From positions 1 through 33,040 of IMG/VR virus record IMGVR_UViG_3300022200_006590: a DNA stretch of 33,040 nt; one strand, written 5' to 3'. The DNA comes from a virus. The notes beneath the pieces were generated by a model. That model saw nothing but the letters and a program-made list of their open reading frames with translations. It did no database searches and was not told where the DNA came from. Positions 1 to 33,040 of this stretch are shown piece after piece. Every line of letters begins with the position of its first letter. Position 1 is the stretch's first letter. The position numbers and the translations under genes are program-made.

Positions 1-86
1 ATTTAATTGATGGTAAATTCAAATCATTAAAAGTTTTAAAAACAGAATTAGAGATAATTCCAAAAAAAGAATATACACCATTTTAA
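1..86 (+). CDS. 3' end of an unknown protein (partial)
   Basis: The reading frame starting at base 3 is open from the window edge to a TAA at 84-86 and encodes 27 residues ending in KKEYTPF. The other two forward frames stop within the first ten bases, so this is the only frame that can carry a gene entering from the left. The next gene starts 12 bases downstream on the same strand, as expected for a tightly packed phage operon. The visible tail is lysine-rich and has no recognisable domain. Function unknown. Confidence 0.55.
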   Translation, partial: LIDGKFKSLKVLKTELEIIPKKEYTPF

Positions 87-98
87 ACCAAAACATAA

Positions 99-362
99 AT
101 GAAAAGAAAAGAATTTACAAAAAAACAAAAAGACTTCATTTCAGAAAATAGACTAAAAATGTCAATCAATCAAATTTCTTTAAATCTAGAAGTTAGCTTT
201 AATTCTGTAAATAAATATATGGAAGAAAAAAATTTAAAAGTTTTTAAAGAAAAGAAGCTTAAAAAAGCAATTGAGCCTAAAAAAGAAACAATAGACCAAC
301 CTAAATGGGTATTTGAAATTTGGGAAATTAGAGTTAATCCAGTAACAATGTTTAAATTTTAA
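99..362 (+). CDS. Small HTH-like protein
   Basis: The product has 87 residues. The N-terminal part (about residues 5-45) looks like a helix-turn-helix: a lysine-rich first helix (TKKQKDFISEN), then MSINQISLNLEVSFNSVNKYM, which has the I-x-x-L-x-V-S-x-x-x-V spacing of a recognition unit. A basic linker follows, then a C-terminal part with several aromatics (WVFEIWEIRV). The fold suggests DNA binding, for example as a small phage regulator. This is inferred from the pattern only; the second half is not recognised. The ATG at 99 lies 12 bases after the previous stop, and a 30-codon gene starts 4 bases after its own stop, consistent with one polycistronic + strand unit. Confidence 0.6.
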   Translation: MKRKEFTKKQKDFISENRLKMSINQISLNLEVSFNSVNKYMEEKNLKVFKEKKLKKAIEPKKETIDQPKWVFEIWEIRVNPVTMFKF

Positions 363-366
363 AATT

Positions 367-459
367 ATGAATAGAAACAAACTAAATAAAATTATAGATG
401 AATTAATAGCATGGATAATTGCTTTTTTTATTTTTTACTGCTTATATAGATGTACTTAG
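367..459 (+). CDS. 30-residue single-pass membrane peptide
   Basis: An ATG at 367, four bases after the preceding stop, opens 30 codons ending in TAG at 457-459. The next gene's ATG follows at 461, so this ORF fills the gap between two genes exactly. The first 15 residues are polar and charged (MNRNKLNKIIDEL); residues 16-27 form a very hydrophobic segment (WIIAFFIFYCLY) followed by Arg and Cys. It would suit a small inner-membrane peptide with its N-terminus in the cytoplasm. Phages make many such peptides, including small lysis or exclusion factors, but nothing here identifies a role. The evidence is spacing and composition, so the call is moderate. Confidence 0.45.
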   Translation: MNRNKLNKIIDELIAWIIAFFIFYCLYRCT

Positions 460-460
460 C

Positions 461-664
461 ATGGAAGATTTAGAATTTGAAATATTTTTATTCCTAGAGT
501 TTGAGCAAAAATCAAACGGTAATAAATGCGGAACACCAATTATAAAAGTTCAGAATGAATTTGGAATTTCTTATAAAGAATGTCGAGAAGTTCTAATGAA
601 ACTGTACAAAGAAAAGCGAATTAAAATTCGTGAAGGAATTAACCATAAACTAATATTTTTATAA
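461..664 (+). CDS. Small winged-helix-like protein
   Basis: I chose the ATG at 461, giving 67 residues beginning MEDLEFEIF, over an upstream in-frame TTG at 419. The TTG start would overlap the membrane-peptide gene by about 40 bases, whereas the ATG follows that gene's stop after one base. The N-terminal third is acidic and aromatic-rich. The rest (about residues 26-67) has a helix-turn-helix then wing pattern: KVQNEFGISYKECREVLMKLYKEKRI followed by a short beta-like KIREG...LIFL. This resembles a minimal winged helix, so DNA binding is possible. The next gene begins one base after its stop. Function is not established. Confidence 0.5.
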   Translation: MEDLEFEIFLFLEFEQKSNGNKCGTPIIKVQNEFGISYKECREVLMKLYKEKRIKIREGINHKLIFL

Positions 665-665
665 A

Positions 666-854
666 ATGCAAAAACCAGAAGTAAAACTAATTGAATTAAT
701 GGCTAAATTTGATAACAACAAAGAGTATGTTATGATTTTAGTAGAAGAATGTATAAGTGCTACACAACACGAAGCTTACATTGGATTCAAAGTTCCACCG
801 ACTCAAACAAAGGAGTTTTGGAAAGAAGTTAAATTGTTAATCGAAAAAACATAA
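666..854 (+). CDS. Small hypothetical protein (62 aa)
   Basis: The gene encodes 62 residues. Its ATG is one base after the previous stop, and its stop is one base before the next ATG, so the packing strongly supports a real gene. The product has a predicted helical start (KLIELMAKFDNNKEYVMILV) and a C-terminal helix (FWKEVKLLIEK). There are no cysteine pairs, signal peptide or catalytic motif. Function unknown. Its neighbours are DNA-binding-like and recombination genes, so a role in phage DNA metabolism is plausible, but this is only guilt by association. Confidence 0.5.
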   Translation: MQKPEVKLIELMAKFDNNKEYVMILVEECISATQHEAYIGFKVPPTQTKEFWKEVKLLIEKT

Positions 855-855
855 T

Positions 856-1305
856 ATGGCAAAGAAGTGTAAAAATCCAAGTTGCGGAAAAGAATTTACT
901 CCAAAGTACAGTACAACTGAAAGACATTGTTCAAGAGAATGTTTCAACAAGGACAAAAAGCCAAATTTGAAACTGAAATCTCCAAATAAAATAAACCAAG
1001 TTAGTAATAAACGAAAAGTCTTGAATGAAGTTTATAAAACTGTTCGTATTGAAGTGTTATCTGAAGCAAAATTCAAGTGTTTTATTGATGGATGCACAAA
1101 TGTTGCTAATACTTTGGAACATTTAATGGGTCGTAGAGGTTTTGCAGATGATTTTGCACGAGAAAATAACATACCTTTGCTAATAGATAAAAGATACCTA
1201 AAAGCTTGTTGTTTAGTTTGTAATGGTCAATTAGAAACAAATTCAGAATTATCTAAAAAATATCAATACCATAAAATATCCGGAAAAAAGAAATCAGATG
1301 ACTGA
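856..1305 (+). CDS. Zinc-finger/HNH-like nuclease, NinG (Rap)-like
   Basis: The 149-residue product begins with a C4 zinc-ribbon pattern: C5-x4-C10 and C25-x3-C29. A basic linker follows (about residues 32-58). The C-terminal part looks HNH-like: C75 and C80, then LEHLMGRRG with H89, then CCLVCNG with C118/C119 and C122, and an Asn near 129. A Zn finger followed by an HNH-like core matches the general layout of NinG/Rap proteins, which act in phage recombination on branched DNA, and of other small phage HNH nucleases. The last 8 bases overlap the RusA-family gene, implying translational coupling to a Holliday-junction resolvase. This supports a role in recombination or in resolving DNA before packaging. 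The exact subfamily is uncertain. Confidence 0.6.
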   Translation: MAKKCKNPSCGKEFTPKYSTTERHCSRECFNKDKKPNLKLKSPNKINQVSNKRKVLNEVYKTVRIEVLSEAKFKCFIDGCTNVANTLEHLMGRRGFADDFARENNIPLLIDKRYLKACCLVCNGQLETNSELSKKYQYHKISGKKKSDD

Positions 1306-1648
1306 AATTAAAGTAAAACCAATGAGTGTTAATTTAGCTTGGATGGGAAAAAGGTTTAAAACACCTGCCTATAAAAAGTATGAGAAAGTTGTTTTATCAA
1401 TGCTTCCTAAGAATATAGAAATTCCAGAACCACCATTTTTACTAACATTGGAGTTTGGTTTTAGTTCAGCAGCATCAGATTGGGATAATCCAATAAAACC
1501 TTTTCAAGATATTTTATCCAAGAAGTATGACTTTAATGACAAGCTAATAAAGAAAGGAATTGTTACTATTGAAAATGTAAAAAAAGGAGAAGAGTATATT
1601 AAATTCAAAATTGAAACAATGAATAATCAAACAAACTTAAATTTTTAA
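1298..1648 (+). CDS. rusA: RusA-family Holliday-junction resolvase
   Basis: The 116-residue product matches RusA in length and motif order. It has an N-terminal strand with VNLAWMGKRFKTPAYKKYE, then an acidic catalytic cluster SDWDNPIKPFQDIL (D61, D63, D71), then FNDKLI with D81. The D-x-D...D...D arrangement, and about 18 residues between D63 and the last Asp, parallel the catalytic aspartates of E. coli RusA (D70, D72, D91). RusA dimers cut four-way junctions with Mg2+; phages use them to debranch replicated DNA before packaging. The ATG lies inside the end of the upstream NinG-like gene (8-base overlap), so the two are probably co-translated and act in the same process. I regard the family call as firm; the exact junction specificity cannot be read from the sequence. 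Confidence 0.88.
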   Translation: MTEIKVKPMSVNLAWMGKRFKTPAYKKYEKVVLSMLPKNIEIPEPPFLLTLEFGFSSAASDWDNPIKPFQDILSKKYDFNDKLIKKGIVTIENVKKGEEYIKFKIETMNNQTNLNF

Positions 1649-1651
1649 AAT

Positions 1652-2167
1652 ATGACTTACAAAAACTACCGAATAGAACCAAGCAAAGTTTCAGGCTACG
1701 AAGCATACAACATGTTAGACTGTGATGAACCAATGATTATTTGTGAAACTGTTGAAGAAATAATACACTTAATTAATGAAAACGAAAACAAAAACAAAGA
1801 ACTTTCAGATGAACAATTAGTAGAGCAAATAATTCTGTATCAAAATAATAGAAATAGAGTTGTTGATATGTTTAATCACCCTGAATTAGTTAATGTGAAG
1901 TTTGAAGTAGTTATAAATGATAGAAGTACAAATGAAAATTATGAAAAAGAATTTAATTTTAAATGTTCTAAATATGAAAAAACACTTCTTTCAGTATATC
2001 ATATTGGATGTGGTGAACTAAAAGCACATTCTTATGAAGAATGTGAAAAAACAACTAAAGAAAGGTTTTATAGAAGTGTGTTGAGAAGGCTTTTGACTCC
2101 TTTTTTTGTGCATAAAATAGTTAGTAAACTAAATGATGAAGGAAACACAAGTGTAAAACAAAATTAA
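1652..2167 (+). CDS. Hypothetical protein (171 aa), last gene of the + cassette
   Basis: The gene starts three bases after the RusA-family stop and is the last gene before the convergent late region. The first 50 residues (YRIEPSKVSGYEAYNMLDCDEP...) look like a small alpha/beta domain. A helix-rich acidic stretch follows (residues 50-75), then a beta-like segment (VKFEVVINDRSTN). The C-terminal third is basic and helical (TTKERFYRSVLRRLLTPFFVHKIVSKL). No enzyme motif, signal peptide or transmembrane segment is clear. I do not recognise the family. Position suggests an accessory protein of the early or middle DNA-metabolism operon. Confidence 0.5.
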   Translation: MTYKNYRIEPSKVSGYEAYNMLDCDEPMIICETVEEIIHLINENENKNKELSDEQLVEQIILYQNNRNRVVDMFNHPELVNVKFEVVINDRSTNENYEKEFNFKCSKYEKTLLSVYHIGCGELKAHSYEECEKTTKERFYRSVLRRLLTPFFVHKIVSKLNDEGNTSVKQN

Positions 2168-2197
2168 TAAACATTAGTTAAACTTTTAAAAATAAAA

Positions 2198-2224
2198 AAA
2201 CCCTATCTCAATCGGATAGGGTTT
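2198..2224. terminator. Bidirectional terminator between convergent operons
   Basis: A 10-bp perfect stem (AAACCCTATC 2198-2207 with GATAGGGTTT 2215-2224) encloses a 7-base loop. A-rich sequence lies on the left and TTTCTATTTT on the right, so the hairpin can end transcripts from either direction. It sits between the stop of the last + strand gene (2167) and the stop of the giant - strand gene (2282), as expected for convergent units. Confidence 0.85.
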
Positions 2225-2281
2225 CTATTTTAAATAAAATACCTCACGTTTTTTAATTGGTGGCTACTCCCAAACTTTATT

Positions 2282-5200
2282 TTATCTTTCTTCAAATTCT
2301 ATAAGTAATTCTCTATACTTATTTGCAGTTTCATCATTAAACGTGAAACTTATATCTTCAAGTTGTTTTCCTGCTTCTTTTCTTTTTTCAGGAGATAGTT
2401 TACTTATATCACCAAACTTATTAAAAATCATTAAAGCTTTTACTTCATTATTATTCTCGTACTTTAAATCTAAATAGAATTGGTCAACATCGCTAAACTT
2501 AATCTTATCTTCCAATCTTTTTACTGCTCTCTCGGCTTTAAATGGTTCTAATTTTAGTTCTTTTTTCAATCTATCTACTAAAACTTTTCGTGATTCAGTT
2601 TTATTAATAAATCCTTTTGCAATATCATCAACTTTTTTATTGAAAATAATATTTTCTGCTTGAATCTCCTCAATTTGTTCTTTAAGTTTTTCCTTCTCTT
2701 CTAAAGTAACATTGTATGGTTTTCCAAAACCAATCGCTCTTTTACCAATGTTTTTTAAAGTGTTCTCTTTTAAAACTTCAAGTCTGTTTTTAGTTTGATC
2801 TTCTGACATTGTTGCATCTAATCCTGCATAAATTATACCTAAATATGGATTTGTTCCTGGTGATGTTACAATACTTTCCACAAAAGATTTTGTTCTTATA
2901 GGAGAAATTTTTAAATCTTGACCTAACTCTTTATAAAAATCATCTACTCTATCAGAAGTATATCCTTCCATATATTTAGGAACATCTTTATTATCAATAT
3001 CCCATGAAAGTTTTTCTTGTCTGTAAAAATCATAACCTGTTGCGTAAGTCATAGCAGCTCTTCCAAATGGGTTTCTAGCCATTAATGATATGCCTACTAA
3101 TGATGGGTCATCCTTAAATGACATAAACTGTATTGGAGAAATATTATCATTTACTGCTGATAAAGACTTTTCTAATAAATTGTCTTTTTCTTTTAAACCA
3201 TATTGTTTTCTGAAATAGTTTTCAGTATGATGTTCTGCTATTTGTGTAAATGGAGTTATTTGTTGTGCTTTTGCAAATTTTAAATATTCTGGGTTTCCAT
3301 CTTCATCTTTTCTACCTGTAAAAATTATGAAAAAGTTTCTTCTATCGTATGGACTAACCATTTCAAGATTTTCTAAGTAAATTTGAGTTGATGTTCTTTC
3401 GTCATCATCATCTTTTCCTAGTCCTGATAAAGCAATCGACATACCCATAGCTCCTGTAACTCCCATAGCAGTTAATTGAAGTATGTTAGATGTTGTTTCT
3501 ATTGGTCTTTCAACGAATGCATCCATTAAAACTCTTGAACCTTGTGTTGCAGCATTTAAGTAAGGCATAACTGATTCCATATCTTTAGTGATGTAACCAC
3601 CTTGATTGAAATCCATTACACTTCTAGCTGAAGCAACTGCTCTGAAATAAATATCTTCTTGTTGTTCTTTTGAAAGAGATTTTATATCAGTTTCATTTAT
3701 TTTCCCAAGTTCGTTTTTAACTGTTCTATCAAATATTGCAATTCTAAAAATAAGTTCAGAATATTGATTAAGTTCATGTAATGTAACCCAATCTAATACT
3801 TTTCCTGCCTTGTCTTTTATATTGGCATCTAATATAGTTTTTACAGTTTTATTTTTAGAGTTTTCAAGTATTTCTCTTGTCAAACTTTTACCTGTTAACA
3901 TTCCTTCAGAACTTAAAAATGACATTCCTCCACCATATTCAAAATACTTTTCAAATGAATCGTTTTTGTTCTTAATTGCTACAAATGATTTTAATAAATC
4001 TTTAATCAATTGACCTGCTGCTAAAAGTTTGAATTTACTATACTCAGGTGATACAATTAAAGTATTTACAAAATCTCTAGGAGTATTTGTTATAAAGAAT
4101 AATGGGTTTCTACCTGTTGCCATTGTTTTAAGAAGTCTTGAACCACTCCATTTAGCTAATTTTTCAATTGCTTTTGGATTGTTTATGAATTTTTTCTCCC
4201 CAAACCATTGCTCGTAAATTTCTTCTTTCATCATTATTTTCTGCTGCACTCCATTAACATAGTAGTAAGCATTTCTATATCCTGGTTTTACAGTATTGTA
4301 CTTATACTTTGGGTTACCTGATTTTGTAACTCCAATAATAGGATTTGGTATAAAAGTTTCTGATAAATTCTTAAATTCTTTTATCTGCTTTATTTCTGCT
4401 TTAGTTTTATTTGGTTTTTGTCTTAATGCTTCTATTTCAGTAGATTTTTTATTAAATTCAGTTGCTAATTTTGTATTTAACTTATTCATAAACATACTTT
4501 TTTGTCGCATACTTACTGCAGTTGCTAAAAGCCATTCAGAATTTAAAACCATTGCTTCAACTGAACCTTGGTCTAGTTTTAATACTTGGTCTCCTGATAA
4601 TCCATAAGTTGATTTCTGCCATGCTTTTGCATTCTCTGAAATTTCTTCGGAACCATTCATTAAGTGATGTAAAAACTTTCTTGGTTGATAATCAACTTCA
4701 AATAATTGGTCTCTAGTTTGCTTACTAATTAAACCATTTTCTTCCATTTCATTTAGAATATTTCTAAATTCATCAAAGTAAAAATCAGCTCTTTCATTAA
4801 GATTATCAAACTCTTCTTTACCCATATCTTGCTCCATTGTCTCTAGTTTTCTTTGAGACATTTCTCCATTAACATATTTAGAGTGTAATAAAGGAGTTAA
4901 TCCTCTTTCTGCCCTATTTTTGTCAATTGCAATTATTCTTCTTAATGAAATAATTTCATCAAGTTTTTGCCTTTGCTCTGTGTTTAATTTAGAGTAAATT
5001 TTTGTTTTAGCTTGTTCAAAAACAATTTCTGCTTTTGCTGAAGCACCTTTTAAAGCAATCATTCTATCTGTTACTAAAGATAAATTACTCTTGTTAAGTA
5101 TCTTCTTAGCAGTTGCTTGTGAATCAAGGAATTTAACCCTTAATCCTTTAAACGATTCTTTTACTCTTTTCCAAGGCTTGTTTGAATCAGAAACAATTTT

Positions 5201-8200
5201 TCTTGATTCTGCAAACATTTCATCAACATAAGTTTTTATCTCTGCATCAGTCATTTTAGCTACATCAGCAGTTTTAAAAATCATTTCTACAATTTGAGTT
5301 TCTTTTTCAGACAATTCTTTTACTCTTGATTGATTAAGTATTGAAATTATATCTGCTAAAGATTTTCCTTGAGCTTTTAAATCTAAAACTTGTTTCTTTT
5401 GTTGTTCATATTTAGCCTTTATTTTAGCTTTGTCATTAAGTTTGTTCTCTGCTTTTGTTTTTACTTTTTCATAGTATTCAATGAATTTATCAAATGCTTT
5501 TAAAGTATCTGTTGCTACTAAAATATCATTTGATTTTCTAATTAAAGCATCTGCTTGTGCAGGTGTAAGAACTCCATCAATAGAATTATTTGCCAAGAAG
5601 TTTTTGATGTCCTCAACGATTTGTTTTGCATTTGATTTATTGTCTTTTATTTTCTGTCTTAAATCAGTAATTACTTTTTTTGATTTTTCGTTTTCTTTAA
5701 TGGTGTTGTCTAAAATGTCCAATAAAGTATTTTCATTAATCATATCTTGCTTAGATTCATCTAAATTCTGATACCAATCTGTTGATTTTATATAGTCAAT
5801 ACCTGCTTTCACTACATCTTCTAATGTAGCAACTCCATTGTTGGCTAATTTCATTGCTTTTATCGCTCCTCTTGCAACAACTCCTGCTATATTAATACCA
5901 AGGTTGTTTCTTCCAAAATCTTCTAACCTCTTATCTAAATCATTTAGTATATCATTTATTTGGTCGGTTCTTCGTTTTTGTTTTTCAACTTGTTTTCCAG
6001 AAACTTCTTCGCTTTCGGATTTTGGTTGGCTTTCTGCAATATTTTTAGGATTTCTAGTTTTTTCATCAGATTTGTTGGTTGTAGTTTCTGTGCCATTTTC
6101 TTGTTTTTTAAATTCATCTAATTCTTTTGATAATTCTATCAGTTGCTCTTGATTATAAGCAAATAAAATGTCTTGACCTGCTATTCTTTCTTGTTTTTCA
6201 ATTTGTTGGTCAATAGCTTGTTCTAAAAATTTTTGGTTTGCAGGTAATCCGGTTACATCTGTAAATGCAGTTTTTAAAGAATCTAAAATTTCATTCTTAT
6301 TTTCGTTTAAAAACTTTTCAGTTCCTCCTGGATTATCTAAAATAAACTTAACAATATCTTCCTCTGTAACTCTTGGTTCATTAGCATTGTAATCACCATA
6401 AAATTCAATCTCTACATATTGTGCTATTTGGTCAATACCTTTTCCTTTACCTTTTTCTTTAGGGGTAAAGTATTGTAGTCCTATTGATTGATTAATGTTG
6501 TTAATATCACTAGCATCAATAAAGCTTTGTCTATTTACTGATTTTGTTCCTAAAACTTTTGCCATTACTAGATGTAAAGGGTGCTTCTTGCCTTCGTTAA
6601 AATCTTGAGTTTCTGCATAAGCAATTTCTCCCGCTATTTCAGCAGGATTTTTTGACCTTTTAGCTACTTCATAAACATATTCTTCTCCATTAACATAAGG
6701 GTCATCAATTACTTTTTCTCCTTCAGTAAAGTTAATTGTTTTAGCAAATTCTTCATAAACTTTGTTTGGAATGTACTTTTCTTTCCTTTTTACTTTTTTA
6801 CCTTTATTATTGATATAAGTAGATTTGTTTTTTTCTTTAACATTTCCATCTTTATCTTTTGCGGTCCAAGTTCCATTTTCAAATGTATAATCGTATTTTC
6901 CAACTGAAATTTTTACTGCTTGAACTTTTCCCTCAGTTGGCTTGGACTCAACGGTTGGTTGAATACCTTCTTGGTTATCAACTGCTCCTTCTTGTTTCCC
7001 TGCTTCTGCCACTTCTCCCAATGGCTCAACTCCAATCCCAACGTTTCCATCAGTAGGAGTATTTTCTGTCGGTGTGCTTTCATTTTTTATTTGATTAGAA
7101 TCTGGAATAACCTCAAGATTTTCTTCTACAACCGCATTTTCATTGACTTCGTTTATTTGATTGTTATTTGATTGTCCTAATACTTCTTGCTCTGTTTCTT
7201 TGATTTCGGTTTGTGATTGTGTACTTTGTTCTTCTTTGGTAACTGCGTTTTCTTGTACATCATCTACTTTTGTTTTAATTTCATTAGTATATAATTCATC
7301 TCCCTTTTTAGCATTTAAGTTTATCTTTGAATTATTGTAAATTTCAATTGCTTTTTTGTTGATTTGCTCTTCAGTAAAGTTTATTTGAGTGTCAGTTAAG
7401 CCTTTTGATTTTGCATTAGCTAAAAGCTCTTTTGCTGCCTTATTTTTGTACTTTAAAGATTCACTATCAGACATTGAATCTAAAACAGTTACGTTATCTG
7501 AAACTAAATCAGCTCTCTTTTTTTCCAATGTAGAAAACTCAGACTCTAAATCTGCTAAAAGTGTTTTCTTAACATCATCACTTAATTTTGGATCATCTTT
7601 AATCTCTTGAGCTTGGATAACTAAAATTTCTTGTTTCTTATCTGTTTGAATTATTCCATCAATTACTTCTGAAGGTAAACTTTCAATTCTTTTGATATTT
7701 TTTTTAACTATATCTACATTGCTTTTTTCAAGAGTTTTTATTCTATCTGAAATAAGTTTTTTTGAAGTATCTGAAATCTCACTATCATTTAATGCTTCTT
7801 GAAGTGAAAAAATCTCGTTTAAATTAGCTCTTACTTGTTTAGAAGATTTATTATCAGAGAATTTATTTACTACAATACCTGCAACTGCAGGCATACTTGA
7901 CATAAAGAACGATAACATACCTGCTGATACTGCTGCATGACCTACATTGTCCATTACCGAAATATCTTTCTTTCCGGACATAATATCAGCAATATTCTGA
8001 ATAACTTGTGTCGCTCCTTCTGAAACAACTTCTGTTCCAACATCATCTCCAACTGCTGCTAATTTTTTCTTAGCAAAAGTTTTAATACCTTCTCTGAAAA
8101 TAGTTCTTTCACCACCAATAGTCATGTTTTTAAGTGAACGTGAAAAAATATTCTTAGTTGGTAAAGCTCCTAATAATGCTTCAGCACTACCAAATGCAAA

Positions 8201-9919
8201 AGATGTCATAAACATATTTGCTTTTGATGGTTGCATTTTAATTGTAGGTACAATTGTAACGTTTTCATCTTTGTAAATATTTCCTTCAGCATCAACTAAA
8301 GTACCATCTTCTTTTCTAAATCCTGAAATTTGTTTTCCATTTGAAATAAAAGTTTCAGAATTACTCTCTTGTTCCATTTGAGAGTATTTATCAAAAGTAG
8401 ATGTCATTCCAATAGAAGTTATTCCTCCTGGAAGTGCAATTTGAGCAAAAATTGGTAATTGAGTACCTAATTCTTGTGCGAAAAACTGTCCGTAATTTGA
8501 TTTACTTAAATTTTCAAATTCAACATCTCTTTTAAATTTACTTCTTGATTTATTTTTAGCAGTTTCCCAATCAATACTTTGGTCAATTATTTCTTGTCTT
8601 CTATCTTCATCAAGAGTTCCAAGTAAATCTCCCATAAACATTTCTTGTTTAGGACCAAGATTCATATATAGGTCTCCAAAACCTAACTTAGCTGAGTTTA
8701 TTACTTTATCAAAAGTATCATAATTTCTACCAAGGAAATCAATTTCATCCTCAGTAGAACCAATATTTTCTGTATTGTTGATTATTTCAGATTCTAAGAT
8801 GTTTAATTCATTAACACTTTCATCGTGTTTTTTAATTAATTCATCTGCATATTGTAAAAACTCTGGACTAAGTTCTTTTCCTTGTTTTTCAGCTTCTTTA
8901 ATAACCATATCAGTTACTTTAGCATATTTAGCTATCTGAACATATTCAGAAGCTTTCATATTGCTCTTAACTGCTAAAAACCTGTCTTTGTCTTGTAGTG
9001 TTGTCCAATTATTTACCTTATCTAATTCAAGTGCGTTTTTTTCTTCTTCACTTAATGTAGATAAAAATTCGTTGTTTTTGTTTATTTCTATTCCCTCAAG
9101 TCTTTTGCTTAAAACTATCTCTTTGGTTTTATCTACAATTAATTTAGGATTAATTTGAGATACATCATTTACTTTTAATTCTTTTTTAAGAATATCAATA
9201 GCTTGTTTTTCTTCATCAATAAAAGCCTTACCCTCATTTGGATTAATTTCTTTTCCTAAAAGTGGTGCAATTTTATTACCAACAACATCTCCCATCCATC
9301 TAAAAGCAGTTTTAGTTTTGTTCCAAGCACCTTCATTATTCATTTCTGAATTAATACTTGCTTTTTCTGCTTCTACTTCTTGTTGTGGAATAGTGGTTTG
9401 CTCTTTGTGTTTTTTTATAAGAGCATTATTTATAATTGGTTTTGATGCTTTTTTCTCTAATTGGTCAACTTTAAGTAGTTGTTCCTCTCTTTTAGTTCCA
9501 TAGCCTTTTAGTACTTTCTCTTGTGAACGTACTAATTGACCATTTGCATCTAATTTGTAAACTTCTTTTCCAGAAATTGGGTCTATCTCAGGTACATACT
9601 CATACTTTCCACTCGAATCCAAAGAACCATTTGTTGGTACCGAACCCGTATTTGGAGTTTTTGTAGTAGATGTTGATGGAGTTTTCGTACCATCTTTTTT
9701 TTTTAATGGCATCATAAGTGTTTTAAACTCATCACTTGTTTTATTAAAGCCATTAATCTTTTTTGATAAAGCATTATGAACATTCATAACATAAGCTTCA
9801 TCTTTTAAAGATTCATTAAACTCTTGTTCAGTTTTATTAAAACCATCCACTTTACTTTTTAAAGCATTATATACGTTTTTAACGTATTTTGGATCTTCTA
9901 TGTTTTTATTTTCTTCCAT
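2282..9919 (-). CDS. Giant internal virion (ejected) protein, 2545 aa
   Basis: At 2545 residues this is the largest product in the window. It opens with two copies of a 31-residue repeat (about residues 9-36 and 40-67, each Y-V-x-N-V-x-N-A-L...GFNKT...EF), then a Ser/Thr/Pro-rich linker. Two hydrophobic, membrane-active-looking segments follow (about 476-506 and 666-685). Long charged coiled-coil regions alternate with a low-complexity Glu/Thr/Asn region (about 880-1010). The C-terminal part (about 1930-2170) has NPLFFITNTPRDFVNTL, YFEYGGGMSF and ARSVMDFNQGGY, a pattern I associate with LPD38-type domains of large phage polyvalent proteins. By position, after the portal, capsid and tail genes and last in the late unit, it is probably packaged and ejected with the DNA, like T7 gp15/gp16. 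I saw no DxDGD polymerase motif and no obvious lysozyme site. Confidence 0.75.
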   Translation of the reverse strand: MEENKNIEDPKYVKNVYNALKSKVDGFNKTEQEFNESLKDEAYVMNVHNALSKKINGFNKTSDEFKTLMMPLKKKDGTKTPSTSTTKTPNTGSVPTNGSLDSSGKYEYVPEIDPISGKEVYKLDANGQLVRSQEKVLKGYGTKREEQLLKVDQLEKKASKPIINNALIKKHKEQTTIPQQEVEAEKASINSEMNNEGAWNKTKTAFRWMGDVVGNKIAPLLGKEINPNEGKAFIDEEKQAIDILKKELKVNDVSQINPKLIVDKTKEIVLSKRLEGIEINKNNEFLSTLSEEEKNALELDKVNNWTTLQDKDRFLAVKSNMKASEYVQIAKYAKVTDMVIKEAEKQGKELSPEFLQYADELIKKHDESVNELNILESEIINNTENIGSTEDEIDFLGRNYDTFDKVINSAKLGFGDLYMNLGPKQEMFMGDLLGTLDEDRRQEIIDQSIDWETAKNKSRSKFKRDVEFENLSKSNYGQFFAQELGTQLPIFAQIALPGGITSIGMTSTFDKYSQMEQESNSETFISNGKQISGFRKEDGTLVDAEGNIYKDENVTIVPTIKMQPSKANMFMTSFAFGSAEALLGALPTKNIFSRSLKNMTIGGERTIFREGIKTFAKKKLAAVGDDVGTEVVSEGATQVIQNIADIMSGKKDISVMDNVGHAAVSAGMLSFFMSSMPAVAGIVVNKFSDNKSSKQVRANLNEIFSLQEALNDSEISDTSKKLISDRIKTLEKSNVDIVKKNIKRIESLPSEVIDGIIQTDKKQEILVIQAQEIKDDPKLSDDVKKTLLADLESEFSTLEKKRADLVSDNVTVLDSMSDSESLKYKNKAAKELLANAKSKGLTDTQINFTEEQINKKAIEIYNNSKINLNAKKGDELYTNEIKTKVDDVQENAVTKEEQSTQSQTEIKETEQEVLGQSNNNQINEVNENAVVEENLEVIPDSNQIKNESTPTENTPTDGNVGIGVEPLGEVAEAGKQEGAVDNQEGIQPTVESKPTEGKVQAVKISVGKYDYTFENGTWTAKDKDGNVKEKNKSTYINNKGKKVKRKEKYIPNKVYEEFAKTINFTEGEKVIDDPYVNGEEYVYEVAKRSKNPAEIAGEIAYAETQDFNEGKKHPLHLVMAKVLGTKSVNRQSFIDASDINNINQSIGLQYFTPKEKGKGKGIDQIAQYVEIEFYGDYNANEPRVTEEDIVKFILDNPGGTEKFLNENKNEILDSLKTAFTDVTGLPANQKFLEQAIDQQIEKQERIAGQDILFAYNQEQLIELSKELDEFKKQENGTETTTNKSDEKTRNPKNIAESQPKSESEEVSGKQVEKQKRRTDQINDILNDLDKRLEDFGRNNLGINIAGVVARGAIKAMKLANNGVATLEDVVKAGIDYIKSTDWYQNLDESKQDMINENTLLDILDNTIKENEKSKKVITDLRQKIKDNKSNAKQIVEDIKNFLANNSIDGVLTPAQADALIRKSNDILVATDTLKAFDKFIEYYEKVKTKAENKLNDKAKIKAKYEQQKKQVLDLKAQGKSLADIISILNQSRVKELSEKETQIVEMIFKTADVAKMTDAEIKTYVDEMFAESRKIVSDSNKPWKRVKESFKGLRVKFLDSQATAKKILNKSNLSLVTDRMIALKGASAKAEIVFEQAKTKIYSKLNTEQRQKLDEIISLRRIIAIDKNRAERGLTPLLHSKYVNGEMSQRKLETMEQDMGKEEFDNLNERADFYFDEFRNILNEMEENGLISKQTRDQLFEVDYQPRKFLHHLMNGSEEISENAKAWQKSTYGLSGDQVLKLDQGSVEAMVLNSEWLLATAVSMRQKSMFMNKLNTKLATEFNKKSTEIEALRQKPNKTKAEIKQIKEFKNLSETFIPNPIIGVTKSGNPKYKYNTVKPGYRNAYYYVNGVQQKIMMKEEIYEQWFGEKKFINNPKAIEKLAKWSGSRLLKTMATGRNPLFFITNTPRDFVNTLIVSPEYSKFKLLAAGQLIKDLLKSFVAIKNKNDSFEKYFEYGGGMSFLSSEGMLTGKSLTREILENSKNKTVKTILDANIKDKAGKVLDWVTLHELNQYSELIFRIAIFDRTVKNELGKINETDIKSLSKEQQEDIYFRAVASARSVMDFNQGGYITKDMESVMPYLNAATQGSRVLMDAFVERPIETTSNILQLTAMGVTGAMGMSIALSGLGKDDDDERTSTQIYLENLEMVSPYDRRNFFIIFTGRKDEDGNPEYLKFAKAQQITPFTQIAEHHTENYFRKQYGLKEKDNLLEKSLSAVNDNISPIQFMSFKDDPSLVGISLMARNPFGRAAMTYATGYDFYRQEKLSWDIDNKDVPKYMEGYTSDRVDDFYKELGQDLKISPIRTKSFVESIVTSPGTNPYLGIIYAGLDATMSEDQTKNRLEVLKENTLKNIGKRAIGFGKPYNVTLEEKEKLKEQIEEIQAENIIFNKKVDDIAKGFINKTESRKVLVDRLKKELKLEPFKAERAVKRLEDKIKFSDVDQFYLDLKYENNNEVKALMIFNKFGDISKLSPEKRKEAGKQLEDISFTFNDETANKYRELLIEFEER

Positions 9920-9925
9920 ATTGTT

Positions 9926-11455
9926 TTAAATACCTAAGTTTTCTGCTTCTGTTTTTGTAGTTCCTTTTTTTGGTCCTTTATTGTATGCATCATCCCATTT
10001 TTCTCTTTCAGACTTTTCGTTTACATCTTTATATTTAGCTGCATCTCTAACTTCTTTTGGATTATTTAATCCAATTTGACCTGCAAGTTTATCTGAATCA
10101 GCTTCATCTAATGTAACAATTTTTGTCTTATTAACTGCTCCTGTTGTAACTCTCGACACAACTAATTTTTCTGATTCTGTAAGTGATTCAGGGTTTTTTT
10201 CAAGTTTATCAAGAGCATTTTGTTCTTGAGGAGTTAATGATGATGTTTTAATATCTGGATAAACTATCTCAGCAACTATTCTTTCTTTACCTGTTCCATC
10301 TGTAGTAACAGTATATGAATTTACAGTAGCAAATGTTTGTCCTGCTAATATATTAAAAGGTCTTCCATTTCTAACAGAAACAGCTTTATATCCTTCTTTT
10401 GATTGATAACCTGCACTTGTTATAGAAGATGGAACTTCTACTTGTCCAAAAGAAGCTTTTTTATCTTTTTCTTCTTCTTTGTTCTTTCTTTTTTCTTCTT
10501 GCAGTCTAGCTCTACTAGCTGCTTCATCTTTAGTTACTTCTTTTGAGTAAGAATCGAAAAGTTGATTATATGCCCAATCTTCTGCTTTTTTTACTTTTTC
10601 AGGGTCTTTACTTATTTCTTCAGCATCATATATGGTTTCTCCTGTAGCATTTCTATATGCTACTTTTAAGAAGTTAGGGTCTTTAACTTTTGCTTTTGAA
10701 AATGCAATAATATTTCTATCAATATTAGAACCTTTTTTTAATTCTTTAATACCTGTTTTGGTGTTATAACCTAAAGACTCTTGAAGTCCTAATTCATTAT
10801 TTTTCTTAAATTGTTCAATATCTTTTTGAAATTCAATTTTTGTTACAGGAGTTAATTTTGAATTACCAAACTCAGCTAATGGAGTTTTTTCTATAATTCT
10901 TATTGGTTTGTTGTTTTCATCAACTTCCCATGCAATCATTATTACATTACCATTTTCATCAACTTCAGATGTTACATGTCCATTATCAATAGCTTTTCCT
11001 AAACCTAAAACTCCTTCATCAAAACCATCTTCAAGTTTACCTGCTTTAAGCATTTCATTATAAATACCATAATTTTTATTTATTCCTTCGCTTTTTTGTT
11101 TTAATAAATCAACTTGAGAAAGTAAATTATTTTTTTTAACATTATATTCTGCAGTTGATAGTTTTCCTGAACTTAGATTCATGTAATCATTGGCCATCTT
11201 ATCAGCTAATGACCTTACAGCATCTATTACAGGAGCATCGTAACCTCTATTTCCTGTGGTTACTGCTCTTGCTTTCTCTAAATCTTTATTAAATTCTTCG
11301 TCTTGTTTTGATTTTGCTGCTGCTTTTGCTGCATCCGCTTTAGCTTGGTCTTGCTTTGCTCTATAATCAAGTTGGTCAACATACTGCATTGATTGTAGTA
11401 TGTTGTCCGTTGGTGCTTGTGTGGTTGCGAAACTTCCTGTACGACCTATTGCCAT
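9926..11455 (-). CDS. Internal virion / cargo-type protein (509 aa)
   Basis: The 509-residue product begins MAIGRTGSFATTQAP, then has a long Ala/Lys/Asp-rich helix (about residues 28-65, QDQAKADAAKAAAKSKQDEE) typical of coiled coils. The middle is alpha/beta with no catalytic motif. A second highly charged segment (about 310-340, KEEEKDKKA) precedes a beta-rich domain and a lysine-rich tail. It lies between the 180-residue and 2545-residue virion proteins, 6 bases before the latter and 33 bases after the former, all on the - strand. In Bacteroidota podoviruses this position holds proteins carried in the head or tail barrel and released at infection. That role is inferred from context; the sequence itself gives no enzymatic clue. 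Confidence 0.6.
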   Translation of the reverse strand: MAIGRTGSFATTQAPTDNILQSMQYVDQLDYRAKQDQAKADAAKAAAKSKQDEEFNKDLEKARAVTTGNRGYDAPVIDAVRSLADKMANDYMNLSSGKLSTAEYNVKKNNLLSQVDLLKQKSEGINKNYGIYNEMLKAGKLEDGFDEGVLGLGKAIDNGHVTSEVDENGNVIMIAWEVDENNKPIRIIEKTPLAEFGNSKLTPVTKIEFQKDIEQFKKNNELGLQESLGYNTKTGIKELKKGSNIDRNIIAFSKAKVKDPNFLKVAYRNATGETIYDAEEISKDPEKVKKAEDWAYNQLFDSYSKEVTKDEAASRARLQEEKRKNKEEEKDKKASFGQVEVPSSITSAGYQSKEGYKAVSVRNGRPFNILAGQTFATVNSYTVTTDGTGKERIVAEIVYPDIKTSSLTPQEQNALDKLEKNPESLTESEKLVVSRVTTGAVNKTKIVTLDEADSDKLAGQIGLNNPKEVRDAAKYKDVNEKSEREKWDDAYNKGPKKGTTKTEAENLGI

Positions 11456-11488
11456 GTCTTAAAATTGTTTAATTACCCTAAATAGTTA

Positions 11489-12031
11489 TTATTGTTTTTC
11501 ATCAGGTTTTTCATCAGGTTTTTCAGTTCCTTTATTTATAAAACCTTTTGTTGCTTGTCCTGTTCCTGCAATAATATTACCAAATCCTGACATCATATTT
11601 TGTTGCCCTGTATTGTATTGAGAACTTAACGCATTAATATCCATATTCTGTCTTTGCTCCATCATTCCTTGAAGTCTAACACCTTCTTGAGCAGTATATT
11701 GGTCAATCTGTTTTTGTTGCATATCTAAATCAGCACCAATTTGTCTGTTTACTCTTTGGTTTCCTGCTTCAACTCTACCTGCACCACCTACAATTGCTCT
11801 TGTTCCTCCTTCTTGTAAAGCATTAGTTTGAGTAGCAGCCATTCTTTGTTGCTCCTCTCTTTGTAAATCCGCACCCATTGTAGATACTTGAAGACCTTCA
11901 CCTGTATTCACGAGTTCTTGTCTTTGGTAATCTTCCAATGCTTGTCTTGCTTCTTTAGCTTGTTTGGATCCTTGAATTGTCTGGTACAATCCAACACCTG
12001 CTCCTAATGCTCCTGCTCCTGCTGATGCCAT
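11489..12031 (-). CDS. Internal virion protein, T7 gp14-like (180 aa)
   Basis: The 180-residue product starts with a Gly/Ala-rich hydrophobic segment (AGAGALGAGVGLYQTIQG). It continues as a Gln/Arg-rich helical protein with QAKEARQALEDYQRQEL, VSTMGADLQREEQQR and IGADLDMQQKQIDQ. I recognise this composition and motif order from small structural proteins next to tail genes in many Bacteroidota phages; functionally they resemble T7 gp14, an ejected protein that inserts in the outer membrane. It is the first gene of the last late unit, followed by the 509- and 2545-residue proteins, and has its own -7 promoter motif 25 bases upstream. The C-terminus ends in a short KPDE tandem repeat encoded by a 12-bp duplication. 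Confidence 0.7.
   Translation of the reverse strand: MASAGAGALGAGVGLYQTIQGSKQAKEARQALEDYQRQELVNTGEGLQVSTMGADLQREEQQRMAATQTNALQEGGTRAIVGGAGRVEAGNQRVNRQIGADLDMQQKQIDQYTAQEGVRLQGMMEQRQNMDINALSSQYNTGQQNMMSGFGNIIAGTGQATKGFINKGTEKPDEKPDEKQ
11495..11526. repeat. 12-bp tandem repeat encoding KPDE
   Basis: The unit TTTTTCATCAGG occurs twice in tandem (11495-11506 and 11507-11518), followed by a partial third copy (TTTTTCAG to 11526). It lies within the last codons of the 180-residue virion protein gene and encodes a repeated, charged KPDE tail. It is probably a slippage-derived length polymorphism. Confidence 0.8.
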
Positions 12032-12055
12032 AATTATAATTTATAAATTATTAAA

Positions 12056-12063
12056 CAAAAATA
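12056..12063 (-). promoter_or_regulatory. Late promoter -7 element for the 180/509/2545-aa unit
   Basis: Reading the - strand, TATTTTTG matches the Bacteroidota -7 consensus TAnnTTTG. An A-tract (AAAAAAAA) lies four bases upstream of it. The ATG of the 180-residue gene is 25 bases downstream. No convincing -33 TTG was found at the usual spacing. Confidence 0.6.
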
Positions 12064-12097
12064 ATGATTTTTTTTAATTAAATTGAATTAATATTTA

Positions 12098-12105
12098 TAT
12101 ATTTG
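12098..12105 (+). promoter_or_regulatory. -7 element TATATTTG for HNH gene A and its leader
   Basis: TATATTTG on the + strand fits TAnnTTTG. Transcription would start a few bases downstream, right where hairpin 1 of the leader begins (12109). The same octamer occurs at the equivalent place before HNH gene B, which supports it as a real promoter element. A proper -33 TTG is not evident; the nearest TTG (12083) is only 12 bases upstream. Confidence 0.55.
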
Positions 12106-12108
12106 TCT

Positions 12109-12205
12109 CGCAATCTACTACTTGCGTTTAAGATAAATAGGTGAAACACCCTAAACGAGAAGTCCAAATAGATGTGTAGTAGCTCTATTTGGATTTTCTT
12201 TTTAT
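12109..12205 (+). ncRNA. Structured kissing-loop leader of HNH gene A
   Basis: Hairpin 1 has stem CGCAA/TTGCG (12109-12113 with 12122-12126) and the 8-base loop TCTACTAC. Hairpin 2 has stem TCCAAATAG/CTATTTGGA (12163-12171 with 12185-12193), extendable to 12159/12197 with two G-U pairs, and a 13-base loop holding GTAGTAG at 12176-12182. That heptamer is the exact complement of CTACTAC in loop 1 (12115-12121), so the loops can kiss. Hairpin 2 is followed by TTTTCTTTTT, like a terminator, 20-odd bases before the ATG at 12217. A small GGTG/CACC hairpin (12140-12150) lies between them. HNH gene B has the same layout with unrelated paired sequences. The pairings are read directly; the fold and any function are inferred. 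Confidence 0.55.
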
Positions 12206-12216
12206 ATTAAAACATC

Positions 12217-12942
12217 ATGGAACACTACAAAAATTTAAGTTTAGAAAATATCATTTACACAAATGATGAAGGTCAGGTTTGTGAAGAAATTTGGAAAGAT
12301 ATTCCAGAATATGAAGGATTATATCAAGTAAGTGATTTAGGAAGAGTAAAAAGTTGCAGAAAAAAAACAAAAATACTAAAGGGTTCTTTTTTTAAAACAT
12401 ATAGATACATTTGTCTTTGTGTTTGTAACAATAAAAAACCTAATGCTATACATGTTTTGATTGCAAATGTTTTCTTAAATCATATTCCCAATGGACACAA
12501 CAAAATAGTTGACCATATAAATAATATAAAAACTGATAATAGATTATGTAATTTACAAATAATTTCTCATAGAGAAAATGATTCTAAAAATATTTTTAAT
12601 AAAACAGGTGAATTAGGGTTGTATTTGTCTAAAAACGGAAAGTTTGGAGCAAGTGTTTTTTTTGATAATAAAGCATATAACATAGGGGTATTTGATAATA
12701 AAGAAGATGCTATATTTGCAAGAAAAAAATCTATTGAATTATATTTGTTAGGCAAAGATTTTCTATCTGTAAGAAATAAAAAGTCAATAGATATATATAA
12801 ATGTGTTTACAAAAAAGGTCAAGTTTTTTATGCCAGAGCTTCTTTTAATGGAAAAACATATAATTTAGGATACTTTAAAACAAAAGAAGAAGGATATAAC
12901 GCTAGATTATTATTTTTTAAACAAAAAGGATTAATATTATAA
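12217..12942 (+). CDS. Homing-type HNH endonuclease A (NUMOD4-HNH-AP2-like)
   Basis: The 241-residue product has a NUMOD4 motif (about residues 23-46, EEIWKDIPEYEGLYQVSDLG) and an HNH nuclease core (about 78-122, with H79, D99-H100 in IVDH, and N112). Two AP2-like DNA-binding repeats follow (about 133-175 and 195-236, the second with ARASFNGKTYNLGYF). This is the layout of free-standing phage homing endonucleases, which nick or cut at a specific site and spread their own gene. It is on the strand opposite to all surrounding late genes and occupies the gap between the GNAT and 180-residue genes. Its stop overlaps the GNAT stop convergently by six bases. Its first 20 residues match HNH B except at position 3, so the two are recent paralogues at their 5' ends and diverge afterwards. 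Confidence 0.88.
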   Translation: MEHYKNLSLENIIYTNDEGQVCEEIWKDIPEYEGLYQVSDLGRVKSCRKKTKILKGSFFKTYRYICLCVCNNKKPNAIHVLIANVFLNHIPNGHNKIVDHINNIKTDNRLCNLQIISHRENDSKNIFNKTGELGLYLSKNGKFGASVFFDNKAYNIGVFDNKEDAIFARKKSIELYLLGKDFLSVRNKKSIDIYKCVYKKGQVFYARASFNGKTYNLGYFKTKEEGYNARLLFFKQKGLIL

Positions 12943-13338
12943 TTTGCAAAAATATTGGTTGACATTCAAATCACCTTCAATAAAATCTGAATTTTTAAGA
13001 ACGGTTACTACTGCTTCAGTATTTGAGGTTGTCATAAGAAATCCTACCCCTTTTTTCTTAGCATAGTTTTTTATATGATTTAAAAGCACTCCTAATGCTC
13101 CATCTCTTTTCTTAAATGTAACATTTTTATTTGAAATTTGCCATGCTATCCAAGCTAAACCTTTCGCATCTGTAAAGTAAAAACACATTGAATACAAAGG
13201 AATTTCCTCTGAATAGACAATGAATGTGTTTACAGGTAGATACGATAAATCTACTCTTGGAAATTTATGCATATCCCAAAAGGAACACATAATATCATAA
13301 ACTTCTTCCGTACTATGTTTTTTTACTGTAAAATTCAT
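12937..13338 (-). CDS. GNAT-fold acetyltransferase-like protein (133 aa)
   Basis: The 133-residue product has a GNAT-like layout: N-terminal MNFTVKKHSTEEVYDIMCSFWDMH, a central beta pair (NTFIVYSEE and YSMCFYFTDAKGLAWIAWQIS), then RDGALGVLLNHIKNYAKKKGVGFL followed by TTSNTEAVVTVLKNSDFIEGD, the typical helix and late-strand region. The usual acetyl-CoA loop (Q/R-x-x-G-x-G/A) is poorly matched, so catalysis is uncertain. Genes of this type often lie next to tail genes of podoviruses and may encode virion-associated or host-modifying proteins. The gene follows the 1344-residue stabilisation protein after 21 bases. A perfect -7 motif ends only five bases before its ATG, implying an almost leaderless transcript from that site, although read-through from the upstream gene is also possible. 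Confidence 0.65.
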   Translation of the reverse strand: MNFTVKKHSTEEVYDIMCSFWDMHKFPRVDLSYLPVNTFIVYSEEIPLYSMCFYFTDAKGLAWIAWQISNKNVTFKKRDGALGVLLNHIKNYAKKKGVGFLMTTSNTEAVVTVLKNSDFIEGDLNVNQYFCKL

Positions 13339-13342
13339 AAGA

Positions 13343-13350
13343 CAAATATA
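13343..13350 (-). promoter_or_regulatory. -7-like element just before the GNAT gene
   Basis: On the - strand TATATTTG fits TAnnTTTG and is the same octamer seen before both HNH genes. It ends five bases before the GNAT ATG, so a transcript starting here would have almost no 5' leader. No -33 element is seen and the match may be by chance. Confidence 0.35.
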
Positions 13351-13359
13351 ATGAAAATT

Positions 13360-16300
13360 CTATTCTGAACTTTGGTTTACTTCTGAATTAATTGAATAAA
13401 CTTCTGTATAAGTATTTTTTCTTAATCTCATTGTTACTTTCATATAATATCCTAACATTATTTGATTTTCAATACTTTGTGGTTTTGTTACCAATACAAA
13501 GTCTCCTGTTGCTAAATTATTTACTGTATTTAACCCAAGAGTATTATCAGTTTTTGACTGTATAGTTCCAACAACTTCAAGATTAATATTTCTAACTTCA
13601 TCCCCTATTGAAATAACACTTTCTATTGGGTTATTAAAACTTAAAACTAAACCATTAATAGTAGCTATTCCAACTCCTTGACAACTTAATTTTGAAGTAT
13701 CAATTGTATCATTTGAGTTTCTTACATATCCGTAATAAACTCCTTCTTTGTTTTCAAAGTCTTCTTTTCTAATATATCCTTGGTCTTGTTCTGTTTCTAA
13801 CGTAACTTCCCATGCATCTGTACCTTCAATACTAATGTTTCTGAAATTCTTTCTTAAACTTGGTTCTTGGCTAAAGTTAAAACTAAATATACTATCATTT
13901 TCTTCTCCAAAGAAAGTGTTATAAATACTATCCTGATTACATAAATAAACTTCTCCGTTTTTAAATGCGACAAAATCATTATTGATTTTTATCATGTCTT
14001 CTGGATTCATTGTTAATCTACCTAACCAACCATTGTCTTTATCTGAATAAACCCATGTTACATACTCTGTATCATTGTACTGAATGTTTAGTAAATAGAA
14101 ATCTCTAAACTGATCGTAAGCTCCTTTAATGTGATTTATTTTATTATTTCTGAATAGTTTTTTGAAATAACTTCTCATTCCTTGACTTGAAATCTCGAAA
14201 AGTCCATTGTTAAAATTTCTTTTTAAAACCACTCCTCTTTTTACATCAGTAAAGTATGAATTAAAAGCAAAGTCATCATAAGATAATGGGTGATATGAAA
14301 TGCCAAATTCTCCACCATCTGTTTTTTGTTGACCTAATACATCTTCAATTCTTGATAAATTGCTTGTGCCATCTGCATTATATAGTAAGTCTTTTCCATA
14401 AAAAACAATACTAGGTTTATCTTCTTGATAAACTTCTAAATTTGTATCTTGTCCTTTTATCTTGTAAATTGGACCATAAGACTTCTCAATATCATCTTTA
14501 TAATTTGCAAGTGATAAATTGAACTCATTTAGCCTATTTACTCCTGAATTACTATTGAATACCCCAGAATAAGTTATGTCTGCAAATCTATTTATTTTCT
14601 TATAAATATCCTCACTTACTAATGTTGGCTTAAAATCAATGTTCAAAAACTTAGCATTGAAATTATCTTTTATTTGATATGATTCGGCACCATTTCCAAA
14701 ACAAAAACAATTAAAAGTTCTTGATAAAGTATGTTGTACAAACTCATGTTGGTTGTCGATTATTCTATATGTTTCAGGAGTTTCAAAATAACTTGTATTA
14801 ATTACATCTTCTGTTTCTTTTTCAAAAATAATTATTCCTGTTACATCTCTTACTGAAACTTTACCATCTGCATAACCGTATCTTCTTTCTCCATTACCAG
14901 GGTGAACACCTTCAAATTTTAAGTAAAATCTACCATTTGTAGATGGAGTGTATGTGTATTCAACACCATTACCTGTAATATTTACAACTGCAGTACCTTC
15001 TACTATTTCTACATTATAATCTTCTCCTGTATTTGATTCAAATACTACAGATGACATTTCTGCATCAAACCATTCTTTAAAGTTTGCATAAATACCACTT
15101 ACTACGAATGATTTTTCATAAAAAGCATCTGAACGACCTTTTCTAAAAGAGTCTAATCTAATAGTTACAACATCACCTGGAGTTAGTCCATAAGGAATAT
15201 ATGTTCCAGGATTGAAAGTATCGGCTTCAGATAGTAAATCTACATATATAATTGGCCTATCATTTAGGGTTTCACCATATGCAGTTTCAGTTTGAACAAA
15301 CTCATTTACTTCATAATTTAAACTAATACCACCTGTAGGCTTAATCTTCATATAAAGTCCTGACTGTTCTACAATGTCGTTTCCGGTAACATCTTTATTG
15401 TTTTCAATAAAATCTTTTTCCTTTAGTTCAACTTCTAATACTTTTATTTTAATAACATTAGTTAATGGCCCATTTCTGTCTGATTTTACAATTAAAACAT
15501 CTCCTTCAGTAACTTTGTTTTTATTACTTCCTTCAAGTTTTATCCATCTATAAACTCCATCTTCATAAAAAATACTTGCAAAAATAGTTTCATAAAGTTT
15601 ATTTATTTGTTTTATTCCAAATTTATAATGTGTTGCATCTGCAGGTGGATTGCTATTAACATCAATAACAAGTCTGTTTTTATTTATACTTTCAGAAATT
15701 GGAATATAAACAGAATTAGTTTTGCTTACCAATGCTGTTGTTTTTCTTCCTTTACTGTCCAAGTAAATCATACAGCCTTCATATTCTCTATTAGAATGCA
15801 TAGAGCTTTTTGAACCACTTACTGAGTAAAATGATTTTACTATTTGGTTAGAATAGTATTCTGCTACATAACTTGATGGGTCAACTCCATTGTCAATTAA
15901 GAATACAAATGCAGGTAGTTTAATTGCAAGAGTATTTGAGTTTGGATTAGTTACCTCAAATTCTATAAATTCGTGTAATGTACCATCGTCAGGAAGTGTT
16001 AAAGTACTTGTTTCAAACAACAATGATAAATCAGTTTCTAAATTATCCTTGAAGTTAGAGTTAGTATAAAAATCTGCTAAATCAATAAAATCACTTTCTA
16101 ACACATAGTTAAAAGTTTCATTGAAAGTTGTTTTCTCAGGGTCTCTTCCAACTACTCCTCCAGATTCAATAAAAAACTGAATGCTTATAATTGCTGATTC
16201 TTTAAATATAATTCCTGTAAAATCTATATTTAGTGTTGATTCTAATATATCTACTGTTCCTGCATCAGAAATATATTCTGTTGTAGAAAAATTATTATTT

Positions 16301-17394
16301 AAAGTTTTTTCTCCTATTGGTTCTGAAACATAATCAACTGTGAAGTTTAGGTTTATTGGGTTTCCTTCTACATCAATTAAATCCATTTGCTCATAATAGT
16401 TTGCATAAGCTAATCTATTTCCAATTAAAGTTTGAGCAACTGTTCTTAATGGAACCGCATCATAATTTCTAAAATATTGTTCAGAAGATAATATTGTGTA
16501 AATTTTATTAGTTGAGAATAAGAAGTTTTTAGTTTCATTATCACCATAATTTAACTCTTCTTTATTAAACTTATCTATTACATATACATTCTCAGAATTA
16601 CTTTCTTTGAATAATAATTCAATAGATTCTACATCAATAAGTCCTGTGTTAAAAAATATTCTAACTGCATTGAACTTGTTTATCATTCCTAAATTCTCGA
16701 ACGTATCAAAATCTACGTTAAAATTATCAGGAGTAAAATTGTATTCCGACCAAGTTGAAATAGCTGAGTAATATCCACCTTTGTATCTCCATCTGTAACC
16801 AAAACAAACAAATCTCTCTTCTAAAAATACTGCATTATTATCACCAACAGTTGCAGGAACTATTGTAGGTGCAAAAAATGGTGCAGGTTTCATTACTGAA
16901 ATTTGGTCATCTGTAAATCCATCAATAGCAAAGGTTTTGGCTGTAGCTATATTAACTATTCTTGGGGGATTACTATCTCCTGAAAATGCAATTAAATCAC
17001 CTTCCTCTTCACCACTTGAAATAATATCTACATTTAGTATTCTTTCTCCTTCTTTAAAGTTTAAAACTCCACCTGTTGTAGATTGTAAAACTATTTCAGA
17101 AGTATCACTTTCTACATTATATTCAACAACATAATCAAAATCTGTTCCCTTGATTAAATTGTAAACGTTTTCCTTTGATGGATTTGTTCCAGAACCAATT
17201 GTTTTGGCACCGGTAAAATTGTAATCTGTTTTTTTTACGTTTCCTTGTACATTTTTACCAACTCCTGCATTTGAACCATCAGTAGATGTAACAATGAAGT
17301 TCTCAGCATCTATCATCATATTTGATGGCACTAATCTTTCATCGACATCTTTATTTACAATTCCACTTGTTAGTAGATTTTTTATCTTACCCAT
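13360..17394 (-). CDS. Tail stabilisation / nozzle-type protein (1344 aa)
   Basis: The 1344-residue product begins MGKIKNLLTSGIVNKDVDER, then LVPSNMMIDAENFIVTSTDG and GVGKNVQGN. This opening (a DER...P..y..AeN segment leading to a named-residue beta-propeller start) is characteristic of the large stabilisation proteins of Bacteroidota podoviruses, which resemble P22 gp10 and T7 gp12 at the end of the tail tube. The rest is almost wholly beta-rich, with many Asn/Asp/Ser turns, as expected for propeller and beta-sandwich modules. The last third includes FGISYHPLSYDDFAFNSYF and YSDKDNGWLGRL, typical propeller-blade phrasing. It overlaps the preceding ring-protein gene by 13 bases, so tail proteins are co-translated. 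It is longer than T7 gp12 (about 790 aa), as is common in crAss-like and related phages. The family call is by pattern memory. Confidence 0.75.
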   Translation of the reverse strand: MGKIKNLLTSGIVNKDVDERLVPSNMMIDAENFIVTSTDGSNAGVGKNVQGNVKKTDYNFTGAKTIGSGTNPSKENVYNLIKGTDFDYVVEYNVESDTSEIVLQSTTGGVLNFKEGERILNVDIISSGEEEGDLIAFSGDSNPPRIVNIATAKTFAIDGFTDDQISVMKPAPFFAPTIVPATVGDNNAVFLEERFVCFGYRWRYKGGYYSAISTWSEYNFTPDNFNVDFDTFENLGMINKFNAVRIFFNTGLIDVESIELLFKESNSENVYVIDKFNKEELNYGDNETKNFLFSTNKIYTILSSEQYFRNYDAVPLRTVAQTLIGNRLAYANYYEQMDLIDVEGNPINLNFTVDYVSEPIGEKTLNNNFSTTEYISDAGTVDILESTLNIDFTGIIFKESAIISIQFFIESGGVVGRDPEKTTFNETFNYVLESDFIDLADFYTNSNFKDNLETDLSLLFETSTLTLPDDGTLHEFIEFEVTNPNSNTLAIKLPAFVFLIDNGVDPSSYVAEYYSNQIVKSFYSVSGSKSSMHSNREYEGCMIYLDSKGRKTTALVSKTNSVYIPISESINKNRLVIDVNSNPPADATHYKFGIKQINKLYETIFASIFYEDGVYRWIKLEGSNKNKVTEGDVLIVKSDRNGPLTNVIKIKVLEVELKEKDFIENNKDVTGNDIVEQSGLYMKIKPTGGISLNYEVNEFVQTETAYGETLNDRPIIYVDLLSEADTFNPGTYIPYGLTPGDVVTIRLDSFRKGRSDAFYEKSFVVSGIYANFKEWFDAEMSSVVFESNTGEDYNVEIVEGTAVVNITGNGVEYTYTPSTNGRFYLKFEGVHPGNGERRYGYADGKVSVRDVTGIIIFEKETEDVINTSYFETPETYRIIDNQHEFVQHTLSRTFNCFCFGNGAESYQIKDNFNAKFLNIDFKPTLVSEDIYKKINRFADITYSGVFNSNSGVNRLNEFNLSLANYKDDIEKSYGPIYKIKGQDTNLEVYQEDKPSIVFYGKDLLYNADGTSNLSRIEDVLGQQKTDGGEFGISYHPLSYDDFAFNSYFTDVKRGVVLKRNFNNGLFEISSQGMRSYFKKLFRNNKINHIKGAYDQFRDFYLLNIQYNDTEYVTWVYSDKDNGWLGRLTMNPEDMIKINNDFVAFKNGEVYLCNQDSIYNTFFGEENDSIFSFNFSQEPSLRKNFRNISIEGTDAWEVTLETEQDQGYIRKEDFENKEGVYYGYVRNSNDTIDTSKLSCQGVGIATINGLVLSFNNPIESVISIGDEVRNINLEVVGTIQSKTDNTLGLNTVNNLATGDFVLVTKPQSIENQIMLGYYMKVTMRLRKNTYTEVYSINSEVNQSSE

Positions 17395-18227
17395 CTGTCT
17401 CTACCTTTTAAAAGTTGTGTTACCTCTGAAATTCTAAGATTCATTAATTTTAGTTTACAATTTCTAAAAGCAGTATCGTAATCTTTCTTTTTTGACCTTC
17501 TGTCGTATTCGTTTACTCCTATTTTGTTATTGAATAAATTCCAACTTGTCCAAGCGTATAAAGCCATTTCTGCGAACTTATGTACTTTAATATCGCTTTC
17601 ATTAGAATATTCTAAACCATCAGATATGTACTCTAATGTAATTATTTTTGTTGCATTTTGAGAACTAAATCTAATTTTACCTGCTCTCTTATCAATATTA
17701 AATTCTCCATTGTAATTTTTAGATGGATCGATTGACCAATTCTGACCTGAACAACCACAATCTGGACTTATTGAATATGATTTTTGACTGTGTATTAATT
17801 CCGAAGCTGAAGTTCCTTCTAAAATTTCTCCTTCATTATCAAATAAAATGTTCGCTTCATGGTCTTGTAAGTAAGCAGTTGAAATAGCCATTCTTCTGTT
17901 TTCTGCCATCGGTCTAAAATAACCTGTATTAGTATCTAACCAAGATATTCTAACATATTGAACGTAATCAGGTGGCATAATAACACTTAAATCTTCTCCT
18001 AGTTCAAGCTCTACTGCTTTCACTTCTTTTAAAGCATCAAAAGTAAAATTTTGAATACCTTTTTTCATCCAAAACAAAACTTGTCTTCTTGGAATAACTC
18101 CTAAAATAGAATTGTCTCCTGTGAAGTTTTGCATGTAATTGTTTACAAGATTTTCTAAAGTTTCATATTGGAAATCACCATGATTCTCTAAATTTTCGTA
18201 ATATTCTTGTGGGTTCTGTGATGCCAT
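17382..18227 (-). CDS. Ring / tail tubular (P22 gp4-like) connector protein (281 aa)
   Basis: The product has 281 residues. Key features are a helical start (FQYETLENLVNNYMQNF), then RRQVLFWMKKGIQNFTFDALKEVKAVELEL, then the hallmark MPPDYVQYVRISW (residues 84-96). A CGCSG segment near 157-161 may bind a metal or be a loop. The C-terminal helices contain FAEMALYAWTSWNLFNNK and a basic YDRRSKKKDYDTAFRNCKLKL. A 'PPDYV..vri.w' strand between helical flanks is typical of head-to-tail ring or tail tubular proteins of Bacteroidota podoviruses, including crAss-like phages. These stack under the portal and join the tail to it. The gene starts three bases after the 245-residue protein stop and overlaps the stabilisation protein gene, so the three form one unit. 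Confidence 0.75.
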   Translation of the reverse strand: MASQNPQEYYENLENHGDFQYETLENLVNNYMQNFTGDNSILGVIPRRQVLFWMKKGIQNFTFDALKEVKAVELELGEDLSVIMPPDYVQYVRISWLDTNTGYFRPMAENRRMAISTAYLQDHEANILFDNEGEILEGTSASELIHSQKSYSISPDCGCSGQNWSIDPSKNYNGEFNIDKRAGKIRFSSQNATKIITLEYISDGLEYSNESDIKVHKFAEMALYAWTSWNLFNNKIGVNEYDRRSKKKDYDTAFRNCKLKLMNLRISEVTQLLKGRDRWVR

Positions 18228-18230
18228 TGT

Positions 18231-18968
18231 TTATTGGTTTTTCTTTTGTTCGTTTTTCATATCCTCATTATTTGCAATTTGGATAACTTGGTCCTCACGT
18301 ATTGATATTCCACAATATAATAAAATCTTTACAACTAATCTATTTAAAAGAGATTCATGTAGTTCAATATCTTGTTTGTCTGCTGCTGATGGATTGTAAA
18401 TTGGATTACCTTGAACATTTACATAAGTCCATTTTGGGTCTTTTGGTGTTCTTATATAGAATAATTCTAAATAATAATCATCTAAATCTACAGTTGGAAA
18501 CAATCTATAAACTTGACCTATCTTAACATAAGCAGGGTAAGTTGTTGTTGGAGCAATCATATTTGAGTTAACTAAGTTGTTTACCTCGCTTTTAGATACT
18601 TCCTCTACATCTTTTTTTACTTTATTAGCAATTGTAACTAAAGATATATTTTCTGTTCTGTAAAGGTCTGTTCCAGAAAACTCCCATACATTTGTTAAGT
18701 CATTATATGTGAAGTTTGTAGTAGTTGAGTATTCAGCAAAAACATCAATCATTTCTCTGATATTTTTTGGAATATTAGCGTATTCAGAATTAGTAAGTCT
18801 TCTATTTTGCTTGTTAATGTTCTTATTGTAGTCATCAAATAACTCTTCAAAAACAGAGATTTGAGCCATTTTACAGAAATTATTAAACTCTTCAGGAGTA
18901 ATATACCCTCTATTATTCTTGTTTAATAGTTGTAAAACAATGTTTCTTACAGTATTTATACTTATCAT
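18231..18968 (-). CDS. Ring / head-tail connector structural protein (245 aa)
   Basis: The 245-residue product has the motif LNKNNRGYITPEEFNNF (about residues 15-31) followed by CKMAQISVFEELFDDYN. I recognise this from a structural-protein family widespread in Bacteroidota phages, where it lies just before the tail tubular and stabilisation genes. The middle is beta-rich (NVWEFSGTDLYRTENISLVTIANK, and YPAYVKIGQVYRLFP). The C-terminus is a helix with LHESLLNRLVVKILLYCGISIR and an Asn/Lys-rich tail. Its likely role is a ring or adaptor in the neck below the portal. It is the first gene of a unit with its own -7 promoter motif 19 bases upstream and a terminator beyond that, and is followed closely by the 281-residue ring protein. 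Confidence 0.72.
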   Translation of the reverse strand: MISINTVRNIVLQLLNKNNRGYITPEEFNNFCKMAQISVFEELFDDYNKNINKQNRRLTNSEYANIPKNIREMIDVFAEYSTTTNFTYNDLTNVWEFSGTDLYRTENISLVTIANKVKKDVEEVSKSEVNNLVNSNMIAPTTTYPAYVKIGQVYRLFPTVDLDDYYLELFYIRTPKDPKWTYVNVQGNPIYNPSAADKQDIELHESLLNRLVVKILLYCGISIREDQVIQIANNEDMKNEQKKNQ

Positions 18969-18986
18969 GGTCTAATAATTTATTAA

Positions 18987-18994
18987 CAAAGATA
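18987..18994 (-). promoter_or_regulatory. Late promoter -7 element for the ring/tail unit
   Basis: On the - strand TATCTTTG fits TAnnTTTG, preceded directly by a T-tract. The 245-residue gene's ATG is 19 bases downstream. The identical octamer lies before the 338-residue gene. No -33 TTG is seen at the usual spacing. Confidence 0.6.
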
Positions 18995-19098
18995 AAAAAA
19001 TTTAGTTTATGTATTGTGTTTAAACTTAATTTGTTACATTTGTGTCATTCGTTTGTTAATTTACTTTTATCGTTTTAGTATTTTAAATTCTTCCATAA

Positions 19099-19128
19099 AA
19101 AAAACCACCTGTAATAAGGTGGTTTTTT
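19099..19128 (-). terminator. Terminator after the 338-aa gene
   Basis: A 12-bp perfect stem (AAAAAACCACCT 19099-19110 with AGGTGGTTTTTT 19117-19128) has a 6-base loop and A/T runs on both sides. It lies just beyond the stop of the 338-residue gene (19151) and before the next promoter on the - strand, marking the boundary between two late units. It could work in either direction. Confidence 0.85.
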
Positions 19129-19150
19129 GATTTATAATTGTAGTGAAACT

Positions 19151-20167
19151 CTAGTTTACTGCGTTCTCTAAATATTCATAAAGAGCTTTTCCATCTGTTG
19201 AATCCATGTAGTTAATCATAGCATCCAACTCATTTTCATTTCTTCCTACTGCAAAAATTTCTTCATTGTTTCCATCATAGAACTTGTAGTTTCTATATGC
19301 AATGAATCCTCTTGATAATGCAGTTTTGATAATACCTTTAGCTTTTAAAGATTTATCAGTAGCTATTTTAATGAAAACTTCTGGTCTTCTCTTAACCTCA
19401 GCATAAACTTCGCTTTTAAGAGTATAACTATCCCAATCTTCACTAAATCCTACGCAAAAAATTCTTGCAGCAGCAGTTAATTCCAATGCCCCAATTTCTC
19501 TTGAAAGTTTCTGAGCTTGGTATAGAATTTCTTCTTGGTCAACAATTTTTTTACTTTCTAATGCGTGATCCAATTCTTTCCAAATTTTATCCTTATCAGG
19601 GTGAATTTGTAAAAATCTTTGAAGTGTTGTGTTTTCTTTTGGTACACGTAAAATCCCATCTTTCATAAGAATATGTGTAGTAAGAACATCAGCACCTTTT
19701 TGTTGGTCCACAAAAAAAGAAGGGTGGTTTGAACCATATCTTAATGTATGAACAATTTTTGTGTTTGGATTAGTGAACTGTAAAGGACTTAATTTCTTAT
19801 GTCTGCTTCTAATCTCAAATGTAGGACTCTTTGTTCCATCAACTGTAATGTACATTCTGTCTTTGTATTCAAAGTTTTCTAATCCAGGTATTTCATCTGT
19901 GTTGATGTTTTTTTCTGAATAGTCTTGAGAAGGTCTTGGTTGAGTTTTTGGAGTCTCTACTTCAACTTGTGTCTTTTGTTTTGATAATGCTTCCTGAATC
20001 CTTTTTTCGATTAAATCGTTTACTTGGTCCAATGGAATCATATCCACTTTCGGAGTTTCCTGAACAGGTGTTTTCGGAGTCTCTAATTCTTGAACAATAG
20101 TTTCGTTGTTGTCCAATTCTTTTAATTCAAGCTTTTCTACTTGAGGTTTTGCATCTTGTTTTGCCAT
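19151..20167 (-). CDS. Head-associated hypothetical protein (338 aa)
   Basis: The 338-residue product begins with a Lys/Glu/Pro/Thr-rich, probably disordered region (about residues 1-90, including ETPKTPVQETPK). A folded domain follows (about 95-190, GLENFEYKDRMYITVDGT, HTLRYGSNHPSFFVDQQ, and FLQIHPDKDKIW). The C-terminal half is helical (about 195-338, YQAQKLSREIGALELTAAAR, GIIKTALSRGFIAYRNYKF). The gene has its own promoter-like motif and lies between terminators, directly after the major capsid protein gene and before the ring genes. That position suggests a head protein (decoration, vertex or completion), but I do not recognise a family with a known job. An acidic/basic disordered N-terminus is also seen in the scaffold-like protein two genes upstream. 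Confidence 0.55.
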   Translation of the reverse strand: MAKQDAKPQVEKLELKELDNNETIVQELETPKTPVQETPKVDMIPLDQVNDLIEKRIQEALSKQKTQVEVETPKTQPRPSQDYSEKNINTDEIPGLENFEYKDRMYITVDGTKSPTFEIRSRHKKLSPLQFTNPNTKIVHTLRYGSNHPSFFVDQQKGADVLTTHILMKDGILRVPKENTTLQRFLQIHPDKDKIWKELDHALESKKIVDQEEILYQAQKLSREIGALELTAAARIFCVGFSEDWDSYTLKSEVYAEVKRRPEVFIKIATDKSLKAKGIIKTALSRGFIAYRNYKFYDGNNEEIFAVGRNENELDAMINYMDSTDGKALYEYLENAVN

Positions 20168-20207
20168 TTTTTAATAAATTTAATTAGACTTAATATAAAT
20201 AATAATT

Positions 20208-20215
20208 CAAAGATA
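20208..20215 (-). promoter_or_regulatory. Late promoter -7 element for the 338-aa gene
   Basis: TATCTTTG on the - strand fits TAnnTTTG and is identical to the element before the ring/tail unit. The ATG at 20167 is 41 bases downstream. The capsid-gene terminator hairpin ends six bases upstream, occupying the place where a -33 box would lie. Confidence 0.55.
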
Positions 20216-20220
20216 TAAAA

Positions 20221-20243
20221 AAACACCTCATATAGAGGTGTTT
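20221..20243 (-). terminator. Terminator after the major capsid gene
   Basis: A 9-bp perfect stem (AAACACCTC 20221-20229 with GAGGTGTTT 20235-20243) has a 5-base loop. On the - strand it is followed by TTTATATC, giving a short T-run. It lies 22 bases after the capsid protein stop (20266). Confidence 0.75.
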
Positions 20244-20265
20244 AATTAAAATATTTTAAAGGCTA

Positions 20266-21597
20266 CTATCCTTTAAATTGAATAAGATTATTTGCTCCTA
20301 ATACCACTAATGCTCTTTCTGTGATAAAGTCATTAGTAATACTATCATTACCTCCTGAAGTACCATCTTCAAAACTTCTGATTGACATTTTATACTTTCT
20401 GTTAGTTTTAGCATTTGCTCTATATCTAACGTGAAGCATTGGTTGAGCTGCTGATTCTCCTTTGATAACATCATAAACATTTTTACTTCCAGAAGGAATT
20501 AAAACTGCGTGAACTTTAGATGCTCCAATATTAGATCCCTCAGTAGTTGGGTTATCTAAATATCTCCAACGAGAATATCCAAATTCAAAACCACCTCTTT
20601 TAAAACTAGAGAATCCTAAATTTAATGCCATTTTTTCATCGTTATCAAACATACCCCAACCCATTGAAGATTGAACTTGGTCTTTTAACATGTCATCAAT
20701 TGCAAGGTTTTGTGCTGATGTACCATAGATATAGTTGTCTGCAATCATACCTTGTGCATTTAAACGGTCAATGATAGAATCGAAATCATCTAAATCTGTT
20801 GCTGGACCTGCAAACAAGTTACCACCTGCAGCGTAATCAAACAATCCTTTAGTACCACCATAACCTGCAGCAGCTAAATCTCCTGCCCATCTTTTACCAC
20901 GAATCAATTTATTCTCGATTGCATTTTTGAAACGTTTCTCAGTATCATTATAGTTTTTATAGTACCATACGAATCCTGTACCACCATTACCATCTCCAAC
21001 TTCTAACCAAGTAATTTGAGCTAAGTTTGAACCTGATTCATCAATCATTTCTTTAACGATTGTTGGAGTTTGCTCAAAGTGTTCTACTTGAGAGTTTAAA
21101 GATTGAGACATTCCATCTGTTTTCTTCTTAAACTCATTAGAGTCTGCATAAACTTTTAAATCAGTTGTTCCTACTGCAGTCCAACCAGATGCATGTCCAC
21201 AAAGAACAGTAAAAGTTGTAGAAGTAGTTTCAGTAATTAAACCTTGTCTTTCTACTGAACCATCAGCATTGTGAACAACAATAGTTTCGTTTACTCTAAA
21301 TGTGTGATCTGCTAATGTAAATACATTTACTGCTCTTGTAACTCCTGTACCAAGTTGAGTCAAACGACCTTCCTCAGTCCATTTAATATTGTCAGATTGG
21401 AAAGGCATTTCTTTACCCATTAATTCTAACATTCCTGTAATATCTTGCGAACCAAATCTGTTTGTGATTTTGTTGTAAGTTTCAGGTAAGTATTGATTTA
21501 AAAAATCAAAGTCATCACTACCCAAGTAATTTGTTGGGGTAGGTGTTTTTGTTGGTGAAGGAGTAAAAATAACTCCTGGAACTGCAGCTAAAGCCAT
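20266..21597 (-). CDS. Major capsid protein (443 aa)
   Basis: The 443-residue product has a Pro/Thr-rich N-terminus (about residues 10-22) and then FLNQYLPETYNKITNRFGSQDITGMLELMGKE, a helix-turn pattern typical of HK97-fold capsid proteins of Bacteroidota podoviruses. A Thr/Val-rich beta insertion (about 85-155, including RVNETIVVHNADGSVERQGL) probably forms an added domain. Further on are WYYKNYNDTEKRFKNAIENKLIRGKRW and a C-terminal FEFGYSRWRYLDNPT and MLHVRYRANAKTNRKY. It lies after portal and scaffold-like genes, 28 bases from the latter, and before a terminator. Gene order and size make this the capsid candidate; no other late protein fits. The presumed role is the icosahedral shell. The absence of a cleavage-type delta domain fits with a separate scaffold. 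Confidence 0.82.
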   Translation of the reverse strand: MALAAVPGVIFTPSPTKTPTPTNYLGSDDFDFLNQYLPETYNKITNRFGSQDITGMLELMGKEMPFQSDNIKWTEEGRLTQLGTGVTRAVNVFTLADHTFRVNETIVVHNADGSVERQGLITETTSTTFTVLCGHASGWTAVGTTDLKVYADSNEFKKKTDGMSQSLNSQVEHFEQTPTIVKEMIDESGSNLAQITWLEVGDGNGGTGFVWYYKNYNDTEKRFKNAIENKLIRGKRWAGDLAAAGYGGTKGLFDYAAGGNLFAGPATDLDDFDSIIDRLNAQGMIADNYIYGTSAQNLAIDDMLKDQVQSSMGWGMFDNDEKMALNLGFSSFKRGGFEFGYSRWRYLDNPTTEGSNIGASKVHAVLIPSGSKNVYDVIKGESAAQPMLHVRYRANAKTNRKYKMSIRSFEDGTSGGNDSITNDFITERALVVLGANNLIQFKG

Positions 21598-21624
21598 AAT
21601 TGTTTTTGTTTTTAGGTTTGTTTA

Positions 21625-22710
21625 CTATCCTTCAACAACTTTAACAGTAATACCTGGTCCACCTTTTGAAGTATCAACTTGTCTCATTCCATTTCCAGGA
21701 ATGTTCTTAGATATTCTCTCTTGTTCTTCTGCTTGTTCTGCTTTACCTAAATTAAAATAATGTTCGGCAAATTTATCAGGGTTATTAGCAGCATAAAGAG
21801 ATTTATGATACCCTACCGGGTCTATAAGTGTGTTATTGTCATCAAAGAACTTTTTTTGGATATTTCCTATATCCGACTGAACATTTCTTACTTCTGCAAT
21901 ATTATCAGGTTTGATTACGAAATCCTTGTCTCCGATTTTAACTTTGAAACCTTCAAAATTATCGTTCAACGTGTCATTTGTAATTTTTAAGAAATTATTT
22001 CTAACTTCTTCTGAAACTCTTGCATTTTCAACTTGGTCAGAACTTAACTTATCTACTAAAGCTTTTGCTTGTTTGTAGTCATCTGGAATTAATTCATCAG
22101 AACCTCTGTGAACCATATATTCAGACTTTCTATCTTCAAGCATTTTGAATGCTTTTTGTAGATGTTGTTGTTTATTAATATCTTTATCCATCACTTCATC
22201 TTCATCTGCTAAATCAGCATCATAAGAATAGTTTTTGTTAAAAAGATGATCAATCTGTTTTGTATCTAATGTTGGGTTTTCAATTCTCAACATTTCTTTA
22301 AGAACGTTTGTTGGGTCTTCTTTATCCCATTCTTTTTGAGTAGCTAAGAAGTCATTGTAATTTTTGTTACCTGTCTTTTCTGAGAACTCTAAGAACTTTT
22401 CTACTTCAGGAGTTAATTTTTTCGCTTCTTTTGGTTTCAATGCTTCAAGATTTTCTGCATCAATACCTTTTTCTTTCAAGAAACTTAAAACACTTTCTTC
22501 TGAAATACTTGTTTGAGGTGTTTCAATTACTTCAGGAGTTTCTTCAACTACTGTATCTTCTGTAATTACTTCCTCTTCAACTGCAGGAGTTTCAACAACA
22601 ACTTGTGGTGTTTCAATATCATCTGCAACTCTAACTGTAAACTGAGGTGTAGTTTCTTCAACTACTACATCTGGATTATCAGCGTTTTGGTTTTGGTTAT
22701 CTGTTGGCAT
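21625..22710 (-). CDS. Scaffolding-like protein (361 aa)
   Basis: The 361-residue product is very acidic at the N-terminus (residues 1-75, rich in Val, Glu, Thr and Pro, with repeated VVEETP phrases). It then becomes helical and charged (KEAKKLTPEVEKFLEFSEKTG, QQHLQKAFKMLEDRKSEYM, KQAKALVDKLSSDQVENARV). A small beta motif occurs near 258-270 (KVKIGDKDFVIKP), and the C-terminus is Gly/Lys-rich. An acidic, helix-rich protein encoded directly between portal and major capsid is the usual scaffold, which shapes the procapsid and is later removed. I see no serine-protease triad, so it is not an obvious prohead protease. It shares a unit with the capsid gene and has the best promoter of the window upstream. 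Confidence 0.65.
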   Translation of the reverse strand: MPTDNQNQNADNPDVVVEETTPQFTVRVADDIETPQVVVETPAVEEEVITEDTVVEETPEVIETPQTSISEESVLSFLKEKGIDAENLEALKPKEAKKLTPEVEKFLEFSEKTGNKNYNDFLATQKEWDKEDPTNVLKEMLRIENPTLDTKQIDHLFNKNYSYDADLADEDEVMDKDINKQQHLQKAFKMLEDRKSEYMVHRGSDELIPDDYKQAKALVDKLSSDQVENARVSEEVRNNFLKITNDTLNDNFEGFKVKIGDKDFVIKPDNIAEVRNVQSDIGNIQKKFFDDNNTLIDPVGYHKSLYAANNPDKFAEHYFNLGKAEQAEEQERISKNIPGNGMRQVDTSKGGPGITVKVVEG

Positions 22711-22747
22711 TCTTATTTAGATTAAATTAAAATAGTATTTATTAGTA

Positions 22748-22777
22748 CAAAAATAGTTAAAATTTTTACATTTCAAA
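22748..22777 (-). promoter_or_regulatory. Promoter for the scaffold-capsid unit (-33 and -7)
   Basis: On the - strand TTTG (22777-22774), an 18-base spacer and TATTTTTG (22755-22748) fit the Bacteroidota promoter TTG-N17-23-TAnnTTTG in full. It is the only late promoter here with both boxes. The scaffold-like ATG lies 38 bases downstream. Confidence 0.7.
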
Positions 22778-25189
22778 TACATTTGTTGATTTTTCTCTTT
22801 CTTCAAAGTCAATAGGTTGCTTATTGTTAGCACGTTGGTCAATTTTTTCAGAGTCCATTGATGCTTGTTTTAGCAATCTTTCCTTTTTAGCATCCTCTTG
22901 GTCTTGTATTTTTTGTGATTGTCCGCTATTGATAATGTATTGTAATTCTATTTTCTTATTTGCTTTTAACTCCTCAGTTAATCGGTCTTGTTCACCTCTT
23001 GCTTGTTCTTTTGAAATTGCTCCTGAGTCAATCATTTTTTGTAATTCAGTCTTAACCATTGCTTCCAATTGTGCAGTTTGTTGTTTTGCTTGTTCGGCTG
23101 CTTGTGCTGATTGAATATTACCCTGAGTTTGTGCTTGTATCTCACGCATTTTAACTTCCTCTTGCTCTTTTGCACGTTTTCTTTTTATAATAGAAAGTAC
23201 AGATGTAGCAAGTTTTAAATTTTTGATACCAATAATTCTATATTTATCCTCAGTACCAATAACTCCTTTGTCGATTTCTTTTGTTAAATCAGCTTCTAAT
23301 TTAGCTTTTTCTTCATCATCCGGAGAAACTTCAAGGAAAATTGCAAAGTCGTATAGGTGTAATTCTTTTACATATTCTAAATCTAATACAGAAGTTGCAC
23401 CAATTTTTCTAACTAAATCATCTTTTAAATCAGAGAATTTAAGAACATCTTGTATTCTATAAGTTATAGCTTGTGCAGTATCTTTTTTAATTATATTATT
23501 TGCATCTAAGATGTGTCTTGTTGCAGTATTTGAATTTAATGCAGCAAGTTTTTGAAGTCCTACTAATGAATCTTTATCAGGTGTACTTGCATCAGAAGCT
23601 TTGTTTAATCCAATTACATCACGAATTAAATTTAAGTAAACTTCTCTTTGGTTTGTTAATGATTGTAGTTTGTTTAATGAATCTCCTGTTCGTAATTCAG
23701 TTATTGGATCTTTACCATAATTAAATTCACCACCAGAAGTTAAACTGTTCGTGAAAACCGAACCTGTTTGCAATAACATATCTAAATGTTCTAAAGGTGT
23801 TAATGCTTTACCATCACCTAAATCTAAGTCAGCTAATGCACCTACATCAATTCTGTAACCATCAGGAGTTATTTTCCTGATTATTTGGTCTGCTTTTAAT
23901 TCAATAATGTTTAGCTTATCTTCAATAGGAATCATACGAGCAACAAGGGAATCAATATAACCTTTTTCTCTGTTTGGTGCCACTCCTACAAACTGTTCAA
24001 TAACTAATTGCTTATTTGATTTTGGTCTGCTCATAGACTCAGCAACTTCCCATTTCAAGATTATATCTGTACCAAGTACAAAAACTCCTTCAAATAGTAC
24101 TTCTTCAACTCCTGCTGAAACTATTTTGTAATCTTTTCTTTTAGCTTGTCCTTTTGTGTAGTTAGTAGGAGTTACTTTTCTTGCTCCTGTTTGCTTTTCT
24201 TTTATTTTGTTACCTAATTCTCTAGTAGTTTTATAGGTAACGTATAATAAGCTTGTTGTTCCTTTTAACTTTTCATCATTTTGTAAATTATGATAGTTTG
24301 TCCAATTTTGACCTGAGAACTCTAGTTGTTTTAATAATTCAGGTTCATTATTTATCCAAGGATATTCAACTCTAACATCTGAAATTAATGTAGGTTTAAA
24401 TTCTGCATGATAAAAACAATCTGAATAAAAAGGGTCTTCAGTATATGATTGTATTTTATTTTCTACATCAACCCATTCTACTAAAATTCCTCTATCTTTT
24501 ACAAATCTATTCTTCACCCAAGCTGCTCCACAAATAGTTAAATCCTTTAAAACTTTAGACTCAACTTTATCTGTGTATTTGTTTTCTCCAAAAATAGTTT
24601 CAATAGCTAATTCTTGGGACATTTCAATAGATGGCTTGTAATCCATCTGCATATGTATATCTAACTCTTGTGTGTTTTCTGGAAGTTGGTCTATTGGCAT
24701 AGATGAAGCATCTATTCCAAGCTCTTTTTTTGCTTTTACTAATAGTTCTTTTGATAACATATCTGTCTCAATAGTTTTTCTATAAGAAACTCTATTCTCT
24801 TGTGATACATCATCAACTCCATAAGCTTTAATTGTAGCATCTCTATTTGCAAATCCATTACAAACAACATCTACAAGTTTAGGAATAATTGTAATTGGTT
24901 CCGTAGATAAACTTAAAAAGGATAAATCTCCATCTAATCCAAGTTGTTTTTTATACTTAGACATAGATTGAAGTCCTTTTGCATACATTCTTCTTTGTGC
25001 AAACTGCTCTTTCTGAGTGTAAAATTTACACTTTTGATTTCCATTATAACGAGAAAACCACTCAGATTCAATTGATCTTTTAACCTCTAATGCAAATTCA
25101 TCTGAAATTTTCTCTTCATAAGATGCTAATTGACTAGGATAGTTGCAATTACTACCTATCTTAATCTCTGGTTTTTCGTTATTATTCAT
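22766..25189 (-). CDS. Portal protein (807 aa)
   Basis: The 807-residue product matches portal proteins of Bacteroidota podoviruses in size and motifs. It opens with CNYPSQLASYEEKISDEFAL and a helix ending SEWFSRY, then FAQRRMYAKGLQSMSKYKKQ, followed by LSTEPITIIPKLVDVVCNGF and KRDY-containing beta strands. A long C-terminal Gln/Glu/Lys helix (about residues 670-770) is typical of the portal barrel or crown, which reaches into the head. Portal dodecamers form the DNA entry vertex, dock the terminase, and later hold the tail rings. The gene directly follows TerL (49-base gap) and precedes the scaffold and capsid genes, the classical packaging-head order. A nearly consensus -7 element lies upstream, so it may also be transcribed on its own. 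Confidence 0.85.
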   Translation of the reverse strand: MNNNEKPEIKIGSNCNYPSQLASYEEKISDEFALEVKRSIESEWFSRYNGNQKCKFYTQKEQFAQRRMYAKGLQSMSKYKKQLGLDGDLSFLSLSTEPITIIPKLVDVVCNGFANRDATIKAYGVDDVSQENRVSYRKTIETDMLSKELLVKAKKELGIDASSMPIDQLPENTQELDIHMQMDYKPSIEMSQELAIETIFGENKYTDKVESKVLKDLTICGAAWVKNRFVKDRGILVEWVDVENKIQSYTEDPFYSDCFYHAEFKPTLISDVRVEYPWINNEPELLKQLEFSGQNWTNYHNLQNDEKLKGTTSLLYVTYKTTRELGNKIKEKQTGARKVTPTNYTKGQAKRKDYKIVSAGVEEVLFEGVFVLGTDIILKWEVAESMSRPKSNKQLVIEQFVGVAPNREKGYIDSLVARMIPIEDKLNIIELKADQIIRKITPDGYRIDVGALADLDLGDGKALTPLEHLDMLLQTGSVFTNSLTSGGEFNYGKDPITELRTGDSLNKLQSLTNQREVYLNLIRDVIGLNKASDASTPDKDSLVGLQKLAALNSNTATRHILDANNIIKKDTAQAITYRIQDVLKFSDLKDDLVRKIGATSVLDLEYVKELHLYDFAIFLEVSPDDEEKAKLEADLTKEIDKGVIGTEDKYRIIGIKNLKLATSVLSIIKRKRAKEQEEVKMREIQAQTQGNIQSAQAAEQAKQQTAQLEAMVKTELQKMIDSGAISKEQARGEQDRLTEELKANKKIELQYIINSGQSQKIQDQEDAKKERLLKQASMDSEKIDQRANNKQPIDFEEREKSTNVFEM

Positions 25190-25220
25190 CTGTAAAATGT
25201 TGGGTATCTATAATTTACTG

Positions 25221-25228
25221 TAAAAATA
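25221..25228 (-). promoter_or_regulatory. Possible -7 element for the portal gene (one mismatch)
   Basis: On the - strand TATTTTTA differs from TAnnTTTG only at the last base. As before the 180-residue gene and TerL, an A-tract (AAAAAAAA) lies four bases upstream of it. The portal ATG is 32 bases downstream. Similar surroundings make a weak promoter plausible. Confidence 0.35.
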
Positions 25229-25238
25229 GTTATTTTTT

Positions 25239-27884
25239 TTAATTTCTATAACGTTTTATTTTCAAAGTTACAGTTTTTCTTTCAACTTTAGGTCTATAAA
25301 TTTCTCTATTTACTGCCATAAGTGCTAATCCAGAACTAATTGAAGCATCAAATTTCGTTCTATTATTAATGTCAAACTTTAACCAATCTCCTAAAGTTCT
25401 ATTAAATGGCATGTCTCCAATTTCTCCAATTTCTCTAATTGGTTGCTCTCCATCTTCACAAACATATTCCCCTACATAGTCATTTACATACTTCTCTAAT
25501 GAAGTCCAATGCTTTTGAATAATGTCTGGTCCACTATTTGGCATACCTCCTAATTTCTTTTCATCAGGTGATAATCTGTTCATATCTTTATCAAAACGAG
25601 TTATTGAAAATCCACGATAACCTCTTTGGTAAAAATGTTCCAAAAGCATTTTTTTATTATTCTCTACAAGTACAGGTAATGAATAAAATCTTGCACATAA
25701 TAAAACATCTTGGAAAAAAGTATAAGCATCTTTTGGTCTTGCCACATATTCTACAAAGAAATAATTACTCGGAATATCCCCCATATTTGTTCCCGTAACT
25801 CCATGCATTGCTCCTTTAGAACCTAAATCATATTCAATACCATTTTCAGTAGCTACAAGTTTAGCATCAATTACTGCATCTTGGTCATAGGAGTCAACTC
25901 CAAATGCACCAAAATCATTAACAGGACATTTGGTCATCCTACCAAAAATATTCTTCATTACATGCTTATTACGCATCTCTTTTGGCGGAAACCATGAAAT
26001 TAAAAATCTTCCATCTTCTTGTGGTTTCCATATAACTTCTCCATCTTGAATACCATCTTTTTCGTAAAAGTTTCCACGTACTAAATTGTGTTCAATATTA
26101 TTTTCTCTATTGTATTTTGATTGAGTGTTTATTTTTTCTGTATCTAATAACTGAGAAGCCATTTCATCTCTAAATGCATCATCTAAAGTAATTGGGTCAA
26201 GTCTTCTAGAGTTATTATACGCTTTAGAACCCATTGATTTTGCTGACTTAAACTCATTTTCTAAATACTGTAAAGCTCCAATAGTTTTCTTTTCTCCATT
26301 TGAATTAATAATTGATTCTCCTGGTTGTAGAATTTCATGACAAATTCCGTATTTATCTGTAAAATCTTCATAGTTTTTATGTGCAGGTAAAAAATAACCA
26401 TATAAACCTGTAGGAGTTCTTCCATTTGAATTTCTTTTCCTTACATCTGAACCGTAATAAAGTGTCTGAAACTCTCTACCTCCTTTGTCTAAAGGATTTA
26501 AAGTTGATCCAATTAATGCTTTTCCAACTACTCTACCACCTTGAACCATAGTAGGTTTAACGTTAGTCCAATGGTCAATGTAATTGTTTGGTCTTTCCCA
26601 TTTACCTGCTTCATCTCCAATATACATTTTCATTGCAATAGAGTCATAAGCAAGTGTGGCAGTAGCTCTATAATCAATAGTTACGTTTAAGTAATCTTCT
26701 GTAGATGTGTCTCTTTTCTTTTTAGAAATTTTTGAATTATCCGAAGGTTTTCCAAATTCTATTTTTTTAGTGTCATCTATTTTACCTTTTAAAACAGGTA
26801 TAAAAAAGAATGGTAAATTTCGTAACCCATAAACAAATTTTGTATATGCTTTTACAGCATCATCACCTGTTTTTGATGTTATCCCAAAATGGTTGTTTTT
26901 TGTAGATGTAGCATAGTGCATGAAATGGTCAAGTGCCATTTCAGTAAACCCCGATCTTCTACCTTTAGTGAATATTTTACCTACACAACGAGGATCTACA
27001 ATAGTTGCAAGTGCAAAATAATACATTGTACATTGTGCCATACGGAAATCTTTGTAACCTCCTGTTTCAAGCATTTGATTCCATTGTAGTCCCATATAAT
27101 GACATGGAGTTACCCATGTAGGTTTGCCGTTGTTCATAAACCATACACCTTCTCTTCTTTTTTTAAATTCTTGCTCTATATAATCAGAATATTCTTCTTC
27201 ATTTTCTGGACTTAATCCTTTTGGTATTTCTATTCTTTTCCAATACTGCTCTTCTATTGGTAGTTTGCTAAATAGTATTTCTGACTTTTTCTTAGGGACT
27301 TCTGGTAGTGTTATTTTTAATCCATTAAGTTCTATAACCTCACCTTTTGTTCCTTTTGGACAAATAAGTATAGATTCATTTTCTTCATCATACCATTCTT
27401 TATGATAATCTTTTTCAGGAAATAATTCTTGTTTTGCAAACCTCTCTGGAAATCCTGGTTTGAAATCTTGTTCTTTAAAGGTTAACGTACTTGTTTCTAT
27501 TTGTCTCTGAAGTACTTTTATACCTGAATCTATCTCTGAAATTGCACGATAAATTATTGGTTTTGACTTAATTGCTGATCCATATTTTTCAGGATCTAAG
27601 TCATCAAAGTCTATTTCTTTTACTAAAGCACTTCTTAAAATTTCAGATGTTTTGTTTCCTGCGGCAATTAGTTTTTCAGTATATGTAATTAGTTTTTCTT
27701 GTCTTGGTGCGTTTGGTGAGTTTTGCCATATACCAAGCATTTCTTTTATTGAAGAGAAAGAGTCTTGTCTTGATTTAACTAAACGTTCTAATTTTTCATC
27801 ATCAACTGTTAAAATATCAATATCTCTTGTTAGTCCTTCAAGAGAATTTCCAATTGAAATTTCAATATCTTTTGATTGTATCAT
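25239..27884 (-). CDS. terL: Terminase large subunit (881 aa)
   Basis: The 881-residue product has the two-domain TerL layout after a long N-terminal extension (about residues 1-250). The ATPase has a Walker A region at 306-314 (TKGRRSGFT), Walker B YIGDEA at 421-426 with the catalytic Glu at 425, and coupling motif III IGSTLNP at 458-464. The C-terminal RNase H-like nuclease has candidate metal ligands D664 (FGVDSYD), E741 (VLVENN) and D846 (FDASISSG). In Walker A the lysine normally before Ser/Thr is replaced by Phe, with arginines earlier in the loop; many TerLs use such a variant P-loop. TerL pumps DNA through the portal and cuts the concatemer. The gene is followed directly by portal. 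The length is above the usual 450-700 aa, as in Bacteroidota podoviruses. Confidence 0.93.
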   Translation of the reverse strand: MIQSKDIEISIGNSLEGLTRDIDILTVDDEKLERLVKSRQDSFSSIKEMLGIWQNSPNAPRQEKLITYTEKLIAAGNKTSEILRSALVKEIDFDDLDPEKYGSAIKSKPIIYRAISEIDSGIKVLQRQIETSTLTFKEQDFKPGFPERFAKQELFPEKDYHKEWYDEENESILICPKGTKGEVIELNGLKITLPEVPKKKSEILFSKLPIEEQYWKRIEIPKGLSPENEEEYSDYIEQEFKKRREGVWFMNNGKPTWVTPCHYMGLQWNQMLETGGYKDFRMAQCTMYYFALATIVDPRCVGKIFTKGRRSGFTEMALDHFMHYATSTKNNHFGITSKTGDDAVKAYTKFVYGLRNLPFFFIPVLKGKIDDTKKIEFGKPSDNSKISKKKRDTSTEDYLNVTIDYRATATLAYDSIAMKMYIGDEAGKWERPNNYIDHWTNVKPTMVQGGRVVGKALIGSTLNPLDKGGREFQTLYYGSDVRKRNSNGRTPTGLYGYFLPAHKNYEDFTDKYGICHEILQPGESIINSNGEKKTIGALQYLENEFKSAKSMGSKAYNNSRRLDPITLDDAFRDEMASQLLDTEKINTQSKYNRENNIEHNLVRGNFYEKDGIQDGEVIWKPQEDGRFLISWFPPKEMRNKHVMKNIFGRMTKCPVNDFGAFGVDSYDQDAVIDAKLVATENGIEYDLGSKGAMHGVTGTNMGDIPSNYFFVEYVARPKDAYTFFQDVLLCARFYSLPVLVENNKKMLLEHFYQRGYRGFSITRFDKDMNRLSPDEKKLGGMPNSGPDIIQKHWTSLEKYVNDYVGEYVCEDGEQPIREIGEIGDMPFNRTLGDWLKFDINNRTKFDASISSGLALMAVNREIYRPKVERKTVTLKIKRYRN

Positions 27885-27905
27885 ATTAAATTTTATTTAT
27901 ATTAA

Positions 27906-27913
27906 CAAAAGTA
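27906..27913 (-). promoter_or_regulatory. Late promoter -7 element for terL
   Basis: TACTTTTG on the - strand fits TAnnTTTG. An A-tract (AAAAAAA) lies four bases upstream of it, and the terL ATG 22 bases downstream. It sits back to back with the + strand promoter of HNH gene B (27926-27933), so the two units diverge from a shared 20-base region. Confidence 0.6.
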
Positions 27914-27925
27914 ACTATTTTTTTA

Positions 27926-27933
27926 TATATTTG
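27926..27933 (+). promoter_or_regulatory. -7 element TATATTTG for HNH gene B and its leader
   Basis: TATATTTG on the + strand fits TAnnTTTG and equals the octamer before HNH gene A. Hairpin 1 of the structured leader begins seven bases downstream, near the expected transcription start. No -33 TTG is visible. Confidence 0.55.
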
Positions 27934-27939
27934 CATCAT

Positions 27940-28036
27940 AGTTATAGCATCTCACTTATAATAACTTAAAGATATTAGCCAATTATTTTTGAAAACGAGG
28001 TGAGATGCGTTTGATAAAATGATTGGCATTTTTTAT
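27940..28036 (+). ncRNA. Structured kissing-loop leader of HNH gene B
   Basis: Hairpin 1 has stem AGTTAT/ATAACT (27940-27945 with 27961-27966) and a 15-base loop containing GCATCTCAC (27947-27955). Hairpin 2 has a 12-bp stem with one G-U pair (GCCAATTATTTT 27978-27989 with AAAATGATTGGC 28016-28027) and a 26-base loop containing GTGAGATGC (28000-28008), the exact complement of the loop-1 nonamer. Hairpin 2 is followed by ATTTTTTATTT, then AAAACATC and the ATG at 28047. The stretch between the hairpins (27966-27978) resembles the matching stretch of leader A (12128-12140), both of the form TTAA-GATA-TAG. Apart from this and an AAACGAG motif the two leaders are dissimilar in sequence but equal in design. 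Pairing is observed; function is inferred. Confidence 0.6.
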
Positions 28037-28046
28037 TTAAAACATC

Positions 28047-28643
28047 ATGGAATACTACAAAAATTTAAGTTTAGAAAACATTATTTATACGAATGATGAA
28101 GGTCAAATTTTCGAGGAAATTTGGAAAGACATTCCTGATTATGAAGGGTATTATCAAGTGAGTGATTTGGGAAGAGTAAAGTCTTTAGAAAGAATGGTTA
28201 AAGGTCGTTTAGGGTTAAGGGTTCAAAATAAAAGAATTTTATCTCAAGCGGAAATTAATGTTGGATACTTAAAAATAACTCTACACAATCAAAAAAAACC
28301 TAAACAATTTTTAACACATCAACTTGTGGCAATATCTTTTTTAAACCACGTATTAGATGGTACAAATAAAATTGTTGTAGATCACAAAGACAATGATAAA
28401 TTAAATAATAATTTGTTTAATTTACAATTAATAACAAATAGAGAAAATTCATCAAAAGATAAAAAAGGTGGATCTTCTAAATATGTTGGGGTTATGTGGC
28501 ATAAATCGAGAAAAAAATGGGAGTCAAGGATAAGACATAAAGGTAAGCTTCTTTTTTTAGGTTTATTTGTTGATGAATATGAAGCACATTTGGCTTATAA
28601 AGAAAAATTAGAAGAAATAAAAAAAACCACTAACATTAATTAG
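28047..28643 (+). CDS. Homing-type HNH endonuclease B (NUMOD4-HNH-AP2-like)
   Basis: The 198-residue product has NUMOD4 (about residues 23-46, EEIWKDIPDYEGYYQVSDLG), an HNH core (about 90-135, H91, D112-H113 in VVDH, N125 and the NRENSS segment), and one AP2-like repeat (about 145-190, KYVGVMWHKSRKKW to FVDEYEAHLAYKEK). This is the usual layout of free-standing phage homing endonucleases. It lies antisense to the late genes, in the gap between the 99-residue gene and terL. Free-standing HNH genes are often found beside conserved packaging genes. Its first 46 residues are very like those of HNH A; the middle differs, and it has one AP2-like repeat instead of two. The last codons form half of a bidirectional terminator. 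Confidence 0.9.
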   Translation: MEYYKNLSLENIIYTNDEGQIFEEIWKDIPDYEGYYQVSDLGRVKSLERMVKGRLGLRVQNKRILSQAEINVGYLKITLHNQKKPKQFLTHQLVAISFLNHVLDGTNKIVVDHKDNDKLNNNLFNLQLITNRENSSKDKKGGSSKYVGVMWHKSRKKWESRIRHKGKLLFLGLFVDEYEAHLAYKEKLEEIKKTTNIN

Positions 28644-28651
28644 TGGTTTTT
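28622..28651. terminator. Bidirectional terminator overlapping the HNH B stop
   Basis: An 11-bp perfect stem (AAAAACCACTA 28622-28632 with TAGTGGTTTTT 28641-28651) has an 8-base loop. It ends HNH B transcripts and, on the - strand where it is followed by TTTTATTTC, the 311-to-99-residue late unit. Its left arm encodes the final Lys-Thr-Thr codons of HNH B, and its right arm begins with the TAG stop. Confidence 0.85.
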
Positions 28652-28674
28652 AAAATAGTTGTGTTGTTGTTTTT

Positions 28675-28974
28675 TTAGTAGTAAATTTTGAATCCTATCT
28701 CTACTGAGTCATCGAATGCTGCAACTCCAACATTGCTTACTCTTACTACGAAACTTCCTTTTGTTTGGCTTACAAGTGCTACATTTGCTACTCCTGCTCC
28801 TGGATAAAGTGCAGTTAGCATAATTAAGCATCCTGGTCTTGCTTTTTTACTTACAATGGTAAATTCAAATTCTGTGTCTGCTGCATCTGTTAATGCGACT
28901 GTTTGAACTTTTCCTTCGTACCAATTCAGCTCTACTGAAGTTGTTTTAGAAGTTGCTTGAACTACTGTTTTCAT
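28675..28974 (-). CDS. Small beta-rich virion-type protein (99 aa)
   Basis: The 99-residue product is almost entirely alternating beta pattern: VVQATSKTTSVELNWYEG, VQTVALTDAADTEFEFTIVS, then CLIMLTALYPGAG, ALVSQTKGSFVVRVSNVG and a C-terminal SVEIGFKIYY. This suggests a compact beta-sandwich, such as a capsid decoration or fibre-associated protein. I do not recognise a family with proven function. It is the last gene of the fibre/GroES-like unit, 11 bases after the 189-residue gene, and is followed by a terminator. Its position upstream of terL in the late region supports a virion role, but that is inference. Confidence 0.55.
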   Translation of the reverse strand: MKTVVQATSKTTSVELNWYEGKVQTVALTDAADTEFEFTIVSKKARPGCLIMLTALYPGAGVANVALVSQTKGSFVVRVSNVGVAAFDDSVEIGFKIYY

Positions 28975-28985
28975 GTTATTAGGTA

Positions 28986-29555
28986 TTAAGGGTTACTGTT
29001 TAAGACTGCTAATATACGATTGTTTTTCATTCTGTACATTTTTTCTCCATCAATTTCAAACTCGTGTTCGCAGTTTTTCTTGAATACTACTTTATCACCT
29101 TCATTTATTCCAAGATTTTTTATAGTAGCATTTGCGTATTTTATTATTCCTACTTGTTCATGTAGTTTTTCTCCTTCCCATTTGTCATTTATTTTTGATG
29201 GAACCACAAATACGTTATCGTGAATAGCTATTTTAACTCCATCTCTAATTACCATGTAAGTAAGTTCTGGATCAGCATAAAATAAATCATCTTTAATATA
29301 ATGTTTCGATTCTACCGGATAACCTTTGTTATCGTATATCATTCTGAATACATTATGCCATACTACTATTTCATCTCCAATTTTTACTTCTGTTTTGAAT
29401 AGTTCTGGAACACTTTTGACAATACCTATTCTCTGAACATCTTTAGCTTCTTCTATACTCGTGTTAATGATTAATTCTACATCACCTACTTTTTTTGTAT
29501 TGATATATTTCTCACCATTCTTTGGAGATATTATAAAATTAGTTAAACTTTTCAT
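28986..29555 (-). CDS. GroES-like co-chaperonin homologue with two half-repeats (189 aa)
   Basis: The 189-residue product looks like two Cpn10-type halves. The first (about residues 40-71) has QRIGIVKSVP then VKIGDEIVVWHNVFR. The second (about 134-187) has QVGIIKYANATIKNLGI then EGDKVVFKKNCEHEFEIDGE and KMYRMKNNRILAVL, close to the GroES ending G-D-x-V-x-F...IDGEE...DILA-I/V. GroES caps the GroEL folding chamber; T4 gp31 is a phage version that allows the capsid protein to fold. This protein is twice the usual length (about 95 aa), so it may be a fused or diverged form. A canonical mobile loop (residues before G-I-V) is not obvious. It is in a late unit between small unknown genes. The fold call is fairly good; the chaperone function is inferred. 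Confidence 0.6.
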   Translation of the reverse strand: MKSLTNFIISPKNGEKYINTKKVGDVELIINTSIEEAKDVQRIGIVKSVPELFKTEVKIGDEIVVWHNVFRMIYDNKGYPVESKHYIKDDLFYADPELTYMVIRDGVKIAIHDNVFVVPSKINDKWEGEKLHEQVGIIKYANATIKNLGINEGDKVVFKKNCEHEFEIDGEKMYRMKNNRILAVLNSNP

Positions 29556-29559
29556 AGAT

Positions 29560-29826
29560 TTAATCGAGTTTATATTCGATTATTACCATTTCATTTTTAG
29601 GAATTTTATTCCATAATTGATATTCATCTTCTGATTTTAGATACACAAGTAAGTGAGTTTCTGTTTCAGTTATCTGAGAAATTCTCTTTCTAACTTTAAC
29701 ACCATCAATTTCTACTGCATATTCACTATCAACTTTATATGCCATTGGACTTTCTACTACTTGTCCATTTGGTAATTGATTAGTGAAAAACTTCATTATT
29801 GTTACCTTTCTTACTATGTTTCCCAT
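29560..29826 (-). CDS. Small hypothetical protein (88 aa)
   Basis: The gene encodes 88 residues from the first ATG. A second in-frame ATG (residue 11, MKFFTNQLPNG) is preceded by AGAAAGG, a good Shine-Dalgarno-like string at eight bases, so the true start could be at 29796 (78 aa). The sequence is beta-rich with alternating charged and hydrophobic residues (YAVEIDGVKVRKRISQITE, THLLVYLKSEDEYQLW), ending EMVIIEYKLD. No family recognised. It ends four bases before the GroES-like gene and shares its unit, so it may be a virion or assembly factor. Nothing in the sequence tells which. Confidence 0.5.
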   Translation of the reverse strand: MGNIVRKVTIMKFFTNQLPNGQVVESPMAYKVDSEYAVEIDGVKVRKRISQITETETHLLVYLKSEDEYQLWNKIPKNEMVIIEYKLD

Positions 29827-29851
29827 TATATTTTATTTAATTTATTATTAT

Positions 29852-30130
29852 TTAAGCACCAACAAAACAAGAATCTCCAATAAAAATATCATATTTAGAT
29901 GGATTTGCAGTTGTTGATGGTCCTGTACTACAACATAATGTTGCTATTCTTGGATTTGTTATTCCGTCTCCGTTTAATGTTATAGTTGTTGGACTTCCCA
30001 CACATGGAGTATAAGTAAAAACAATATTTTCCTCTACAAGTACTGTTACTTCATAAGAGTAACAAGGATTTGGTGGAGTTATTATTTCCGATTGGTCAAT
30101 ACTATAAAATCTTTTGAATTTATTTAACAT
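29852..30130 (-). CDS. Small cysteine-containing hypothetical protein (92 aa)
   Basis: The 92-residue product has an N-terminal basic helix (MLNKFKRFYSIDQ), then CYSYEVTVLVEENIVFTYTPC, a Gly/Thr-rich turn region, then ATLCCSTGPSTT and a final DSCFVGA. The five cysteines and beta pattern suggest a small disulfide- or metal-stabilised sandwich, as in fibre-associated or decoration proteins, but I do not recognise it. The ATG comes one base after the stop of the collagen-like fibre gene, so it is almost certainly translated with it. Function unknown. Confidence 0.5.
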   Translation of the reverse strand: MLNKFKRFYSIDQSEIITPPNPCYSYEVTVLVEENIVFTYTPCVGSPTTITLNGDGITNPRIATLCCSTGPSTTANPSKYDIFIGDSCFVGA

Positions 30131-30131
30131 A

Positions 30132-31067
30132 TTATACTAATTTTAAACCACCACCTAAATAGAAGTTTGTTGTATCTGTGTCTTTCTCTAATAAAGCCAT
30201 GTAATATCTGCCTTTTACTACTGCAGTAAGTTCAGTTGGATAGTTTAGTACAGTTAATCCTGTTGCAGTTATTGTAACTGTACCTGTACCTCTTTGAATA
30301 AATACACAAGTAAAACTATCAGGTAAACTATTTGGGACAAGAATAGAAACATTTGCTGATAAATTATCCACAAATATAGTTTGCTTGTCATCTGCTGCTA
30401 CTAATGTATAAGGAAAAGTATCAATAGACTTTTGAAGGTTTTTAGTTTCAACTTTAAAAGGGTCTGAAACTGTTCCTGTTCCTGATACAGTTGTAGATGT
30501 CCCATCTGTAAGATAAGTATTTGCTCCTGAACCATCTGTAACATCAAAATCAAATGTAGTAGCATCAGTAAAAGTTATTCTGTATGTTTTTACTAATCCA
30601 ACTGTATCATGTAATACTATTGATGCTATTCCATTTCCATCTGTACCGTTCTCTCCATCTGTACCATCTTCTCCTGAAGGACCTACTGAAATAGGAAATT
30701 CAATAAAATCTGTAGATGTTAATGCAGGTTGGTCAAATCCAATTTTAATTTCTTGTTCTTTTAATAGAAATTGTTGTCCATTTACTTTAATATAAACCAA
30801 ATGATAACTTAAAACTTCAAATGCAGGAATCAAAGTATTTGCTACTTCTTCAGGAGTAGTTAATATCCCATTATAAACTATTTCAGAAACTTTTAAAGTA
30901 CCTCCTAATATTGGCGAAGTGCCTGACAAGATATACTCTCTTAATGCTCCTATATTATAATTCTTAGTTGTTTTCCCAAGAGTTTCTGCATCTGAACCTA
31001 TTACATAGTCTTCATCTGTAATTAAAGTATCTAATGGATATGCAATCTTATTTAAAATTTTTGTCAT
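30132..31067 (-). CDS. Fibre-like virion protein with collagen-like segment (311 aa)
   Basis: The 311-residue product has a folded N-terminal part (about residues 1-128) and then a short collagen-like run of Gly-x-x triplets (about 129-146, GPSGEDGTDGENGTDGNG). A beta-rich region follows (IASIVLHDTVGLVKTYRITFTDATTFDFDV and GANTYLTDGTSTTVSGTGTV), with a C-terminal beta domain. G-x-x triplets plus Thr/Gly-rich strands are typical of trimeric phage fibres, including head fibres and tail appendages. It starts the unit that contains the GroES-like gene and follows the tail-fibre gene on the same strand. A -7 element lies 26 bases upstream. The sequence supports a fibre but cannot say whether it is on the head or the tail. 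Confidence 0.68.
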   Translation of the reverse strand: MTKILNKIAYPLDTLITDEDYVIGSDAETLGKTTKNYNIGALREYILSGTSPILGGTLKVSEIVYNGILTTPEEVANTLIPAFEVLSYHLVYIKVNGQQFLLKEQEIKIGFDQPALTSTDFIEFPISVGPSGEDGTDGENGTDGNGIASIVLHDTVGLVKTYRITFTDATTFDFDVTDGSGANTYLTDGTSTTVSGTGTVSDPFKVETKNLQKSIDTFPYTLVAADDKQTIFVDNLSANVSILVPNSLPDSFTCVFIQRGTGTVTITATGLTVLNYPTELTAVVKGRYYMALLEKDTDTTNFYLGGGLKLV

Positions 31068-31082
31068 GTCTCTTTGATTATG

Positions 31083-31120
31083 AATTGTTTAACAAAAATA
31101 ATCTTTTTTATTAAACAATT
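31083..31120. repeat. 10-bp inverted repeat around a -7 element
   Basis: AATTGTTTAA (31083-31092) and TTAAACAATT (31111-31120) form a perfect 10-bp inverted repeat with an 18-base centre that contains the TATTTTTG -7 element of the 311-residue gene. It could be an operator for a dimeric regulator, or a weak hairpin in the transcript. It is AT-rich and may also have arisen by chance. Confidence 0.4.
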
Positions 31121-31181
31121 GATTTATAATTTTATCTATTTTTAACCACTCGGGCAGTAAGGCTATTAATTTTTCTTGCAT
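31089..31181 (-). CDS. Possible 30-residue peptide after the fibre gene
   Basis: An ATG at 31181, two bases after the tail-fibre stop, opens 30 codons ending at 31089. The peptide is MQEKLIALLPEWLKIDKII followed by NQLFNKKDYFC. It has a leucine- and isoleucine-rich amphipathic helix pattern with basic residues toward the C-terminus. The stop codon overlaps the left arm of an inverted repeat. Spacing like that of the other packed genes supports translation. On the other hand the gene is very short, sits in a promoter-bearing gap and may be chance. No function suggested. Confidence 0.3.
   Translation of the reverse strand: MQEKLIALLPEWLKIDKIINQLFNKKDYFC
31093..31100 (-). promoter_or_regulatory. 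Late promoter -7 element for the 311-aa unit
   Basis: TATTTTTG on the - strand fits TAnnTTTG and equals the elements before the scaffold and 180-residue genes. A TTG lies 15 bases upstream, slightly short of the usual 17-23 spacing. The ATG is 26 bases downstream, and the element is inside an inverted repeat. Confidence 0.55.
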
Positions 31182-31183
31182 GA

Positions 31184-33040
31184 TTATTTTGTTAATTGTG
31201 CATTTGGAAACCAAGCAGTATCTCCACTTGTACTTAATGCTATTGAAAAATGCAACCAGTAATCTTGTGTAATATCAAATGCTACACTTGCAAAAGCACT
31301 ATTAATATCGTCTGAATAACCAGCATTTGCATTATAATAAATTAATCCGTCTTCAATTATAAAGTATTTTCTAAAACTTTGCCATGGACTCCCATTTACA
31401 TTTCCCATTATTTGAGTGAACCCTGTTGAAAATGTAGCTGAATTTCCTAATCTACAACGTAAGAATTTATTACCAGCTCCTGTGCTAAACATTGGTAATT
31501 TTAAAACTAACTTTTCATTTGAAGTAAAGTTATTACCATCTAATTTTATTGAAAATATAGGTGTTTCAGCGGTTGTACCTGTATGAACAATTGATTTTGT
31601 TTTTATTTGTGAAATTATTTTATTCGTAAATTTATTGGACACCCATTCTTCTGTTGTAGGAGTGCCTGAATAATTAGGATAAGTTAATATTACATCATCA
31701 GTTAAATCATCAGTAGTTATAACAACACCAATTTCGCTACCATCTGAACGTGATGATATTTTTAAGCCTGTTGATAAGAAGTTGAACTTCATAAGCCTTC
31801 CGCCAACTGTTATTCCTGCTAATGGAATGAAAAAATTATAAATCCAATCTACAATAGCCTTACAACTTGCATAGAAAGTATTTGAGGTTTTATTTGCTTC
31901 TAAATCTGTTTTTTTGTTTGAAACATTTTCTTTTAAAGCTAAAGCATCATAAACAGCATTTTGACTTGGTGCAATTGTTGTTACTCCGTCATTTATTGCA
32001 TCAGCTACTTTAGCATCGGCATAAGCATTTGAAGTTGTATTTGTGGAGTTATCTCCCGTATTTGTTCCACTTAAATTGCTTCCTAATATTTCACCATTTC
32101 CTTTAATAGTTGCCGTATTTGCTCCTGAACCATTTTGAACTTCAAATACATTATCTGTATCAGAAGCACTCCCTCTTTTTATAGAGACTGCGACTAACGT
32201 AGAGTCTGTTACTATTTCAGGAGTTAGTGAGTTATTATAAGCTTGCTGTAGAGATGTTGTACTTAAACTACCTAATCCTGCGACACTTCCAAATTTACTT
32301 GCTTCAATAAATAAGGCTCTTGAAGTATCTGTCAAATCCGTTGCGTTTCTTCTTACTATTAAAAGACCTCTAAAAAGACCATTCTCTAACAAGTTTTGTT
32401 CAACTACAAAAGCTTCAGTTGCTATAGCTTGTATTGCATCAGCTTGGTTAGAGTAAGTAGCTTGTCCGTATTGGATTCTTACTAAGTTAGACTGAAAAAT
32501 GTATATTCTTTGAATACTCCATTTAGTACCTGTCATTGCTGTTAATGTTCCACCATTGTCCCAAAAATTAGGGTCTACTACATTTGTATCTGATGACTCT
32601 GTTCCATCTTGAAGTCTATATCTTATATTACTTGGTGCAACTAAAGCATTTAAACTTAAAGTGTGAGGGTCTTTATTATTATTTATAAAATTACTCCCTT
32701 GTTTAAATACGTGTCCTGCACTTTTATTTATATTTAAATTTGCACCATTTGGGGAAAATGCATTTCCTGTAATATTAAAAAATCCTATACTTTCCATCAA
32801 ATCAGAAAGTTGATTGTTAGGACTTAATGCTACTACAGGTTGATTGTTTACAGCATTTATGTTTGTTCTGTTTGAATGTATAACTACACCTAAAGGAATC
32901 CAATCTCTTTGTTGTTCGGGTTCAAATGGAATTCCGCTTTGTTGTAATACACCTGAAGAGTTTATCGCAATATAAGTTACATTCTGAGTTGCTATATTAT
33001 TAACCGAATTAGCTAAAGATTGTGAAAACTCGACATAGGT
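31184..33040 (-). CDS. Tail fibre / appendage protein (partial, 5' end outside window)
   Basis: This frame stays open from the stop at 31184 to the window edge (618 residues visible). The TTG at 32798-32800 is an internal Leu codon, since in-frame sequence upstream continues (for example QQRDWIPLGVVIHSNRTNIN) without a stop. The visible part is beta-rich and contains STTSLQQAYNNS, LSGTNTGDNSTN, then an APSQNAVYDALALKENVSNK heptad-like stretch, which I recognise from fibres of Bacteroidota phages. The C-terminal 250 residues look like a beta domain (WLHFSIALSTSGDTAWF) that could bind the receptor. It comes before the collagen-like fibre protein in the late strand. The likely role is host recognition. 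Exact fibre type and length cannot be judged from this fragment. Confidence 0.72.
   Translation of the reverse strand, partial: TYVEFSQSLANSVNNIATQNVTYIAINSSGVLQQSGIPFEPEQQRDWIPLGVVIHSNRTNINAVNNQPVVALSPNNQLSDLMESIGFFNITGNAFSPNGANLNINKSAGHVFKQGSNFINNNKDPHTLSLNALVAPSNIRYRLQDGTESSDTNVVDPNFWDNGGTLTAMTGTKWSIQRIYIFQSNLVRIQYGQATYSNQADAIQAIATEAFVVEQNLLENGLFRGLLIVRRNATDLTDTSRALFIEASKFGSVAGLGSLSTTSLQQAYNNSLTPEIVTDSTLVAVSIKRGSASDTDNVFEVQNGSGANTATIKGNGEILGSNLSGTNTGDNSTNTTSNAYADAKVADAINDGVTTIAPSQNAVYDALALKENVSNKKTDLEANKTSNTFYASCKAIVDWIYNFFIPLAGITVGGRLMKFNFLSTGLKISSRSDGSEIGVVITTDDLTDDVILTYPNYSGTPTTEEWVSNKFTNKIISQIKTKSIVHTGTTAETPIFSIKLDGNNFTSNEKLVLKLPMFSTGAGNKFLRCRLGNSATFSTGFTQIMGNVNGSPWQSFRKYFIIEDGLIYYNANAGYSDDINSAFASVAFDITQDYWLHFSIALSTSGDTAWFPNAQLTK

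Follow-up and report, generated by a model that had tools for sequence, protein, structure and literature searches.

Hairpin loops of about 7–8 nt in the ColE1 RNAs RNAI and RNAII are fully complementary, and their pairing is confined to the loops. Attenuators of the pT181 type carry a 5' hairpin and an intrinsic terminator before the gene, with loop-loop pairing as the first contact (PMC4878617). The putL RNA of HK022 forms two stem-loops just past the PL promoter and requires no protein (PMC9378689). In homing endonuclease genes of the T4 type (I-TevI, segB, mobE, and seg43(25)), RNA hairpins restrain expression, mostly by hiding the ribosome binding site (RBS); the hairpin of seg43(25) precedes the RBS and leaves it exposed (PMC2988022).

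The leaders described here share part of their design with each of these systems. They occur in the window, by which we mean the whole 33,040-nt stretch of viral DNA analyzed, and in other phage loci, and appear to be cis-acting 5' RNAs of Bacteroidota phages, about 80–110 nt long and transcribed from a host-type promoter. Like ColE1 RNAI/RNAII, the leader has complementary loops of ~7–8 nt with loop-confined pairing; unlike ColE1, it has both hairpins in one RNA and on the same strand, one of them a terminator, with neither an antisense transcript nor a link to replication. It resembles pT181 in its 5' hairpin, in the intrinsic terminator that precedes the gene, and in the loop-loop contact, but pT181 depends on a separate antisense RNA together with an antiterminator, and the leader has no antiterminator complementarity. 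The HK022 put RNA is likewise a phage leader of two stem-loops just after the promoter; we know of neither a terminator as second hairpin nor changing loop-loop pairing in put RNA. T4-type hairpins also place RNA structure directly before a homing endonuclease gene, usually as a single hairpin over the RBS, whereas the leader has two kissing hairpins and a free start codon, and precedes other genes too. Kissing loops and terminator leaders are each known, but we found no earlier case in which one leader combines them. The first-pass annotation knew of no described RNA class of this design, which agrees with what we found: literature searches in a library largely without subscription papers turned up no such leader class in titles or abstracts, and Rfam (release 15) gave no match to the window at the gathering score nor, in ten loci with leaders, any match at the leaders up to E=5.

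Direct reading confirmed both of the leaders that had been proposed in the window, all of whose parts lie on the plus strand. Leader A begins at a promoter −7 element, TATATTTG (12098..12105), by its sequence of the Bacteroidota TAnnTTTG type. At the expected RNA 5' end stands hairpin P1, CGCAA-TCTACTAC-TTGCG (12109..12126), which carries the kissing strand CTACTAC (12115–12121). A small middle hairpin, GGTG-AAA-CACC (12140..12150), found only in the type-A subgroup of leaders, separates P1 from the terminator-like unit of P2 and T-tract (12163..12203). P2 has the stem TCCAAATAGA/TCTATTTGGA and the loop TGTGTAGTAGC (12163–12193), with the second kissing strand, GTAGTAG, at 12176–12182 and the T-tract at 12194–12203; CTACTAC:GTAGTAG, read from the sequence, makes 7 bp. 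Gene A, encoding a NUMOD4-HNH endonuclease of 241 aa (12217..12942), follows and is preceded by AAAACATC-ATG.

Leader B has the same order of parts and different sequences. Its −7 element is at 27926..27933, its P1, TTATA-GCATCTCACT-TATAA, at 27942..27961, and its P2 with a T-tract of six Ts at 27978..28034. The lower stem of P2, GCCAATTATTTT/AAAATGATTGGC (27978–28027), is followed by an internal loop and an upper stem, AAACG/CGTTT, and the kissing strands GCATCTCAC of P1 (27947–27955) and GTGAGATGC of P2 (28000–28008) pair over 9 bp. When only nested structures are allowed, folding favors a long kissing helix over P1 and P2, which is a limit of the method and perhaps also a real transient state. 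Gene B (198 aa, 28047..28643), likewise preceded by AAAACATC-ATG, encodes a second NUMOD4-HNH endonuclease, and the domain test found both NUMOD4 and HNH_3 in the products of both genes. A strong inverted repeat with a T-run at the 3' end of gene B (28622..28651) may serve as the terminator of the cassette and may act in both directions.

Both HNH genes lie antisense inside runs of minus-strand genes, and each therefore needs its own promoter. In a relative with 57% terminase identity (L391/G030), both sites are empty, with neither leader nor HNH gene, and no leader was found in 58 kb of this genome. Another contig (L254) shares the terminase flank, 96% identical up to window position 27935, at the promoter, and beyond this flank carries a type-A leader and a different HNH gene. 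The empty sites in the one and the swapped leader and HNH gene in the other indicate that leader and gene were exchanged together. As judged from these comparisons, promoter, leader, and HNH gene in the window are one self-contained mobile unit.

The first-pass annotation had also proposed that the leaders hold a selected loop-loop RNA structure in which pairing is kept rather than sequence, and a wider sample bears this out. Bacteroidota-type phage contigs and isolates supplied 65 non-redundant leaders with 33 distinct kissing 7-mers, and complementarity is kept in all accepted leaders. In IMG/VR, genes homologous to the HNH N-terminus are preceded by leaders built alike but with unrelated loops, including GTCGAAG, GTCGTCG, GGTCTCAC, AGTGGGT, CAGGCAGG, and others. 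A loop-agnostic scanner, which requires the promoter, a P1 stem of at least 4, a 7-mer in the P1 loop, the reverse complement of this 7-mer in a second loop closed by a stem of at least 6, and a T-rich tail, gave 39 distinct matches in 1.3 Mb, compared with 0, 0, 0, 0, and 1 in five dinucleotide shuffles. Among 41 NUMOD4-HNH genes chosen without the kissing criterion, with TAnnTTTG required 60–150 nt upstream, 22 show loops that match over 7 nt or more, where 0.70 would be expected. Homologous leaders were also checked for lost complementarity: in type-A leaders retrieved through loop 1 alone and having a second loop, 26/26 pair (15 with T-A, 11 with C-G, and no mismatches).

Since the kissing helix is a pseudoknot, beyond the reach of covariance models, we counted pairs on a named pseudoknotted structure. 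In an alignment of 25 sequences (A2), pairing in the kissing helix is complete (100%) and 3 of its 7 pairs show double changes, while the whole structure has 13 double-change pairs, compared with 5.3 ± 1.4 in shuffles (0/500). RNAalifold recovers P1 and P2 independently. Comparison across leaders shows P1, P2, and the pairing of their 7–9 nt loops to be under selection as RNA, with the sequence itself free to vary.

Two further observations concern the loops. In alignment A2, column 73 in the P2 loop mostly covaries with the kissing pair 7–79 (C with C-G, T with T-A), which might reflect a base triple or an alternative pair within loop 2. The regions upstream of two other HNH genes (L403 and L442) have P1/P2 loop matches of 8–10 bp, a G-U pair among them, and P2 there contains an additional hairpin; the exact scanner misses leaders of this kind, so our leader counts are low estimates.

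Every part of the leader is also an inverted repeat in DNA, as would be expected of operators for a looping repressor, for example. We nevertheless find a DNA-level origin scarcely credible. G-U pairs are frequent in P2 (UG at column pair 64–88 in 19/25 sequences of A2), which favors RNA over a DNA inverted repeat, strand and order are fixed relative to promoter and ORF, and the three helices interlock. The sequences also differ in most leaders, excluding one common DNA-binding protein.

At the sequence level, then, the leader has the physical kissing motif of ColE1, complementary loops of ~7 nt with pairing confined to the loops. The analogy with RNAI/RNAII, drawn when the leaders were first noticed, is fair for the contact and breaks down in that the ColE1 contact joins two molecules. 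The arrangement of ColE1 replication control, a separate antisense RNA acting on a primer RNA, was not found: both hairpins lie on one strand between promoter and ORF, and the genes behind the leaders encode HNH proteins, a methylase, a portal protein, and others. Nor is the design that of a kissing complex only. The loops do pair, and in addition P2 resembles an intrinsic terminator and stands directly before the start codon. Function is hinted at chiefly by this terminator and by P1 lying where the RNA is expected to begin, and both had gone unremarked.

To describe the class, we used 90 matches gathered without the tail rule. The order of parts is a host-type promoter (TATATTTG), P1, an A/U linker or small hairpin, P2 with a U-tract, and the start codon. 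The promoter logo of 63 leaders is TATATTTG, of which TAnnTTTG was imposed by the scan and the middle TA was not; TAnnTTTG is the Bacteroidota consensus used by the primary sigma factor (PMC7366714). The kissing helix is exactly 7 bp in 60/90 matches and 8–11 bp in the others, and is therefore confined to the loops. Kissing 7-mers have a G+C content of 56%, compared with 37% for leaders as a whole (65 leaders). In many leaders, P2 is divided by an internal loop: below it lies the terminator stem, and above it an upper stem of 3–5 bp capped by a loop of ~8 nt. Common sequences of the internal loop are GAGUA/GAAA, resembling a bulged-G (loop E) motif, and UGAU/UGAU, resembling tandem G-A pairs.

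P2 is shaped like an intrinsic terminator, with a stable stem that runs straight into a U-rich tract: at least five of the 8 nt after P2 are T in 63/90 matches, although no tail was required. A strict terminator scan (loop 3–8) does not call P2 because its loop is larger than this. The form of an RBS-sequestering hairpin was not found; the start codon lies outside the helix, mostly 8–25 nt 3' of the end of P2. In the 65 leaders with a tail and an ORF, mean energies are −16 kcal/mol for P2, −2.4 kcal/mol for P1, and −9.7 kcal/mol for the kissing strands as a free duplex.

From this anatomy, the leader would be a transcription attenuator tuned by loop-loop contact, limiting or timing expression of the one gene behind it, a reading on which our confidence is evenly balanced. 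P1 would be ready first and would capture the P2 loop as P2 leaves the polymerase. At P2, RNA polymerase would either stop, leaving a stable RNA of ~90 nt, or read into the gene, and the kissing contact would set how often termination occurs while also tying down the RNA 5' end. We infer that some transcripts terminate at P2, at a frequency tuned by the kissing contact. We looked for an antiterminator, and upstream complementarity to the 5' arm of P2 was 4.4, compared with 4.5 in shuffled sequences. With no excess of such complementarity, we rejected a classical two-state attenuator of the pT181 kind; the contact itself, or another factor, would therefore be the control element.

Further points weigh against an attenuator. 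A terminator that merely lowers expression would need neither P1 nor kissing, and end protection would account equally well for P1 standing exactly at the 5' end, which makes protection of the 5' end the main rival. In that explanation, P1 base-pairs the extreme 5' end of the mRNA and is held against P2 by the kissing contact, hiding the 5' phosphate from pyrophosphohydrolase and RNases and so stabilizing the mRNA, while the U-tract is incidental and P2 hardly terminates. Consistent with this, P1 starts 3–5 nt past TTTG, the expected transcription start, in 56/90 matches, and is weak enough alone that it would need a kissing partner. We think it unlikely: the regular T-tract at the foot of the stem is left unexplained, and a plain strong 5' hairpin would suffice with less.

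Put-like antitermination, in which the folded P1–P2 binds its own polymerase and lets it pass P2 and later terminators, has a precedent in the protein-independent stem-loops of HK022 putL (PMC9378689), and the leader here is likewise a phage leader with two stem-loops, lying between a promoter immediately upstream and a terminator-like site. Here, however, the second stem-loop is the terminator itself, hardly any primary sequence is kept across the class, whereas an RNA that binds polymerase should keep its contact bases, and leaders precede single genes such as HNH insertions, not only long operons. We therefore judge this possibility poor, and a trans-acting role of the RNA poorer still. A promoter, a compact fold, and a terminator are the marks of a small RNA, and the terminated product of ~90 nt could be functional, with the downstream gene read through at a low level; yet the loops, which vary from leader to leader, already pair with each other, a common target or seed is absent, and the leader is always directly 5' of a start codon.

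Within the attenuator reading, a bolder proposal, which we hold tentatively and think somewhat likelier to fail than to hold, is that these leaders are a new class of regulatory RNA, widespread in phages. By kissing the loop of an intrinsic terminator, the 5'-terminal hairpin would set termination kinetically without ligand, antisense RNA, ribosome, or antiterminator. If the first hairpin of the RNA holds the terminator loop, termination could be set simply, with neither ligand nor protein. Whatever their action, the leaders add a structured RNA class to the phages of a major bacterial phylum in which gene control is little understood, and the comparative support for this class is strong enough to act on. 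Leaders within one phage would be insulated from each other because their loops differ, and if the proposal is true, the leaders of one phage are a natural set of orthogonal attenuators, whose naturally varied loop pairs would serve the building of attenuators that do not cross-talk. The idea can be tested in cultured Flavobacterium phages.

Many other phage genes would have recruited the same kind of leader. It stands directly before the start codons of genes for ResIII/DEAD helicase, C5 cytosine and N6/N4 methylases, GIY-YIG/NUMOD3 and T5orf172 proteins, an HTH_36 protein, DUF6291, YopX, and a phage portal protein, and replication genes are also among those preceded by it. These genes share no common pathway, and thus no signal is apparent. 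The upstream gene has the same direction in 35 cases and is divergent in 20. The HNH N-terminus MEYYKNLSLEN.., encoded in the window at 12217 and 28047, is common to otherwise diverged HNH proteins and is separable from the leader, as it also occurs directly after an upstream gene with no leader (L060 and L065). The leaders had first been described as a feature of an HNH endonuclease cassette. This stands insofar as the leader moves with the endonuclease gene in the window, and needs revision for the class, given the unrelated genes and the leaderless HNH genes; on the same grounds, we rejected an HNH-specific guide or homing RNA.

Contigs have 0–3 leaders, and in those with at least two, the loop pairs are all different (14/14). 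Type A occurs exactly once per record in 25 records. We considered such within-genome orthogonality as proof of selection against repeats and rejected it, as second leaders are too diverse (0 of about 19 are intact type A). Our loci were gathered through HNH similarity and two loop patterns, and leader counts are therefore not prevalence. That the IMG/VR contigs have Bacteroidota hosts is judged from their promoter type and from the isolates. Among the latter, Flavobacterium phage mumin9-1 (L384) has leaders before endonuclease gp34 and before gp37, the gp34 type being common to 34 Flavobacterium LMO6/LMO9 phage records, Flavobacterium phage FCL-2 (L385) has a leader before gp54, and Polaribacter phage Danklef_1 (L382) has one before Danklef1_42. 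The leader is not universal, as scans of Cellulophaga phages phi10:1 (50 kb) and phi14:2 (first 50 kb) and Polaribacter phage P12002L (33 kb) found none. By blastn, type A is absent from plasmids and isolate phages. Cellular genomes were searched for type A only, and the single match, in Gottfriedia, has neither promoter nor P2 and was taken as chance. Matches listed by a scan of viral contigs for the GTCGTCG pattern were also mostly chance.

Truncated type-A leaders that keep the promoter and P1, with P2 deleted, are found in L257 (about 3824) and L242 (327–342, minus strand), and these natural deletion variants would be useful for testing. A leader in L224 (at 1714, minus strand) precedes an ORF of 308 aa with no Pfam match, the middle of which resembles sigma factor region 4 by eye, and which is possibly a phage transcription factor. 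In four other contigs (L068, about 1897–1985, and L161, L083, and L096), the region between TAnnTTTG and the HNH ATG has another design, that of H-type pseudoknots (in L068, for example, AATGTAGT..TTCACGTT..ACTACATT..AACGTGAA), and structured leaders before HNH genes may be common outside the kissing class too.
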